Assembly: GCA_030600655.1 (NCBI GenBank)
Contig: JAUVLP010000003.1
Location: forward strand, 1-60,851
From: Candidatus Eiseniibacteriota bacterium
Lineage (GTDB): Bacteria; Joyebacterota; Joyebacteria; Joyebacterales; Joyebacteraceae
DNA length: 60,851 nucleotides
Reading direction: 5' to 3'
Shown: positions 1 through 60,851 of the stretch, piece by piece
How the letters are laid out: every line of letters begins with the position of its first letter
Numbering within the stretch: the first letter of the stretch is position 1
Program-made: the position numbers and the translations under genes
Notes under the pieces: model-generated
Database searches by the model: none
Told to the model about the DNA's origin: nothing
What the model saw: only the letters and a program-made list of their open reading frames with translations

Positions 1-1703
1 TAGGCGTCCGCTCCATCAACAACATTGTTGATGTCACGAATTTCGTGATGCTTGAGTATGGCCACCCTGTCCACGCTTTCGACTACGACAAGCTTCACGA
101 GCACGCCATCTGCATCAGAAAAGCGCACGCCGGGGAGCAGCTGGTCACCCTGGATGGGGAGGAGAGAGACCTCGAAAGTTCGCACCTTCTCATTTGTGAC
201 GCCGCCGGCCCGATCGCGCTGGCGGGAATAATGGGTGGGCAGGCGAGCGAGGTCACGGAAGACACGAGCAACGTGCTTCTCGAGTGTGCCTGGTTCGATC
301 CATCTATTGTACGTAAGGGAGCAGCCGGTCTGGCGCTTCGCTCGGACGCGTCGCAGCGATTTGAGCGGGGAGTGGACCCACTGGTCATGGATGAAGTTGC
401 CGCCAGAGCATGTGCTCTCATGTCCGACCTGGCCGGTGGAGCGGTGGCGCTGGGGAGCGTATCCGTGGGGAGCGGTTCGTACGAACCCGCGAGTATCAGG
501 CTTTCAGTGGACAGAGTGCAGCGGATGCTGGAGCCGGCGGATGTGAGCAACGGGCAGACCGGGTCAGTGCTTGATGCCGGGATCATAGGACAGCACCTCG
601 AGGCTCTGGGTTTCCAGACCGAGGTCGATCGTAGCGATCAAAATGTGCTTCTCGTGACGGTCCCTTCCTGGAGATCTGATGTGACTGAACCGGCGGATCT
701 CATCGAGGAGGTCGTGCGGTTGAACGGGTACGACCGCGTGAAGCCGGAGGTCCCGTTCCAGTCCATGACGCCGGTCAGAAACGATGCGAGGGACGCACGC
801 GAACAGATTCGCGAGATCATGGTGAGACTCGGTCTCTTCGAGGTTATCAACAGCTCCTTCATGGCGGAAGGAGCGGGTGAACGCGCGGGAGTCGATGCAT
901 CGGTCGAAGCGGTTGTGCTGGCGAATCCGGTAAACAAGGAGACGCCCCTTCTCAGGACATCGCTGATGCCGGGGATTCTGGAAGTGGTGCGTGTGAACGC
1001 GAACGCGAGGCAGAGTGCGATACGGATATTTGAGATCGGAAAGACATTTCGTCGCGAGGGTGGGGCGGTCGATGAACGATGGGGTCTGTCAGGCGCTCTC
1101 TGGGGGCCTGCTGAGCGCCCATCCTGGGACAGTAGCTCAAGAGCTGTCGATTTCTACGACGCCAAGGGGCTTGTAGAAGCGCTGGGGGAAGCGCTCAAGG
1201 TTGACACCCTTGAGACCTCCTGCTACGATGGCACAATACTGGATGAGGCTGCCTCAGTCAGATTGTTGATAGGTGGACGGCCACTTGGGTACGTGGGAGC
1301 CGTTTCACAGAGATCGGCGAAAAGCTGGGCGATTCCCGACGGTGTGGTCGTTTTCGAACTCGATGTGAGCACCCTCTCTGGGCAGTGTACGACAGGGAGC
1401 AGCTACGAGGAGTTGCCGCGCTATCCTGCCAGTGGGCGTGATGTTGCCTTGGTTGTGGATTCGGGCGTGGCGGCCGGTGAGATCCTGGATGAGATCCGGC
1501 AACGAGGCAGCGAGCTTCTGGTTGGCATGAGCATATTTGATGTCTATGCCGGAAAGCAGCTTCCAGCCGGTAAGAAGAGCATTGGAATATCGCTGACGTA
1601 CAGATCACGTGAGCGGACGTTGACAGATAGAGAAGTAGACGCGTCACACGACCTCATCGTGAAACACGTGGTCGGGAAGTTCAACGCGACCCTGCGGGAG
1701 TAG
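1..1703 (+). CDS. pheT: Phenylalanyl-tRNA synthetase beta subunit, 5'-truncated by window edge
   Basis: Charges tRNA-Phe with phenylalanine as part of the cytoplasmic alpha2beta2 enzyme. The reading frame is open from base 3, so the start lies outside the window and the N-terminal EMAP/OB domain is missing. What remains begins inside the B3/B4 editing region (NNIVDVTNF, then HPVHAFDYDKL and LAGIMGGQASEVTEDT). It continues through the B5 domain and the catalytic-like core, and ends with a ferredoxin-fold anticodon-binding domain (YPASGRDVALVV near the C-terminus, closing on the typical RTLTDREVD stretch). The downstream gene follows after 16 bases, so it probably heads or belongs to the operon that continues into the cell-division genes. 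Identity is secure; only the 5' end is absent. Confidence 0.97.
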   Translation, partial: GVRSINNIVDVTNFVMLEYGHPVHAFDYDKLHEHAICIRKAHAGEQLVTLDGEERDLESSHLLICDAAGPIALAGIMGGQASEVTEDTSNVLLECAWFDPSIVRKGAAGLALRSDASQRFERGVDPLVMDEVAARACALMSDLAGGAVALGSVSVGSGSYEPASIRLSVDRVQRMLEPADVSNGQTGSVLDAGIIGQHLEALGFQTEVDRSDQNVLLVTVPSWRSDVTEPADLIEEVVRLNGYDRVKPEVPFQSMTPVRNDARDAREQIREIMVRLGLFEVINSSFMAEGAGERAGVDASVEAVVLANPVNKETPLLRTSLMPGILEVVRVNANARQSAIRIFEIGKTFRREGGAVDERWGLSGALWGPAERPSWDSSSRAVDFYDAKGLVEALGEALKVDTLETSCYDGTILDEAASVRLLIGGRPLGYVGAVSQRSAKSWAIPDGVVVFELDVSTLSGQCTTGSSYEELPRYPASGRDVALVVDSGVAAGEILDEIRQRGSELLVGMSIFDVYAGKQLPAGKKSIGISLTYRSRERTLTDREVDASHDLIVKHVVGKFNATLRE

Positions 1704-1719
1704 GGTACTACGGAGTATC

Positions 1720-1959
1720 ATGGCGATGCAGTTGCCCGGACTTGAAGAACTGGAAGTGCTCGTCAAGAGGGCCGTCGATGAGATCGGGCGGCTCAAGGGT
1801 GAGAACGTCGAGCTCAGTGCGAGGCTCCGGGGTTTAGGAAAGGAGATAGATGACCTTGCGGCGCAGATCCAAGGCGTCGTATCGGGTCAGAAGATTGATT
1901 CCAGAAAGAGGAAGAGGATCGAGAAGAGGCTCGAGTCCATTGTTGAGAAACTGGGCTGA
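1720..1959 (+). CDS. Small coiled-coil protein, ZapB-like
   Basis: A 79-residue protein that is almost entirely a heptad-rich, charged coiled coil (ELEVLVKRAVDEIGRLKGEN, then a second helix rich in Lys/Arg/Glu at 55-79). It starts at ATG 1720 behind CGGAG and lies between pheT and zapA. Size, composition and position fit the ZapB-like family of short coiled-coil division proteins that act with ZapA at the FtsZ ring. Coiled coils align poorly, so this is an inference from context rather than from a diagnostic motif. No signal peptide or membrane segment is visible. It could also be an unrelated structural coiled coil. Confidence 0.7.
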   Translation: MAMQLPGLEELEVLVKRAVDEIGRLKGENVELSARLRGLGKEIDDLAAQIQGVVSGQKIDSRKRKRIEKRLESIVEKLG

Positions 1960-2028
1960 GATTCAGTGCCCTGCCATTCGCGTCGGTGGTGCTGATCGCG
2001 ACTGGAAATTGTCTGGTGGGAGGAGTCT

Positions 2029-2082
2029 GTGACCAGCAGACCGACGAGAATTCACCGGGATGCGAGGCCGGGCAGGATATGA
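2029..2082 (+). CDS. Possible 17-codon leader peptide coupled to zapA
   Basis: A GTG codon at 2029 sits five bases after a strong Shine-Dalgarno (GGGAGGAG, 2018-2025). It opens a 17-codon frame (MTSRPTRIHRDARPGRI) whose TGA at 2080-2082 overlaps the zapA ATG at 2079 in the classic ATGA arrangement. zapA itself has only a weak AGGA two bases before its start. The layout is what a translationally coupled leader looks like. The peptide is very basic, matches no family I know, and is too short for its coding potential to be judged. The alternative is that the strong site belongs to a zapA start whose frame is not visible here. Confidence 0.35.
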   Translation: MTSRPTRIHRDARPGRI

Positions 2083-2369
2083 GCGAGATGAGCAGCGTCA
2101 AGGTTGAGATCTATGGCTCGGAGTACAGGATAAGGGGCGATGCCGACCCCGAGCATATTCAGGAGATCGCGCACTACGTTGACAGCAAGATGCGCGAGGT
2201 GACCCATGAGACGGCTCTGGGGTCGTCACTCAAGGTCGCGATCCTGACCGCCCTGAACATCGCCGGGGAGCTTTTCGGCGAGCGTGACGACAGAAACAAG
2301 TTGCTCGCACGCGTCGAGGAGCGTGCCGAAGAAATGGCGCACTCCCTGCTATCCGAGCTGGAGAACTGA
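2079..2369 (+). CDS. zapA: Cell division protein ZapA
   Basis: ZapA cross-links and stabilises FtsZ protofilaments at midcell. The start is taken as ATG 2079, giving 96 residues, close to the family's usual 90-110. The protein begins SSVKVEIYGSEYRIRGDADP, the standard ZapA N-terminal beta strand and turn. It continues with the helix containing HYVDSKMREV and ALNIAGELF, then a C-terminal coiled coil rich in Glu/Arg. A longer in-frame extension back to 1986 exists, but its composition is unlike the family. The probable 6S RNA follows directly, the order known from many bacteria in which zapA precedes ssrS. Confidence in identity is high; the start depends on the family length. Confidence 0.92.
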   Translation: MSEMSSVKVEIYGSEYRIRGDADPEHIQEIAHYVDSKMREVTHETALGSSLKVAILTALNIAGELFGERDDRNKLLARVEERAEEMAHSLLSELEN

Positions 2370-2375
2370 GTCCTT

Positions 2376-2569
2376 CGACCTCCTCTTTTTATCCCTTCTG
2401 AAGGGTGAAAGAGGCCGTTCCCACGCAGGGACGGCAGAGGCCGCTGGTGAGATGTCCCGGTGGTCCCCTTCCTCTTCCGGAGCCCAAACGCTCCGGGCAT
2501 ACGTTATCACATCCTGGCCCGGGACACGCCGGGACTTGCATGATCCCGTTCGCCTCTGTTCGGAGGTCG
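2376..2569 (+). ncRNA. ssrS: Probable 6S RNA
   Basis: About 194 nt between zapA and rarA fold into the long rod expected of 6S RNA, the regulator that sequesters housekeeping RNA polymerase by mimicking open promoter DNA. Nested pairings visible by eye are CGACCTCC 2376-2383 with GGAGGTCG 2562-2569, CAGAGGC 2435-2441 with GCCTCTG 2552-2558, and TGTCCCGG 2453-2460 with CCGGGACA 2519-2526. Between the second and third stems the 5' strand (2442-2452) is unpaired, while the 3' strand carries a small hairpin (CGGGA 2530-2534 with TCCCG 2544-2548), the characteristic central bubble. A terminal hairpin has TCCGGAG pairing with CTCCGGG near 2476-2496. Two extra hairpins sit on the 5' side of the closing stem. 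Position after zapA supports the call. Confidence 0.72.
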
Positions 2570-2610
2570 GGAAGGCTATGCCTCGCAGGTTGAGCGCCGA
2601 GGAGCAGTGT

Positions 2611-3960
2611 ATGGGAACATCGAACACAATCAGCGGCAGTCTCTTCGCTACGTCAGGCGCCGGGCCGGTTCCCGCGGGGTTGTCCCGAAGGCTCAGGCCC
2701 ACCTGTCTGGACGAGTACGTGGGGCAGAAGCACATACTCGGCGCAGGAAAGCTTCTGAGGAGAGCCGTTGAGTCGGATCGACTCTTTTCGATGATTCTCT
2801 ATGGGCCGCCGGGAATAGGGAAGACGTCACTGGGTAATGTGATCGCGAATGCGACCGATTCGACCCTGGTGTCGATGAACGCAGTCGAAGCAGGAGTAGC
2901 CGATCTCCGGCGCGAGGTGGCCCAAGCGGGTCTGCGCGAGCGCCGGCGGACGATTCTGTTCATTGATGAAGTGCATAGATTCAGCAAGGCGCAGCAGGAC
3001 GTTCTCCTGGCTCCTCTCGAGGACGATCTCGTTGTGATGATAGGGGCAACGGTTGAGAACCCGTTCTTCTACCTGAACAAGGCCTTGCTGTCTCGGGTCC
3101 AGGTGTTCAAGCTGGAGCCCTTGTCTGAGGACGAATTGAGAGACATCCTTGGGCGAGCGCTGACGGACCGTGAGCTGGGTCTCGGGGAATACGCGGTGGA
3201 GATGGACGATGATGCTCTCGAGCATTTCGTCGTCAACTCGCTGGGTGATGCCAGGAAGGCCTTGGGGGCACTGGAACTGGCAGTGCTGAGCACGGCTCCG
3301 GACAGAAACGGTGTCGTCAGGGTGACCGGAGATGTGGCCTTCGAGTGTCTGAGAACGCGCGTGGCGAGATACGACCGCGACGGGGACTCGCACTATGATA
3401 TTGCATCGGCCCTTATCAAGAGCATAAGGGGCTCCCAGCCTGACGCAGCGCTGCACTGGATGGCGAGAATGATGGCCGGAGGTGAGGATCCTCGCTTCAT
3501 CGCGAGGCGGTTGGTTATCTCCGCGTCCGAGGATGTCGGTCTGGCGGATCCGGCGGCTCTCGGGATCGCCGTATCGGCTGCAAGAGCTGCCGAGATGCTG
3601 GGTTCACCTGAATCGGCATACCCTCTGGCAGAGGCGGTTGTCTACCTTGCGACCGCTCCGAAGAGCAGAGCATGCGCCGATGCGATAACGGCCGCCATCG
3701 GAGACGTAGAAGAGGGGCACGTCTCTGCCGTCCCGGAGCACCTCAAGAGTGCAGGTTACCGGGGCGCAGGAAGGCTCGGACGGGGAGAGGAATATGTGAT
3801 GCCCGCGTCTGAGGCCGAAGGCCGGAAACAAGTGTACATGGATGCAGACCGGGTCTACTACCGGCCCGGAGAAACAGGGTATGAAAGGGAGGTCCGGGAG
3901 CGTCTCGCGTTATGGGACGAGGTTTCACCCGACAGCCTGCTTGGCGGTGGGCAGAAGTAG
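2611..3960 (+). CDS. rarA: Replication-associated recombination protein A (AAA+ ATPase)
   Basis: RarA/MgsA (WRNIP1 family) is a clamp-loader-like AAA+ ATPase acting at stalled replication forks. From ATG 2611 the protein has 449 residues, normal for the family. Visible features are Walker A GPPGIGKT at 65-72, Walker [10 protein letters not shown] at 116-124 and sensor-1 GATVENPFF at about 145. The C-terminal half is the RarA-specific tetramerisation region ([18 protein letters not shown] and [20 protein letters not shown]). GAGGAG at 2599-2604 fixes this start. An upstream ATG at 2578 would place the N-terminus inside the 6S-like RNA. The gene lies ahead of rny on the same strand. Confidence 0.95.
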
Positions 3961-4019
3961 ACCGGGTGGGATCCACTCCAAGGGATCGCAATTACGATAG
4001 AGTGGAGGGGAAGCACACA

Positions 4020-5582
4020 ATGAATCCAATGTTGACAGCAGTAGCCACGTTTGTGGGAGGAGCCCTTGTTTTTCTGACCGGTTGGTTCGCGCGCAAGCTC
4101 GTCGACCGGGGGAAGGTCGTCAGCGCCGAGGAACTGGCCGAGAAGATCGTGCGCGAGGCGCAGCGTGAGGCCGAGACGCAAAAGAAGGCCGCGATCCTCG
4201 AGGCGAAAGACGAATGGTATAGGGCCAAGGCGAAGTTCGAAGAGGAGACTGCCCAGACCAAGGCCGAGCAGGAGAAACTCCAGCGCCAGATGGAAAAGCG
4301 CGAGGGCAATCTCAGCAGGAAAGTCGAATTCGTAGAGAAGAAGGAGAAGGAAGTCGACAAGAAGGAAATGGAAGTTTCCGAGAAGGAGACTTCCATTGAG
4401 GAACGTTCCGGGAAACTGTCGGGACTGATAGAGGAACAGAATGAGCGGCTCGAGCGGATCGCGGGGATGAACCGTGATGATGCGAAGAAACTTCTGATAA
4501 GGAACATGGAAAGCGACGCGCGGCTCGAGGCGGCGCGGTTGATCAAGGACATAAAGGACGATGCGAGACGGCAGGGCGACAAGTCTGCAAAAGAAATCCT
4601 GACATTGGCCATACAGCGATGTGCGGCCGATCACGTTGTGGAGTCGACGGTTTCCGTCGTCCATCTCCCGAGCGATGAGATGAAGGGTCGCATCATCGGT
4701 CGTGAAGGGCGCAACATCAGGGCCTTCGAGACGGCTACAGGCATAGACGTCATTGTCGACGACACTCCGGAAGCTGTGATCCTGTCAGGCTTCGATCCAG
4801 TTCGACGCGAGGTTGCCCGAATTGCTCTCGAGAAACTGATCACTGATGGACGTATCCATCCCGGTAGGATCGAGGAAGTTGTCGAAAAGGTTGCCAAGGA
4901 ACTCGACGCGCAGATTGTGGAGTTCGGTGAGGCGGCGGCGCTTGATGTCGGCATCCACGACCTCAAGCCGGAGATGGTGAAGTTGCTCGGGCGGTTGAGG
5001 TATCGCACGAGCTACGGGCAGAACGTGCTGCAGCATTCGAAGGAGGTCGCCTATCTCTGTAGCCTGATGGCGGGTGAACTCGGACTGGATGTGACCACGG
5101 CAAAGAGAGCAGGACTTCTTCACGATATCGGCAAGGCGGTCGATCAGTCGATGGAAGGAACGCACGCTGCGCTGGGGGCGGAGCTCGCTCATCGCTACGG
5201 GGAGGAGGACATCGTCGTGAACGCTATCGAGTCACACCACGAAGATGTCGAGCCGACCTCGACCATCGCTGTTCTGGTTCAGGCCGGTGATGCCGTATCC
5301 GGCGCGCGGCCGGGAGCAAGGCGTGAGACTCTGGAGACCTACATCAAGAGGCTTGAGAAACTCGAGCAGATCGCGGATTCCTTCCAGGGTGTCGAGAAGT
5401 CATTTGCTATCCAGGCGGGGCGCGAGATACGGATCATGGTGCAACACAGGAAGATCGATGATGCGAGGGCTGAGGTTCTTGCTTCTGCAGTGGCCAGAAA
5501 AATTGAGGCTGAGCTCAAGTATCCAGGGCAGATCAAGGTTGTTGTCCTGAGGGAGATGCGAGCGGTCGACTACGCCAAGTAG
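4020..5582 (+). CDS. rny: Ribonuclease Y
   Basis: Membrane-anchored endoribonuclease that initiates mRNA decay. The ATG at 4020 follows GGAGGGG and gives 520 residues, the standard RNase Y length. Domain order is a single N-terminal membrane segment (about 4-24) and a long charged coiled coil (about 30-190). A KH RNA-binding domain follows, with [11 protein letters not shown] near 226, then an HD metal-dependent nuclease domain with HDIGK near 368 and HHEDVEP downstream. ymdB follows after 21 bases, the same rny-ymdB pairing found in Bacillus and many other bacteria. Confidence 0.97.
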
Positions 5583-5603
5583 CTTCGGAAAGGGGATCCC
5601 TGT

Positions 5604-6383
5604 TTGAGGATTCTTTTCGTTGGGGACATCGTCGGGAAGCCCGGCCGGGATGGATTAGCAACGCTTCTGCCCGGGCTCGTGCGCATGCACAGTGTGGATT
5701 TCACGATAGTTAACGGCGAGAACGCGGCCGGAGGTCTGGGAATCACCGAGAAGACAGCCGCCGATATCTTCAGGGCGGGTGCCGATGTAGTCACCGGTGG
5801 GAACCATACGTGGCACAGGCGAGACGTCGTTTCCCTCCTGGAAGCCGACGAGCGGGTTCTCAGGCCTGCCAACTATCCACCGGGACTGCCGGGGAGGGGA
5901 CACGGCCTGTTCGACACGCGGGGAGGAGTCCCCGTTGGTGTCGTGAACCTGCAGGGGCGTATCTTCATGCAGGGCATCGACTGCCCGTTTCGCGTGGGGA
6001 GTGAGCTTGTGGAGGGGCTCAGACGCAAAGCGCCCATTGTCGTGGTCGACATGCATGCTGAGGCAACTGCAGAAAAGCTGGCGCTCGGATGGCATCTGGC
6101 CGGCCGGGCCACGGCCGTACTCGGTACGCACACCCACATACAGACGGCAGACGAGCGGATTCTCAATGGGCATACCGCCTACATCACGGATGTGGGTATG
6201 ACTGGTCCGGCTGATTCCGTCATAGGTGTGAGAAAGGAGCTCTCGATCGCCCGGTTCCTGACTCAACTTCCGCAGCGCTTTGAAGTCGCCGGCGGGGATG
6301 TGGAACTCAACGCGGTGCTGATTGATGCAGACGAGGTGACTGGGGCTGCACGCGAGATCAAGCGAATCGTCGCGCAGTGCTAG
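5604..6383 (+). CDS. ymdB: YmdB-family metallophosphoesterase
   Basis: A 259-residue binuclear-metal phosphoesterase of the TIGR00282 family, known in Bacillus as a 2',3'-cyclic nucleotide phosphodiesterase. The start must be TTG 5604, because MRILFVGDIVGKPGR is the conserved N-terminus and GGAAAGGGG lies upstream. Metal ligands expected from the family are present: Asp8 (GDIVG), Glu39 and Asn40 (NGENAAGG), Asn67 (GGNHTW), His150 (DMHAEAT) and the GTHTHIQT histidines around 175-177. No membrane segment is seen. Linkage to rny is conserved across phyla and suggests a joint role in RNA turnover, though its substrate here is not shown by the sequence. Confidence 0.93.
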   Translation: MRILFVGDIVGKPGRDGLATLLPGLVRMHSVDFTIVNGENAAGGLGITEKTAADIFRAGADVVTGGNHTWHRRDVVSLLEADERVLRPANYPPGLPGRGHGLFDTRGGVPVGVVNLQGRIFMQGIDCPFRVGSELVEGLRRKAPIVVVDMHAEATAEKLALGWHLAGRATAVLGTHTHIQTADERILNGHTAYITDVGMTGPADSVIGVRKELSIARFLTQLPQRFEVAGGDVELNAVLIDADEVTGAAREIKRIVAQC

Positions 6384-6470
6384 TACGCGCCTGTGCAGTG
6401 CTGGACTGCGTTCGTCTAGCGGCAGCGTGTGTTTGTACAACGCCGGCTTGCGCTCGCAAGGAGGGGTCGA

Positions 6471-7358
6471 TTGGAGACACGAATCCTCAAGGGAAGGCCG
6501 ATTGCCGCTGAGATACGCGAAGAGGTGAGCGTGCGGTCGACGGCATTGAGAGATCGTGGCATTGTTCCCACACTCTCCATTGTTCAGATTGGGGATGACC
6601 CAGCCTCGGAGATCTACTCGTCAAGCATCCAGAAGGCTGGAGACAAGCGTGGAGTGAACGTCGTCCTGTCCAGGCTCTCCGGTGAAAGTTCGGCCGCACA
6701 GGTGGCCGGACTGATCGCGGTGTTGGGGGCGGATCCGTCAGTTCACGGCATCATTGCGCTGAAGCCTCTTCCGCACGGGATTTCGAGCGACGTTCTGGAG
6801 GGAATCCCACCCGCCAAGGATGTCGACGGGGCGACCGTGAGAAATCTGGGACTCCTTGTTACAGGACGTCCGGCTTATGCACCATGTACGGCTCAGGCCG
6901 TTGTCGAGATGCTTGTTCGATCAGGGATTGAGATCAGCAGCCGGCATGTCGTCATTGTTGGCAGGAGTCCGGTCGTTGGTCGCCCCTTGGCGAACATGCT
7001 TCTGAGAAAAGCTGATAACGCGAACGCAACTGTCACAGTCTGTCACACTCGGACGCGCGATCTCTCAACACACACGAGGACGGCCGACATCCTTGTTGCA
7101 GCGATGGGTGTTCCAGAGGCTATCCGCGGGGATATGCTGGCAGATGGAGTTGTCATTGTGGATGTGGGCGTTAACCGCATAGACGATGCGTCATCCGAGC
7201 GAGGATACAGAGTGGTCGGAGATGTGGCGTTCGATGAGGCGCTGGGCGTTGCTGCCGCCATTACCCCTGTTCCCGGAGGTGTGGGGACACTGACGACTTC
7301 CCTTCTCCTGCTCAACACTGTTGATGCCGCGATGCGGACTGATACCAAGGCCTCTTGA
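6471..7358 (+). CDS. folD: Bifunctional methylene-THF dehydrogenase / methenyl-THF cyclohydrolase
   Basis: FolD interconverts 5,10-methylene-THF, 5,10-methenyl-THF and 10-formyl-THF, supplying one-carbon units to purine synthesis. The start chosen is TTG 6471, seven bases after AAGGAGG, giving 295 residues; an earlier in-frame start at 6429 has no ribosome site and adds residues unlike the family. Catalytic YSSSIQKAGDKRG contains the Tyr-x4-Lys pair near residue 55. PPAKDVDG and the cofactor-binding loop VGRSPVVGRPLANML follow, and PVPGGVGTLTTSLLL closes the protein. The stop is just ahead of xseA. The purH product downstream in this window uses 10-formyl-THF, so the two are metabolically linked. 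Confidence 0.96.
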   Translation: METRILKGRPIAAEIREEVSVRSTALRDRGIVPTLSIVQIGDDPASEIYSSSIQKAGDKRGVNVVLSRLSGESSAAQVAGLIAVLGADPSVHGIIALKPLPHGISSDVLEGIPPAKDVDGATVRNLGLLVTGRPAYAPCTAQAVVEMLVRSGIEISSRHVVIVGRSPVVGRPLANMLLRKADNANATVTVCHTRTRDLSTHTRTADILVAAMGVPEAIRGDMLADGVVIVDVGVNRIDDASSERGYRVVGDVAFDEALGVAAAITPVPGGVGTLTTSLLLLNTVDAAMRTDTKAS

Positions 7359-7369
7359 GGTTCCCCGTG

Positions 7370-8611
7370 ATGGAGCTGGATTTGGAACGTGAGCAGGAGA
7401 ACAGAGTCCTCACCGTGAGCCAGGTGACGGGGATGGTGAAGTCCGTGCTCGAGTCATCGCTTTCCCTCTTCTGGGTAGAAGGTGAAATCTCGAATTTCGT
7501 CCACCACAGTTCAGGGCACATGTACTTCACACTGAAAGATGAGAGCAGTCGACTCTCGTCCATCATGTTCAAGCATAGGAACGCCAGGCTGCCCTTTGTC
7601 CCGGAGGATGGGATGAAGATCGTTGCCTGGGGCGGCATCAAGGTCTACGAGCCCGCCGGGAAATACCAGTTGTACGTCGAGCAGATGAGGCCGGCCGGTG
7701 TGGGTGAACTCGCGGCAGCCTACGAGAAGCTCAAGCGCAGGTTGCAGGAGGAAGGGCTGTTCGACGGCTCAGCGAAGAAAGCGTTGCCTGAGTTCCCCAA
7801 GACCGTGGCCGTTATCACATCTCCAACGGGCGCTGCTGTACGTGATGTGATCCGCGTTGTTGGAGCGCGCTATCCGTTGACGAGCCTGGTTGTTGTGCCG
7901 ACTCGGGTTCAAGGCGCCGACGCGGTCCCCGAGATCGTTGAGGCCATTGAGGCCGTTGATGGATGGGGTGGAGCGGAGGTTATCATCGTTGGAAGGGGAG
8001 GGGGGTCGTTGGAGGACCTCTGGGCCTTCAATGACGAATCGGTCGCACGCGCCATCTTCGCTTGCGGAACACCGATCATTTCCGCTGTCGGGCATGAAGT
8101 GGATTTTACAATAAGCGATTTCGTGGCGGATGTGCGGGCGGCGACACCCTCCAGTGCTGGAGAGATTGTCGTTCGCGATCGCGCCGATCTGGCGCGTGAG
8201 ATCGAAGGTTTGGCGGCCAGACTGGAAACCGCCGTCAAGTTCATAACAGGCAGACTGTCGGATAGACTGAGGGTACTGAGGACCGCCTATGGGTTCAGAC
8301 TCCCTGCGGAGTTCGTCGAGCGCTTGTCGCAGACCGTGGATGACCTCGAGAGACGATTGAGAGCAGCTGCCGGTGTCTGCCTGGAGCGAGCGACGGGGGA
8401 ACTTGAGCGTCTACGAACCGGTTTGCGATTATCGGATCCTGCACACATCATGGCGCGCGGCTATGCCGCCGTCGGGATGCTTCCGTCGCTCAAGCCGGTG
8501 CGTTCCGTGGGTGATGTTGGTGCTGGCACTGGGGTCAGGGTAACGGTTGCCGACGGTTGGTTTGACGGTACCGTGGGAGAGGTGACACGGAAGCGGGGGA
8601 GGGAGCATTGA
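7370..8611 (+). CDS. xseA: Exodeoxyribonuclease VII large subunit
   Basis: Catalytic subunit of the single-strand-specific exonuclease VII. About 413 residues, slightly shorter than the E. coli protein but within the family range. An N-terminal OB-fold (LTVSQVTGMVKSVLESS, then FWVEGEISNFVHHSSGHMY) is followed by the ExoVII core: ITSPTGAAVRDV, the glycine-rich IIVGRGGGSLEDLW and SAVGHEVDFTISDFVAD. A helical C-terminal stalk ends in the repeated ARGYA signature. GAGG lies before both GTG 7367 and ATG 7370; ATG is preferred. The stop overlaps the xseB TTG, implying coupled translation of the two subunits. Confidence 0.95.
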   Translation: MELDLEREQENRVLTVSQVTGMVKSVLESSLSLFWVEGEISNFVHHSSGHMYFTLKDESSRLSSIMFKHRNARLPFVPEDGMKIVAWGGIKVYEPAGKYQLYVEQMRPAGVGELAAAYEKLKRRLQEEGLFDGSAKKALPEFPKTVAVITSPTGAAVRDVIRVVGARYPLTSLVVVPTRVQGADAVPEIVEAIEAVDGWGGAEVIIVGRGGGSLEDLWAFNDESVARAIFACGTPIISAVGHEVDFTISDFVADVRAATPSSAGEIVVRDRADLAREIEGLAARLETAVKFITGRLSDRLRVLRTAYGFRLPAEFVERLSQTVDDLERRLRAAAGVCLERATGELERLRTGLRLSDPAHIMARGYAAVGMLPSLKPVRSVGDVGAGTGVRVTVADGWFDGTVGEVTRKRGREH

Positions 8612-8847
8612 CCAAGACGAAACCCACCTTTGAAAGCGAACTGGAGAGGCTCGAGAAGTTCGTAGACAGACTGGAAAATGGAGAACTCGGACTCGAGGAG
8701 TCCCTGGATGCATTTGAAGAAGGAGCAAAGCTGGCGAAATCGCTGACAAAGATGCTGGACAAGGCACAGATGAGAGTACTGAAGCTCACCACCGATGGGC
8801 AGGGCGAGTTTCTGCTGGATGAATTCGAGGGAGACACGGGGGGGTAG
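8608..8847 (+). CDS. xseB: Exodeoxyribonuclease VII small subunit
   Basis: A 79-residue helical protein that assembles on the XseA stalk. The family signature is clear: FESELERLEKFVDRLENGEL followed by LEESLDAFEEGAKLAK. It starts at TTG 8608 inside the xseA stop region (TTGA overlap), so large and small subunits are probably made by translational coupling. The C-terminal tail (QGEFLLDEFEGDTGG) is acidic and somewhat longer than the minimal family core. The ispA start follows immediately after the stop, the arrangement xseA-xseB-ispA-dxs known in many bacteria. Confidence 0.95.
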   Translation: MTKTKPTFESELERLEKFVDRLENGELGLEESLDAFEEGAKLAKSLTKMLDKAQMRVLKLTTDGQGEFLLDEFEGDTGG

Positions 8848-8848
8848 T

Positions 8849-9736
8849 GTGTTGGAATCTCTCAGTTCATATATGGCGGAGAGGCGTGGGGTTGTAGAGG
8901 ATGCGCTCGAGTCCTTTCTCCCGGAATCCGGGGGGCGGTACTCGCGCCTCACGGACGCGATGCGCTACAGCGTTTTCTCCGGGGGGAAGAGGCTCAGGCC
9001 GATTCTTGCGATCGCGGCTTTTGAGATAGTGGGCGGAGAGGGAGATGCGGTGCTCGCCCCGGCCTGCGCGACTGAGCTCATCCACACGTATTCGCTCATC
9101 CACGATGACCTGCCGGCAATGGATGATGACGATCTCAGACGCGGCCGTCCGACTTGTCACAAGGAATTCGATGATGCGCTGGCCATTCTCGCTGGCGACG
9201 CCCTACTGACACTGGCATTCGGGATAGTGACTCAGGAGGACGTCCTTCCGCCAGAGCGTGCTGCAGCCATCGTCCGCGAACTTGCGGGCGCCAACGGTCA
9301 CGGAGGAATGTTGGGTGGGCAGGCAGCTGACATAGCGATGGAGGGAGAGCTCCCGGACATCGGGGCTATCGAGTACATCCACGGACACAAGACCGGCGCG
9401 CCGGTTGCGGCAGCGGTGAGGGTTGGCGCCATGGCTGCCGGAGCCAAGAGCATCGATATGGAGCGGCTGACGGCGTATGGGGAGAGGATAGGCATGGCTT
9501 TCCAGATCGCCGATGACCTGCTTGACGAAAGAGGCACGGCAGAGGAGATGGGCAAGGCCGTCGGCAAGGATCGTGACCACGGCAAGATGACGTATCCTGG
9601 AGTTGTGGGAGCGGAGTCAGCGGTGATTCGTGCGCAGGAACTCGTGGACGACGCGATTCAATCGCTCGATGCGTACGGGGAGCGCGTGTGGGCGCTCGCC
9701 GAGATCGCTCGATTCATAGTTGACCGCCGCAACTGA
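8849..9736 (+). CDS. ispA: Polyprenyl synthetase (geranyl/farnesyl diphosphate synthase)
   Basis: Class I trans-prenyltransferase that condenses isopentenyl diphosphate with allylic diphosphates. Start GTG 8849 directly after the xseB stop, giving 295 residues. The first aspartate-rich motif [10 protein letters not shown] is at 86-95, with GGKRLRP upstream. The second, [11 protein letters not shown], lies near 225, with [15 protein letters not shown] between them. The DDxxxxD spacing of the first motif is the bacterial FPP/GGPP type; chain length cannot be fixed by eye. It is followed by dxs, so the precursor pathway and the first elongation enzyme are made from one transcript. Confidence 0.93.
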
Positions 9737-9750
9737 CTGTTGGAGCTTTG

Positions 9751-11664
9751 ATGATGGCAAGACTTCTGGACGCTATCGACTCACCGCAGGATCTCCGGAA
9801 GCTGGATGTTGGGAAACTGGAGATACTCGCGGAGGAGCTGCGCGACGAGATAATCCAGGTTGTCTCGCGGACGGGAGGACATCTTGCTCCGAGCCTCGGT
9901 GTCGTTGAACTCACATTGGCGCTCCACTATGTGTTCGATTCCCCCCGCGACAGGATCGTTTGGGATGTGGGGCATCAGAGCTACGCGCACAAGCTTCTGA
10001 CGGGTAGGCGCGAGCGTTTTGCGACTCTTCGCCAGTACGGCGGTATCTCAGGTTTCCCCAGTAGAGAAGAGAGCCCGCACGACAGCTTTGGTACCGGTCA
10101 CGCAAGCACGTCTATCTCTGCGGCCCTCGGCATGGCGTGCTCACCCGAGTTTGCCGGGGTGAGCAGGCGGGCGATCGCAGTCATAGGAGACGGTTCGCTG
10201 ACTGCGGGTCTTGCTTTCGAAGGACTGAATCAGGCAGGACACCTGAAGCGTAATCTCATCGTGGTGGTTAATGACAACCGTATGTCGATTTCCAAGAACG
10301 TCGGTGCGCTGTCGCAGTATCTGACAAGGTTGAGAACAGCTCCAACTTATCACCGCCTCGAATCCGAGGTCTGGGAGATAATGGGGAAGATCCCCGCGAT
10401 CGGTGGGAAGGCCCGCGATCTGGCAAGCCGAGCCCTCGAGGGGATCCGGGGCGTCTTCGTGCCTGGCGTCCTCTTTGAGGAGCTGGGTTTCAAGTACTAT
10501 GGGCCAATCGATGGGCACAGTGTGGGGCTTCTGATCGAAGCGTTCGAGCGTGTGAAGTACATCGAGGGGCCGCTGTTGCTTCACGTCATGACGACGAAGG
10601 GCAAGGGCTATCAACCTGCCGAGGACGACGCATCGCGTTTTCATGGACTTGGTTCCTTTGACAAGGCCACCGGGAGTCTCAAGGCGAGGCCGAAAGCCAT
10701 CTCATATACGGAGGTGTTCGGACGAACCCTGGTGTCACTGGCGGACGACGATGAGAAGATCGTCGCGATAACAGCGGCAATGCCGGCGGGAACCGGCCTT
10801 GCCCATTTCGCGAAAACGTATCCCGAGAGATTCTTCGACGTCGGCATCGCAGAACAGCATGCCGTGACCTTTGCCGCCGGCCTGGCCGCGGAGGGGATGA
10901 AACCTGTGGTGGCCCTCTACTCGTCATTCCTGCAGCGTGCCTACGATCAAGTCATCCACGATGCATGTCTGCAGGATCTTCCCGTACGGTTCATGATCGA
11001 CAGAGGAGGGATTGTGGGTGATGACGGCCCGACGCATCACGGCGTTTTTGACCTCAGCTTCCTGCGGGCAGTCCCGAACCTCGTGCTGGCGTCTCCGAAG
11101 GATGAGAACGAGCTGGCTGCGATGGTGTGCACTGCGCTCAAGTACGATGATGGGCCGATCGCGGTGAGGTACCCCCGGGGCGCAGGTCTCGGAGTCAGAA
11201 TGGACTTCAGACCTACGGCGCTTCCGATAGGCAAAGCGGAGCGCTTGAGAAGCGGTACGGATGTCTGCCTTCTGGCCATCGGCTCCATGGTTGCCACGGC
11301 ACAGGAGGCCGCCGAGTTGCTCGTTGAAGGCGGCATACATGCGTCGGTCGTGAACGCGCGGTTTGTCAAACCGTTGGATCGCGATCTCATTTTTGAAGAA
11401 GCCGCCCGCACGGGACACATAGTGACCATTGAGGAGAACGTTGTTGCAGGTGGGTTCGGCGCTGCTGTGATGGAACTCCTTCAGGCCGAGGGCGTCTACG
11501 GAGTGCGCGTCAAGGTTCTCGGCATTCCGGACGAGTTCCTGGAGCACGGTTCGCGCTCACGCCTTCTCGCCAACTGTCACCTGACGCCGGACGGCGTAGC
11601 TGAGAGCGCTCGAGCACTCCTGCGGTCGAGTCAGAACGTGTTGAGAGAGGAGGCCGAGGAATGA
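9751..11664 (+). CDS. dxs: 1-deoxy-D-xylulose-5-phosphate synthase
   Basis: Thiamine-diphosphate enzyme joining pyruvate and glyceraldehyde 3-phosphate, the entry step of the MEP isoprenoid pathway. About 637 residues, standard length. Diagnostic stretches are [36 protein letters not shown], the ThDP motif [33 protein letters not shown], the catalytic glutamate in [15 protein letters not shown] and [19 protein letters not shown] at 9742-9745 precedes TTG 9748, ATG 9751 and ATG 9754; 9751 is a choice among near-equal starts. The 3' end overlaps nadK by ATGA. With ispA upstream it forms a small isoprenoid module. Confidence 0.97.
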
Positions 11665-12527
11665 AGACGGTCGGCATAATTGCGAACACATCCAAGAGCG
11701 GCATAGGCACTGCTGCAGCTCACGTGTTCGAGTGGACCTCGCTTCACGACCTGACGTTAATTGTCGACAGATCCTTTGGGGAATTTGCGCCGTCGGGCGT
11801 CACCTGTCTTGCAGAGACTGATCTCGTCGATGCCGCGGATTTGATCTTCGCGTTCGGTGGTGATGGAACACTCCTCACGGCTGCAAGGCGAATCGCCGTT
11901 GCCGGCCGTGAGACTCCAATCATCGGAGTGAATATGGGGAGTCTCGGTTTTCTTACCCAGATTGCCGAAGACGAATTCGTCGATGTCCTGAAGCGACTCA
12001 GCCCGGATCGGCTCCCTATCAGCTCGCGTATGATGCTTTCTGTTGAGATCGCAGGTAAGGGCGAGAAGGTTTCTGCGTTGAATGACGTTGTGATCGCCAA
12101 GGGAGCTGACTCAAGGATGCTCTTTTTTGAGGCGCGAGTCGATGGTGAGATCGTCACGCGGTACGCTGCCGACGGGTTGATTCTGTCGACATCCACAGGG
12201 TCGACGGCTCACTCCCTCTCAGCAGGCGGCCCGGTCGTCGCACCCAATCTCAAAGCTATGATAGCGACGCCTATCTGTCCTCATTCGTTGAGCATGCGCT
12301 CACTGGTGATTCCGCCATCAGCAGTCATAGAAGTTGAGATGCTGTCGTGCGACGAGAAGACAATCGTGGCGGCGGACGGGCACAAGGCTTTCCGGGTATC
12401 TGTTGGAGAGACGGTGGTTATCAGGCGGGCTGTGCTGGATGCGCACCTGGTCGAGATCGCAGAGAGATCCTACTACGAGATACTGCGGATCAAGATGCGT
12501 TGGGCCGGCGGCGTGCGGGAGCGATAG
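11661..12527 (+). CDS. nadK: NAD kinase
   Basis: Phosphorylates NAD to NADP in the cytoplasm. 288 residues, typical. The kinase signature [14 protein letters not shown] begins at residue 66 with the catalytic Asp68, followed by the substrate loop [20 protein letters not shown] and the glycine-rich [20 protein letters not shown] stretch near 170. ATG 11661 overlaps the dxs stop. NADP(H) is needed by the MEP pathway reductases, which may explain the coupling, though the operon is mainly a general housekeeping string. No unusual features are seen. Confidence 0.95.
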
Positions 12528-12530
12528 ATC

Positions 12531-13079
12531 ATGGCACCATTTCCACGTCCGGTTCTCCGGGATCTTGTGAAGCTACCCAACATCATGACGCTCCTCCGGC
12601 TGGCGCTGGTCCCGGTAGTGCTTGCGCTGCTCATAGGCGACAGACGGCAAGCCGCGCTGGCCACGCTTGCTCTGCTTGCTGTGACAGATTGGGTGGACGG
12701 GTTTCTGGCGAGGCATCTGGGGCAGGTCACGACGCTCGGCAAGATCCTCGACCCTCTCGCCGACAAGGTGGCGGTTGCCGCACTGGTGATCTTCCTTGCC
12801 ACAAGAGGCGAGTTACCCGTCTGGGGCGCCATCGTGGTGCTGGCGCGGGACGTCGGGATACTCATCGGCGCCCTGGTGTTGGCGCGGACCACAAAGGACG
12901 TGCCGCAGGCCGGCAGGGTGGGCAAAGCTACCGCCGTGGCGCTTGCCGTGATGGTGCTCGTGTACGTTGCCGACTGGCAGGTTGCTGAACCGATCGCATT
13001 CTGGTGCACCATGACACTGGTTGTTCTCTCGGGTTCATTGTATGTACGGACGATGCTGGCGGCGCGGGTGCCCCAGTAG
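12531..13079 (+). CDS. pgsA: CDP-diacylglycerol-glycerol-3-phosphate 3-phosphatidyltransferase
   Basis: Integral membrane enzyme committing CDP-diacylglycerol to phosphatidylglycerol. 182 residues with four or more hydrophobic helices. The CDP-alcohol phosphotransferase signature is perfect: Asp53, Asp56-Gly57, Ala60-Arg61, Gly70, Asp74 and Asp78 at the canonical spacing, and LPNIMTLLRLALVP at 15-28 is the usual first helix. The start is ATG 12531, three bases after the nadK stop. Related family members (PgsA versus CDP-alcohol transferases for other head groups) share this motif, so substrate is inferred from length and the N-terminal sequence. Confidence 0.9.
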   Translation: MAPFPRPVLRDLVKLPNIMTLLRLALVPVVLALLIGDRRQAALATLALLAVTDWVDGFLARHLGQVTTLGKILDPLADKVAVAALVIFLATRGELPVWGAIVVLARDVGILIGALVLARTTKDVPQAGRVGKATAVALAVMVLVYVADWQVAEPIAFWCTMTLVVLSGSLYVRTMLAARVPQ

Positions 13080-13116
13080 GGAGACGGAAGACACACCGAA
13101 AGCCGGGTGGTAGGAA

Positions 13117-14262
13117 ATGAATGCAGGAGCTCTCGACAAGAGCAAGGTCTATCTGCTCAGACTCTACGATGGGAACGTCGACGACATCGCCGCCCGGATC
13201 GATGTGCTGCTTAACAAGAGCGGTCTCCACAGCATTGCAAGCAGGGGAGAGACTGTTGCAGTCAAGATGCATTTCGGAGAGAGCAACGACACCGGGCATG
13301 TGAAGCCGCGCTTCGTTCGGCGCATAGTCTCCTGGCTCCAACACGAAGGTATGCGGCCCTTCCTGACGGACACGAACACCCTTTACAAGGGAACCAGGGG
13401 CGATTCAGTTGCGCACATGAGAGCTGCCGCGGAACACGGGTTCACATTCGCGGCGGTCGGAGCGCCCATCATTATTGCAGACGGACTCAGGGGAACGAGC
13501 GAATACCGCGTCAGAATAGGCAGGAAGCATGTCGAGGAGGCATGGCTGGGCATCGAACTCGTGAAGGCCGACAGCATCTTGAGCCTCGCGCATTTTAAGG
13601 GGCACGAGCTCTCCGGGTTTGGGGGGGCCATCAAGAACCTGGGGATGGGGGGAGCCTCGAGAAAGGGGAAGCTCGAGCAGCACTCCACCACTGGTCCATA
13701 TGTGCGCGCCACCTGCATCGCCTGTGGGACGTGCGCGTCGTGGTGTCCGGCGGAGGCTATTGCCGTTGGAGAAATAGCTGTCATAGATGAGGATAAGTGC
13801 ATCGGTTGCGCCGAGTGCGTTGTTGTTTGTCCGGAGGGTGCCGTGAGCATCCGCTGGGATGAATCTACTGACATTTTCCAGATGAAGATGGTAGAATACC
13901 TGAGCGCATTTGCGGCTATCAAGCGGGGGCGGATCGGGTACGTCAATTTCATCACGGATGTTCATCCACTCTGTGACTGCTACGGTTCCGGAAAGGTCCC
14001 GATAGTTCCCGACATAGGGGTTGTCGCTTCCCTCGATCCGGTGGCCATTGATCAGGCGTCGTACGATCTTGTGAACGAGGCGCCGGTGGCGAGAGATGCC
14101 GGTCTTACGGCGACCTACAGACAGGGTGGCGACAAGTTTCGTGATCTGCATCCGGGTGTGGACCCGGCCATTCAGCTGAGATATGCCGAGGAGCTGGGTC
14201 TGGGGACAAGGAATTACGAATTGATAGAGATTGCTGAGAGCGCCCGTAGCTCAGCTGGATAG
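13117..14262 (+). CDS. DUF362 protein with two [4Fe-4S] ferredoxin motifs
   Basis: 381 residues. The N-terminal two thirds is the DUF362 domain (VAVKMHFGESNDTGHVKPRF near 47-66, SLAHFKGHELSGFGGAIKNL near 156-175). It is interrupted by a ferredoxin insert with two complete cluster motifs: Cys200, 203, 206, 210 and Cys228, 231, 234, 238. The family is widespread in anaerobes; its reaction is not established, so only a redox or metal-related cytoplasmic role can be proposed. No signal peptide is seen. The start is ATG 13117, 37 bases after pgsA. The stop TAG 14260-14262 lies inside the tRNA-Arg gene, so the last seven sense codons double as tRNA sequence. Confidence 0.9.
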   Translation: MNAGALDKSKVYLLRLYDGNVDDIAARIDVLLNKSGLHSIASRGETVAVKMHFGESNDTGHVKPRFVRRIVSWLQHEGMRPFLTDTNTLYKGTRGDSVAHMRAAAEHGFTFAAVGAPIIIADGLRGTSEYRVRIGRKHVEEAWLGIELVKADSILSLAHFKGHELSGFGGAIKNLGMGGASRKGKLEQHSTTGPYVRATCIACGTCASWCPAEAIAVGEIAVIDEDKCIGCAECVVVCPEGAVSIRWDESTDIFQMKMVEYLSAFAAIKRGRIGYVNFITDVHPLCDCYGSGKVPIVPDIGVVASLDPVAIDQASYDLVNEAPVARDAGLTATYRQGGDKFRDLHPGVDPAIQLRYAEELGLGTRNYELIEIAESARSSAG

Positions 14263-14316
14263 AGCACTGGATTCCGGTTCCAGGGGTCGGAGGTTCGAAT
14301 CCTCTCGGGCGTACCA
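14240..14316 (+). tRNA. tRNA-Arg (anticodon CCG)
   Basis: A complete 77-nt cloverleaf with encoded CCA at 14314-14316. The acceptor stem GCGCCCG pairs with CGGGCGT (closing G-U), the D arm holds AGCTCAGCTGGATAGAGC, the anticodon stem is CTGGA/TCCAG with loop TTCCGGT (anticodon CCG, reading CGG), and the T arm contains GGTTCGAATCC. It overlaps the last 23 bases of the DUF362 gene on the same strand, so it is probably co-transcribed with and processed from that mRNA. Confidence 0.97.
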
Positions 14317-14321
14317 CACAT

Positions 14322-14354
14322 GGCCACGGTCGGTAGCAACTGCCGGCTGTGGCC
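14322..14354 (+). terminator. Stem-loop after tRNA-Arg, weak terminator candidate
   Basis: GGCCAC 14322-14327 pairs with GTGGCC 14349-14354, extended inward by six more pairs including G-U, around a nine-base loop. It is placed where transcription of the upstream operon would end, but no T-run follows, so intrinsic termination is uncertain; it may serve as a processing or Rho-linked structure. Confidence 0.3.
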
Positions 14355-14424
14355 GCACGGATTCAGTTCGAGCGCACCATAGGGAGTCTGTTGGAGCCTT
14401 GAATGCGAGACCACGGAGGTTCAC

Positions 14425-16542
14425 ATGAGAAGCTCAATCGTGATGGTGCTTGTCGTGCTGACGGTGCTGGGTGCCGTCGCGGCGCACGGTGAGACAGTCT
14501 ACTCGATCGCTCTCGACGGCGGGGCGGCAGTATCCGAGTCCATGTCAAGAGGGGGAACGGTCAGGTTCATCGGGGTCTCTGAGGCACTCATCGCGGGTGA
14601 TGCCGAACTGGGCGTTGCTCTCAGGCGTTCTGGGCTCGAAGCTGAGATCGTTTGTGACGCCGGTGACTGGGAGAATCTCTACATCTGCTACCCCGGGCGC
14701 GTCAAGAGTGATGTTGGTCGGTACAGTGAGATCCTCTGGGAAGAACCGAACGGGGTGGTGCTCGTGGGGGTGTCGACAGCAGATGTTGAGCTTCTGAGAA
14801 CTGTTTCATTCATGATCTATCCCCTTCCCATATCAGTGAATGCCGTCGAGTGGTTCGATAATACCCCGGCTCCCCTTGTCGATGCCTTGCAAGACGAGCG
14901 TTCTGTGCGGGGATTCGTGGGGGATGTGATCGATGCCATCTCCGCGGATTCGCTGCTGACCCACGTCGAGCAGCTCTCTCTGTATCCGGGCGGTGAGCTC
15001 AGAACACGCTATGTCCGACGTGAGGAGTGCTTGGATGAGGCACGCACCTACATTGTCGATTGTCTGGAACGGTATGGGGCGGTCGTGGACACGCATCACT
15101 TCGGAGTTGCCGGATACACCTGCGAAGAGGGAATAAGCGGTCCTGTGGTCATCTATCCCGCCGAGAACATCGTCGCGACCTTGCCGGGTTCGGGACGCCT
15201 CCAGGGCTCATACGTTGTCTGCGCGCACTACGACGCGATCGCCGGCAATTCATTCCCAGATACGGCGCATTTCTGGTGGTGTGACAATCCCGCACCAGGA
15301 GCGGATGACAATGCGACCGGTGTCGCGACTGTGCTCGAGATGGCGCGTGTCCTGATCGAATCCGGGGCGTCGTTCCCGTTCGATATCCGCTTCATCCTCT
15401 TTTCGGGAGAGGAGCTTGGACTTCTTGGAAGCGACGCGTACGTGGATTCGATCGCCGCGGTGGGAGACACGATCTATGCGGCTCTCAATGTAGACATGAT
15501 CGGGTACAAGCTTAGTCCGGACCACCCTGACACGTGCCATCTGGTGACCAATCAAGGCACGCGGTGGTTCGCGAACTGGATATTGGACACGGCGGAGACG
15601 GTCTATCCATCGCACTTTGACGGTCTTGACGTTGTGAGGATTGACAAGGCGCTGATGTACAGCGACCACGGCAGTTTCTGGATGAACGGCTACGATGCGC
15701 TGATCGCGATCGAGCACTGGAATCCGCGTGTACGGAACCCCTACTACCACACGATCCAGGATACATTCGCCTCGGTCTACTCAGGTCAGCTCACGGCGAT
15801 CACGAAGCTGTGCGCTGGAGCTTTCGCACGGCTGAACGATCCAGACAGCCAGATAAATCTGGTGGTCGATGAGGGCGACATCGGCATCACGCCCAATGAT
15901 CCGGGCTTCGGCACGACGGTCACTGTCGGTACCGAGGTGCACGTGTATGGTCCCGAGGAACACGTCGACGCAACTCTGGAGCTTTGGGACGGAGATGTCG
16001 ATTCAGGCGAACTTATCTCGTCCTTCAGTTTCGCCCGGACGATGGGTGGGGGCGAGTATGTGGAGCACGACTTCACCTGGGCACCGGACGAGAGTGATGT
16101 CGGAGGGCATGAGCTGAGTCTGCGCGTTACAACGACCGGCACGGACGAACTCACGATGAGCGACAATGTGGCGGTGGTGACGGTTGCTGTGACGTCCTCG
16201 GAGCTACGCATTCTCAGCCACTACACCTATCCGAATCCTGCACCGAACGCCGGCGAACTGGCATTCCGGTACGAGCTCTCGAACTCCGCAAGGCATGTCG
16301 TGCTTGAAGTGTTCGATCTCACCGGACAGAAGCTGGGCGGTCTCGAGATGTACAATGAGGAACACGGAGATGAAGCCGAGAACGCCGGTACGCTGCCGGG
16401 TTGGAACACTGTCATGTGGGACGATCTGGATGGCGAGGGTGACTTGGCGAGTGGCCTGTATATCTATAGGATCGCAGCTCGCGAGGTGGGTGTGACAGAG
16501 CCTGCCGATGTTGTCATGGGAAAGTTTGCTATCGTGAACTAG
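14425..16542 (+). CDS. Secreted M28-family zinc peptidase with C-terminal FlgD-like domain
   Basis: 705 residues starting at ATG 14425 behind GGAGG. Residues 1-21 are a signal peptide (hydrophobic core ending GAVAAHG). The catalytic domain carries the five co-catalytic zinc ligands of M28: His268 (VVCAHYDAIAG), Asp295 (GADDNATG), Glu330 with general base Glu329 (SGEELGLLGS), Asp357 (LNVDMIGY) and His415 (YSDHGSFW). A beta-rich linker of about 500-590 is followed by a C-terminal domain starting SHYTYPNPAPNAGELAFRYE and ending LASGLYIYRI. This is a FlgD/T9SS-like Ig fold common at the C-terminus of secreted proteins in FCB-group bacteria. It is probably an aminopeptidase exported for protein scavenging; whether the tail is a sorting signal is inference. 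Confidence 0.9.
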   Translation: MRSSIVMVLVVLTVLGAVAAHGETVYSIALDGGAAVSESMSRGGTVRFIGVSEALIAGDAELGVALRRSGLEAEIVCDAGDWENLYICYPGRVKSDVGRYSEILWEEPNGVVLVGVSTADVELLRTVSFMIYPLPISVNAVEWFDNTPAPLVDALQDERSVRGFVGDVIDAISADSLLTHVEQLSLYPGGELRTRYVRREECLDEARTYIVDCLERYGAVVDTHHFGVAGYTCEEGISGPVVIYPAENIVATLPGSGRLQGSYVVCAHYDAIAGNSFPDTAHFWWCDNPAPGADDNATGVATVLEMARVLIESGASFPFDIRFILFSGEELGLLGSDAYVDSIAAVGDTIYAALNVDMIGYKLSPDHPDTCHLVTNQGTRWFANWILDTAETVYPSHFDGLDVVRIDKALMYSDHGSFWMNGYDALIAIEHWNPRVRNPYYHTIQDTFASVYSGQLTAITKLCAGAFARLNDPDSQINLVVDEGDIGITPNDPGFGTTVTVGTEVHVYGPEEHVDATLELWDGDVDSGELISSFSFARTMGGGEYVEHDFTWAPDESDVGGHELSLRVTTTGTDELTMSDNVAVVTVAVTSSELRILSHYTYPNPAPNAGELAFRYELSNSARHVVLEVFDLTGQKLGGLEMYNEEHGDEAENAGTLPGWNTVMWDDLDGEGDLASGLYIYRIAAREVGVTEPADVVMGKFAIVN

Positions 16543-16564
16543 TGGGCGGTCTGCACGGGCGAAC

Positions 16565-16846
16565 GTGGTGACGGACCTCGATGATTCTCCTGAGGCAGCG
16601 GAGGAACGCGTGGAAACACCCGGTCTGAGACCGAGTGGCGAAGCGAGGATCAGGCGGATCGTTATCGGTCTTGCCAATCTGGCACTGGCAGTTATGCTTT
16701 TCTATGCGGTCCACCGGTTTATGCGCGATGTGATGCCCGTCTATGGAAACCGGTTTGCCTACGTCCCGATAGCGATGGCCGGCCTGGCGTGCTGGAGAGG
16801 CGCCATAGGCGTCATCCTTCTGTCGGGGAGGCGGAGTGGACGGTAG
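16565..16846 (+). CDS. Small membrane protein of unknown function
   Basis: 93 residues from GTG 16565 (GTG 16568 is equally possible). The first 30 residues are acidic and polar, followed by two hydrophobic segments, about 31-52 (IVIGLANLALAVMLFYAVH) and 65-85 (AYVPIAMAGLACWRGAIGVI). I do not recognise a family. Its last 11 bases overlap the next gene, the HAD-lipid kinase fusion, so the two are likely co-translated and the small protein may assist that membrane enzyme; this is inferred only from position. The ribosome site is weak. Confidence 0.6.
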   Translation: MVTDLDDSPEAAEERVETPGLRPSGEARIRRIVIGLANLALAVMLFYAVHRFMRDVMPVYGNRFAYVPIAMAGLACWRGAIGVILLSGRRSGR

Positions 16847-18101
16847 TCGGGAAGGTGAGCGCAGGGGAGTAGTTGCTTTCGACTCTGACGGTGTGCTTCT
16901 CAGGCACCTGTTCCTGCTCCGCGCTGCTCAAGAGGCTGGCCCACTGACCTTGCTGAGAGCATTCTGGCTCGGGCTGCTTCTGAAGCTTGGGCGCTTGGAC
17001 ATCGGGACTGTGGTCGAGAGAGCATACGCGCTTCTGGCAGGTCGCTCCCTCGATGAGTTGCTCGCTGTTGGGGAGAGGATGCGTCTCGCTAAGGGGGCTG
17101 CAGAGGTATGCCTTGATCTGAGGCGGGCCGGCTATATCGTTGTTCTTGTGAGCGCCGGTGTTCCTCAGGAAGTGCTGGAGCTGGTGGCGGTCCGAGTCGG
17201 GGCTCAAGCGGTACATGGTGTATTGCTCGAAACCGAGAGCGGTCGCCTGACCGGGCGTCTGCTTGAACGTCGTCACACGGCCCGCGGAAAGCGCGACGGG
17301 CTTGAGAAGATCCTGCGACGCTGGGGGTTCAGCTGGCGTGAGTTGACTGTGGTGGTTGACGATGCCAGCAACGGGCAGATAGTCGATGCGGCGTGGCGCA
17401 GCGTAGCGGTGAATCCGGAACGATCGATCATGAGGACAGCGAGTTTCGTGCTGTACACCCGGAATCTCAGAGAGATCCTTGAGTTTTTCCCGGAGGGCCA
17501 CGGAAGTGGGATTACCCCCGCATGGTTGGCGGGTCGGCACGAGCTCTTTAGAAAATCGATTCACCTGTGTGCCGTAGCAGTTCCGATACTGGCCATGTGG
17601 TCGCTGACGCATACGCTGTGGCTCGTTGGCATGGTGACTCTGTTCTACGCGTTGTCGGAGCAGTTCAGGGTGTTGGGTGTTGCGCTGCCGCTCTTTTCGA
17701 CGGTGACTTGGCGGGCAATGCGTTCGGCTGAGTGCCGGGGGTTCGTACTGGGGCCGCTGCTGTTCGGCATAGGCATATGGTTGACGCTTGCTCTATTTTC
17801 GCTATCAGCGGCGACCGTAGGTATACTGGTGCTAGCGGTTGGTGACGGTGCCGCGAGTCTCATGGGGCGGGTATTTGGCCGGACTGTGCTGGCCTACAAC
17901 CGGGAGAAAACGATCGTCGGATCGCTCACTGTCTTTGTCGTAGGCGCGGTTGTTGCTATGAGCTATCTACCGTTGGGCTGGTCGCTTGCGGTAGGGGTTG
18001 TTGCCAGCTTTCTGGAATCGCTACCACTTGGAGCATATGACAATCTATTGCTTCCATTGGTGTCTGCCGGCATGGTATCTGTTGCTCTGACGCTGGCCTA
18101 G
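16836..18101 (+). CDS. HAD-superfamily phosphatase fused to a CTP-dependent prenol/diacylglycerol kinase-like domain
   Basis: 421 residues from GTG 16836 behind GGGAGG. Residues about 10-215 look like a SerB-type HAD hydrolase: nucleophile loop VVAFDSDGVLL, motif II IVVLVSAG, a Lys in ARGKRDGLEKIL and an acidic motif VVVDDASNGQIVD. From about residue 228 the protein becomes a polytopic membrane domain opening with ELFRKSIHLCAV and containing GDGAASLMGRVFGR then EKTIVGSL. These are features of the dolichol kinase/phytol kinase/CTP:diacylglycerol kinase family, with roughly six hydrophobic helices. I infer opposing or sequential phosphate chemistry on a lipid alcohol, possibly an undecaprenyl or other polyprenyl carrier. 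I know of no characterised protein with this pairing. Confidence 0.8.
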   Translation: MDGSREGERRGVVAFDSDGVLLRHLFLLRAAQEAGPLTLLRAFWLGLLLKLGRLDIGTVVERAYALLAGRSLDELLAVGERMRLAKGAAEVCLDLRRAGYIVVLVSAGVPQEVLELVAVRVGAQAVHGVLLETESGRLTGRLLERRHTARGKRDGLEKILRRWGFSWRELTVVVDDASNGQIVDAAWRSVAVNPERSIMRTASFVLYTRNLREILEFFPEGHGSGITPAWLAGRHELFRKSIHLCAVAVPILAMWSLTHTLWLVGMVTLFYALSEQFRVLGVALPLFSTVTWRAMRSAECRGFVLGPLLFGIGIWLTLALFSLSAATVGILVLAVGDGAASLMGRVFGRTVLAYNREKTIVGSLTVFVVGAVVAMSYLPLGWSLAVGVVASFLESLPLGAYDNLLLPLVSAGMVSVALTLA

Positions 18102-18122
18102 AAACGCTTCTGACTGGAGGAA

Positions 18123-18140
18123 ATCCGGGCTGCCCCGGAT
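18123..18140 (+). other. Perfect stem-loop ahead of the nucleotide-sugar dehydrogenase gene
   Basis: ATCCGGG 18123-18129 pairs with CCCGGAT 18134-18140 around CTGC, ending six bases before AAGGAGGG (18147-18154). No T-run follows. It may insulate or tune translation of the next gene; no function can be assigned from sequence. Confidence 0.4.
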
Positions 18141-18155
18141 GCTCATAAGGAGGGC

Positions 18156-19451
18156 GTGTTGCTCAAGGACAAGCTCCTGGCGAAGGAGGCGAAGCTTAGT
18201 GTGATCGGCCTCGGGTACGTTGGTCTCCCGCTTTCGATGGAATTCGTGCGGGCAGGCTATAGAGTGATCGGGATCGATACGAACGAAGAGAAGGTAAAAA
18301 GTCTGATGTCGGGTGAGTCGTACATCCCTGATGTTCCCAGTGAGTGGGTGAGGGATGCCGTCGAAAGCGGTGCGTTCATTGCGACGACTGATTTCTCGAT
18401 GCTAGCCGATGTGGACACGGTGGATATATGTGTTCCGACGCCTCTCAGGAAGACGAAGGATCCGGACATCTCGTTCGTGAGTGCGGCGGTCGAGGAGATC
18501 GTGAAATACCTGCATCCAGGCATGATGATAATTCTCGACAGCACAACCTATCCCGGAACCACCGATGAGGTGATTCTTCCGCGATTGGAGGAGACGGGTC
18601 TCGTCGTCGGGAAGGATTTCTATCTCGCGTTCTCACCGGAGCGCGTGGATCCTGGAAACCAGGATTGGACAACGAAGAACATCCCGAAGGTCGTAGGTGG
18701 CGTAACTCCCGCATGCACGGAACATGCAGCGCTTATCTACAAGCAGACGCTCGGGCCGGTTGTGCCTGTTTCGTCCACGAAGGTTGCGGAGACGGTGAAG
18801 CTTCTCGAGAATACGTTCAGAAGTGTCAACATCGGCCTAGTGAACGAAATGGCTCTGATGTGCGACCGCATGGGAATAGATGTGTGGGAGGTGATAGATG
18901 CGGCCGCCACGAAGCCGTTCGGTTTCATGCCATTCTATCCGGGGCCGGGGTTGGGTGGCCACTGCATCCCGATCGATCCGTTCTATCTCTCGTGGAAGGC
19001 CAAGGAGAGCGGATTTGAAGCACGGTTCATCGAACTCGCGGGGGTGGTGAACAGCAGCATGCCTTTCTATGTCGTCGGCAAGATCGTCGACTGTCTCAAC
19101 GACCAGAGGAAGCCTGTGAGGGGATCCAAAGTGCTGATTCTGGGCGTAGCCTACAAGGAGGACATCGACGATCTCAGAGAGTCGCCCGCCCTCGATATCA
19201 TCAAGCTTCTCAGCGAGAAGGGCGCTGATCTGGCGTATTCCGATCCATTCGTGCCTGCATTTGCAGTCGGATCGTTGGAGTTGACCTGTGTCGAATTGAC
19301 CGCCGAGGCGCTGGCGGGATTTGACTGCGCGGTAATCGCGACAGCTCACAGCGCATTCGACTACGAAACGATCGTGGCCGCCGGAATCCCGATAGTGGAC
19401 GCGCGTAATGCGTTGAAGGGGATCAAGGCGAATCACATTACGAGAATATAG
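18156..19451 (+). CDS. Nucleotide sugar dehydrogenase (UDP-GlcNAc/ManNAc 6-dehydrogenase type)
   Basis: 431 residues. The N-terminal Rossmann motif VIGLGYVGLPLSMEF is at 16-30, the central domain contains FSPERVDPGN, and the catalytic cysteine sits in GPGLGGHCIPIDPFYLSWK near 270. This is the WbpA/TviB/WecC-like branch of UDP-sugar dehydrogenases, making UDP-HexNAcA uronic acids for O-antigen, capsule or exopolysaccharide. Exact substrate is not readable. AAGGAGGG sits two bases before GTG 18156 and five before TTG 18159, so TTG may be the true start. It is followed after 21 bases by an epimerase gene, forming a sugar-nucleotide pair. Confidence 0.9.
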   Translation: MLLKDKLLAKEAKLSVIGLGYVGLPLSMEFVRAGYRVIGIDTNEEKVKSLMSGESYIPDVPSEWVRDAVESGAFIATTDFSMLADVDTVDICVPTPLRKTKDPDISFVSAAVEEIVKYLHPGMMIILDSTTYPGTTDEVILPRLEETGLVVGKDFYLAFSPERVDPGNQDWTTKNIPKVVGGVTPACTEHAALIYKQTLGPVVPVSSTKVAETVKLLENTFRSVNIGLVNEMALMCDRMGIDVWEVIDAAATKPFGFMPFYPGPGLGGHCIPIDPFYLSWKAKESGFEARFIELAGVVNSSMPFYVVGKIVDCLNDQRKPVRGSKVLILGVAYKEDIDDLRESPALDIIKLLSEKGADLAYSDPFVPAFAVGSLELTCVELTAEALAGFDCAVIATAHSAFDYETIVAAGIPIVDARNALKGIKANHITRI

Positions 19452-19472
19452 CCGCTAGGTCTGGAGAATGAG

Positions 19473-20417
19473 ATGTCGATAGCACTTGTAACAGGTGGAG
19501 CAGGATTCATAGGATCCCATCTCGTAGAACGGCTGCTCGAGCAGGGGCGCGATGTTCGAGTTGTGGACAATTTCTCAACAGGGCGTCGAATAAACGTGGC
19601 GCATCTGCTTGAGAGGATCGACCTGAGAGAGGTCGACATCAGAGATCTGGACGCGATGCGTGATGCTATGAGGAATGTTGATGTCGTGTTTCACGAGGCG
19701 GCGCTTGCGTCCGTTCCGAGGTCAGTTGAAGATCCAGTGACCAGCAATGAAGTGAACATCGTCGGTACCCTGAACGTTCTCGTGGCTGCACGGGATGCTG
19801 GGGTGCGCAGAGTTGTCTATGCCAGCTCCTCTTCCGTCTATGGTGAATCGCAGGAGCTTCCCAAGACGGAAGAAATGCGACCGCTTCCCATGTCACCGTA
19901 TGCCGTTGGCAAGCTGGCAGGTGAGCACTACTGCGTGAGCTTCAACGGTCTTTATGACATAGAGACCGTCTGTCTCAGGTACTTCAACGTGTTCGGACCT
20001 CGACAGGATCCAACGTCCCAGTATTCTGCAGCCGTGCCCATCTTTACCAGCGCATTGCTCAGAGGTGATGTCCCCACCATCTACGGCGATGGTGAGCAGT
20101 CCCGCGATTTTACGTACGTAACGAGCGTAGTTGAGGCGAACGTTCTGGCGGGTGAGAACGATCGTGCTCCCGGCGGTGTCTTCAATGTGGCGAGAGGGGA
20201 TACCGTGACCGTGAACGAGCTGTTCACATCACTGACGGGGCTCATCGGTGTCGACACCAAGGCCAGGTTCGCCGATGCGCGCCGCGGTGACATCAAGCAC
20301 TCGTACGCCGACATCACACGCGCGCAAGACGTGCTCGGATACGTACCACTGCTCGGTTTCGAGGATGGACTGCGGCTGACGGTCGACTGGTTCAGAGAGC
20401 ACAACGCCGGCGCCTGA
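19473..20417 (+). CDS. NAD-dependent nucleotide-sugar epimerase (UDP-GlcNAc/UDP-Glc 4-epimerase type)
   Basis: 314 residues, extended short-chain dehydrogenase. NAD-binding GGAGFIGSHLVERL is at 8-21, the catalytic serine region is VYASSSSVYGES, and the Tyr-x3-Lys pair lies in PMSPYAVGKLAGE near 146. NVFGPRQDPTSQYSAAVP and DGEQSRDFTYV are typical of the GalE/WbpP branch. With the dehydrogenase upstream it resembles the WbpP-WbpA or TviC-TviB pairs that make UDP-GalNAcA-type precursors for surface polysaccharide. The pathway assignment is inference; the fold and enzyme class are secure. Confidence 0.9.
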   Translation: MSIALVTGGAGFIGSHLVERLLEQGRDVRVVDNFSTGRRINVAHLLERIDLREVDIRDLDAMRDAMRNVDVVFHEAALASVPRSVEDPVTSNEVNIVGTLNVLVAARDAGVRRVVYASSSSVYGESQELPKTEEMRPLPMSPYAVGKLAGEHYCVSFNGLYDIETVCLRYFNVFGPRQDPTSQYSAAVPIFTSALLRGDVPTIYGDGEQSRDFTYVTSVVEANVLAGENDRAPGGVFNVARGDTVTVNELFTSLTGLIGVDTKARFADARRGDIKHSYADITRAQDVLGYVPLLGFEDGLRLTVDWFREHNAGA

Positions 20418-20502
20418 CAGTGTTTCGGCAGCAGAGGATGAGAGTGTGACCCGCGGGTGCGAAAACCCACTCGCGGGGAGTCACTATTTCCGGAGGGCAA
20501 AC

Positions 20503-21894
20503 TTGAAACGAGTGTGGATCTTGGACCGCAGCGAACCCCAGGCGGCGGACATTCTGAGTGGGCTGTCGTCTCTCATGTACGAAGCCTCTGTCTGGCTCGA
20601 CGCAGCCGCCATGCTCGAGGCGGCCCGAGCGGATGCTCCCGATCTCATTATCGTCGAACAAGGTATTGACTCGATGGGTTTGATGGACGTTCTACGGGCC
20701 ATCAAACGACTCGAGAGACGTGTGCCTGTCATCGTCGTCGCCGAGCAGACGAGTACCCAGGGTGCGATCGAGTCGATGCGTGAGGGGGCGTACGATTATC
20801 TTCCACGAGAGACACTGCCGGGTGGTCTTGAGGATGCCGGGCGGCGCGCTCTCTCAAACGATGGAGGAATGATTCAGGCGATTGGCTCTCCAGGACCAGG
20901 TGATGTTGCAGAATTGGGCGCTGTGATCGGCAAGACACCGGAGATGATCGAGATCCACAAATTGATTGGCCAGGTTGCCGACACCGATGCGCCCGTGCTG
21001 ATTCAGGGCGAGTCCGGGACCGGCAAAGAGCTGGTGGCCCGAGCTCTCCACTACAACAGCAGTCGCAGAGATTCTCCGTTTGTCGCCGTGAACTGCTCGG
21101 CTCTGTTGCCGGAATCTCTGGAGATCGATTTGTTCGGGCGGGGAGGAGAGGGAGGGAAGTGCGGACCGAGCCGCATGGAGATAGCTGATGGGGGCACGAT
21201 CTTCATTGATGAGATCGAAGCGATGGGACTTGAAAATCAGGCCAGGCTTCTCACGATTCTGGAGGACGGCTATTTCGAACGGCCACAATCCAGGAAGAGA
21301 GTCAAGATTGACATAAGAGTGATCGCGGCCACGAGCGCAAGCATTGTCGGCCGCATGAAGAACGGAGACTTCCGTGTAGATTTGTTCTACCGTCTGAAGG
21401 TGGTCTCCGTGTTCATGCCGCCACTAAGGGACCGACGGGATGATATTCCCTGCCTGGCGGAGCACTTCCTCAGCCGTGCCGCGGCCAAGATGCGTCGCGA
21501 CATCAACGGCATCTTCCCTGGGGCCATTGAACTCTTGCAGGAGTACCCGTGGCCGGGTAATGTGCGGGAGCTGGAGCAGGCCATTCAGCGCGCGGTGGCG
21601 CTGAATCGTACCGGAGTCATGATGCCCGAGGACTTCGAGACGTTGTGTGAGGGGCAAGAGTCATGGCAGGGTCTATCGTTCGGGCAGGGGGCGGGTCTTG
21701 AGGCCGCCGTCAGATACGAATTCAAGAGACGCTTTGCCGCAGAGGAAACGGATATCAGCGGAACTATTGTATCGGAAATGGAACGGGTGCTGGCGGATGC
21801 GGCACTCGCGGCTGTAGGTGGAAATCAGGTCAAGGCGGCGCGGCTTCTCGGTATCAGCAGGAACACACTGAGAAAGCGAGTGGAAAAGGTTTGA
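20503..21894 (+). CDS. NtrC-family AAA+ regulator lacking GAFTGA, with degenerate receiver
   Basis: 463 residues from TTG 20503, six bases after GGAGGG. A receiver-like domain (1-108) keeps Asp8 but has Glu52 where the phosphorylated Asp should be (PDLIIVEQG), Ala80 instead of Thr/Ser and Arg102 instead of Lys. The AAA+ domain has Walker A GESGTGKE at 169-176, Walker B TIFIDEIEAM at 232-241 and the arginine region VDLFYRL. The GAFTGA loop that contacts sigma-54 is missing: after DLFG (209-212) comes RGGEGGKCGP. The last 30 residues are a Fis-type helix-turn-helix. It is probably phosphorylation-independent and may not be a sigma-54 activator. lptE overlaps its stop. Confidence 0.9.
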   Translation: MKRVWILDRSEPQAADILSGLSSLMYEASVWLDAAAMLEAARADAPDLIIVEQGIDSMGLMDVLRAIKRLERRVPVIVVAEQTSTQGAIESMREGAYDYLPRETLPGGLEDAGRRALSNDGGMIQAIGSPGPGDVAELGAVIGKTPEMIEIHKLIGQVADTDAPVLIQGESGTGKELVARALHYNSSRRDSPFVAVNCSALLPESLEIDLFGRGGEGGKCGPSRMEIADGGTIFIDEIEAMGLENQARLLTILEDGYFERPQSRKRVKIDIRVIAATSASIVGRMKNGDFRVDLFYRLKVVSVFMPPLRDRRDDIPCLAEHFLSRAAAKMRRDINGIFPGAIELLQEYPWPGNVRELEQAIQRAVALNRTGVMMPEDFETLCEGQESWQGLSFGQGAGLEAAVRYEFKRRFAAEETDISGTIVSEMERVLADAALAAVGGNQVKAARLLGISRNTLRKRVEKV

Positions 21895-22427
21895 TGCGAT
21901 CGAAACGGCGACACAGACTGCAGTATGCGTGCCGGCTGTTCGTAGCTGTCGCTCTGATCCTGGCGGCGCTGACGGGATGTTCCCACTACGGTTTCTCCGC
22001 ATCCGTAAGGACGCATATATCGAGTGTGGCCATCCCTGTTCTCGAGAACGAGACGGTAGAGTTTGCTGTTGATCAGGGGCTGACGGACGCCCTGATCGAG
22101 GAATTCTCAGATGACAACAGTCTCAGCATTGTTGGCGAGGACGAGGCCGAATCCATTCTGCGCGGCACGATCGTGCGGTACTCGCGTCCTGTGTTGTCGT
22201 ACGATGCCGGCGGAAACCCACGTGAATACAAGGTCAGTATTGTGGCGAAGCTGTCCTACGAGGATCTCACGAGCAGCACCATCATGTGGGAGGATGAGAT
22301 CATGGGTTGGGCCGTCTATTCCGTCACCGGGGAGGATGGCGAACTGACTACAGAAGAAGAGGCGCAGGAGCGTGCTTTCGAGAAGATCGCTCAGGATGTC
22401 GTCTCACGAACCGTGCAGGCTTGGTAG
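21894..22427 (+). CDS. lptE: LPS-assembly lipoprotein LptE family
   Basis: LptE plugs the LptD barrel that inserts lipopolysaccharide into the outer membrane. 177 residues from ATG 21894, overlapping the regulator's stop by one base. Residues 1-28 form a lipoprotein signal with basic N-region and lipobox LTGC (Cys29). The mature part begins SHYGFSASV and has the LptE-like strands VAIPVLENETVEFAVDQGLTDAL... and SILRGTIVRYSRP. The family diverges strongly, so the call rests on this pattern plus the conserved lptE-holA order. Presence of lptE implies an LPS-bearing outer membrane. Confidence 0.85.
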   Translation: MRSKRRHRLQYACRLFVAVALILAALTGCSHYGFSASVRTHISSVAIPVLENETVEFAVDQGLTDALIEEFSDDNSLSIVGEDEAESILRGTIVRYSRPVLSYDAGGNPREYKVSIVAKLSYEDLTSSTIMWEDEIMGWAVYSVTGEDGELTTEEEAQERAFEKIAQDVVSRTVQAW

Positions 22428-22462
22428 GGGACATCGAGGCCCGTGCAACAGGACAGGACAGA

Positions 22463-23455
22463 GTGACATTCTCAGCATTTCAGGAGGCCGTCGAGCGCAG
22501 AGAGTTCGCACCGGTCTATCTCTTTCATGGTGAGGAGCCGTACATCGCTCGGCTCGGGGTGGCCCTTCTGAAGCGAGCTGTGCTCACGCCTGGCAGTGAA
22601 GCGTTCGATCTGGTGAGTTTGATAGGTCGAGAGACCACGGCCGAAGCGATTGTTGCGCAGGCCGGCACTGTTCCGATGTTGTCCGAAAGTCGCCTTACCG
22701 TTGTCTACGAGTTCGATGACCTCGGAGCTGCTCACAGGACGAAGCTTCTCGATTACATGAAGAATCCGGTAGCAAGTTCCTGTCTCGCGCTTGTGAGTTT
22801 CAAGCGACTGAGCGCCAAGAACAAATTCGAGCGAGGTGCGCTCGAGAGCGCGACGGTCGTGGAGTGCGACCACCCCAGTTCTGAAACGCTTGCTATTCTC
22901 GTTGAACGTATGGCATCGAAGCGGGGGATTTCTCTCTCACCTGAGGCGCTGCTCGTTCTCCTCGATTGGACTGATGGGCGGCTCAACAGAATAGACAATG
23001 AGCTCGACAAGCTATCGGCGTACACGGAAGGCAGAGAAACTGTGACCGTGGACGATATCGAACAGGTCGTGGGAGCAAAGGCGTCGAGTCTCAGGGACCT
23101 GGCTCTGTCGGTGACAGAGCGGAGACAGGGTGACGCGCTTGTGCGGCTTGCTGAGCTGATCGAAGGCGGCGTGGATGTGGCTCAGCTCGTTTCGCAGCTC
23201 TACGGTTGCTGGGTGGGTCTCTGGTTGGCCCGAACGCGGCCGGAGCAGGGCCGTGGGGGAGGATGGAGATCGCACCACGTGCTCCTCGGCATGCCGGATC
23301 TGCGTGAGAAAGCGCTTCTCAGAACCTCCCGAGAGTACGCGCGTGGGATAGGTCTTTTCTACAAAGCCGATCTCGACATACGGAAGGGTCTGCCGCCCAA
23401 GCCCACAGTGGGTCTCTTGGTCTGCGGGCTTGCCGGAGACGCCGATCGTGCCTGA
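22463..23455 (+). CDS. holA: DNA polymerase III delta subunit
   Basis: The delta subunit opens the sliding clamp within the clamp-loader complex. 330 residues from GTG 22463, the start that leaves a normal N-terminus (TFSAFQEAVERREFAPVYLF HGEEPYIA). LFHGEEPYIARLG replaces a classical P-loop as usual for delta. A central region follows with EFDDLGAAHRTKLLDYMKNP, then a helical collar (GLFYKADLDIRKGLPPKPTV near the C-terminus). The upstream gene is lptE, the same neighbour as in many Gram-negative genomes. Longer in-frame extensions cover lptE coding sequence and are rejected. Confidence 0.9.
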   Translation: MTFSAFQEAVERREFAPVYLFHGEEPYIARLGVALLKRAVLTPGSEAFDLVSLIGRETTAEAIVAQAGTVPMLSESRLTVVYEFDDLGAAHRTKLLDYMKNPVASSCLALVSFKRLSAKNKFERGALESATVVECDHPSSETLAILVERMASKRGISLSPEALLVLLDWTDGRLNRIDNELDKLSAYTEGRETVTVDDIEQVVGAKASSLRDLALSVTERRQGDALVRLAELIEGGVDVAQLVSQLYGCWVGLWLARTRPEQGRGGGWRSHHVLLGMPDLREKALLRTSREYARGIGLFYKADLDIRKGLPPKPTVGLLVCGLAGDADRA

Positions 23456-23515
23456 CGGTCCTCGTGGACGACTGCTCAAGACCAGCTGCGCCCCGGGAAG
23501 CCCCACAGAAAGGGC

Positions 23516-23545
23516 TTGACGGAGCTCATTCCGCTGTGCTATTTA
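23516..23545 (+). promoter_or_regulatory. Candidate sigma-70 promoter for the FadL-family porin
   Basis: TTGACG (23516-23521), 18 bases, then the A/T-rich TATTTA (23540-23545) continuing AAGATAAAA. The -35 is strong, the -10 imperfect. It lies in the 192-base gap after holA, about 100 bases upstream of the porin start. Confidence 0.45.
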
Positions 23546-23647
23546 AGATAAAACCGCTTCTTTCGGTGTGCCCCCTGGCGCTCCTACCGGATAGATATGA
23601 CCGGGAATGGCAGTGCGTCGCACGACGCCTAGGAGGAAAAGAGACAT

Positions 23648-25033
23648 ATGCATCCAAAGCACAGTGTATTGGTATGGTCCCTCGTGTTGCTCATCACAAG
23701 TCCGATGCTGGCGTTGGCCGGGGGTCTGTATCTGCCGGGTGTCGGCGTCAGAAGCAGCGCCATGGCCGGCGCGTTTGTCGGTCTGGCCGACGATTACAGC
23801 GCCGTTCATTGGAACCCGGCCGGGATCAGCCAGATCCAGGGACTCGAGGTCACGGTCAGCGGCCACGACGGCATTGCGCTGGCGTCGCGCGCCGACGGGG
23901 CGTTGATATTCGATGGTGCTGAGGTTGGCTGGTTGCGGCCCGCTGTCATAGAAGCGACCTCCGACGCTACGCATTACTTAGCTCCTGGTGTCTATCTGTA
24001 CACGGATACAGGGCCTCTCTCCGCTGTGGCCGATAAATTTGGTCTCTGTGCGTACACGCTCGCGGATTTCGGGACGATCTGGGATGGAGAGAAGCTCTAC
24101 GACGATTTCATCGATACCTATACGACGCTTCCCGGCGACCCCAACGGCTACAGACAGATCTTCGGGGATGCGCCGGACTTCGAGAGTCGGATCACCGGAT
24201 ACGTTCTGTCGCCGGTTCTGGCGAAACAGCTGACAGACAATATTTCGATCGGAATCTCCGCCCACGCGCTCTATGGAAGTTTCCACCTGCTTGATGGCGG
24301 ATGGTACGAAGAATCATTCACGGACTCATCATACCTGTTCTCATTCCAGTCCGAAGAGGATCTTACAGGTTGGGGCTACGGCGCGACCATAGGAATGCTC
24401 TACGACGTCAATCCACAGATCTCGATAGGGGCGGCATTGAGAACGCCTGTCACGGTCAGTCTTGAGGGCGATATCGAGTTCTCGTCGGTGCTGGACACGC
24501 TGGCACTCGGGAAGCATGGAGAGGAAATGGAGTTCACGTTCCCGATGTGGGCAGGTGTCGGTCTTGCGTACCGCGGATTCCTGTTCGACAGCCTCACGAT
24601 GACTGCGGATGTCCATTGGACGCAGTGGTCGGAGGTGTCGGAGTTCACGCGAGAGATGGCCGTGGAGATTCCGGAAGGCCTGGAGCTGCTTACCCCGCTG
24701 ACAACTCTCGACTGGGACGATACGATCGAATTCCGTCTCGGTTTCGAAACGAGGTTGTCGCAAGCGGCAGCGCTGAGATTTGGCTACGCAAGGATCCCTG
24801 AGACGGTGGCGCCTGAGGATATATCCTTCGTTCTGCCCCAAGGCGCGCACGACGTCATCTCGTTCGGTTTCGGCTATCGTCAAGATTGCTGGAGCGCCGA
24901 TCTGACTCTGGCATACATGATGGGTAAGACGGTCACGAAGGCGGCGACGGCGGGAGTGTTGGGTGATTCGTCGCAGGGCAAGAATCTTCATGATGAGATG
25001 GTGCCGAGTCTTTCGTTCACCTATCTCTTCTAG
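23648..25033 (+). CDS. FadL/OmpP1/TodX-family outer-membrane transport protein
   Basis: 461 residues from ATG 23648 behind AGGAGG. Signal peptide of about 24 residues ending MLALA, then GGLYLPGVGVRSSAMAGAFV and DYSAVHWNPAGISQ, the N-terminal hatch signature of FadL-type porins that pass fatty acids or hydrocarbons through the outer membrane. The rest alternates short beta strands with aromatic belts, and it ends in an aromatic strand (SLSFTYLF), the usual barrel terminator. It has its own promoter candidate and a stem-loop afterwards, so it is likely monocistronic. Substrate is unknown. Confidence 0.88.
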   Translation: MHPKHSVLVWSLVLLITSPMLALAGGLYLPGVGVRSSAMAGAFVGLADDYSAVHWNPAGISQIQGLEVTVSGHDGIALASRADGALIFDGAEVGWLRPAVIEATSDATHYLAPGVYLYTDTGPLSAVADKFGLCAYTLADFGTIWDGEKLYDDFIDTYTTLPGDPNGYRQIFGDAPDFESRITGYVLSPVLAKQLTDNISIGISAHALYGSFHLLDGGWYEESFTDSSYLFSFQSEEDLTGWGYGATIGMLYDVNPQISIGAALRTPVTVSLEGDIEFSSVLDTLALGKHGEEMEFTFPMWAGVGLAYRGFLFDSLTMTADVHWTQWSEVSEFTREMAVEIPEGLELLTPLTTLDWDDTIEFRLGFETRLSQAAALRFGYARIPETVAPEDISFVLPQGAHDVISFGFGYRQDCWSADLTLAYMMGKTVTKAATAGVLGDSSQGKNLHDEMVPSLSFTYLF

Positions 25034-25059
25034 CAGCACAGTCGAGGACGAGTGAGGGG

Positions 25060-25090
25060 ACGGCCGGCACCGAGACCCGGTGCCGGCCGT
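25060..25090 (+). terminator. GC-rich stem-loop after the FadL-family gene
   Basis: A perfect 13-bp stem (ACGGCCGGCACCG 25060-25072 with its complement 25078-25090) closes on a five-base loop and is followed by TCTGTC, a poor T-tail. It lies 27 bases after the porin stop and 65 bases before leuS, and probably separates the two transcripts. Confidence 0.65.
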
Positions 25091-25154
25091 TCTGTCAAAT
25101 GTCCCCATCCGTGGACCCGTTCGGAAACCACTCCGTCGAGAGAGGTAGTAGCTC

Positions 25155-27650
25155 ATGAGTCACTATCCGTTTGCGAAAATAGAGTCCAAATGGCAGGACA
25201 GGTGGGAGGAGACCGGCCTCTTCCGCTGTCCGACGGTTGCAGACAACAGATTTTTCTGCCTCGTGATGTATCCGTATCCATCGGGTGATCTGCATGTCGG
25301 CCATGGGCGAAACTACATCATAGGTGATGCGCTCGCGCGCTACATGATGATGCGTGGCAAGGCGGTTCTCACACCAATGGGCTGGGATGCATTCGGGCTC
25401 CCGGCTGAGAACGCTGCCATCGAGCGCGGCATCCACCCGCCGGTGTGGACGGACGCAAACATCATCAAGATGAAACAGCAGTTCAAGCGGTGGGGGATAG
25501 GCTACGATTGGGACAGAGAGATATCGTCTCACACACCGGAGTTTTACAAGTGGACGCAATGGATGTTCGTGCGGATGTTCAAAGAGGGACTCGCGTTCAG
25601 AAAGGCTGCGCCTGTTAACTGGTGCCACTCGTGTGCGACCGTTCTCGCGAACGAGCAGGTGGTGGAGGGGAAGTGCGAGCGCTGCGATTCGATAGTCGGC
25701 GTGAGAGATCTAGAGCAGTGGTTCTTCCGGATCACCGACTACGCGGACAGACTGCTCGATGGTCTCGATGGACTCCCCAGCTGGCCCGACCGCGTAAAGA
25801 CGATGCAGCGGAACTGGATCGGGCGAAGCGAGGGGGTAGAGATCGACTTCACTATCGCTGAGACGGGCGATCCATTGTCCTGCTTCACAACGCGCGTGGA
25901 CACCGTATTCGGTGTGACGTACATGGTCATGGCCGCTGAACATCCGATGGTGCGCCGACTGGTCGTGGGGACAGAGCGCGAGCAGGAGGTGCTGGCATTC
26001 GCCGAGCGAGTGAAGGCTCAGGGGAGTTTCGAACGGTCCGCTGCTGATGTAAAGAAAGAGGGTGTCTGGACAGGGTTCCACGTGATCAACCCCGTCAACG
26101 GCGAGAGGATCCCGCTCTGGGTCGCAAACTACGTATTGATGGAGTACGGAACGGGTGCAGTCATGGCGGTCCCCGCTCACGATGAACGGGACTTCGACTT
26201 TGCACGGGAGTATGGACTTCCCGTTCGGGTCGTCATCGACAAGTCGGGTGGGAGCCTGGACGGCGCTTCAATGAGCGAAGCATACATCGAGAACGGGATT
26301 CAGGTGAATTCCGCGCAGTTCGACGGTCTTCCGAACACAGAGGCGATGGAGCGTATCGCTGATTGGATGGATGAGAAAGGGATAGGCCGGCGGGCTATCA
26401 GCTATCGTCTGAGGGACTGGCTTGTTTCCAGGCAGCGGTACTGGGGCACGCCGATCCCGGTCATATACTGCGACGATTGCGGCCCGCAGCCGGTGCCGGA
26501 AGAGGATCTCCCTGTGTTGCTTCCGACGGACGTCGAGTTCACCGGCAAGGGGGAGTCACCTCTCACGACATCCAGCACGTTTATGGACGCCCCCTGTCCC
26601 AAGTGCGGAAAGCCTGGGAAACGTGAGACTGACACGCTGGACACATTCGTTGATTCAAGCTGGTACCTTCTCAGATATATCAGCCCGCGCGAGGAGACGC
26701 TCCCGTTCATCAAGGAGGATGTCAACCGGTGGTTCCCTGTGGATCAGTACATCGGTGGGGTCGAGCACGCCTGCGGGCATCTCATCTTCGTGAGGTTCAT
26801 GACCAAGGTGCTTCATGACATGGGGCTTGTAGATTTCGAGGAACCGATCGAGCGGCTCTTCTCGCAGGGAATGATCTACAAGGATGGCCTCAAGATGTCG
26901 AAATCGAAAGGTAATGTTGTCTCCCCAAACAAGCTGATAGAACGCTTCGGCGCCGATACGGAGAGGCTCTACACGTTGTTCGCCGGTCCACCGGATCGTG
27001 ACGCCGAGTGGAACGACACCGCAGTCGAGGGCGCATACAGATTCCTGAATCGCGTCTGGAGAATGATGGAGGACTGGCCGTTTGATGTGGCGCAACTGGG
27101 AAGTGCCGCGGCTCTGTTTGACAGCGGAGACCTGCCTGGAAACGTAGCTTCGCTTCATCGCAAGACGCACCAGACGATCCGCAAGGTCACGAGCGACATG
27201 GACACGTTCCATTTCAACACTGGAGTTGCCGCGCTCATGGAACTGGTGAATGAGACGCGTTCGTTTGTTGATGCGTTGGGGGAGAGTGAACCTTCATCTC
27301 TGGAGCGTGCCGCCATCAGCGAATCGCTTGCGAGCACGACGATGCTTCTGGGTCCGATGGTTCCGCATTTCGCGGAGGAGATATGGGAGCGGATGGGTGG
27401 ACAGGAGACACTCTTTCGGCAGGAGTGGCCTTCATTTGACGCCGAGGCAGCCCGAGAGGATGTGGTTACGATCGCCATTCAGATCAATGGAAAGCTGAGG
27501 GGCAGCATCGAGGTCGAGAAGGGCGTGGATGAGAAGTCTGTACTCGCTCTGGTCCAATCAGATGAGAGAATCGCGCGACACCTCGCGGGCAAGGCGACTC
27601 GGCGTGTGGTCTTCGTGCCCGACCGCCTCCTGAATCTTGTGGTCGGTTAG
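25155..27650 (+). CDS. leuS: Leucyl-tRNA synthetase
   Basis: 831 residues, standard bacterial length. Class I signature HVGH within PYPSGDLHVGHGRNYIIGD near 40, editing CP1 domain with GTGAVMAVPAHDERDFDFA, a zinc-knuckle-like CPKCGKPGKRETDTLDTF, the leucine-specific YIGGVEHACGHLIF, and KMSKSKGNVV at about 579. The C-terminal domain ends with IAIQINGKLRGSIEV and ATRRVVFVPDRLLNLVV. ATG 25155 follows GAGAGG. I looked for a T-box leader and saw none in the 64-base gap. The stop codon overlaps that of the convergent minus-strand gene. Confidence 0.98.
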   Translation: MSHYPFAKIESKWQDRWEETGLFRCPTVADNRFFCLVMYPYPSGDLHVGHGRNYIIGDALARYMMMRGKAVLTPMGWDAFGLPAENAAIERGIHPPVWTDANIIKMKQQFKRWGIGYDWDREISSHTPEFYKWTQWMFVRMFKEGLAFRKAAPVNWCHSCATVLANEQVVEGKCERCDSIVGVRDLEQWFFRITDYADRLLDGLDGLPSWPDRVKTMQRNWIGRSEGVEIDFTIAETGDPLSCFTTRVDTVFGVTYMVMAAEHPMVRRLVVGTEREQEVLAFAERVKAQGSFERSAADVKKEGVWTGFHVINPVNGERIPLWVANYVLMEYGTGAVMAVPAHDERDFDFAREYGLPVRVVIDKSGGSLDGASMSEAYIENGIQVNSAQFDGLPNTEAMERIADWMDEKGIGRRAISYRLRDWLVSRQRYWGTPIPVIYCDDCGPQPVPEEDLPVLLPTDVEFTGKGESPLTTSSTFMDAPCPKCGKPGKRETDTLDTFVDSSWYLLRYISPREETLPFIKEDVNRWFPVDQYIGGVEHACGHLIFVRFMTKVLHDMGLVDFEEPIERLFSQGMIYKDGLKMSKSKGNVVSPNKLIERFGADTERLYTLFAGPPDRDAEWNDTAVEGAYRFLNRVWRMMEDWPFDVAQLGSAAALFDSGDLPGNVASLHRKTHQTIRKVTSDMDTFHFNTGVAALMELVNETRSFVDALGESEPSSLERAAISESLASTTMLLGPMVPHFAEEIWERMGGQETLFRQEWPSFDAEAAREDVVTIAIQINGKLRGSIEVEKGVDEKSVLALVQSDERIARHLAGKATRRVVFVPDRLLNLVVG

Positions 27651-28537
27651 CGAACGTCACCGGCGTGGCCGTAGTGAAATGCGGCGCTGTCGGGATTCGC
27701 TGAGGAAGGCATAGCAGTGACAGAGGCATCGTACGACCTGGCAAGTCCCAGGTGTGCGTCGCCATTGCCCGGGTCGCGTGCGATCCGGGCTCTGTATTGA
27801 AGACGGGCACGTGCCACAAAGACCGTGGCGCGGTCAAGGCGCCCGATCTGGTTGTATGCCCAGGCTGCGATCATCAGCTCGTCAGGACCAAGGCCACCCA
27901 GTGTCTTGAGCAGCTGATCAGCGCCTGCCCGTGCCCACCAGAGCGCGGCCTGGCGTCCCGCGGTCTCCCTGTCGTCCTCGTCGTCTGCTCCTCTTGCGAC
28001 ATCGACATAGGCAAAGCCAAGCGCTCTGGATATCGCCTCTCCTAAACTGGGATTCACAGGTCTTGGAAGCTTGGTGTAGATATCACCGGCACGTATCAGT
28101 GAGGCTGCAGCGTGAGGCCCTCTGTCGGACATGAGTTGGGCGTAACCGATGAGACTGAGTTGCTCGTAGGAGCGAGCAGGGGAGGTGTCGGCTCCGGCGA
28201 CAACAACTGTCAGCTCAAGCTCCGCTCGACCGTACTGGCCGAGGCGGACATGCTCCAGCGCACGCGTCATCAGCTCTCTGTGAGAAAGCGATAGGAATGC
28301 ATCAGCTACTTGCGCCAGTTCCTCGGTGAGGGAATCCCCGCGAGCGACAGCAAGCAGAAGCTCCTTCACCGAATCATCATCGAGCTGGGCTTGAGCTTCC
28401 CATATGTCTGTGTTGACTGATTCAGCAGCCTGCGCAGTACCATCATTCTGTGCCGGCTCAGACAACGCCTGCAGGGGGAGTGCAACAACCGCGATAGCTA
28501 GAAGAGCTAGAAGAATCGCGTAGTTTACATAATACAT
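27647..28537 (-). CDS. Exported TPR-like protein, function unknown
   Basis: From ATG 28537 the protein has 296 residues and begins with a clear signal peptide (YYVNYAILLALLAIAVVALP). The mature part is helical with TPR-like pairs: LGQYGRAELELTVVVAGAD, SYEQLSLIGYAQLM and IGRLDRATVFVARARLQYRARIARDPGNGDAHLGLA is typical of the repeat. An alternative start at 28681, one base after the upstream gene's stop, would add a 48-residue Arg-rich extension; neither start has a strong ribosome site. Upstream on the same strand is a second TPR protein, so the pair probably forms an envelope-associated operon. No enzymatic motif is seen. Confidence 0.7.
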   Translation of the reverse strand: MYYVNYAILLALLAIAVVALPLQALSEPAQNDGTAQAAESVNTDIWEAQAQLDDDSVKELLLAVARGDSLTEELAQVADAFLSLSHRELMTRALEHVRLGQYGRAELELTVVVAGADTSPARSYEQLSLIGYAQLMSDRGPHAAASLIRAGDIYTKLPRPVNPSLGEAISRALGFAYVDVARGADDEDDRETAGRQAALWWARAGADQLLKTLGGLGPDELMIAAWAYNQIGRLDRATVFVARARLQYRARIARDPGNGDAHLGLARSYDASVTAMPSSANPDSAAFHYGHAGDVR

Positions 28538-28682
28538 ATTATGCGACAGCGAGAGGGCGGATGGAGCTTTTGGCCGAAAGCTCCGACGTACGGCTCTTGG
28601 CGCCGATTTGATCGTGCGAGCCGTTCTTATGGCGCACCGCATGTGAAACTCGCCGGATGATCGATTCGGGAGTGAGTTCATG

Positions 28683-29363
28683 CTAGAGATGAGACTGTGC
28701 TTCGGCCAGCGTCATGCGAGCCTCGTCGAGCCAGGGCGTGTCTGGATACGTGTCGATGATATCGCGGGACACGGCGGCCACGGATTCCCAGTCGCCGGCG
28801 GCACGGAGATTCCGGATGGCGGCGTTGAGGTACCGAGCTGCAGCCACGGGTTCGTTGTCGGTGTGGGCGGCGACGTCTTGATAGATAGCTGCAGCCTCTG
28901 CGAAGGCACGCTGCTGTTCGAGGACGGAAGCCTTGCCTTCGAGGGCGAGACGATCAAGCGTGCGATCGCCTCGGTGGCGGTCGAGATAGGTGTCAAAATG
29001 CGCCAGGGCCTTGGTGTAGTCCTGCTGGGTGAAGGCCAGGGAGCCGAGGTAACAGGTGGCGGCGCTGGCGCCTCTGGTGCCCGGGTAGAGGTCGATGAGG
29101 CTCTCGTACTGGGTCTGGGCCTGGGTGATAAGGCCGGAGTTGAGGGCCTGTGATGCCTCGGCCAGCGCGGCAGCGGCGGCTATCTCTGTCGCTCGCCGTG
29201 AGCGCGTGACCATAGCAACAACGGCTATGATAACTATGACGGCAGCGAGACCGATCAGAACCTTGTTCAGGTGTTCCTCAATGAACTTGGTGCCCTTCGC
29301 CGTTGTCTCGAGGAGCACATCGTGCTTGAGCTGCTGCTTGGTTATCCGTGTTCTCTTTCCCAA
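28683..29363 (-). CDS. Membrane-anchored tetratricopeptide protein
   Basis: 226 residues from TTG 29363 with GGAGG six bases upstream. A basic cytoplasmic N-terminus (GKRTRITKQQLKHDVLLETT) precedes one membrane helix (about 36-54, VLIGLAAVIVIIAVVAMVT) and a C-terminal periplasmic domain of TPR hairpins (QALNSGLITQAQTQYESLID, YLGSLAFTQQDYTKALAHFD, AAAIYQDVA). The layout resembles YfgM/BamD-type tol-pal tetratricopeptide proteins that chaperone envelope assembly. Family membership below TPR level cannot be fixed. The downstream TPR gene follows directly. Confidence 0.78.
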   Translation of the reverse strand: MGKRTRITKQQLKHDVLLETTAKGTKFIEEHLNKVLIGLAAVIVIIAVVAMVTRSRRATEIAAAAALAEASQALNSGLITQAQTQYESLIDLYPGTRGASAATCYLGSLAFTQQDYTKALAHFDTYLDRHRGDRTLDRLALEGKASVLEQQRAFAEAAAIYQDVAAHTDNEPVAAARYLNAAIRNLRAAGDWESVAAVSRDIIDTYPDTPWLDEARMTLAEAQSHL

Positions 29364-29692
29364 AGGATCCTCCGAAAGTCGTTGATTGATCAGTTTGGCC
29401 GCACCAGCCTCGTCTCTGCCCGGACTGCGCATTGACAGGCTGCCGGAGACGACACGCTATGTTCAATCCCAAAGCATAGCAGGATGAGGGGGCGCATTCA
29501 AGTCAAACCGGATTTTGGGAAGGGAGCGCATGGGACATCGTGACCCACCCAGCCGGGTGAGGCAGGCGGCTGGGCCGGGGTACATATGCAGGCATACGGA
29601 AAGAGGGGCCTTCGCTTTCGCGAAAGCCCCTCTCCCACCGTACTTCGCGCTTTCCCTTCCTGCGCGGCCGAGGAAAGCGTTTGCTCGTCGTT
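29364..29692. other. Gene-free stretch upstream of the TPR pair
   Basis: About 330 bases. It holds the terminator of the gene at 29693-30361, a second perfect stem-loop (CCCAGCCG 29548-29555 with CGGCTGGG 29567-29574), and presumably the promoter of the TPR genes, for which no convincing -35/-10 pair was found. Confidence 0.5.
29602..29633 (-). terminator. Stem-loop terminator of the secreted-protein gene
   Basis: A 13-bp stem with one mismatch joins 29602-29614 to 29621-29633 around a short loop. On the minus strand it is followed by a short T-containing tail, 60 bases after the stop of the gene at 29693. Confidence 0.6.
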
Positions 29693-30361
29693 CTACCTGT
29701 ACAGAGCCTTGATGTTCGTCCAGCTCTCAACCTCGACCGGGCTGCTGCCCTCCGGGAAGTGAATCACGGCGTGGTCAGGAGCCGTCACCGTGATGTCGTC
29801 ACACCAGTAGTCGGTGTGGTCGGGATCCATCGTCGAGGGCGTGCTGTAGAGACGTCCCTCGACTACCAGAGCGTTGCCGTTTCCACCTGCGAACGTCCAG
29901 GTGTGGCTGACTAGATCCCAGCCCGTGCCTGCCGTGTACTCGGAGTTGCCCCCGGCCGAGCCGAGATACGTGGCAATGTCGATCGAGTCAGAGTAATGAC
30001 CCCAGATACGCCACGAGGGGCTCGAGCCCGACGTGATGTCGTAGCCGTAGAACATGACGTCGATAACGTCGCCGTCGTTCAGGTTGGTGATCCATGCCAG
30101 GAAAGCCTGCGGCGTGGAGCTGTGCGGATCCTCAGCAACGTGAAGGTAGAAATTGCCGTCGACGGCGCCCGGGCACGTGTAGTCCGGAAGCGTCGAACCC
30201 TGCGAGCCGGTCTGCGCGCCTGAAACGTTCGTCGCGCCAACGAGGTTGCCGTAGGAACCGAGGATCGTGCCGCCGTCTTCCCAGCTGTAGTTCAGCGTCT
30301 GAACGGCAAGTGCCGGCGTCGCGAACAGAACGACGATAGCGAGAATGAGCAGCTTCTTCAT
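29693..30361 (-). CDS. Secreted protein of unknown function
   Basis: 222 residues from ATG 30361, five bases after GGAGGG. Residues 1-19 are a textbook signal peptide (KKLLILAIVVLFATPALA). The mature sequence is rich in Gly, Ser, Thr, Asp and aromatic residues: NYSWEDGGTILGSYGNL, DGNFYLHVAEDP, WITNLNDGDVIDVMFYGYD, SWRIWGHYSD and VVEGRLYSTPS. It looks like an all-beta jelly-roll or laminin-G/carbohydrate-binding-like sandwich. I do not recognise a family. It has a near-consensus promoter about 300 bases upstream and its own terminator, so it is probably expressed alone and at high level. Confidence 0.75.
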   Translation of the reverse strand: MKKLLILAIVVLFATPALAVQTLNYSWEDGGTILGSYGNLVGATNVSGAQTGSQGSTLPDYTCPGAVDGNFYLHVAEDPHSSTPQAFLAWITNLNDGDVIDVMFYGYDITSGSSPSWRIWGHYSDSIDIATYLGSAGGNSEYTAGTGWDLVSHTWTFAGGNGNALVVEGRLYSTPSTMDPDHTDYWCDDITVTAPDHAVIHFPEGSSPVEVESWTNIKALYR

Positions 30362-30377
30362 TGTGCCCTCCATCTGT

Positions 30378-30401
30378 ACGGGGCCGTTTCGCGGCCTCCG
30401 T
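30378..30401 (-). promoter_or_regulatory. Stem-loop immediately upstream of the secreted gene's ribosome site
   Basis: On the minus strand ACGG-A-GGCCG, loop CGAAA, CGGCC-CCGT forms a nine-pair stem with one bulge, ending a few bases before GGAGGG. It is the 3' end of the long leader and could limit ribosome access or stabilise the message. Confidence 0.35.
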
Positions 30402-30602
30402 TGGTGAAAACAACACTTCGTCTCGTGAACGCGCGACCCTTGTCTATCCGACTCGTTGATGCAGCACTCCGAATCACGCGGCAGTACACTCACCACAAGC
30501 GAAAGCGTTCCCGCTCCACCTCCTTGTGCATTTGTCTCACCGGCTCTGGGATCATCCCCGCCGCCGATGTTGTTGTGTCACCCATTGATGACCCACGACA
30601 CT

Positions 30603-30628
30603 ATCACGTCAGAAAATCACGTCAGAAA
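30603..30628. repeat. Tandem 13-bp duplication in leader
   Basis: ATCACGTCAGAAA occurs twice head to tail (30603-30615, 30616-30628) with no mismatch, in the long leader of the secreted-protein gene. Either a recent slippage duplication or a paired binding site. Confidence 0.8.
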
Positions 30629-30669
30629 GGTACGTTCTGCCCAACATATCCTTACCCGAACACACACAT

Positions 30670-30698
30670 ATTATATCATGAAGCCTGAATTCAGTCAA
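30670..30698 (-). promoter_or_regulatory. Near-consensus sigma-70 promoter for the secreted-protein gene
   Basis: On the minus strand TTGACT (30698-30693), exactly 17 bases, then a perfect TATAAT (30675-30670). Transcription would start near 30663, leaving a leader of about 300 nt before ATG 30361. This is the best promoter match in the window. The surrounding 530 bases (30362-30891) hold no other gene that I trust. Confidence 0.75.
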
Positions 30699-30810
30699 GA
30701 GTCAGCTGGGCCCGGCTGGTGCGCCACGAGGATTGCACAGGAGTGGCTCCGGGGAGCTCTGAAACGCCCTGGATCGGACATATGTCACATGTATGGGCCC
30801 GAGACCTCGG

Positions 30811-30850
30811 AAAAACTCGAACCCGGAAAGCACGGTGCCTTCCGGGTTCG
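30811..30850 (-). terminator. Rho-independent terminator of the NrdD-like gene
   Basis: A perfect 11-bp stem (30818-30828 with 30840-30850) followed on the minus strand by CTCGAG-free T-rich sequence including five T residues (30815-30811). It lies 42 bases after the stop at 30892. Confidence 0.75.
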
Positions 30851-30891
30851 GAATGAACTATATTCACCATATGAATATCGCGGCAGGACTT

Positions 30892-31173
30892 CTACACCAC
30901 GGTCCTGTGCCGGTCCTTGAGCTCCCCCGTCTTGCCCTTGTTCCAGCCGCTTGTGCGCGAGAAGTATCCGGTCACGCGCGTGATGTGGTCGACGTCCCGG
31001 CCCTGTGCACAGGCGCCCGTGATCGTCTCGAGCGTATTGTTCTCAACGGCGTTGAGCGTGCAGTGTGTCAGTGTCTCGAATCTGGTGTTCTTGATGAGAA
31101 CACCCTCGTCATCGAGCTGGTAATCCCAATTCTCACTGCTACCGAGCCAATTGGTCAGTTCCTCCAGCTTCAT
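30892..31173 (-). CDS. Stand-alone NrdD C-terminal (glycyl-radical-like) domain protein
   Basis: 93 residues from ATG 31173, six bases after AGAGG. The C-terminus DHITRVTGYFSRTSGWNKGK (about 62-81) then ELKDRHR aligns with the end of anaerobic ribonucleotide reductase NrdD, where the radical glycine sits in an R-V-x-G-Y motif (Gly69 here). The four-Cys zinc site that precedes it in NrdD is absent; only Cys38 and Cys55 occur. The N-terminal 50 residues contain no recognised domain. It could be a spare-part radical domain in the way YfiD repairs pyruvate formate-lyase, or a non-radical relic. The DUF1858 gene lies upstream on the same strand. Confidence 0.7.
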   Translation of the reverse strand: MKLEELTNWLGSSENWDYQLDDEGVLIKNTRFETLTHCTLNAVENNTLETITGACAQGRDVDHITRVTGYFSRTSGWNKGKTGELKDRHRTVV

Positions 31174-31308
31174 CCGAACCTCTCTCTGATTCTGTGCGCA
31201 GCTCCCGCTCTTCCGGTCCGCGCCACGTCTCATCGGCCGCCGCCTGGCTGGTACCTGCGTGACACCACCGGTTCAGCTTGTCTATTTACTGGGCGATTCG
31301 AGTCAGTA

Positions 31309-31536
31309 TCAGTCGCCCTTCTCTGTCGCTACTTGAGTGACTGCCTCGTTCAGATCGTTCATGAGCGCATCCAGATCAATGCCGTGTGCAGCCGCTCCCT
31401 CCGCCACCGACTCAAAGGCTGCGACGTGGCATCCTATGCAATGAAGTCCGTGCTGCAAGAAGACCGGCACCGTCTCCGGGTGCTCCTGCACAACGGTACC
31501 AATCGGCATCTCTTTGGTGATAGCCTGATCTGCCAT
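31309..31536 (-). CDS. DUF1858 redox-disulfide protein
   Basis: 75 residues from ATG 31536, seven bases after AGGAG. The signature is HGLHCIGCHVAAFESVAEGA with Cys33 and Cys36, the hybrid-cluster-protein-associated disulfide domain (TIGR03980/DUF1858). Members are small cytoplasmic proteins of anaerobes thought to handle redox or metal-cluster chemistry; no reaction is established. A longer frame upstream of this start is out of keeping with the family and is not used. It has a promoter candidate and a hairpin in its leader. The NrdD-like gene follows after 135 bases, so both may respond to low oxygen. Confidence 0.88.
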   Translation of the reverse strand: MADQAITKEMPIGTVVQEHPETVPVFLQHGLHCIGCHVAAFESVAEGAAAHGIDLDALMNDLNEAVTQVATEKGD

Positions 31537-31563
31537 TCGTGTCTCCTGATCTGCGATGCTGGT

Positions 31564-31605
31564 GTTGCCGGTTCGAACCGGTCTCGTAGGGACTCGAACG
31601 GCAAC
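31564..31605 (-). promoter_or_regulatory. Hairpin in the DUF1858 leader
   Basis: GTTGCCG pairs with CGGCAAC and, after a one-base bulge, TTCGA with TCGAA, closing a roughly 12-pair stem between the promoter candidate and the ribosome site. It contains a GGTTCGAACC stretch like a tRNA T-arm, but no cloverleaf forms around it. Confidence 0.4.
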
Positions 31606-31609
31606 GCGC

Positions 31610-31639
31610 ATCATATCTGAAGCGGACTGTGCTACGCAA
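31610..31639 (-). promoter_or_regulatory. Candidate promoter for the DUF1858 gene
   Basis: Minus strand TTGCGT (31639-31634), 18 bases, TATGAT (31615-31610). The -10 matches five of six consensus bases; the -35 is weak. It lies about 75 bases upstream of the start codon. Confidence 0.45.
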
Positions 31640-31652
31640 CGTGATTCCAAAT

Positions 31653-33329
31653 CTAGCCGACAAATTCTTCGCGCGCAAGCCTTGAAGCCAGTCTTTTTCT
31701 GAGAGCGATCTCGGACAGACAGGCCAGGGTGAGAAGCAGCACCACAGCGCCGGCGCCGGCCAGGCGTGACTCTCTCAGCGTCTCCGTGATGGCCACCAGG
31801 AACACCATGGCAACCCCCAGCAGCATGATAAGTCCCATCTGTCGCGCCTGTCGGGTCTTCTCGATCGATTGCGAAAGAGGCATGAAAGGCGATGCCATCG
31901 ACAGAAGGGCGAAGGCCATTAGTGAGAGAATGAAGGTGATGAAGAGATAGAGCAGGGCGCTTTGAGGCGGCATGACCAAGCCCATGAGTACCAGGAGGAC
32001 GCAGAAGAACGGGATCATGTATCTCCAGATCACAAGTTTTCTGGCTCCGACCAGGAGACCGACTCGGTTCTCCAGCGGCGCGGCGAAGAAGACCCAGCTC
32101 GCCTTCCACTGATCCGACTGTGTTATCGCCGAAGCGAAGAACAGTGTGATGAAGACGCAGTAGAAGCCGAGAAGCTCCATGACCGGAAACGTGCTTTCCA
32201 CAGGCCGGGGCGCGAGCGGGTCGTTCAGGCCACCTGAGACGAGACCGAACAGATAGACGGCCAGCGGCAGTCCGAATGCGGGATAGATTCTCAGACGGAG
32301 CTTTCGGCTTCTCCTCATGTAGATCTGCATCAATTGGAAACCGGCTCTCTCCTCATCGTTTCTGCAGAACATGATGCCGAGCGTCGCGAACCGCGTCCTG
32401 AGTGTCCTGCGATCCTTCCTGATGGTCTCCTCGGTGGACGATTCGGCGAGTTCTGCGATGCTTCTCGAGTATTCGAGAGAGATCATCGTAAGAGCCGCAT
32501 GGATCACCAGTATCGCCGACACAATGGCCATAAGTGCAAGGATGAGATTTCTCGAATCGCCCAATCCAACGGAAAGCTCAACACCTCCCGCATACCATGC
32601 CGGAGGTGCGAACCAGATCCACCGTCCTTTCTCGATCGCAACGGTGACGTTCTCTCTTATGAGCATCCGAGGAAGAAGCACGTATCCGAAAGTCAGTGCA
32701 ACCGTCGCGAGCGAATGCACATAAGTGATGGCCCTGTTGAATCGCTGGTACTCGAAGAGCTTGAGCGCTGTCGAGTAGAGGAGAATGACCAGGGCGGCCG
32801 CCGCGAAACACGCGAGAAGCGCCATGATCATGTACAGGAATCCTACGGCCGCTCCCCCATCGAACCGGAATCCGACAACGATGGCGGCGGGCAGATTGAG
32901 CGCCGTTGCTGTGCAGGCGACGTAGAAGAAGAGATTCGCCACCTTGGCGAAATAGTAGGTTCGCGATGAGATCGGTCTGTGCGCGAGGATGTCGTAGTCG
33001 TTCGGGCTGACCACGACTGAGCTGTATTCCATGATGACCGTGATCGCGGTCATGAACATCGCCGCGCTGAACGTGAGGAGAGTGAAGGTGAATGGATCGC
33101 TGGTTCTCACGAGAGAGAGGGCCAGGATACTTCCGATGATCGCATAGGTGGCGAGCATGGAGATCATGGGTGGAACTTTCAGGCGGTTCCGCTGTCTGGC
33201 GCGGGCCGATCGGAGATCCAGATGGAGTCCGGCAGCGAAGAGTGCTCGGATCTGACCCCAGTCGGCGGCTTCCTCGCTGTTCCGATTCCCGTGACGGAGC
33301 CGATCGTTGCGCGGCCGCCTACTGCTCAT
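31653..33329 (-). CDS. ABC-2-type exporter permease
   Basis: 558 residues with about twelve hydrophobic segments and few charged loops. A cytoplasmic N-terminus of roughly 45 residues leads into LATYAIIGSILALSLV, MFMTAITVIMEY and further helices. A long cytoplasmic loop (about 285-340) carries many Arg/Glu residues, splitting the protein into two six-helix halves. ATG 33329 overlaps the end of the ATP-binding gene by 11 bases; GTG 33341 with AAGG is an alternative. Together they form a two-gene exporter. Sequence does not reveal the substrate. Related large permeases often move lipids, antibiotics or peptides. Confidence 0.82.
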   Translation of the reverse strand: MSSRRPRNDRLRHGNRNSEEAADWGQIRALFAAGLHLDLRSARARQRNRLKVPPMISMLATYAIIGSILALSLVRTSDPFTFTLLTFSAAMFMTAITVIMEYSSVVVSPNDYDILAHRPISSRTYYFAKVANLFFYVACTATALNLPAAIVVGFRFDGGAAVGFLYMIMALLACFAAAALVILLYSTALKLFEYQRFNRAITYVHSLATVALTFGYVLLPRMLIRENVTVAIEKGRWIWFAPPAWYAGGVELSVGLGDSRNLILALMAIVSAILVIHAALTMISLEYSRSIAELAESSTEETIRKDRRTLRTRFATLGIMFCRNDEERAGFQLMQIYMRRSRKLRLRIYPAFGLPLAVYLFGLVSGGLNDPLAPRPVESTFPVMELLGFYCVFITLFFASAITQSDQWKASWVFFAAPLENRVGLLVGARKLVIWRYMIPFFCVLLVLMGLVMPPQSALLYLFITFILSLMAFALLSMASPFMPLSQSIEKTRQARQMGLIMLLGVAMVFLVAITETLRESRLAGAGAVVLLLTLACLSEIALRKRLASRLAREEFVG

Positions 33330-34140
33330 TGCTTGCCCCACGTGCCTTGCCCGTGATGCTGCGGGAGAATGCCCTCACGGTCGTGCTCAGATCCTCCTCG
33401 GATGTCAACTCCGTGAAAGCGTCCTCGAGGGATGTCCTGTGTGTCATCTCCTTCAGTTTCTCGGTGTCGCCGTCGGCGACTACCTCTCCCCTGTTCAGTA
33501 TCACCACCCTGTCGCAGACCTTTTCGACGACTTCAAGTATGTGAGAGCAGTAGAAAACGGTCTTCCCCAGGGATGCCAGCTCCTTCAGAAGCTCCTTCAG
33601 GATCAGAGCCGTGTTGGCGTCGAGGCCGGCCAGAGGCTCGTCAAGGAAGAGTACGTCTGGGTTGTGCAGGAGCGCTGCGGAGATGAGAACCTTCTGTTTC
33701 ATTCCGCGCGAGAATCCCGTCATCATGCGCTCCGATGAGTCGGCGATTCCAAAGAGCCGCAGGAACTCCTCCGCCTTCTCAACCGCCGCGTCACGCTCCA
33801 GATGGTAGAGCTTGCCCACGAGCGATAGGTACTCGATCGGTGTCAAGTTCTCATAGAGAGCGCCCGTCTCTGGCACCACGCCAATCATTAACTTCGCCTG
33901 GAGTGGACTCTCGACAATGTTGATCCCGTTGATGAATGCAGTACCCGATGTCGGCACGATCATGCCGGTAGCCATCTTAACGGTTGTTGTCTTCCCCGCT
34001 CCATTCGGTCCCAGGTAGCCACAGATCTGCCCGCGCGGTATCTTGAGGTCCAGATTCCGGACGGCCTCGATATCGCCGAACGACTTGGCCAAGCTTCTAA
34101 ACTCGATAGCGTTATCCGGTCTGTCCGTTGTGTCCAACAC
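33319..34140 (-). CDS. ABC transporter ATP-binding protein
   Basis: 273 residues. Walker A GYLGPNGAGKTTTVKM near 41-56, Q-loop region GVVPETGALYENLT, signature FSRGMKQKV (in place of LSGGQ), Walker B DVLFLDEPLAGLD and the switch histidine in YCSHILEVVEKVCDR. It is an exporter-type ATPase of the CcmA/Nod-like class. GTG 34140 and TTG 34137 are both in frame behind GGAGG (two and five bases away), so the first residue is uncertain. The permease gene overlaps its 3' end, giving one functional unit. Confidence 0.93.
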   Translation of the reverse strand: MLDTTDRPDNAIEFRSLAKSFGDIEAVRNLDLKIPRGQICGYLGPNGAGKTTTVKMATGMIVPTSGTAFINGINIVESPLQAKLMIGVVPETGALYENLTPIEYLSLVGKLYHLERDAAVEKAEEFLRLFGIADSSERMMTGFSRGMKQKVLISAALLHNPDVLFLDEPLAGLDANTALILKELLKELASLGKTVFYCSHILEVVEKVCDRVVILNRGEVVADGDTEKLKEMTHRTSLEDAFTELTSEEDLSTTVRAFSRSITGKARGASNEQ

Positions 34141-34216
34141 ATCCTCCCTCGCGAGTTCTCAGCGGGCATCTGCTCGAGAAACTATCACATGGGACGCGTG
34201 CTCGGCAAGATCGAAG

Positions 34217-34258
34217 GAAACGATGACGGCGCCTCCTTTGAGACGCCGCCATCGTTTC
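34217..34258 (-). terminator. Long stem-loop between lipoprotein and ABC genes
   Basis: GAAACGATG 34217-34225 pairs with CATCGTTTC 34250-34258, and the stem continues inward with two mismatches to a short loop. It lies about 95 bases past the stop of the minus-strand lipoprotein gene. The T-tail is weak. Confidence 0.55.
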
Positions 34259-34352
34259 GATAAGAGGTCGGATGGGACCGGCGGCCACGCGACACGTGGG
34301 TGAATCGGAGGCCCGTGGTGGGCTTGGGCCACCGGTCCCGGAGGCCGGACAT

Positions 34353-35240
34353 CTACTCTTCGTCAATGACCTCATAGGGCATGCCCCAGACGAGTGAATC
34401 GCCGGGGTAGTTGCTGTCATAGATCGAATCGTGAGCGAGAGCCTGTACTGCTGCGCTCTGCGGACCTTGGTAGGTCGCGGTCCATGAACCCTGGAACGTG
34501 CCGTCGCCCTGATATGCAAGCGGTGATCTGTTGCGTTGTGTGTGGAGGAACAGTATCGCGTCCTCCGGCGGACCAGAAACGGTCACCGTTACTTCCTCAC
34601 CTATCGCGAACGACATTATTTCATCCGGTACCGCCATCAGTACGGACGGATCGGTGATGATGGTGTCGACGCTCGCACTCTGGACGTGGATCCACTCGAT
34701 CTCCATTGTGAGAGTGTCGGAGTATGCCACGAAGCCCGAGACGTCGGTCAGCGTCCACGGACCGCGTCTGTGGTAGTAATCTCCTTCGTCGCCGCCGTGG
34801 AACTCCTCCCAGTCATCGTCGTGTTCGAAGATGGCGTAGCGAATGCCCTGGTGGTGCATAGCCTTCTCGTATTCGACCATGTTCTGGTCACAGATGTTGA
34901 GCGTGCCCCAGATCTCCCTGTGTATGGTCACGTCACACGTGTCCTCTTCCGGATCGAAGAAGAACTCGTGGACGACGAGTCTCTCAGTGATCTCACGCCA
35001 GAAGGTCAAGGGATCGATAGGATCTCTTGTGCCTGAGTCTCCTGAAGTCAACGCCTCGTCGTCGTACGGGCCCGTCTCAGCGAAGAAGCCGTGGTCTTCC
35101 GTGAACTCCCGAAGCTCAGCTTCCCCGTCGACTTCGCTCGGAGCACCTGTCAGTGTGGTGTCACCGCAGCCGGACAGCGCAAACACACCGATACTCACGA
35201 GCGCAGCGAATGTCGCTACGGACAGCCATCTCCTTCTCAT
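34353..35240 (-). CDS. Lipoprotein of unknown function
   Basis: 295 residues from ATG 35240, six bases after AAAGGAGG. Lipoprotein signal with lipobox ALSGC (Cys24) followed by GDTTLTGAPSE. The mature part is acidic and aromatic-rich: LTFWREITERLVVHEFFFDP, TIHREIWGTLNICDQN, and a repeated beta-type pattern further on (VTVTVSGPPEDAILFLHT; GDGTFQGSWTATYQ). The C-terminal third looks like an Ig-type beta sandwich. No family recognised. The downstream ABC pair lies beyond a stem-loop and so is not clearly in the same transcript. Confidence 0.72.
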   Translation of the reverse strand: MRRRWLSVATFAALVSIGVFALSGCGDTTLTGAPSEVDGEAELREFTEDHGFFAETGPYDDEALTSGDSGTRDPIDPLTFWREITERLVVHEFFFDPEEDTCDVTIHREIWGTLNICDQNMVEYEKAMHHQGIRYAIFEHDDDWEEFHGGDEGDYYHRRGPWTLTDVSGFVAYSDTLTMEIEWIHVQSASVDTIITDPSVLMAVPDEIMSFAIGEEVTVTVSGPPEDAILFLHTQRNRSPLAYQGDGTFQGSWTATYQGPQSAAVQALAHDSIYDSNYPGDSLVWGMPYEVIDEE

Positions 35241-35404
35241 CAGTGCCTCCTTTATGCATTGAGTGGTGGTTTTCCCCTGCACCGATTGGAGGACATCAAC
35301 GGCGGTTTTGTTCCCGGGTTTTGTCGCCGGAATGGTAATCCGAGGCGTGCTGGACTAAGCGGCGGTCCGCGCATCAGTGAAGATCAAGGGGCATCTCAAG
35401 TCGA

Positions 35405-36427
35405 TCAGGGGGACTCGGTGCTCGCGAGTGCGTCTGGGTGGTGGATCACATGGAACCTTATCCAGGCCGGCGTCGGAGCATCGTCGGCCACGGCCGGTTC
35501 GAAGAGCCACTGCATTGCTGCTACGGTCGTTGATATGTCGGCGCTGCAGTCGGGGCCTGCGCTCTCAATGATGCGAACGTTCTTCACGCGGCCGGTGCGG
35601 TCCACGAGAAGATCCAGCATTGTCGCCTCAGTTGCAGCGAGAGAATCAGCATCGGTCTGACGATCAGGCTCGATCCACCTGAGCAGGACCGGGAGATGGT
35701 CGAATTCCGGCATGCTGTCCGGGGGATCCGGTGACAGCTCGATCGGCCAGGTGTACGGCGCGAATCGAGGGAGCGATGCGAGATCGGGAAAACCGACTAG
35801 AAGGTCTTTCGTTTCGATCACGGGGTCAATAGCGTGCGCCTTTGCCATCTCTGCCTCCGCGTTTCCCCAGGGGACGCGGGAAGCTTCGAACATCCTGGCA
35901 AGACGGTAGTAGACCTTCGCTGCGGTGGGCTCAGCCACACCGACGAGATCTGCGTAGATGCGGTAGAGTCTGTCCGCTTCCCTATCGAGTCCGAGCTGCG
36001 CGCGGCATATGGCAAGCCCATAGATCGCCTCGCGATCGACAGCCGGGCTCACTTCCGACGCTCCGGCATGACCCGATGCAAGTCTCGATGTGAGTTCCTT
36101 TCCTACCGCGTACTCGAAGCCGAGGGCCGCACGTTCGAACTCGCCGCTTCGCAGAAGGGCTGCTGCGAGGGCCGCTCGCGCTTCGGAAAGATCCGGATCG
36201 AGCGCCACCGCGGTCTCGAGGTCGGCCAGTCCCCGCAGCATCTTGTGACCCTCGAAGAGGCGCACTCCACGTACGACAAGTCCTTCCGCAGTCGCACCAC
36301 TGGATGGCTCCGCCGCGCATTGTAGGGGTGCGGCAGTTAGAAGCAGCAGCACAAGGGCAACCCCGGCACAGGATAAGACCGCCTGGGCATGCATCCGTAC
36401 CTTGGGCCCGGAATTCGTCCCTTTCAC
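35405..36427 (-). CDS. Exported TPR protein with TonB-like C-terminal domain
   Basis: 340 residues from GTG 36427 (ATG 36394 is the alternative, with AAGG six bases away). Residues about 13-40 are a signal peptide (VALVLLLLTAAPLQCAA). The middle contains TPR hairpins: LFEGHKMLRGLADLETAVAL, ARAALAAALLRSGEFERAAL and IYGLAICRAQLGLDREADRL. The end (about 265-335) reads MLDLLVDRTGRVKNVRIIES, then AAMQWLFEPA and PAWIRFHVIHH, which is the TonB_C fold pattern (V-D-x-x-G-R-V, W-x-F-x-P-A). It could contact outer-membrane receptors or periplasmic partners; no transmembrane anchor beyond the signal is seen. Confidence 0.75.
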   Translation of the reverse strand: MKGTNSGPKVRMHAQAVLSCAGVALVLLLLTAAPLQCAAEPSSGATAEGLVVRGVRLFEGHKMLRGLADLETAVALDPDLSEARAALAAALLRSGEFERAALGFEYAVGKELTSRLASGHAGASEVSPAVDREAIYGLAICRAQLGLDREADRLYRIYADLVGVAEPTAAKVYYRLARMFEASRVPWGNAEAEMAKAHAIDPVIETKDLLVGFPDLASLPRFAPYTWPIELSPDPPDSMPEFDHLPVLLRWIEPDRQTDADSLAATEATMLDLLVDRTGRVKNVRIIESAGPDCSADISTTVAAMQWLFEPAVADDAPTPAWIRFHVIHHPDALASTESP

Positions 36428-36582
36428 TCAGCTAACTCCCTCTTGAGGGCGTTCCAGAGGCTCTGCAGCTCCCTCTGGGGCCCGTTTGCGGCCGTGATGC
36501 CTCTCTCCTTACACTGATCGGAGAAAGTTGCAGCACAGCGGCTTCTGACTGTTGTGTCAATTGGAAATGACTGACCCTTCAT
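36424..36582 (-). CDS. Possible 52-residue protein between the satD-like and TPR-TonB genes
   Basis: An ATG at 36582, inside the last codons of the satD-like gene in another frame, opens 52 codons ending at TGA 36426-36424. That TGA overlaps the GTG of the next gene (GTGA). The C-terminal half, ANGPQRELQSLWNALKRELA, is an amphipathic helix. There is no ribosome site before the ATG, but AAGGAGAG lies inside the frame ahead of an ATC codon, so initiation is unclear. The overlaps at both ends are what a real coupled gene would show; absence of homologues by eye keeps this tentative. Confidence 0.35.
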   Translation of the reverse strand: MKGQSFPIDTTVRSRCAATFSDQCKERGITAANGPQRELQSLWNALKRELAE

Positions 36583-37165
36583 TCAGACTTGCGGCTATGG
36601 CGGCGGACGCTCGTCGAAGGTGCGGCCAGTGAGCGGCAGCCAGGCTTTGGCTCACTGCTTGACGCGATATGTTCAGGTGAGCCGCGACCTGCTGCTGCGT
36701 ATCGGAGTCCTCAACGAGGGCGATGATCTGCCTCTGCCGTTTGGTCATGGAATCGAATGCCAGAAGCACAAGATCGATCAGGGATGCCAGGATGAAGTCG
36801 TTGCCCGCTCGGTGCACCAGAATGCGTGCGTCACGCGGATCAGTTGCTTCCAGTGCGCTCAGTGCGGCTGCGCCACTCATCTCTGGTTCTTGCGCCAAAG
36901 CTATTGCGAATGTCGTCCGCAGAGGACGAGCCAGGTCGGATATGGCGAGGATCACATTGAGAGCTTCGGAGGGCGATGCCAAGGACAGAAGCAGAGCCCC
37001 GTCTGGAGTCGGCTCCGATGGCCCTGCCAGTGCCTGAGGATGCGATCCTGTGAGAGCCGCCGCCGCATCTCTGAGCTGTTCGACGGCAGTTATGTCGCTG
37101 CGCTCGCGGCCCTCAGTGCCCCAGGCGCGCACCGCGAGCACGGCCACCGGTTTCCCTCTTGCCAT
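36557..37165 (-). CDS. SatD-like protein with C-terminal helix-turn-helix
   Basis: 202 residues from ATG 37165. The N-terminal part (about 1-130) contains a strand-helix pattern with ITAVEQLRDAAAALTGSHP and LLSLASPSEALNVILAISDL. The C-terminus has a helix-turn-helix MTKRQRQIIALVEDSDTQQQ followed by LNISRQAVSQSLAAAHW. This combination resembles the SatD family described from streptococcal secretion/acid-tolerance loci, whose role is poorly known. It is likely DNA-binding and regulatory. The ribosome site is weak. Family assignment rests on recognising the HTH arrangement and is moderate. Confidence 0.6.
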   Translation of the reverse strand: MARGKPVAVLAVRAWGTEGRERSDITAVEQLRDAAAALTGSHPQALAGPSEPTPDGALLLSLASPSEALNVILAISDLARPLRTTFAIALAQEPEMSGAAALSALEATDPRDARILVHRAGNDFILASLIDLVLLAFDSMTKRQRQIIALVEDSDTQQQVAAHLNISRQAVSQSLAAAHWPHLRRASAAIAASLNEGSVISN

Positions 37166-37213
37166 TCGCTGAGTAGCTCCGGTTATCGGGTGGCAGCCGT
37201 GACCCGGACAGCG

Positions 37214-37981
37214 CTAGCGGCTGAACTCGATCGCGGCGTACACATTGTGATCGCTCACACTCTCGAAATTCTCTGCCTCGATGTGGTACCAATGCACTCG
37301 GACATCGGAGTCGAGGCGCTCGGCCACACCGCGGACAAGATCCTCTACGAAGACGGGGTTGTCCAAGGCGGTGTCGATGACGACACGTTCGTCATCGCCC
37401 GTCAGCAGAGGATAGACTGGAGCGCTGGCAGACGACTCGGCGATCTCGATGAGCTCCTCGATATCGACGTGACCGTCGAAGCGTACGGAGATTGTCACAT
37501 ATCCGCGCTGGCTGTGCCCTGGTCCACCGGTTGCCTCCTGTGAACACGGGCAGACCGTCATGACCGGCACTTCAACCGTGAGAACGAAATCGAATTCTCC
37601 ATCGAGTGATGCGGAGATCATCGCCGGGCAGGCCATGAGGCTCTTCGCACCGGAGGCCGGCGCCGTCTTCTCAACGAAAAAGGTGAAGTCGATATCAACA
37701 AAGGCGCTCTCGGATCCAAGTTCGCTTCTGACCGTGTCCAGAAGGCGCTTCACGCCGGAGGGCGTCAGCGGATCGGCGAAATCCGCGAGAATACGAGCAA
37801 ATCGGCTCATGTGAACGCCACGGGCAACTGGCCCCAGGGCAACAAAGAGATCGAAGCTTCCCTCGACCGGCTGCGTTCCGCCGCCCGCCACTGGCGCGTG
37901 CGCAGGCCGTTTGAGTCCGGTAACGCCGACTCTATCGAGTGCTATATCTCGCCCATCACGTCTGTCCTGGATGCTTTTCAT
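37214..37981 (-). CDS. folE2: GTP cyclohydrolase FolE2
   Basis: Type IB GTP cyclohydrolase converting GTP to dihydroneopterin triphosphate for folate or queuosine-type pathways, using Mn or Zn unlike FolE1. 255 residues with the family's VGVTGLKRP at 18-26, GVHMSRF with His57, MACPAMISA and the metal/catalytic region VCPCSQEATGG (Cys144, Cys146), then HSQRGYVTI. The start ATG 37981 has no ribosome site, and a strong promoter sits so close that the mRNA may be leaderless. It is followed by the satD-like gene on the same strand after 48 bases. Confidence 0.93.
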   Translation of the reverse strand: MKSIQDRRDGRDIALDRVGVTGLKRPAHAPVAGGGTQPVEGSFDLFVALGPVARGVHMSRFARILADFADPLTPSGVKRLLDTVRSELGSESAFVDIDFTFFVEKTAPASGAKSLMACPAMISASLDGEFDFVLTVEVPVMTVCPCSQEATGGPGHSQRGYVTISVRFDGHVDIEELIEIAESSASAPVYPLLTGDDERVVIDTALDNPVFVEDLVRGVAERLDSDVRVHWYHIEAENFESVSDHNVYAAIEFSR

Positions 37982-37988
37982 GGAAGGT

Positions 37989-38017
37989 AGAATAGTCGGA
38001 ATTCACCGGTTCGTCAA
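37989..38017 (-). promoter_or_regulatory. Promoter of folE2, apparently leaderless
   Basis: Minus strand TTGACG (38017-38012), exactly 17 bases, TATTCT (37994-37989). The folE2 ATG begins at 37981, seven bases past the -10, so the predicted first transcribed base is at or next to the A of the start codon. Confidence 0.65.
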
Positions 38018-38044
38018 GCGCAAAGGGTTGCGTACAGCCACATG

Positions 38045-38080
38045 AGATCGCGCGCGACTGCGTGGAGCCGCACGCGATCT
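38045..38080. repeat. Inverted repeat between purA and folE2
   Basis: AGATCGCG 38045-38052 is matched by CGCGATCT 38073-38080, with an inner GCGTG/CACGC pair, forming a GC-rich hairpin after the purA stop on the minus strand. It has no T-tail. It may mark the 3' end of the nucleotide superoperon or protect its message. Confidence 0.5.
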
Positions 38081-38110
38081 TACGAACTCGCACGCAATTG
38101 CGATGCGGGC

Positions 38111-38136
38111 TCCGCAGAGTGAGTCCGCAGAGTGAG
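38111..38136. repeat. Tandem 13-bp duplication after purA
   Basis: TCCGCAGAGTGAG is present twice in direct contact (38111-38123, 38124-38136), just beyond the purA stop. Same unit length as the duplication at 30603. Confidence 0.8.
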
Positions 38137-38141
38137 AGTGT

Positions 38142-39437
38142 TCAGTGTTCCTGGAAGATGCTCGTGAACTCGACGACGGCTTCACCCTTGGCGCCTACCG
38201 AGACAGAGCATATGTCCACATCTGCCAGCTCGCGGATTCGCTCAAGATATGCGAGCGCTGGTGCCGGCAGCTCAGATTTCCGCCTGGCTTCTCCCGTCTC
38301 GCTCATCCAGCCGGAGATCTCCTCGTATATCGGACGGGCCCGTCTCAATTCATCAACGGTGCGTGGGAAACGGTCCGTTCTGACGCCGTCTATGTCGTAG
38401 GCCACGCAGACCTTGATCGTCTCGAAACTGTCCAGAATGTCGAGCTTGGTTACGACGATGCGCCGGATACCGTTCAATGCTATGGAGTATTTGAGCGCCA
38501 CAATGTCAAGCCAGCCGCAACGTCTCGCTCGCCCTGTCGTCGCTCCCCGTTCGGCTCCTCTCTCCTGGATCGTCTCTGCGGTCTTGTCGGTCAGTTCCGT
38601 GGGAAACGGTCCGGCGCCGACTCTCGTAGTGTACGCCTTCGTGATGCCTATGACTTCTCCGATCAGGGATGGCGGAACGCCGGTTCCGATTGCGACGCCG
38701 GCGGCCGTGGTGTATGACGATGTGACGTAGGGATAGGTTCCGAACGCGACATCCAGGAGCGTGCCCTGGGCTCCCTCGAAGAGCACGTTCCGGCCGGCTC
38801 GTATGGCAGTCCGCAGTGTCTCCGGTGTGTCCGAGAGGTACTGCGCGAGTCTTTGCGCAACAGGGTGGAGTTGCTCCAGCATCTCGCTGGCGTCGAGCGG
38901 TTCCTCCCCATACAGCCGAACCAGACACTCGTTCTTGCGATCGACGGTCTCCTCAAACCTGGATCGGAATGCATCAAACGAAGCCAGGGTTCCGATGGGG
39001 ATACCGTCTCGCGCGCACCGATCGGCATACGCAGGCCCTATCCCTCTGTGCGTCGTCCCTATCGCAGCATTGCCCCGGGCCTTCTCCTCTGCGGCCTCCA
39101 CTGCTTTGTGGTACGGGAGCACCATGTGGGCGCCGACATCGACCAGAAGATTCTCTCCGACCTCGATTCCTCTGTCGGCTACCCCGGCGATCTCTGCATC
39201 GAGGGCGATCGGATCGATGACCACTCCGGGGCCGATGATGTTCCGGACTCCGGGAACGCTGATACCCGATGGGAGCAGGTGGAAGACGATGGGTCTCCCC
39301 TCAACGGAGACCGTGTGACCGGCGTTAGCTCCGCCTTGGAAACGAACAACCAGATCTGCTTTCGAGGACAGAGCATTCACTATCTTTCCCTTGCCCTCGT
39401 CGCCCCACTGTGTTCCGACGATTACCACGCTGCTCAT
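38142..39437 (-). CDS. purA: Adenylosuccinate synthetase
   Basis: Joins IMP and aspartate with GTP hydrolysis, the first step to AMP. 431 residues, normal. P-loop GTQWGDEGKGKIVNAL at 8-23, catalytic His region RFQGGANAGHTV, GTTHRGIGPAYADR, LFEGAQGTLLDVAFGTYPYVTSS and the GTP-binding VTKLDILD. ATG 39437 overlaps the purE stop (ATGA). It is the last gene of the nucleotide superoperon, with the downstream inverted repeat and folE2 promoter marking the boundary. Confidence 0.97.
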   Translation of the reverse strand: MSSVVIVGTQWGDEGKGKIVNALSSKADLVVRFQGGANAGHTVSVEGRPIVFHLLPSGISVPGVRNIIGPGVVIDPIALDAEIAGVADRGIEVGENLLVDVGAHMVLPYHKAVEAAEEKARGNAAIGTTHRGIGPAYADRCARDGIPIGTLASFDAFRSRFEETVDRKNECLVRLYGEEPLDASEMLEQLHPVAQRLAQYLSDTPETLRTAIRAGRNVLFEGAQGTLLDVAFGTYPYVTSSYTTAAGVAIGTGVPPSLIGEVIGITKAYTTRVGAGPFPTELTDKTAETIQERGAERGATTGRARRCGWLDIVALKYSIALNGIRRIVVTKLDILDSFETIKVCVAYDIDGVRTDRFPRTVDELRRARPIYEEISGWMSETGEARRKSELPAPALAYLERIRELADVDICSVSVGAKGEAVVEFTSIFQEH

Positions 39438-39985
39438 CGTCCACTCTCCACGGTTGTCTTGCAGGAGTCGCGTGCGGCTCTCTCGGCCGCCACGAGTTCT
39501 CTGTCCTTCTCATCAACCGATCGTGCGAGGTCCTTTTTCATGCTTCGCAAGCGTTTGCCTATCTCCGGGTGCTTGAGCGAGAGGATCTGTGCGGCCATGA
39601 TCGCCGCGTTCTTGGCGCCGTGCTTGCCGATCGACATCGTGGCCACAGGTACCCCGGAAGGCATCTGCACGATCGAGTAGAGCGCATCAAGGCCGCCCAG
39701 GTTGCCTCCTCCCATCGGGATGCCTATCACCGGCAGCACGGTGAGACTGGCGATGACTCCGGGCAGATGCGCGGCAAGCCCTGCCCCCACGATGACCACT
39801 TCGATCCCGTTCTTCTCGAGCGACTCGGCAAGGTCTACAGTCTTCCTCGGAGCCCGGTGAGCCGAGGAGATCCGCACAACGTACCCTATGGCCAATTTAT
39901 CGAGAAGCTTCGTGCTCTCCCGCATGGTCGGTAGGTCGGAGTCGCTTCCCATGATTACCGCGACGAGTTCTTTTCTGGCTTCCAT
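39434..39985 (-). CDS. purE: N5-carboxyaminoimidazole ribonucleotide mutase
   Basis: Rearranges N5-CAIR to CAIR in purine synthesis. 183 residues; GSDSDLPTM binds the nucleotide, SAHRAPRKT carries the class I histidine pattern and GAGLAAHLPGVIAS and GNLGGLDAL complete the active site. The C-terminus is about 15 residues longer than usual and highly charged. The SAHR-x-P form is class I, which normally needs PurK to make N5-CAIR; purK is not in this window. ATG 39985 follows a weak AAGGA. The stop overlaps the purA start. Confidence 0.95.
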   Translation of the reverse strand: MEARKELVAVIMGSDSDLPTMRESTKLLDKLAIGYVVRISSAHRAPRKTVDLAESLEKNGIEVVIVGAGLAAHLPGVIASLTVLPVIGIPMGGGNLGGLDALYSIVQMPSGVPVATMSIGKHGAKNAAIMAAQILSLKHPEIGKRLRSMKKDLARSVDEKDRELVAAERAARDSCKTTVESGR

Positions 39986-40045
39986 TCCACGGTCCTTGTT
40001 TTTCAGGTGCCACCGGGTTGCAGAAGTCTGCGTCCCCGGGGCGTC

Positions 40046-41614
40046 CTAGTGCTTGAAGTGACGCTGTCTTGTCATGATCATGGCAATCCGCCGCTCGTTG
40101 GCGGCTTCTATGACATCCTCATCGCCCTTGGAGCCGCCAGGCTGGATAATGGCAGTCACCCCAGCCTCAGCTGCGGCGTCCACGGCATCGCGCATCGGGA
40201 AGAAGGCATCGGAAGCCATTACGCTTCCCTTCACCCTGTCGCCTCCCTTCCACACTGCCAGAACGCTCGCATCGACACGGCTCATCTGGCCGGCGCCGAT
40301 ACCGACCGTTTCGGTTCCGCTCACCAGAACGATGGCATTCGAACGTACGTGCTTTACGACCCTCCATGCGAAGAGAAGTGAGTGCAGTTCCTCCGGTGTC
40401 GGTTCCCGCTCGGTGACTGTGCAGAGGTCGGATTTTTCGAAGATGTTGATGTCCAGGTCCTGGACCAGAAGGCCTCCGGCTCCCAGAGATCTGAGGTGTC
40501 GCTCCGGTCTCAAGTGATACTCGGTGACGTCTGGGAACGGCGCCCTAACGATCCTCCGGTTCTTCTTTCCCCTCATGAGTTCGAGAGCATTCCTGTAGTA
40601 GTCGGGTGCGATCACGGCTTCGACGAAGCGGGTTTCGTGCACGAGCTTCGCAGTTGCCATATCGACGCTTCTGTTGAATGCAATGACACTTCCGAATGCC
40701 GACATCGGATCACAGGCGAGAGCCCTCTCATAGGCTCTGTCAAGAGTGGCAGCCGTGGCTACACCGCAAGGTGTGGCGTGTTTCATAACTGCCGCGGCGG
40801 GTTCGTCGAACTCCCTGACCACGGCGAGCGCAGCGTCCAGGTCCATGATGTTGTTGTAGGAGAGCTCCTTCCCCGAGAGCTGCTCCGCGTTCGGGATGCC
40901 CGGAGACGGACTTCTCAAGCGCGAGCGATAGAAGGCCGCGCTCTGGTGCGGGTTCTCGCCGTATCTAAGATCCTGTACTTTTTCGTACTCCAGGATGAGG
41001 AAACACGGCAGAGCCGAGTCATTCTCCCCGTTGGACGCTATGTACTTGTGAATGGCTCGGTCGTAATCGCGCGTCCTCGCGAAAGCATCGACAGCAAGCT
41101 GGCGACGTGCTTCGGATTGAATCTCTCCGTCGTTTCCCTTCAGGGTCTCCAGTATTGAGGCGTACTGATCGGGGGAACTCACGACGACAACGTTCTCGTA
41201 GTTCTTTGCCGCGGCCCTCAGAAGCGTGACGCCACCAATGTCGATCTCCTCAAGCGCCTCGTCCAACGTTGTGCCGTTGGCGGCCGTCACTTTCTCGAAC
41301 GGGTAGAGGTTCACGACGACCATATCGATCCGGTCGATTCCCTCCATCTCGAGTGTCGCCACGTGGCTTTCCTTCTGAGGCTGAGACAGAATGGCACCGT
41401 GGATTCTGGGATGGAGGGTCTTGACCCTGCCGTCGAGTATTTCCGGTGCGCCGGTCACCTCTGCCACCTCGCGGCACTCAACGCCTGCGGATCTGAGACG
41501 TCTCGCGGTGCCTCCGGTCGATATGATCTCGATTCCAAGTCCCGCGAGCTCGCCGGCGAACTCGATAATCCCCTGCTTGTCGGAGACGCTGATCAGTGCT
41601 CTTGCAATGCTCAT
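40046..41614 (-). CDS. purH: Bifunctional AICAR transformylase / IMP cyclohydrolase
   Basis: Catalyses the last two steps of IMP synthesis using 10-formyl-THF. 522 residues. The N-terminal cyclohydrolase domain opens RALISVSDKQGIIEFAGEL with STGGTARRLRSAG and VKTLHPRIHGAIL. The transformylase domain contains the catalytic Lys-His of AVMKHATPCGVA near 270 and GENPHQSAAFYRS, with SDAFFPMRDAVDAAAEAGV near the end. ATG 41614 overlaps the purF stop. FolD, encoded in this window, supplies its cofactor. Confidence 0.97.
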   Translation of the reverse strand: MSIARALISVSDKQGIIEFAGELAGLGIEIISTGGTARRLRSAGVECREVAEVTGAPEILDGRVKTLHPRIHGAILSQPQKESHVATLEMEGIDRIDMVVVNLYPFEKVTAANGTTLDEALEEIDIGGVTLLRAAAKNYENVVVVSSPDQYASILETLKGNDGEIQSEARRQLAVDAFARTRDYDRAIHKYIASNGENDSALPCFLILEYEKVQDLRYGENPHQSAAFYRSRLRSPSPGIPNAEQLSGKELSYNNIMDLDAALAVVREFDEPAAAVMKHATPCGVATAATLDRAYERALACDPMSAFGSVIAFNRSVDMATAKLVHETRFVEAVIAPDYYRNALELMRGKKNRRIVRAPFPDVTEYHLRPERHLRSLGAGGLLVQDLDINIFEKSDLCTVTEREPTPEELHSLLFAWRVVKHVRSNAIVLVSGTETVGIGAGQMSRVDASVLAVWKGGDRVKGSVMASDAFFPMRDAVDAAAEAGVTAIIQPGGSKGDEDVIEAANERRIAMIMTRQRHFKH

Positions 41615-43059
41615 CCTGTTTCTCTCCCGGTAGGCTTGGCATCTTCGATCTGGAACGTCTCAGTCCTGTCGCTATCGAGGCGCGCCTCTTCGTGAGGGTA
41701 GCTTCCGTCGAAGCAGGCGACGCAGTATGTATCCATCGGGGGTGGCACTGATGCCAGAAGCCCCTCGTGCGACAGGTAGCCCAGTGAATCAACTCCGATG
41801 AATGCTGCTATGTCAGAAATGGAGTTGGATGAAGCGATGAGCTCTTCCCTGGTCGGCGTGTCAATGCCGTAGAAGCATGGGAAGCGGATCGGAGGTGAGG
41901 CCACACGGAGGTGAACCTCCTTGGCACCCGCTCGTCGGAGCATCCCCATCAGCTGGCGACTCGTCGTACCTCTGACGATCGAATCATCGACGACCACGAC
42001 GCGCTGTCCGGCAAGCGTGTCACTGACCGGGTTGTACTTGATGCGCACACGGAAGTCGCGGAGCGATTGCCGCGGGTGGATAAACGTCCTCCCGATGTAG
42101 TGATTTCTGATGAGTCCGATCGCGTGCGGAATCCCCGATTGGTCGGAGAACCCCATTGCGGCGGAGTTGCTGGAGTCGGGAACGGAGATGACGATGTCCG
42201 CATCAGCCGGACACTCGCGGGCGAGCGTGCGGCCCAATGCCATTCGCACGCTGTCGACGGAAACGTCGCGTATGATGGAGTCGGGGCGCGAGAAGTAGAT
42301 GTACTCGAAGATGCAGAAGCTTTTGGTTTCCTGCCCGCCATCGAGGCGGAATGATCTTGGGCCGTCGGGTCCAATGACCAGAATCTCTCCCGGTTCTATC
42401 TCGCGCTCGTAGGTAGCACCGACGATGTCGAGCGCGCAGCTCTCAGATGCTACCACCCATCCCCCGCTGTCCAGTCTTCCGAAGCAGAGCGGACGATAGC
42501 CCCGTGGATCCCTGACGGCCACCAGACAGCCATCGATCATGAATAGAATCGAGTAGGCGCCTCTTACTCCAGCCAGTGCTTCAGTGAGCACTTCAGTGAT
42601 GTCCGCAGTCGTTCTCCGACCGCGCCGTGAGTAGGCGTTGGCAATGAGATGCAGAATCGTCTCTGTGTCCGTTGTCGTCCTGAATATGGAACCGCCGGCT
42701 TCAAGCTTGGCCCTCAGATTTGAGGCGTCAACCAGATTGCCGTTGTGTGCCGCTGCGAGCGGTCCCCCTTGAAACCGAACCAGGAGAGGCTGGGCGTTGA
42801 CAAGCTGACTCTGCCCGGTCGTAGAGTATCGCACGTGGCCGATAGCCACGTTGCCAGGCAGTCTGTCCAGCACTTCCTCCGTGAAAACAGTGCTCACCAG
42901 TCCCATAGCGCGATGCTGGAATGCCGTCTCGCCGTCCCATGTGACGATCCCCGCGCTCTCCTGTCCCCTGTGTTGAAGAGAGTAGAGACCCAGGTATGTC
43001 AGCCTTGCAGCATCGACATTGCCGGACACACCGAATATGCCGCACTCGTCATGAAACAC
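41611..43059 (-). CDS. purF: Amidophosphoribosyltransferase, iron-sulfur type
   Basis: First committed enzyme of purine synthesis, making phosphoribosylamine from PRPP and glutamine. 482 residues from GTG 43059. A five-residue propeptide MFHDE precedes the nucleophile Cys6 (CGIFGVSGN), as in the Bacillus enzyme whose N-terminus is cleaved. The PRPP loop is VVVVDDSIVRGTTSRQLMGM. Cysteines in SFCIFEYIYFSRPDS, RFPCFYGIDTP and YCVACFDGSYP match the four ligands of the [4Fe-4S] cluster of the Bacillus-type protein, which makes it oxygen-sensitive. The stop overlaps purH; purC lies 10 bases upstream. Confidence 0.97.
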   Translation of the reverse strand: MFHDECGIFGVSGNVDAARLTYLGLYSLQHRGQESAGIVTWDGETAFQHRAMGLVSTVFTEEVLDRLPGNVAIGHVRYSTTGQSQLVNAQPLLVRFQGGPLAAAHNGNLVDASNLRAKLEAGGSIFRTTTDTETILHLIANAYSRRGRRTTADITEVLTEALAGVRGAYSILFMIDGCLVAVRDPRGYRPLCFGRLDSGGWVVASESCALDIVGATYEREIEPGEILVIGPDGPRSFRLDGGQETKSFCIFEYIYFSRPDSIIRDVSVDSVRMALGRTLARECPADADIVISVPDSSNSAAMGFSDQSGIPHAIGLIRNHYIGRTFIHPRQSLRDFRVRIKYNPVSDTLAGQRVVVVDDSIVRGTTSRQLMGMLRRAGAKEVHLRVASPPIRFPCFYGIDTPTREELIASSNSISDIAAFIGVDSLGYLSHEGLLASVPPPMDTYCVACFDGSYPHEEARLDSDRTETFQIEDAKPTGRETG

Positions 43060-43069
43060 GTTTCCTACC

Positions 43070-43774
43070 TCAGGAAGAGACCCGATCGAGAACCTCGTTG
43101 TATGCCTCTATGAATCCGCCAAGATCCTGGCGGAACCGGTCCTTGTCCATGATGCGACCACTCGCTGCATCGTGGAATCTGCAGGTGTCTGGAGAGATCT
43201 CATCTCCAAGTACCAGGCGTCCGTCCTTGAGTCCGAATTCGAGCTTGAAGTCGACGAGACGGATTCCACGCTTCTTGAGAAAGCCGGTCAGAATACTGTT
43301 CACTTTGAGCGCCGCCGTCTTCATCTCGGCTAGAAACTCGTGCGTCGTCAGACCCAGCGCCGTGACGTGCTCTTCCGAGAGGATCGGATCGTTGAGGTCG
43401 TCGTCCTTGAGATAGTACTCGACGATCGGTGGATCGAACACGCGCCCTGTTTCGATGCCGAGGCGTTTCACCATAGAACCTGCGGCGATGTTTCTCACGA
43501 CGACCTCGATCGGCAGCATATCCAGACGATCGACAACCATCTCCTTCTCGCTGATCTTCTCGACGAAGTGGGTCGTAACCCCGGCCTCATTCAAAAGCGT
43601 GAAGAAATGGGACGAGATCCGATTGTTCAGCACGCCCTTCCCGCTGATGATCTCGTGCTTGACGCCATTGAAGGCTGTGGCATCGTCCTTGAATTCCTGG
43701 ATCATGCGCCCGGGAGAATCCGTCTCCCACAGGATCTTCGCCTTGCCCTCATACAGCTGCTTTGTCTTCTGCAT
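43070..43774 (-). CDS. purC: SAICAR synthetase
   Basis: Ligates aspartate to CAIR with ATP. 234 residues from ATG 43774 behind AAAGGAGAG. The N-terminus QKTKQLYEGKAKILWETD is the conserved start of the family; ISGKGVLNNRISSHFF, PIEVVVRNIAAGSMVKRLG and LVDFKLEFGLKDGRLVLGDE cover the ATP and substrate sites. A longer in-frame extension reaches back into purB coding sequence and is not used. It lies between purB and purF on one transcript. Confidence 0.97.
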   Translation of the reverse strand: MQKTKQLYEGKAKILWETDSPGRMIQEFKDDATAFNGVKHEIISGKGVLNNRISSHFFTLLNEAGVTTHFVEKISEKEMVVDRLDMLPIEVVVRNIAAGSMVKRLGIETGRVFDPPIVEYYLKDDDLNDPILSEEHVTALGLTTHEFLAEMKTAALKVNSILTGFLKKRGIRLVDFKLEFGLKDGRLVLGDEISPDTCRFHDAASGRIMDKDRFRQDLGGFIEAYNEVLDRVSS

Positions 43775-43815
43775 GCGCTCTCTCCTTTGATCCTGCCAGG
43801 TTGCCGGATCTTTCG

Positions 43816-45141
43816 CTAGCACTCCCCGCATTCGGTTGGTTCACTGAAGAATCCCAATCGTTCGAACACTGCTCTCGTACCCTTCAGATGGCGATCGAGG
43901 CTGAATGCATCCTCCAGCGCCTCAACACTCAGGAGTTCCCGCACACGTCTGCTTTTCGCGATCTCATCTCGGAATGGAGGTGAGCCCTCGGTCCTGGCAC
44001 GCATGGCCGCGGATTGAACGATCTCGTAGGCATCGTCGCGGGACAGGCCGGCCTCCACCAGGAGCGTCAGGACCGTTCCCGATGCGAAGAGCCCCCGTGA
44101 TGACTCAAGGTTCTTGCGCATTGCATCCGGTCTGATATCAAGTCCGCCGACCACGCCGGCGAACCGTTTCACCATGTAGTGAGCGATGATCGAGCTGTCC
44201 GGCAGAATGATCCGCTCCACCGAGGAGTGCGAGATATCGCGCTCATGCCACAGCTCGATATTCTCCATGCCTGCCGCAGCGTTTGCTCTCAAGAGGCGCG
44301 CGAGCCCGCACATCTGCTCACACTTGATTGGGTTCCGCTTGTGCGGCATTGCGGACGACCCCTTCTGTTTCTTGCCGAATCCCTCGAGTATCTCAGCGGT
44401 CTCGGTGCGTGCGAGGAGGCGGATCTCCAGAGCCTGTCGAGCGATCACGCTTCCGAGCACGGCGAGGGCCGACAGATACCGCGCATGCCTGTCGCGCGAG
44501 ACTATCTGGTTTGAGATCTGGGCCGGATGGATCTCAAGGGCTTTGCATACGCGTTCTTCGACAAGCGGGTCGAGGTTGGCATAGGTGCCGACCGCCCCGG
44601 ATACTTTTCCCACCGCAGCGGCGCCCACGGCGACGGCGAGCATGTCGCCCGCGCGCCCCAGTTCGTCCCACCAGTAAGCGAACTTGAGACCAAGGCTCAT
44701 CGGTTCCGCGTGCACGCCGTGTGTCCGGCCGAAGATCGGGGTCTCCTCGTGCTCGAGGGCCAGGATCCGGACACAATCCGTGAGCTTGTCGAGTTCATCG
44801 AGGAGCAGATGCCCCGCCCGCGCGATCTGCACTCCCGTCGCGGTGTCGAGGATGTCGGAGGAGGTCATCCCCAGATGGACGTAACGTGCCTCCGGTCCGA
44901 TGTTCTCTCCGAGCGTTGTGAGGAAAGCGATCACGTCATGGTGTGTTGCTTCCTCAATCTCCTTCATGCGCTCCGTGTCTACAGCGGCCTCGGCCTCGAT
45001 CACGGCCAGAGCGCTTTCGGGAACACGACCGAGTTCGACCCATGCTCGCACTGCCTCGATTTCGATCTTTACCCAGAGCGCGAGCCTGGTTTCGTCGCTC
45101 CACACATCCGCCATCTCCGGGTATGTGTATCTGTCGATCAC
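43816..45141 (-). CDS. purB: Adenylosuccinate lyase
   Basis: Cleaves SAICAR and adenylosuccinate, so it serves both IMP and AMP synthesis. 441 residues from GTG 45141 with GAGGAG ten bases upstream. N-terminus IDRYTYPEMADVWSDETRL is the bacterial type. HLGMTSSDILDT and GRTHGVHAEPMSLGLK hold catalytic residues and the fumarase-superfamily signature is GSSAMPHKRNPIKCEQ. The gene is placed between guaA and purC, matching its use in two branches of the pathway. Confidence 0.97.
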   Translation of the reverse strand: MIDRYTYPEMADVWSDETRLALWVKIEIEAVRAWVELGRVPESALAVIEAEAAVDTERMKEIEEATHHDVIAFLTTLGENIGPEARYVHLGMTSSDILDTATGVQIARAGHLLLDELDKLTDCVRILALEHEETPIFGRTHGVHAEPMSLGLKFAYWWDELGRAGDMLAVAVGAAAVGKVSGAVGTYANLDPLVEERVCKALEIHPAQISNQIVSRDRHARYLSALAVLGSVIARQALEIRLLARTETAEILEGFGKKQKGSSAMPHKRNPIKCEQMCGLARLLRANAAAGMENIELWHERDISHSSVERIILPDSSIIAHYMVKRFAGVVGGLDIRPDAMRKNLESSRGLFASGTVLTLLVEAGLSRDDAYEIVQSAAMRARTEGSPPFRDEIAKSRRVRELLSVEALEDAFSLDRHLKGTRAVFERLGFFSEPTECGEC

Positions 45142-45154
45142 GTTTCCGAACTCC

Positions 45155-46744
45155 TCATTCCCACTCGATCGTGGACGGTGGCTTCGAACTTATGTCGTAG
45201 CAGACACGATTGACGCCGCGCACCTCGTTGATGATCCGTGCAGATATCCGTTCAAGAACGTCAAAGGGCATCGGGAACCAGTGAGCCGTCATCCCGTCCA
45301 GCGAATGCACGGCCCTCACTGCGACGACATGCTCGTAGGTTCGTTCGTCCCCCATCACGCCGACCGTCTTCACAGGCAGGAGCACGACAAAGGCCTGCCA
45401 TATGTCATCATACAGACCGCCCCGCCGTATTTCCTCGAGTGCGATGGCGTCGGCTTCCTGCAGCACGGCTACCCTCTCCTTCGTTACTTCTCCGAGGATG
45501 CGGATAGCCAGCCCGGGTCCGGGGAACGGGTGCCTGCCTAGGATGTCAGCGTCGATTCCAAGTTCAGCGCCCACCTTCCGAACCTCATCCTTGAAGAGCA
45601 TTCTCAACGGTTCGAGCAGGTCGAGATCCATGCGCTCGGGGAGGCCACCCACATTGTGGTGGCTCTTTATCGTGGCCGACGGACCCTTCACAGAAACGCT
45701 CTCAATGACGTCCGGGTAGAGCGTGCCCTGCGCGAGGAAACGGATATCTCCCTCACGACGAGCTTCTTCCTCGAACACCCGTATGAACTCGTGGCCGATG
45801 ACCTTACGTTTGCGCTCCGGGTCGATCACTCCGGACAGCGCTGTGAGGAAACGGTCGGCCGCATCCACGACGCTGATGGTGATGCCGAGCCTTTCCCTGA
45901 GCCTGTCTATGACGTCGAGTTCCTCGCCCTTCCTGAGCACCCCGTTGTCCACGAAGACCGGGATGAGTCTGTCACCGATGGCCTTGTGGATGAGCACTGC
46001 CATCACAGATGAGTCGACCCCGCCCGAGAGGGCACAGATGACGCGGGAATCGCCGACGCGATTCCGGATACCCTCGATTGCTTCATCGACGAACGATCTT
46101 GGTGTCCAGCTACCCTCTATCTTGCTGAGCCGCCTGACGAAGTTCTCGAGGAGTTGACCACCGCCCTCAGTGTGTATGACCTCAGGGTGAAACTGGAGAC
46201 CGTAGATGCATAGCTCGTCATTGCCTATCGCAGCTATCTTGCCGTCTGAGCTTCTGCCGATGACTCCGAACCCGGGTGGAGGCGATGCGACCTCGTCTCC
46301 GTGGCTCATCCAGACCTGCAGGTTATCGTTCAGTCCGTCGAAGAGCGGGTGACCGGAGCGCGGAGCGAAACCCATGGGACCGTATTCATGCGTGTTGCTC
46401 CTGGAAACACCTCCTCCGAGCGCCTGGGCCGTCGCCTGCATGCCGTAGCAGATGCCCAGCACCGGGATGCCCAGCTGGAAGATGCCGGGATCGGGTTTTG
46501 GCGCGTCATCGGCGTAGATGCTTGACGGTCCGCCTGAGAGTACAATGGCCCTGGTGTTCACGGCTATTTCAGCCAGAGGGGTGTCGTATCTCAGGACTTC
46601 GGAGAAGACGCCGAGTTCCCTTATCCGGCGCGCGATGAGATGCGTATACTGCGAGCCGAAGTCCAGAATGGCGACGCGTGTGTGACTATTCTCTTTCGAC
46701 TCGTGTCCCCTGTTTTTCACAGGCATAGGTGTCCCTAAAGCCAT
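45155..46744 (-). CDS. guaA: GMP synthase (glutamine-hydrolysing)
   Basis: Converts XMP to GMP. 529 residues. Glutaminase domain with VAILDFGSQYTHLIARRIRE, the nucleophile in GICYGMQATAQALGG and the His/Glu of LQFHPEVIHTEGG. ATP pyrophosphatase P-loop in ICALSGGVDSSVMAVL. C-terminal dimerisation domain ending INEVRGVNRVCYDISSKPPS followed by TIEWE. ATG 46744 has GGAGG seven bases upstream and gives a 22-residue charged extension before the glutaminase; ATG 46726 is the alternative. It follows guaB3, so both GMP-specific steps are adjacent. Confidence 0.97.
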   Translation of the reverse strand: MALGTPMPVKNRGHESKENSHTRVAILDFGSQYTHLIARRIRELGVFSEVLRYDTPLAEIAVNTRAIVLSGGPSSIYADDAPKPDPGIFQLGIPVLGICYGMQATAQALGGGVSRSNTHEYGPMGFAPRSGHPLFDGLNDNLQVWMSHGDEVASPPPGFGVIGRSSDGKIAAIGNDELCIYGLQFHPEVIHTEGGGQLLENFVRRLSKIEGSWTPRSFVDEAIEGIRNRVGDSRVICALSGGVDSSVMAVLIHKAIGDRLIPVFVDNGVLRKGEELDVIDRLRERLGITISVVDAADRFLTALSGVIDPERKRKVIGHEFIRVFEEEARREGDIRFLAQGTLYPDVIESVSVKGPSATIKSHHNVGGLPERMDLDLLEPLRMLFKDEVRKVGAELGIDADILGRHPFPGPGLAIRILGEVTKERVAVLQEADAIALEEIRRGGLYDDIWQAFVVLLPVKTVGVMGDERTYEHVVAVRAVHSLDGMTAHWFPMPFDVLERISARIINEVRGVNRVCYDISSKPPSTIEWE

Positions 46745-46774
46745 GGTCCGCCCTCCACTTTCGAACCGGCCCAG

Positions 46775-47935
46775 CTATCTCCACATCCCCACACCCTGCG
46801 CGCGCTGCATGAGCTTGCCTTCAGATCGGATAGAAGGGGCTATGATCAGCTCGGCGTGTTGCATCTCAAAGATGTTCTTGGCGCCGACGGAACCCATGCA
46901 TGTCTTGATGGCCCCAAGGAAGTTCTGCGTACCGTCGTCGGTCCGCGCGGGTCCCAGTAGGATCTCCTTGAGTGTACCGCTCGTTCCCGTCTTGACTCGG
47001 GCACCTCTGGGAAGGTCCCCGTGCGGTGTCGACATTCCCCAGTGATACCCTCGTCCCGGAGCTTCCTTCGCCCTTGCCATTGCAGAGCCTATCATGACCG
47101 CATCGGCTCCTGAGACGAATGCCTTGCAGACATCGCCACCGGTGTCCATTCCCCCATCGGTGATGACGGGGACGTACACGCCCGTTCTTTTCTGGTGGAA
47201 GTCGCGCGCAGCAGCGGCATCGACGGTAGCCGTTACCTGTGGGACGCCCAATCCGAGCACTCCTCTTGTCGTGCAGGCGGCTCCCGGTCCGACGCCGACA
47301 AGCACCGCTTCGGCTCCGGCCTCCATCAGGTCAAGTGCGACGTCGTAGGTGACACAATTGCCGACGATGACGGGTATCGACATTGAGTCTATGAATGTCT
47401 GGAGGTCAAGCGTTGGATAGGTGGTAGACACATGATCGATTGCGGCAACAGTCGTCTGAAGCACGAAGATGTCCGCTCCTGCTTCCTCGGCCAACCTTCC
47501 GAGTCGTTCGGCGCGTCCGGGGGTTGCCGAAACGGCTGCGGTGGCTCCCCGTGATTTGATCGTCTCCACGCATCTCCCGACCAGCTCTTCCTTGATATCT
47601 GGTTTGTAGAGTTCCTGGACATGGCGGGTGACCTCTTCAGGCGTGGCGCCGGCTATCCTGCCCAAGATCTCTTCCGGATCCTCATACCGCGTCTGGACAC
47701 CCTCGAGGTTGAGAACCCCGATCCCTCCCAGTTTTGACATCTCCACGGCCATCGCTGTGTCCACTACACCATCCATTGCAGCAGCCAGGATCGGTACAGT
47801 GAACTCCATGTCGCGGAGTCGCCAGGTTGCATCCGTCTCCTCGGGGTTGATAGTGACCCGCCCCGGGACGATGGCAACCTCATCGAAGCCGAAAGCCTGA
47901 CGTGCCTTTCTGCCCCGTCCGATGTAGAAACCCAT
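46775..47935 (-). CDS. guaB3: GuaB3-family IMP dehydrogenase
   Basis: 386 residues from ATG 47935, five bases after GAGGAGG. An IMPDH/GMPR TIM barrel with no CBS (Bateman) domains. N-terminus YIGRGRKARQAFGFDEVAIV is typical of GuaB3. The catalytic cysteine loop is GVGPGAACTTRGVLGLGVPQ, the phosphate-binding turn is PVITDGGMDTGGDVCKA, and GTSGTLKEIL and NFLGAIKTCMGSVGAKNI close the active site. GuaB3 is the smaller paralogue best known from actinobacteria and cyanobacteria. Here it sits next to guaA with no canonical guaB in view, so it is likely the working IMPDH; this last point is inference. Confidence 0.9.
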   Translation of the reverse strand: MGFYIGRGRKARQAFGFDEVAIVPGRVTINPEETDATWRLRDMEFTVPILAAAMDGVVDTAMAVEMSKLGGIGVLNLEGVQTRYEDPEEILGRIAGATPEEVTRHVQELYKPDIKEELVGRCVETIKSRGATAAVSATPGRAERLGRLAEEAGADIFVLQTTVAAIDHVSTTYPTLDLQTFIDSMSIPVIVGNCVTYDVALDLMEAGAEAVLVGVGPGAACTTRGVLGLGVPQVTATVDAAAARDFHQKRTGVYVPVITDGGMDTGGDVCKAFVSGADAVMIGSAMARAKEAPGRGYHWGMSTPHGDLPRGARVKTGTSGTLKEILLGPARTDDGTQNFLGAIKTCMGSVGAKNIFEMQHAELIIAPSIRSEGKLMQRAQGVGMWR

Positions 47936-47993
47936 CGAGTCCTCCTCTGGAACCCTGTGCGACTATCTCTTCAGGAACGATATCCTATTGCTA

Positions 47994-48584
47994 TCACGTA
48001 CCTCCATCGGGTCTGCTTCCCGGTTTTGCTAACGGGATGCCCTCAAGGCAGAGCGGGCAGTGATCCGGTTCGTAGCTGTCGATACGGCGCTTGAGGAGCG
48101 ATTCGGATTCCTCACCAAGGCTTGGTGGATCGAGGCTGCGGTCGATCAGGAATCCGAACCCCACGATTTCACCTCCCGCATCCCTGACCAGCTTCGCTAC
48201 CTCCTTGACGGAGCCTCCCGTTGTGACAACGTCCTCAACCACGAGCACCCGCTCGGCGGGCGTGATAGAGAACCCTCTTCTCATACTCATTACGCCGTTC
48301 TCACGCTCGGCGAAGATAGACCTTACTCCGAGCGCCCGGGCGACCTCGTATCCTATGATGATACCTCCAAGCGCCGGTGCCACGACCACATCGATGGCAT
48401 CATCGCGGAAACGGTCGGCCAGTAAACGCCCCAGCTCCTCAGCCGCTTCGGGCCGCTCAAGGATGCGGGCGCACTGGAAGTACTCTCCGCTGTGGCGTCC
48501 AGACGTAAGCCTGAAATGGCCGACGAGAAGCGCCTTCGTCTCGATCATGAGTGCAAGCACTCTGTCTACTGTGGCAGTTGTCAC
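47994..48584 (-). CDS. pyrE: Orotate phosphoribosyltransferase
   Basis: Transfers ribose phosphate from PRPP to orotate. 196 residues from GTG 48584, with GAGG five bases upstream and GTGA overlap with pyrF. FRLTSGRHSGEYFQCARI binds substrate, VVVAPALGGIIIGYEVARAL and FAERENG are conserved, and the PRPP loop is RVLVVEDVVTTGGSVKEVA. The last 25 residues contain HCPLCLEGIPLAKPGSR, a tail also present in many anaerobe and archaeal-like PyrE proteins; it holds two Cys of unknown role. Confidence 0.95.
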   Translation of the reverse strand: MTTATVDRVLALMIETKALLVGHFRLTSGRHSGEYFQCARILERPEAAEELGRLLADRFRDDAIDVVVAPALGGIIIGYEVARALGVRSIFAERENGVMSMRRGFSITPAERVLVVEDVVTTGGSVKEVAKLVRDAGGEIVGFGFLIDRSLDPPSLGEESESLLKRRIDSYEPDHCPLCLEGIPLAKPGSRPDGGT

Positions 48585-49282
48585 TCTCTCACCTCGACGG
48601 GGTTCATGTCCTCAAGGATCATTCGAGCCGCTTCGCTCGGTCGCTTGCTCGAGTCCCTGATGGGACGGCCGATCACGATGTAGTCGGCGCCGTTCTCGAA
48701 TGCCTGGAGCGGTGTCGCGACACGGCGCTGATCCTGTTTGGCTGCCCAGGAAGGTCTGATGCCCGGAGTGACGATGAGGAAATCGGGACCCAGACGATCC
48801 CGGACGGCTCTTGCTTCCCAAGCTGAGGAAACGATTCCATCGAGCCCTGCGCCCTTTGCGCGCTCGGCCAGCGCCAGAACCTCGTCCACTGTCGATGACA
48901 TGCTTGTAAGGACCGTGATAGCCAGAATCTTCGGTGGGTCGATGCCGATTCGATCGGCCTCTTTCCGCGTGGCTGTCACTGCCGCTCGCATCATCGCTGT
49001 CCCGCCGGAGGCGTGGACATCAAACATGTCGACGCCCAGCGACGTAGCTGCGGCCGCTGCCTCGGCGACTGTGTTAGGGATATCGTGAAACTTGAGATCA
49101 AGGAAGACACCGTACCCTGACTTCTTCAGCTCTCTCACCAGCTCAGGTCCTTCCGCGGTGAAAAGCCGGCTGCCGACCTTGAAGTGCGAGGCGTAGTCCG
49201 CCGTTCTGTGCGCGAGGTCAAGCGCTTCCTCGCGAGTCGGCAGATCGAGGGCTATTATCAATCTGCTTCGTTTGTCAGACAT
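48581..49282 (-). CDS. pyrF: Orotidine 5'-phosphate decarboxylase
   Basis: Forms UMP from OMP. 233 residues from ATG 49282 behind GGAGAGG, the group 1 bacterial type. LIIALDLPTREEAL opens the TIM barrel, the catalytic Lys-Asp pair is in LDLKFHDIPNTVAEA, and VTPGIRPSWAAKQDQRRVAT and DYIVIGRPI bind the phosphate. The gene overlaps pyrD by 25 bases and pyrE by four, so the three are translationally linked. Confidence 0.96.
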   Translation of the reverse strand: MSDKRSRLIIALDLPTREEALDLAHRTADYASHFKVGSRLFTAEGPELVRELKKSGYGVFLDLKFHDIPNTVAEAAAAATSLGVDMFDVHASGGTAMMRAAVTATRKEADRIGIDPPKILAITVLTSMSSTVDEVLALAERAKGAGLDGIVSSAWEARAVRDRLGPDFLIVTPGIRPSWAAKQDQRRVATPLQAFENGADYIVIGRPIRDSSKRPSEAARMILEDMNPVEVRE

Positions 49283-50202
49283 GTTTCCCTCTCCTTTCTT
49301 GCCGCGCCTACATACGCGGCCATCTCTTTCCATCCCTCCTGTTCCATCCGTCTCTCGATTCCGTTCACGATCAGAGCTGGGACTCCCGGGTCCTTGAAGA
49401 GGGCGGTTCCTACCTGGAACGCTGAAGCTCCCGCAAGGATGTATTCAAGCGCGTCGTCCGCCGTGGCTATGCCTCCCGAACCGATCAGGGGCAATCGTAC
49501 GGCTCCGGCTATCTTCCATGTCAGAGCAAGGTTGACCGGCAGGAGCGCCTTCCCGGACAGTCCTCCGAAGATGTTGCCGAGGGCCGGAGTCTTGCTGTTG
49601 AGGTCGACCCGCATGCCCGTCAGCGTGTTTGCGACCACGAGCGCATCAGCGCCTGCCTGCTCGGCCGCTTCCGCCACCGACAGTGCGTCTGCTACGTTTG
49701 GTGAGAGCTTCACGATCAGAGTCGACTGCGTCGCGGCTCTCGCCGCCCGCACTACCTTGCCCACCGCATCAGGGTCGGCCCAGAGGGGACGCCTCGCGCG
49801 CTTGATGTTCGGACACGAGATGTTGAGTTCAACGGCGGACACTTCATCTCTCTCTCCTACTGCAGATGCGAGATCGGCGAACTCTCCGGCGTCGGAACCA
49901 GCGATGCTTGCAATGAGTTCCGTCTGCAGTTGGGCCGTGCCGGGAAGCTTTTCCTTGAGAAATCTCTTGAGTCCCACGTTTTCGAGTCCTATGGAGTTCA
50001 GGAGTCCGCCCGGCGTTTCTCTCAGCCGCGGGGGGCGGTTGCCCTCGCGAGGATCAAGCGTGATGGTTTTTGTGACGATCGCACCGACCAGCGAGAGATC
50101 AATGAGGCGACCGTACTCGGTTCCGTACCCAACCGTTCCGGAAGCGAGGATGACGGGGTTCCGGAGAGTCAGCTTGCCTATCTTCGTGGTCAGGTCAGGC
50201 AC
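49258..50202 (-). CDS. pyrD: Dihydroorotate dehydrogenase, class 1B catalytic subunit
   Basis: Flavoenzyme oxidising dihydroorotate. 314 residues from GTG 50202, which overlaps the pyrK 3' end by eight bases and has GAGGG eight bases before it; earlier in-frame starts lie inside pyrK. IGKLTLRNPVILASGTVGYG is the conserved N-terminus, the catalytic base cysteine is in VELNISCPNIKRA (class 1, not Ser as in class 2), KLSPNVADA and GGLSGKALLPVNL follow, and LIGSGGIATADDALEYI binds FMN. Partnership with PyrK makes it the NAD-linked 1B type, which suits anaerobic growth. Confidence 0.95.
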   Translation of the reverse strand: MPDLTTKIGKLTLRNPVILASGTVGYGTEYGRLIDLSLVGAIVTKTITLDPREGNRPPRLRETPGGLLNSIGLENVGLKRFLKEKLPGTAQLQTELIASIAGSDAGEFADLASAVGERDEVSAVELNISCPNIKRARRPLWADPDAVGKVVRAARAATQSTLIVKLSPNVADALSVAEAAEQAGADALVVANTLTGMRVDLNSKTPALGNIFGGLSGKALLPVNLALTWKIAGAVRLPLIGSGGIATADDALEYILAGASAFQVGTALFKDPGVPALIVNGIERRMEQEGWKEMAAYVGAARKERETCLTNEAD

Positions 50203-50992
50203 AGGCGACACCCTCGAGCACCAGCGTACTCGCGTCAAAGACCGGGCCATCAGAACAGACGGTTTTGTAACCATCCCGTGTTTTCACAACGCATCCCCGG
50301 CAGGCTCCCGTTCCGCAGGCCATGATTTCCTCGAGCGATACCTCGCAGTGAAGGCCGCGCTCGAGAGCCAGCACCCCTGCAGCTTCAGTCATCGCTCTGG
50401 GTCCGCAACAGTAGACAACAGCTTCATCCGGAGTGTTTCCAAGCTCACGTACCAGAAGCTCACAGACGGTTCCTGGGAGCCCGGCGCTGCCATCGTCGGT
50501 TGCGACCTGCTGTTTCAACCGTCCATCCGGAGTCGCTTCCGGAAGCAGCCTGTGAAGAAGATGGTCGCGGTCTCTCGCGCCAACCAGCATTGTGAGAGGT
50601 TCCGGTCGTTGCGCCAGCCGTTGTGCCAGGAGCCGCACTCCCGCAACGCCTGCCCCGCCAGCCACGATCACGGCCGGTGCGCCCGAAGGCGGCATCGTGA
50701 AGCCTCGTCCGAGTGGTCCCAGGATCGAGACCGTTGTCCCGATCGGAAGAGCGGACAGTGCTTGTGTTCCCTCTCCGACCAGTTCTATGAGGAGTTCGAG
50801 CAGACCGGTCGCCGGTATTCCGGCAACGGAGAAGGGTCGCCTGAGCGCGAGACCGGCCAAGGCGTCGAGATGGACGAACTGGCCTGGTTCCGGTGGATCG
50901 AGATCGTCGCCGACGCTACACGCCAACAACAAGCTCGTTTGACTCGGCCGCTCGCTTGCCGTGATTCTCGCTACTGCCGTGCGCGGTTCCAA
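50195..50992 (-). CDS. pyrK: Dihydroorotate dehydrogenase electron transfer subunit
   Basis: FAD and [2Fe-2S] subunit passing electrons from PyrD to NAD. 265 residues from TTG 50992, three bases after AGGAGG. PGQFVHLDALAGLALRRPFS binds FAD, GPLGRGFTMP and AVIVAGGAGVAGVRLLAQ form the NAD side, YCCGPRAM is typical, and the cluster cysteines are in CGTGACRGCVV plus a fourth in KTVCSDGP. The first 77 bases overlap the end of pyrC in another frame. An internal start would remove conserved N-terminal strands, so the overlap appears real. Confidence 0.93.
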   Translation of the reverse strand: MEPRTAVARITASERPSQTSLLLACSVGDDLDPPEPGQFVHLDALAGLALRRPFSVAGIPATGLLELLIELVGEGTQALSALPIGTTVSILGPLGRGFTMPPSGAPAVIVAGGAGVAGVRLLAQRLAQRPEPLTMLVGARDRDHLLHRLLPEATPDGRLKQQVATDDGSAGLPGTVCELLVRELGNTPDEAVVYCCGPRAMTEAAGVLALERGLHCEVSLEEIMACGTGACRGCVVKTRDGYKTVCSDGPVFDASTLVLEGVACA

Positions 50993-52265
50993 GATCCTCC
51001 TCGAACACTACCTCTCCATTGTGGATGGTCATGAGAACGCGCCCGGAGAGAGTGCTTCCTATAAACGGTGAGTTTTTCGACAGCGAACGGAACCAGTCGG
51101 CGGTAACTTCGACCTTGCCGTCAGGGTCGAAGACCACGACATCCGCAGCTGCCCCTGTCTCCAGCGTTCCCGCCGCAATTCCGAGCGCGCGCGCCGGTTC
51201 GATTGTCATGAGCGCAATGGCTTTCCCGAGGGAGAGGATGCCGGTGTCGACCATGTGGGTGATGGTCAGAGGAAGTAGCGTCTCCATACCTACCATGCCG
51301 GGGGGGGCCGCGTCAAATTCCACTTGCTTCTCTTCCAGAGAGTGTGGGGCGTGGTCGCTCGCTACGGCGTCGATCGTTCCGTCCCGGAGCCCTTCCCTGA
51401 TCGCCTCCACATCATCCGCTGAGCGTAGAGGTGGATTGACGCGCGTACTCGTGTCATAGCTTCTGACGTCATCATCGGTCAGGCAGAAGTAGTGAGGGCA
51501 GGTCTCGCAGGTCACGGTTATGCCGTCCGCCTTCGCGCGCCGCACGAGCTCGACAGAGCCTCGCGTTGAGACGTGTGCAATGTGGAGTCTGGCGCCGGCG
51601 GATTTCGCGAGCAGGATGTCGCGCGCGACGATGGTTTCCTCGGCTACGGCTGGGATCGGTGACAGACCGGACCGTGTCGATGCGAGGCCTTCGTTCACTG
51701 TTCCCGATCCGACGAGGGCCTGATCCTCGCAGTGCGCGATGATCACTCGTCCAATCATAGTAGCGTACTGCAGAGCTCTTCTCATGACATTAGCGTCAGC
51801 TACGGATCTGCCGTCGTCTGAGAAGGCGACGGCGCCGGCCTCGGCCAGCTCAGCCAGTGGCGCGAGTGTTTTGCCCTCTCTGCCTACTGTGATCGCCGCT
51901 ATCGGGTGAACGTTGGTGAGTTTGCCGCGGGAGCGGACGTACTCGACCCACGCTGGAGTGTCGATGGTGGGTTCGGTGTTCGGCATTGCTGCAAGCGTGG
52001 TTATTCCACCGTGGACGGCCGCACGGGTCCCGCTCTCCACGGTCTCCTCTTGTTCTCCACCCGGCTCTCTCAGGTGAACGTGCATGTCAACGAGTCCGGG
52101 TGCGACCACGCCCTCCGGGATTTCCACGATCCGTGTCTCCTCATCCACTGCGATACCCACGCCCCGTGAGGCGACTACACCATCTGCGATGAGAAGATCG
52201 ATTCGCTCGTCGGTGGCCGTGGCAGGATCGATCAGACGCATACCTCTCAGCAGTATCTTACTCAT
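50916..52265 (-). CDS. pyrC: Dihydroorotase
   Basis: Cyclises carbamoyl-aspartate to dihydroorotate. 449 residues, class I amidohydrolase type. Metal ligands DMHVHLREPGGEQEET near 60, AMPNTEPTIDTPAWVEYV, HCEDQALV, and HIAHVSTRGSVELVRRAK near 230; DAVASDHAPHSLEEK holds the catalytic Asp. ATG 52265 overlaps the pyrB stop. The last ~30 residues (after TIHNGEVVFEEDLG) go beyond the usual family end and are encoded by sequence that also encodes the PyrK N-terminus. Confidence 0.95.
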   Translation of the reverse strand: MSKILLRGMRLIDPATATDERIDLLIADGVVASRGVGIAVDEETRIVEIPEGVVAPGLVDMHVHLREPGGEQEETVESGTRAAVHGGITTLAAMPNTEPTIDTPAWVEYVRSRGKLTNVHPIAAITVGREGKTLAPLAELAEAGAVAFSDDGRSVADANVMRRALQYATMIGRVIIAHCEDQALVGSGTVNEGLASTRSGLSPIPAVAEETIVARDILLAKSAGARLHIAHVSTRGSVELVRRAKADGITVTCETCPHYFCLTDDDVRSYDTSTRVNPPLRSADDVEAIREGLRDGTIDAVASDHAPHSLEEKQVEFDAAPPGMVGMETLLPLTITHMVDTGILSLGKAIALMTIEPARALGIAAGTLETGAAADVVVFDPDGKVEVTADWFRSLSKNSPFIGSTLSGRVLMTIHNGEVVFEEDLGTAHGSSENHGKRAAESNELVVGV

Positions 52266-53230
52266 GCGCCCACCTCCGCGAGGATGTCCGGTTCTTCCAC
52301 CTGCTTCGAAGCCCGAACCATCGAGAGCAGGTAGAGTATTGCCATGCGCACTGCAACTCCGTTCGTGACCTGTTCCAGAATAACAGAACGGTCACCGTCT
52401 GCCACATCTGGTGCTATTTCGACCCCTCTGTTGATGGGGCCCGGATGCATTATGAGGACATCAGGTTTCATCTCCCGGAGTCGGGCGGCGTTGATTCCGA
52501 AGAGCGCCGAGTACTCTCTGAGGCTTGGGAGAAAGCCCCCGCTCTGTCTCTCTCTCTGAATCCTCAGGATGTTCACGATGTCGGCCTCCACTGTCGCGTC
52601 TCTGATGTCGTGTGAGACCGTGACGCCTAGTTGCTCCACCTCGGCCGGCATGAACGTGTTCGGTCCGCAGAGTGTGACATCCGCGCCGAGCGCCTTGAGT
52701 CCCCATATGTCGGAGCGTGCAACGCGTGAATGAAGTATGTCGCCCACAATCGTGACACGTTTGCCCCTGAGGTCTGCGACGTGCTCCCGCATAGTGAAGA
52801 GGTCCAGAAGAGCCTGAGTCGGATGTTCGTGCGGTCCGTCGCCCGCGTTGATGATGGATCCGTCGATGTGATCAGTGAGGAAGTGCGGAGCTCCGGGCGA
52901 GGGGTGGCGCATCACGACGATGTCGACCTTCATTGCTTCGATGTTTCGCGCGGTGTCCCTGAGTGTCTCGCCCTTCTTGAGACTTGATGATGAGGCAGAG
53001 AAATTCAGCACGTCAGCCGAGAGCCTCTTCTCGGCAAGTTCGAACGACATGCGCGTTCTCGTACTTGCTTCGAAAAACAGATTGACGACCGTGATACCGC
53101 GCAACGTAGGAACCTTCTTGACCGATCGATCGAGGATCTCGCGGAACCTTGATGTTGTGTCGAGGATCGTGACTACTTCGTCATATCCAATCCCCTCGAG
53201 GCCAAGGAGGTGCTTCCGTGTCCAGGTCAT
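52262..53230 (-). CDS. pyrB: Aspartate carbamoyltransferase catalytic subunit
   Basis: Condenses carbamoyl phosphate with aspartate. 322 residues from ATG 53230 behind GGGAGGAG. Carbamoyl-phosphate loop FFEASTRTRMSFELAEKRL near 55, the 80s loop SSSSLKKGETL, and HPTQALLDL and MHPGPINRGVEI of the aspartate side. No pyrI regulatory gene is nearby; the adjacent gene is pyrC, so it may form the smaller unregulated or dihydroorotase-associated class. It is the first gene of the nucleotide superoperon and has a promoter candidate about 150 bases upstream. Confidence 0.96.
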   Translation of the reverse strand: MTWTRKHLLGLEGIGYDEVVTILDTTSRFREILDRSVKKVPTLRGITVVNLFFEASTRTRMSFELAEKRLSADVLNFSASSSSLKKGETLRDTARNIEAMKVDIVVMRHPSPGAPHFLTDHIDGSIINAGDGPHEHPTQALLDLFTMREHVADLRGKRVTIVGDILHSRVARSDIWGLKALGADVTLCGPNTFMPAEVEQLGVTVSHDIRDATVEADIVNILRIQRERQSGGFLPSLREYSALFGINAARLREMKPDVLIMHPGPINRGVEIAPDVADGDRSVILEQVTNGVAVRMAILYLLSMVRASKQVEEPDILAEVGA

Positions 53231-53378
53231 GACTCCTCCCCTCGAGGCCCAGGGTGGAACACAAAAACGGGCCACGCAAGCAGTCGCCAGCGATAACCCG
53301 TCTTTCTGTTCGATTCTTTTCTCACCCTTTCTAGCCTCGCAGTGCTAGTTTAAAAGGCGACTCCTAACGTCTATCGAC

Positions 53379-53407
53379 AGCCTATTGCGATTTCGCTCCG
53401 GGCGCAA
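53379..53407 (-). promoter_or_regulatory. Candidate promoter of the pyr-gua-pur superoperon
   Basis: Minus strand TTGCGC (53407-53402), 17 bases, TAGGCT (53384-53379). Match to consensus is modest. The leader of about 140 bases contains CTAGC/GCTAG as a small hairpin and a distant AGTCGCC/GGCGACT pair (53357-53363 region with 53283-53289 region), which could form alternative structures. No PyrR-type anti-antiterminator was recognised. Confidence 0.35.
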
Positions 53408-53452
53408 GTGATTTATTTCGCCAGGGGGAGAAATTCGGTGGAGACGATGGTC

Positions 53453-53797
53453 CTAGTCTCCCTTGAGCGGGACGATGCAGAGAAATCTGAGCCGTCCGTC
53501 ACCGGTGTTCGTGAAATTGTGCTGCTCATTTGGGTCCACCAGCAGGGAGTCTCCGGCTCCAAAGTCAGCATTGCCGTTCTCCGTCTTGAGAATTCCCGTG
53601 CCTTCCAGCACGTAGATCACATGCTCCCAGTCGTGCGTATGCCACGGCGTGTGACCGCCGGCCTCGAGCTCGAAGAGCCTCATGGCGGCAGTCGGTGCGC
53701 CGTCGGCAGAGGTAACAAGACCAGCCTTGCTCACTCCCTCGGCTCCCTCGATGCTGATCATCTGAGGAACGCGCTCATCACTTGTCACGTGCTTCAT
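53453..53797 (-). CDS. Cupin-domain protein
   Basis: 114 residues from ATG 53797, seven bases after AGGAG. A single beta-barrel cupin with the metal-binding motif GGHTPWHTHDWEHVIYVLEG near 50-69 and second motif GDSLLVDPNEQHNFTNTGDG. Such proteins bind a metal or small ligand and may be enzymes or sensors; nothing in the sequence fixes the ligand. Last gene before the degraded region; it lies just outside the superoperon promoter. Intact, with no sign of damage. Confidence 0.88.
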   Translation of the reverse strand: MKHVTSDERVPQMISIEGAEGVSKAGLVTSADGAPTAAMRLFELEAGGHTPWHTHDWEHVIYVLEGTGILKTENGNADFGAGDSLLVDPNEQHNFTNTGDGRLRFLCIVPLKGD

Positions 53798-54232
53798 CGG
53801 GAATCTCCTGTGAGTTAGACTATCCAGTTTCGGAAGCGGGTGTTGGCACACTATTGCACCTTCCTGCACGTCTTGGTCGACACGCAGTATAGATGAGTTG
53901 CCTCTTTGTGTCTCCCCTTCCTTCTGTGGAGCGGTGTCTGGGTCAGAAGCGAACCGACTTCCTTGCCTTGCCGCGTGGATCGAAATGCGCCTATGTGTCT
54001 CCTGCGTACATCTGAATTTGGTTTAACAGTACCACACTGTAGACGTAGTGTCCATCTTGTTGGATCGTGGTGCCCGGTTGGTTCCGTAGTGAGCAAACCG
54101 GGCGGATCGTCGCAGGAGTAGTAGCAGTCCAGCCATTCAGTGCCGATCGTAGTATGGGTGCACGATGCTCGGTTGTACCTGCCTGCGGGCTCCCACTACA
54201 CGGGAGCCCGCGCACTGCGTCATGGTGTGTAC
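53798..54232. other. Non-coding or degraded stretch downstream of IS remnant
   Basis: About 430 bases with no supportable gene. Short frames exist on both strands, none with family features. It contains a hairpin at 54185-54211 (GCGGGCTCCC with GGGAGCCCGC) lacking a T-tail. It looks like decayed accessory DNA continuing from the remnants at 54233-55046. Confidence 0.5.
54185..54211. repeat. Perfect 10-bp inverted repeat beside IS remnant
   Basis: GCGGGCTCCC 54185-54194 and GGGAGCCCGC 54202-54211 around ACTACAC. It may be a leftover end structure or a terminator without tail. Confidence 0.5.
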
Positions 54233-54358
54233 ACGATCGATTTCCCTCCGGTTTCTAGGCTTTCGAGGGATAACGCTCGCGGCTATCACCTCGTGGTCCA
54301 CCCCGTTGCCCTTGAGCGCCCTCTGAAGAACGTAGCTGGTTCCGGGCATCTTGCAGCA
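54233..54358 (-). pseudogene. IS110-type transposase remnant
   Basis: One minus-strand frame reads CKMPGTSYVLQRALKGNGVD then HEVIAASVIPRKPRNRREIDR, about 42 residues. This matches the part of IS110-family transposases that usually reads roughly EAGPTGYVLQRAL-x-G-x-x-C-x-VVAPSLIP-x-KPG-x-R-x-K-TDRRDA. The rest of the transposase, including the DEDD ends and the C-terminal serine domain, is missing on both sides. It is therefore a fossil fragment. Identity is by recognition of this motif run only. Confidence 0.55.
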
Positions 54359-54359
54359 G

Positions 54360-54575
54360 CTATCCGATTCTTGAGAGGACGACGAGGCCATATGTGAGGA
54401 TGAAGTTGCCGATGTAGAGCGGGCTGCGTACGTGCGCGAACGGCCCGGCGGCGACCAGTTCCTTTATCTTGCGTCCCCGGGTGCGCGTTCTCTTTCCAGC
54501 CACATCGACTGCTCGGAATCTGTGGAGTTCTTCTCCCACCGTCAATGCCAGGGAGACGATGAGGAGCCACGGTTG
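54360..54575 (-). pseudogene. Fragment of an isoprenylcysteine/phospholipid methyltransferase-family gene
   Basis: About 71 residues (QPWLLIVSLALTVGEELHRF to GNFILTYGLVVLSRIG). The stretch LVAAGPFAHVRSPLYIGNFI is the membrane-embedded signature of ICMT/PEMT-like methyltransferases. There is no start codon of its own in a suitable place, and the SAM-binding C-terminal half is absent; the frame ends right where the IS110 remnant begins. In the upstream direction it is joined in frame to unrelated sequence. It is best read as a fragment captured by rearrangement. Confidence 0.6.
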
Positions 54576-55046
54576 GATCCCTCCCCGGGGCACTCGCACT
54601 GCTCGCACTCGATGGTCAGCGTGAAATCGCTCTCCGTACCGCTGTAGCCGTCGACGACAATGTAGTACGTGCGGGGGTGTGAGAAATGCGGTTGTGGCAT
54701 AGCTGTCGCCGTATGCGATGCAGTTGTCCTCATCGCAGCTTCCAAGTATAAAAATGTCCAGATCGGCCGTCATGTTGGAGATAGTGGCAGTGACGATGTA
54801 GCAGTCGTCAAGGATGAGTTCGTAGACCGCTTCGCCACCGGCTTCATCCCAACCGACGCACGAGTAAGTCTCGACGCTATTTGGCAGGCCGATGTTCGAG
54901 CCCTGAACGACGTCGCCACAGTTGATGTCAATGGCGGGAGTGCAATCGAGCAGACCGCGAGATCCCTGGACCGGCTCGGTCTAGTCCTTCTTCGCGGCCG
55001 TGGTGCCGATAGCCAGCGCGACGATCATGACAGCAATCAGTGCGTA
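54542..55046 (-). pseudogene. Broken secreted protein with PPC-like domain
   Basis: Conceptual translation on the minus strand gives a signal peptide (YALIAVMIVALAIGTTAAKK), an in-frame TAG at 54983-54981, then a Cys-rich PPC-like domain. That domain runs DCTPAIDINCGDVVQGSN, TYSCVGWDEAGGEAVYELIL, MTADLDIFILGSCDEDNCIA. At a run of five C/G (54673-54677) the frame shifts and continues RTYYIVVDGYSGTESDFTLT followed by IECEQCEC. A ribosome site (AGGAGG) precedes a GTG that is one base out of frame. At least three lesions, so the gene is dead unless recoded. Such domains occur in secreted FCB-group proteins. Confidence 0.75.
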
Positions 55047-55107
55047 ACACGTTGTTCCTCCTGTGCAGCTGTTCTTCAACGCCCCGTGGTCATCACTGTC
55101 GAGGTGT

Positions 55108-57906
55108 TCACCGATGGAATGCAGAATGGAGCTTCGCAGGAAATGAGCCGGGCGCAGTCCTGCGAAGTCGCTTCCGGAGCTTGAGAAGCTCGAAGGCTGC
55201 CAGATAGACTCCGGCCGCCCCCAGGACGTACAGCCAGTCGGTCAGTGACGGTCCTCTGAAGGAAAGGAAATCCTGGACGAGCGGACCGTAGGCTGCGACC
55301 GACGTCAATGCCACTGAGATCACTACCGACCAGAGGAAGATCCTGTTGGTCCAGAATGTGCGGCTGAAGACAGAGCGGAACTCATAGCGGCGTGAGAGTA
55401 TGTTTGCGAACTGGCAGTAGGCTACCGTCATGTAGCTGACCGTCGTTGCGCGCATGTACTTCAATATTTGGCTCGTGTCGACAGGGAAAGTCACGCCCTC
55501 GCGCTGTATGAAAAGGGCGTAGTTCGCGAAGGCCAGTGCTCCCATCAGAACGGCAAGAAGTGTCACCTCAGGCGACGTCCGGCGGTTCAGGATGTGGTCC
55601 CCGAGATTGCGTGGCGGAGCGGTCATGATCTCCTCGGATGGGGGATCGAACGTCAGCGATGTTAGCGGCAGGATCTCGGCAAGAAGGTCGATTGCAAGTA
55701 TCTGTATGGCCAGCATCGCGATGGCCCAGTTCTTCAGTGAGACTGCCGTGAGGGCCAGGAGCACAACAACCAGTTCTGCTCCGTTGGTCGTCATCGAGGC
55801 GAGAACCGTCTTTCGCAGGTTCTCATAGATGGTTCTCCCCTCCCGCACAGCCGCAACGAGAGTCGGGAAGCTGTCATCCAGGAGCACCAGCTCGGATGCT
55901 TCCTTTGCGACGTCGGTTCCTATCTTCCCCATCGCGACACCGATATCGGCTCGTTTGAGAGCAGGGGCATCGTTCACGCCGTCGCCGGTGACGGCCACAA
56001 CCTCCCCGGCGTTTCCCAGAAGTGTCACGATCCGCAGTTTGTCTTCCGGGCTCACGCGCGAGAATATGAGAGCTTCGTTCTTGCTCATCAAGCTCGTGAG
56101 GTCGTCGTCGCCTATCTGTCCGAGTTCACTTCCTGTGATGACGAGTGCGTCACCTCCGGATTCCGAGAGCCCGATCTCGCGACCGACCGCCTGCGCGGTA
56201 GTGGCGTGGTCGCCCGTCATAATGAAGGTCCGGATCTTTGCCGTGTGGCAGTCCTCTATGGCCTCACGGACTCCGTCCTTGGGAGGATCCATCATGCCTA
56301 CCAGCCCCAGGAAAACCACGTCTCGCTCTACTTCTTCGAGTACGTAATCCTGTCTGTTGTCGTCGAGCGGACGAAACGCAATTGCGAGCACGCGAAGAGC
56401 ATGACCTGAGAACTCCTCATTTACGGCTGTGATCCGTTCCCGGTCTTCATCCGTGATCGGAACGGCCTTGCCGTCACGGTAGATTGATCTGCTGATGGAG
56501 AGAACGCTGTCGGGCGCGCCCTTCATCGCCAGTTGAAGCCGATCACCAAACTGCCTGACTGAGCTCATGCGTTTCCGCTCCGAATCGAACGGGAACTCAT
56601 GAAGCTCCGGGTTCTCCTCATCCTCCGTCGGCGAACGCGTCCCCAGCTTGGTGGACATCGTGACAAGAGCAGCCTCCGTGGGATCCCCGACAGCGTACCA
56701 GCCGTCGTGTTCCTCATCAGGTTTGTGGATCTCGGCGTTGGATGCCATTGTTCCCGCATCCATGAGGATCTCTATCTCGTCTATCTGTTCCTCCGTGAGT
56801 GTCTTGCCGCTTTCGTCTTCTATTCCTCCCTCGGGTTTGTACCCCGTGCCGGTGAGCCGGTAGTCCTTTCCGTTGAACCAGACTCGTGTGACCGTCATCT
56901 GGTTCTTCGTGAGTGTGCCGGTCTTATCGGTGCAGATGACGGTAGTCGATCCCAGGGTCTCAATGGCCGGAAGGTTCTTCACGACCGCATTCCGGTCGGC
57001 CAGACGCTTGCTCGCTGCTGAGAGGGCGACTGTAACCTGAGCCGGGAGTGCCTGCGGGACCAGTGCGACGGCGATCCCGAGCGCGAGGACCACGCTCTCG
57101 ATACGAGTGAAATCCTGCCACACTGCCACCCCGAAAAGCGCCGCTCCGATCACCACAACGATCATTGTCAGGCGCTTCGCGAGCGCACCGAGTTCCTTCT
57201 CAAGAGGGGAAGGCACCGCGGGTGTTGCCTGCGTCATCGTGGCGATGTGTCCCATCTCTGTGTTCATGCCGGTTCTTACCACCACGGCGGTCGCCGTGCC
57301 GGATGCCACAGATGTTCCGACGTAGGCCATGTTGTCACGGTCCGCCAGGACGCAGTCGCTTGTGATCGCGTCACTTCCCTTTCCCTGCGGAGTCGATTCT
57401 CCCGTTAGTGAGAAGTCGCTCGTTCTCAGATTGAACGATTCGATGATCCTCATGTCGGCCGGCACCTTATCGCCTTCTTCTATCCGAACGATGTCGCCCG
57501 GCACGAGCTTGTCCTGGGATGCCTCCGTGAGTTCTCCGTCTACCATGACCCTGGCCGGCGAACGTATGAGGTTCTTCAGGCTTTCGACGATCTTGCCCGC
57601 CTTGTACTCCTGGGTAAAGCCGATGGCGGCGTTGACGATGACGATGACGAGCATGACGGAGCCGTCACGGTAGCTGCCGATGCTGAACGAGACCGCGGCG
57701 GCAACAATGAGTACAATGACCAGCACGTCCCGGAACTGTCGGATGAAGGTCATGAGCTTCGATACCCGGCATTCCCCCGACAGTTCGTTCGGGCCGAACT
57801 TCAGGCGCCTTTCATCGGACTCCTTTCGAGAGAGGCCTTTCGCACTCGTTTCGAGAGCGGCGAGAACCTCTTCGACCGTCATTCTGTAGTAGTTCCGGTC
57901 CGCCAT
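55108..57906 (-). CDS. P-type (P2-like) cation-transporting ATPase
   Basis: 932 residues from ATG 57906 with GGAGG ten bases upstream. N-terminal cation-ATPase domain (VEEVLAALETSAKGLS), actuator motif TGES at 168-171, phosphorylation motif DKTGTLT with Asp327, nucleotide-binding GDPTEAAL, hinge TGDGVNDAPALKRADIG, and ten predicted membrane helices. The M4 ion site reads VPQALPA, with Gln285 where calcium pumps have Glu; M5 keeps Asn and Glu (TTNGAELVVV) and M6 has AIDLLAEILPLTSL. It resembles the calcium/PMR1-type group, but the changed M4 leaves the ion uncertain. Ion and direction are inference. Confidence 0.93.
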   Translation of the reverse strand: MADRNYYRMTVEEVLAALETSAKGLSRKESDERRLKFGPNELSGECRVSKLMTFIRQFRDVLVIVLIVAAAVSFSIGSYRDGSVMLVIVIVNAAIGFTQEYKAGKIVESLKNLIRSPARVMVDGELTEASQDKLVPGDIVRIEEGDKVPADMRIIESFNLRTSDFSLTGESTPQGKGSDAITSDCVLADRDNMAYVGTSVASGTATAVVVRTGMNTEMGHIATMTQATPAVPSPLEKELGALAKRLTMIVVVIGAALFGVAVWQDFTRIESVVLALGIAVALVPQALPAQVTVALSAASKRLADRNAVVKNLPAIETLGSTTVICTDKTGTLTKNQMTVTRVWFNGKDYRLTGTGYKPEGGIEDESGKTLTEEQIDEIEILMDAGTMASNAEIHKPDEEHDGWYAVGDPTEAALVTMSTKLGTRSPTEDEENPELHEFPFDSERKRMSSVRQFGDRLQLAMKGAPDSVLSISRSIYRDGKAVPITDEDRERITAVNEEFSGHALRVLAIAFRPLDDNRQDYVLEEVERDVVFLGLVGMMDPPKDGVREAIEDCHTAKIRTFIMTGDHATTAQAVGREIGLSESGGDALVITGSELGQIGDDDLTSLMSKNEALIFSRVSPEDKLRIVTLLGNAGEVVAVTGDGVNDAPALKRADIGVAMGKIGTDVAKEASELVLLDDSFPTLVAAVREGRTIYENLRKTVLASMTTNGAELVVVLLALTAVSLKNWAIAMLAIQILAIDLLAEILPLTSLTFDPPSEEIMTAPPRNLGDHILNRRTSPEVTLLAVLMGALAFANYALFIQREGVTFPVDTSQILKYMRATTVSYMTVAYCQFANILSRRYEFRSVFSRTFWTNRIFLWSVVISVALTSVAAYGPLVQDFLSFRGPSLTDWLYVLGAAGVYLAAFELLKLRKRLRRTAPGSFPAKLHSAFHR

Positions 57907-57997
57907 TTAACGGATTCCTCCTTGGGAAGCCCGACTGTTGGTGAGAGATCTCCAGACCCAAGCCCGGTTCAAGTCAAGGTTGGTGTCTGCGCAAAGA

Positions 57998-58029
57998 AGG
58001 CGGCCACACCGCGCGGTGCGGCCGCCTTC
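57998..58029 (-). terminator. Strong stem-loop after the DNRLRE lipoprotein gene
   Basis: AAGGCGGCC 57998-58006 pairs with GGCCGCCTT 58021-58029, and CACCG/CGGTG extend the stem inward. Reading on the minus strand a short T-rich stretch follows. It lies 22 bases after the stop at 58051. Confidence 0.65.
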
Positions 58030-58050
58030 GGTTCTCCTCTGCTGCTCACA

Positions 58051-59127
58051 CTACCAGGCGTATTCGATTTCCAGACGTGGCCGTTTCTCCTCATCCGGGT
58101 GTTCGCGGGAGGCGAATGAGAATCGCACCGGCGTCTCGCTGTAGTCGGTCTCTATGGAGATACCGAGGTTTGTGAAAGCACCCGTCATCCAGTCATCTAC
58201 GAAGCTCGTGATATCGATACCGTACTGTCCGGAGACGTAGCTTACATTCGCGTGGGTGGCGCCACTCGTGTGCTGGAGGGAATCGGCCCAGACGACCTCC
58301 ATCTCGTTCCAGTGGCTCGAGAGATGTCCGACCAGCGTCAGAAGTGGGTCGTCACCGCTTTCCTCCCAGGTATTGTAGAACTTGAGCGTACAGCTTGTGA
58401 CCGCGGCTGTCTCCTCAAGCCCCTCGACGGGCAGGAAGACGTAGAATTTGAACTCCCGTGCGGGACCATTGAACAGGTCGAGCGTGTCGGCTTCTCCGAA
58501 ATTGGTGTTCGGCAGGTCGGATCGCACGCTCACGTCCGCCGTCGGATAGAAGGTTACGGAGGCCAGCTTCTTCAACTCTATGTCCAGCAGCTCATCGTCA
58601 TCATCCATGTGGAGCTGCCTGGTGGATGTCAGGAAACCATCCAGTGAAACCGATATCTGCTCCGCGTCCCTCGGTAGGTCCAGGAATTCGTACGCGCCGT
58701 ACTCATCAGTGATCTCGATCAGGCCATCCACATCGACAACGGCTCCCTCGAGTGGGCCTTCGACAGAGTGGCTCACCGTGCCGTGGAGATGAGTCACTTG
58801 CGCGACGGCGCCCATGAGAACGTTGTGCCGCGTCGCACCAGCTACGTAGACCGATTCGGACAGAGTGTAGTAGCCCGGCGCTGCGACAAGCAGGGATCGC
58901 CAGCCTTCTCCGAGTCCCAGGAGCATGTAGTATCCGGACGCGTCAGTTATGCAGATGACACCATCGCACTCGACGTACGCACCTTGAAGGGGAACTCTTG
59001 TTTCTGTGCCTGTCACCGTTCCGCTGAGGGAGCCGGGGCGAACAGGGGTTAGATCGCAGGCGGCCAGATACATGGACAGACCTGCCAGAAGCAATGTCAC
59101 TGCGGTGCGATACCTCTGGTTTCCCAC
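58051..59127 (-). CDS. Lipoprotein with carboxypeptidase-regulatory and DNRLRE-type domains
   Basis: 358 residues from GTG 59127, five bases after GGAGG. Signal ending in lipobox YLAAC. Two Ig-like carboxypeptidase-regulatory repeats follow: SLSGTVTGTETRVPLQGAYV with TDASGYYMLLGLGEG, and HLHGTVSHSVEGPLEGAVVD with TDEYGAYEFLDLP. The C-terminal 170 residues are a DNRLRE-type module: FYPTADVSVRSDLPNTNFGE, KFYVFLPVEGL, CTLKFYNTWEES and IDITSFVDDWMTGAFTNLGI. It is probably displayed on the outer membrane as a binding or structural protein. Longer in-frame N-termini would bury the signal peptide and are rejected. Confidence 0.85.
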   Translation of the reverse strand: MGNQRYRTAVTLLLAGLSMYLAACDLTPVRPGSLSGTVTGTETRVPLQGAYVECDGVICITDASGYYMLLGLGEGWRSLLVAAPGYYTLSESVYVAGATRHNVLMGAVAQVTHLHGTVSHSVEGPLEGAVVDVDGLIEITDEYGAYEFLDLPRDAEQISVSLDGFLTSTRQLHMDDDDELLDIELKKLASVTFYPTADVSVRSDLPNTNFGEADTLDLFNGPAREFKFYVFLPVEGLEETAAVTSCTLKFYNTWEESGDDPLLTLVGHLSSHWNEMEVVWADSLQHTSGATHANVSYVSGQYGIDITSFVDDWMTGAFTNLGISIETDYSETPVRFSFASREHPDEEKRPRLEIEYAW

Positions 59128-59248
59128 GGGTACCTCCAGCCAGGGGGCTCCTGTCCGGCAAGTGAAATGAGCCTCAGCTTGCACTCTACCAGATTCCGGA
59201 TACGGTCTCCAGCCGATTCTGAGGAGACGGCATATCAGGAACTGGAGC

Positions 59249-59277
59249 TTGACCTTAGCTTCAGTAGGGCTGACAAT
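59249..59277 (+). promoter_or_regulatory. Candidate promoter for larA
   Basis: TTGACC (59249-59254), exactly 17 bases, GACAAT (59272-59277), about 48 bases upstream of ATG 59325. The 197-base gap is shared with the divergent lipoprotein gene. Confidence 0.5.
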
Positions 59278-59324
59278 CGACCGCAAACCAAGAGGAGGGC
59301 AATCGAGGCCATAGGGGTGGCGAG

Positions 59325-60572
59325 ATGCGCATCGATGTACCATACGGCACGAGACATATCACTGTCGATATAGAGGAAGGGAGCTTCGCGGGGGCAATCG
59401 GTCTCAACGAAGTCGACATCGTCGATGAGGACGAGACGCTCACTCGCGTTCTGGAGCACCCCGTGGATTGCGGATCGTTCGCCAGTTTTCTGGCGGGTGC
59501 AGATGAGCTGACAGTGATCGTGAATGATCGCACGCGCCCCACCCCCACAGCTCGGATCCTGAAACTCATCCATCCACAGATCAAAGATGTTCGCTGCCTG
59601 AAGTTCATCGTGGCTACTGGTGTCCACAGGGCTCCTACGGAGAACGAGTACCGAGAGATCCTGGGTGACCTCTACGAGGAGTACCGGGAGAGAATCATCG
59701 CGCACGATGCCCGACGATCCATGGACATGCTTCACGTTGGGAGATCGAAGAGCGGAACCGAGCTGTATGTGAACGCCAATGTTGCCAATGCAGAAAGAAT
59801 TCTCATCATCGGCTCAGTTGAACCACACTATTTTGCCGGCTACACGGGCGGTAGAAAAGCGCTTCTGCCAGGTGTTGCATCGTACGAAACCATCGAGCAG
59901 AACCACAGTCTTGCTCTCCTGGAAGGCGCCGAATCACTGACTCTCGACGGCAATCCGGTTCATGAAGACATGGTTGATGCGATAAGGCACATCGGGTGCC
60001 GCAGCATGTTCTGCATCATGACGGTGCTCGACAGGCATCACCGTGTCTATGCGGCGGCCGCCGGTGATATCAACGGGTCGTTCTCCGCGATGATCGCTCC
60101 GGCACTGGAGGTCTTCTCAGTTGAGATCCAGGGGAAGGCGAACATTGTGGTGGCCGTTGCGCCCCATCCGATGGACATCGACCTCTATCAGTCACAGAAG
60201 GCGATCGAGAACGGTAAACTGGCACTCAAGGACGGAGGGATTCTCATTCTCGTTGCCCAGTGCAGAGACGGTATCGGTGAGGACGCGTTCATCAGACTTC
60301 TGAGAGTGTCTCGAGATCCCTCCGCTGTGCTCGCGGAGGTTGACAAATGCTACAAGCTTGGTTACCACAAGGCGGCGAGATTGGCCGAGACGGCGAAGTG
60401 GGCGCAAATGTGGGTCGTGAGCGACCTTGCACCGACAGAGCTCGACGACATTCTGCTCCGTCCTTTCTCCTCGCTCCAGCGTGCGATCGACGAGGCCCTG
60501 TTCACCAAGGGCAGCGATGCGAGCATACTGTTTCTGATGGCTGCCAGTATGACCGTGCCGCGAATCGCATAG
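59325..60572 (+). CDS. LarA-family nickel-pincer racemase
   Basis: 415 residues. Residues known to act in lactate racemase LarA are conserved with correct spacing: Asp68 and Arg71 (VNDRTRPTP), His101 (TGVHRAPTENE), His168, Lys178 (HYFAGYTGGRKALLPG) and His194 (EQNHSLALL). Lys178 is the residue to which the nickel-pincer nucleotide is bound. LarA relatives include lactate racemase and other 2-hydroxyacid racemases or epimerases, so the substrate is uncertain. The cofactor-synthesis genes larB, larC and larE are not in this window. A metallophosphoesterase gene follows 35 bases later. Confidence 0.88.
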   Translation: MRIDVPYGTRHITVDIEEGSFAGAIGLNEVDIVDEDETLTRVLEHPVDCGSFASFLAGADELTVIVNDRTRPTPTARILKLIHPQIKDVRCLKFIVATGVHRAPTENEYREILGDLYEEYRERIIAHDARRSMDMLHVGRSKSGTELYVNANVANAERILIIGSVEPHYFAGYTGGRKALLPGVASYETIEQNHSLALLEGAESLTLDGNPVHEDMVDAIRHIGCRSMFCIMTVLDRHHRVYAAAAGDINGSFSAMIAPALEVFSVEIQGKANIVVAVAPHPMDIDLYQSQKAIENGKLALKDGGILILVAQCRDGIGEDAFIRLLRVSRDPSAVLAEVDKCYKLGYHKAARLAETAKWAQMWVVSDLAPTELDDILLRPFSSLQRAIDEALFTKGSDASILFLMAASMTVPRIA

Positions 60573-60607
60573 CGGGGATCCTGTCAAGACAAGTGGAGGA
60601 CTGACCG

Positions 60608-60851
60608 TTGCGTTGCTTCTTTGCATCTGATCTGCACGGCGGGATCGATCGTTACCGGAAGCTGTTTGCGCGGATTATCGCCGAGCGTCCTGAAGCCGTC
60701 TTTCTTGGGGGAGATCTGCTGCCGTCGTTTGCCGTCCTGCGGTCGCACGAATCATCTCATGCGGATTTTCTCGAAGACTTCATTGCGGTCGAGCTCAAGC
60801 GTCTACGTGCCACGCTCGGGCCGGACTATCCCGCGGTGCTGATCATTCTCG
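60608..60851 (+). CDS. Metallophosphoesterase, 3'-truncated by window edge
   Basis: Open from TTG 60608, eight bases after GGAGG, to the end of the window. The first residues RCFFASDLHGGIDRYRKLF and AVFLGGDLLPSF are the D-x-H and G-D metal motifs of calcineurin-like phosphoesterases. The remaining conserved motifs lie outside the window. It is close behind larA on the same strand and probably co-transcribed; whether the two act together is unknown. Confidence 0.85.
   Translation, partial: MRCFFASDLHGGIDRYRKLFARIIAERPEAVFLGGDLLPSFAVLRSHESSHADFLEDFIAVELKRLRATLGPDYPAVLIIL

Follow-up and report, generated by a model that had tools for sequence, protein, structure and literature searches.

Bacteria must keep free lipid alcohols and their phosphates in balance, chiefly for the polyprenyl carrier of cell-wall and surface-sugar synthesis, and in the superfamily of CTP-dependent lipid kinases few bacterial members have an assigned substrate. 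The window analysed here (the whole stretch of 60,851 nucleotides) contains a 421-codon frame with a GTG start, at positions 16836-18101 (+), in which an N-terminal HAD-IB phosphatase domain is followed by a C-terminal membrane domain, and the question it raises is what a predicted phosphatase and a predicted lipid kinase would do in one chain. Were both predictions true, the size of a lipid-phosphate pool could be under the control of a single chain. Both domains are of known kinds, and what seems to be new is their union; present across a little-known phylum, within a string of isoprenoid and sugar-nucleotide genes and in organisms without DgkA, the fusion is a candidate for a self-contained lipid-phosphate switch. 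A sequence-only reading of this locus had proposed that one frame joins the two domains, and the four motifs it quoted do share that frame: VVAFDSDGVLL (residues 12-22), VVVDDASNG (172-180), ELFRKSIHL (236-244) and GDGAASLMGRVFGR (336-349). The start codon is preceded by GGGGAGGCGGA, identical among same-genus genomes, and a good ribosome-binding site lies ahead of it. An AlphaFold2 model of the whole chain, based on a 32-sequence alignment (mean pLDDT 89, pTM 0.77), consists of a HAD fold, a helical linker modelled with moderate confidence (residues 219-234; 17490-17537, +) and a bundle of membrane helices, and among the Foldseek matches listed for this model there were HAD proteins only.

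The membrane half (residues 235-421; 17538-18098, +) had been expected to match a kinase family. Searched alone, residues 235-421 gave zero Pfam or NCBIfam matches, even at permissive E-values, and the expectation holds only through its stand-alone relatives, which are widespread proteins of 190-220 amino acids. A family profile built from the membrane half and these relatives matched the crystallised CdsA of T. maritima (4q2e/4q2g) with an E-value of 2e-4 over the nucleotide motif, DS.A...G..FGRT....K(S)xEG, and aligned the same motif of the organism's own CdsA with a P-value of 4e-5 but a probability of only 69% (hhalign). PF01148 was matched at E<1 by 11 of the 33 family members, most of them weakly (best 2.4e-8), with no direct match for the window protein. 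The consensus of the 33 sequences, [E]xxRKxxH ... GDxxAxxxGxxFG ... K[TS]xxG ... E ... DN...P, contains the invariant residues R239, H243, D337, G344, G348, G362, E394, D402 and N403, plus a P. In the window protein the RKxxH charged-clamp motif (R239, K240, H243) occupies 17550-17564, the nucleotide motif GD(336-337)..A...G..FG ... KT(358-359)..GS, aligned to CdsA, lies at 17841-17912, and E394 and D402-N403 fall within 18015-18044, all on the + strand. Together these motifs and profiles place the domain in the CdsA/SEC59/DGK1/VTE5 superfamily and bear out its description as a kinase-type membrane domain.

Within that superfamily, the RK..H clamp is identical to the published Arg-Lys-His triad of PfPolK, a malaria prenol kinase that makes farnesyl and geranylgeranyl phosphate with CTP and whose triad has been modelled as a clamp orienting the CTP phosphates and the prenol hydroxyl (PMC10849223). 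SEC59/DOLK, DGK1, VTE5, FOLK and PfPolK share with the window protein the clamp, the GD..A...G..FG, K[TS]..G, E and DN motifs and about eight helices, and like it they are related to CdsA across the nucleotide motif; the fusion differs from these kinases, with which it was compared by published motif alone, in having diverged beyond Pfam and NCBIfam recognition and in its N-terminal HAD domain. The nucleotide-motif region is also shared with CdsA itself (PF01148; 4q2e), but the domain has about 190 residues, not about 260-290, and carries the RK..H motif of the kinases. We rejected CdsA as the identity of the membrane half, which reaches neither the PF01148 gathering score nor a full-length match, the CdsA of this genome being encoded elsewhere (186 bits). 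The fusion protein likewise has no match to PF01219, the DgkA-type diacylglycerol/undecaprenol kinase family. Given the CdsA-profile match, the invariant motifs, the RK..H clamp and the separate CdsA, the best reading of the membrane half is a CTP-dependent lipid-alcohol kinase of the SEC59/DGK1/VTE5 type, and we regard the predicted kinase chemistry as very likely. Modelled alone, this half reaches a pLDDT of 93 (AlphaFold2), and Foldseek found nothing significantly similar to this model among solved structures, in line with the absence of any solved structure for CTP-dependent lipid-alcohol kinases (PMC13397572).

The best overall explanation, to which we give somewhat less than an even chance, is that the chain combines a kinase and a phosphatase acting in opposite directions on one lipid-phosphate pool, with a slight lean to a polyprenyl one. 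We infer an inner-membrane, two-domain lipid-phosphate enzyme whose C-terminal domain, with about eight membrane helices, would use CTP to phosphorylate a lipid alcohol in the manner of dolichol, phytol, farnesol and diacylglycerol kinases, and whose HAD-IB domain, on the cytoplasmic side and next to the kinase active site, would strip phosphate off a hydrophobic phosphate ester via an aspartyl-phosphate intermediate at D16. A cytoplasmic location is expected for both active sites, because the kinase would use CTP and no signal sequence precedes the HAD domain. The two sites would share a single lipid/lipid-phosphate pair, with the ratio of the two activities setting the pool; that both domains work on the same pool is close to an even call. 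The lipid may be the polyprenyl carrier (polyprenol and polyprenyl phosphate), an identification that we favour slightly over its close rival, diacylglycerol and phosphatidate, and to which we nonetheless assign less than even likelihood.

The lean towards polyprenyl phosphate comes from the neighbouring isoprenoid and sugar-nucleotide genes and from the absence of DgkA and DUF92. Neighbourhood genes, called with a composition-scored ORF picker and tblastn, run in the order xseA-xseB-ispA-dxs-nadK-(pgsA)-DUF362 ferredoxin-M28 peptidase-two-helix protein upstream of the fusion and UDP-sugar dehydrogenase-epimerase-sigma54 regulator-LptE-HolA-FadL-LeuRS downstream of it, all in one direction, and this order holds in 12 of 12 neighbourhoods over the length that each contig covers. 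An ispA-like polyprenyl synthetase (8849-9736, +) and dxs (9748-11664, +) lie upstream in every relative with enough contig, and a UDP-sugar dehydrogenase (18156-19451, +) and an NAD-dependent epimerase (19473-20417, +) are directly downstream in all relatives. The whole string includes unrelated housekeeping genes, so that proximity within it counts for little as an argument for any one pathway. As observations on the string itself, its order and direction from xseA to leuS (7355-27650 in the window) are kept across 8 genera, and the M28-family peptidase (14425-16542), always just upstream, shows in a C-terminal stretch a weak similarity to a type IX secretion sorting domain. Among 20 genomes of the phylum, DgkA (PF01219) is absent from all, being present in 8 of 14 controls, and DUF92, the prenyl-phosphate kinase type, is also absent from all 20; the expected end product is therefore the monophosphate.

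Several observations count against opposing activities on a polyprenyl pool. UppP/BacA and PAP2 are each found in 19 of the 20 phylum genomes and soluble lipid kinases of the DAGK_cat family in 16, so that neither activity need be unique to the fusion; the kinase-half model has no significant structural match; and a chain with opposing activities would consume CTP to no purpose if it were not regulated. A possible regulatory partner is the small two-helix membrane protein that the earlier reading had seen overlapping the start of the fusion, and the overlap is there: the 93-residue frame (16565-16846, +), which belongs to no family, ends 11 nt into the fusion gene. It occupies the same upstream place in all 18 intact fusion copies and was found by tblastn in 12 of 12 neighbourhoods, with R51, G61 and F64 among its invariant residues, and in every copy it either overlaps the start of the fusion or directly adjoins it, which suggests translational coupling; the small protein might perhaps modulate the two activities. 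A more far-reaching proposal takes the single chain as a bifunctional lipid kinase/phosphatase, following the logic of the soluble kinase/phosphatase PFK-2/FBPase-2, by which the whole phylum would adjust its polyprenyl-phosphate (or phosphatidate) pool in the inner leaflet, with a dedicated two-helix membrane partner tuning the enzyme; as a whole we consider this rather unlikely.

The strongest competing account places the enzyme in glycerolipid synthesis, where a DGK1-like, CTP-dependent diacylglycerol kinase would feed phosphatidate to CdsA and to the pgsA-like enzyme of the string, and the HAD domain would dephosphorylate phosphatidate or phosphatidylglycerophosphate. Two other genomes carry PlsY, an enzyme of the phosphatidate pathway, fused to the same kinase domain, which favours a glycerolipid over a polyprenyl substrate, and the absence of DgkA from the phylum would also fit. 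The pgsA-like CDP-alcohol phosphatidyltransferase (12531-13079, +) lies four genes upstream of the fusion in most relatives, but it is the one gene missing from the string in two of them (G005 and G009), where the fusion stays and ispA and dxs are still upstream. Canonical PgpA, present in 19 of the 20 phylum genomes, leaves no gap for a phosphatidylglycerophosphate phosphatase, and on this count we rejected that activity, as a necessary role of the HAD half, as a leading idea. The DAGK_cat lipid kinases of the phylum count against a glycerolipid role as well, and fusions of the kinase domain to DUF92 in other genomes point to prenols. On balance we find the glycerolipid account somewhat unlikely.

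A second alternative retains the kinase and gives the HAD domain a different substrate: it would act on another phosphate of the pathway, such as that of a lipid-linked sugar or of a lipid-alcohol precursor, and not on the kinase product, and the fusion would serve for channelling. A precedent exists in ORF15 of Citrobacter youngae, a HAD-UbiA fusion that is a polyprenyl phosphoribofuranose synthase and whose HAD domain targets an additional phosphate on the polyprenyl-linked product (PMC11127046). Like the window protein, ORF15 has an N-terminal HAD phosphatase on a C-terminal integral membrane enzyme, in its case one acting on polyprenyl phosphate; it differs in that its membrane half is a UbiA domain performing phosphoribosyl transfer, not a CTP-type kinase, and its HAD domain removes a sugar phosphate. 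This publication also bears on the earlier statement that no characterised protein with this pairing is known: a limited search of the searchable literature, with few subscription papers, found no description of a HAD-lipid kinase fusion, whereas a HAD domain on a UbiA-family enzyme of polyprenyl phosphate was already on record. By analogy with ORF15 a sequential scheme would be equally possible in principle, and the UDP-sugar dehydrogenase and epimerase directly downstream would suit it; the window protein, however, has no sugar-phosphate transferase domain and nothing in the analysis points to such a substrate, and we judge the scheme improbable.

Opposing activities on one pool presuppose that the HAD half is an active enzyme. 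Residues 8-218 (16857-17489, +) match PF12710 with 40 bits against a gathering score of 27 (E 7.2e-10), the scores of relatives reaching 69 bits, and matches to the SerB and HAD-IB NCBIfam models are well below cut-offs. The closest solved relatives are SerB phosphoserine phosphatases: a profile of the HAD half matches the MjPSP structure 1f5s with an E-value of 2e-19, and Foldseek aligns the model to 1f5s/1l7o with a TM-score of about 0.9 over the 209-residue target. In the 18 copies of the fusion the DxD of motif I (D16 and D18; 16881-16889, +), Ser106 of motif II (17151-17153, +) and Lys152 of motif III (17289-17291, +) are invariant, as is DDxSN of motif IV (D175-N179; 17358-17372, +) except at x. 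Catalysis should be possible because D16, D18, S106, K152, D175-D176 and N179 are all invariant, DD being a recognised variant of motif IV in HAD enzymes, and an active phosphatase is the likely reading. In motif IV, SerB has a second acidic residue after the Asn (D171 of MjPSP); it is not kept in the fusion, a loss that weighs against a functioning phosphatase and would agree with a regulatory or degenerate domain that binds a phosphate ester without hydrolysing it. That idea is highly doubtful, given that the remaining catalytic residues are invariant and that dN/dS between genus members is as low in the HAD half as in the kinase half (0.10-0.18 for both); within the genus, purifying selection acts on the two alike.

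What the phosphatase would act on is suggested by the substrate-recognising positions. At the position of E20 in MjPSP (+9 from the nucleophile, ungapped), a residue that we take to hold the amino group of phosphoserine, the fusion has Leu25, or Met in one copy; the position of R56 in MjPSP aligns with the invariant Ala63, which adjoins a nearly invariant Arg62, and the cap contains a conserved, strongly hydrophobic helix, WLG..LLK. Because the Glu is replaced by Leu or Met throughout and the conserved cap helix is hydrophobic, we conclude that the HAD half is a predicted phosphatase of something other than phosphoserine, plausibly of a lipid phosphate. The label of SerB-like HAD hydrolase given earlier is right as to the fold and the PF12710 family, although the Glu that recognises phosphoserine is lost. 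With SerB and the HAD-IB phosphatases (PF12710, TIGR00338, TIGR01490) the domain shares fold, cap type, motifs I-III and a motif IV of the DD type; it differs in falling below their cut-offs, in lacking the phosphoserine Glu, in its hydrophobic cap helix and in being fused to a membrane domain. That it is nevertheless the organism's own phosphoserine phosphatase, accidentally fused, we consider extremely unlikely: its best structural match is SerB and no separate SerB was recognised in the genome (G000), whose three other PF12710-type matches are of HAD-IA/IIIA types, but its TIGR00338 score is 53 bits against a cut-off of 144 and the expected Glu is gone.

The union of the two halves is itself a conserved feature. 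Protein searches recovered the fusion uninterrupted in 17 of the 20 phylum genomes, as 18 copies in 8 genera with 56-87% identity; an eighteenth genome (G002) carries its 3' two thirds at a contig end, and no match was found in the remaining two, whose completeness is 57% and 90%. No relative has the two halves split, and the fusion is genuine, as the selection on both halves and the fixed gene order also show. We found no supporting point for two genes having been joined by a mistake in assembly or frame, and this is ruled out because 17 independent genomes from 8 genera have the same uninterrupted frame. The named relatives among public assemblies are metagenome-assembled genomes deposited as Candidatus Eisenbacteria, plus one 'bacterium isolate SY70-5-12_Bin_1'. 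One genome (G013) has two copies on different contigs (G013:C70:43817-45058 and G013:C191:4465-5700), through either duplication or mixed strains.

Beyond the phylum, the distribution was surveyed in 386 genomes sampled from the whole domain, for the most part one or two to a family; about 370 of them belong to other families. Outside the phylum no match in this sample spanned both halves, no relative was found in the plasmids or viral contigs searched, and the pairing of HAD and kinase domains looks like a phylum trait on the 386 genomes covered. Among the longer frames inspected, the kinase domain elsewhere stands alone, is fused behind PlsY or is placed in front of DUF92; these are also two-domain lipid enzymes with the same kinase domain, and their partner is an acyltransferase or a second domain of the prenyl-phosphate-kinase type, not a phosphatase. 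Both kinds of fusion offer independent handles on the role of the wider family. PlsY (glycerol-3-phosphate acyltransferase) precedes the domain in two genomes of other families, at L091:6208-7395 (-) and L093:6080-7270 (-), in what is possibly a bifunctional enzyme of the phosphatidate pathway. Fusions to the VTE6-like DUF92, putatively a prenol kinase and a prenyl-phosphate kinase in one chain, occur in several bacterial families, at L089:5869-7230 (+), L092:5634-6953 (+) and L096:5618-6910 (+), and additionally at L131, L132, L134, L135 and L137.
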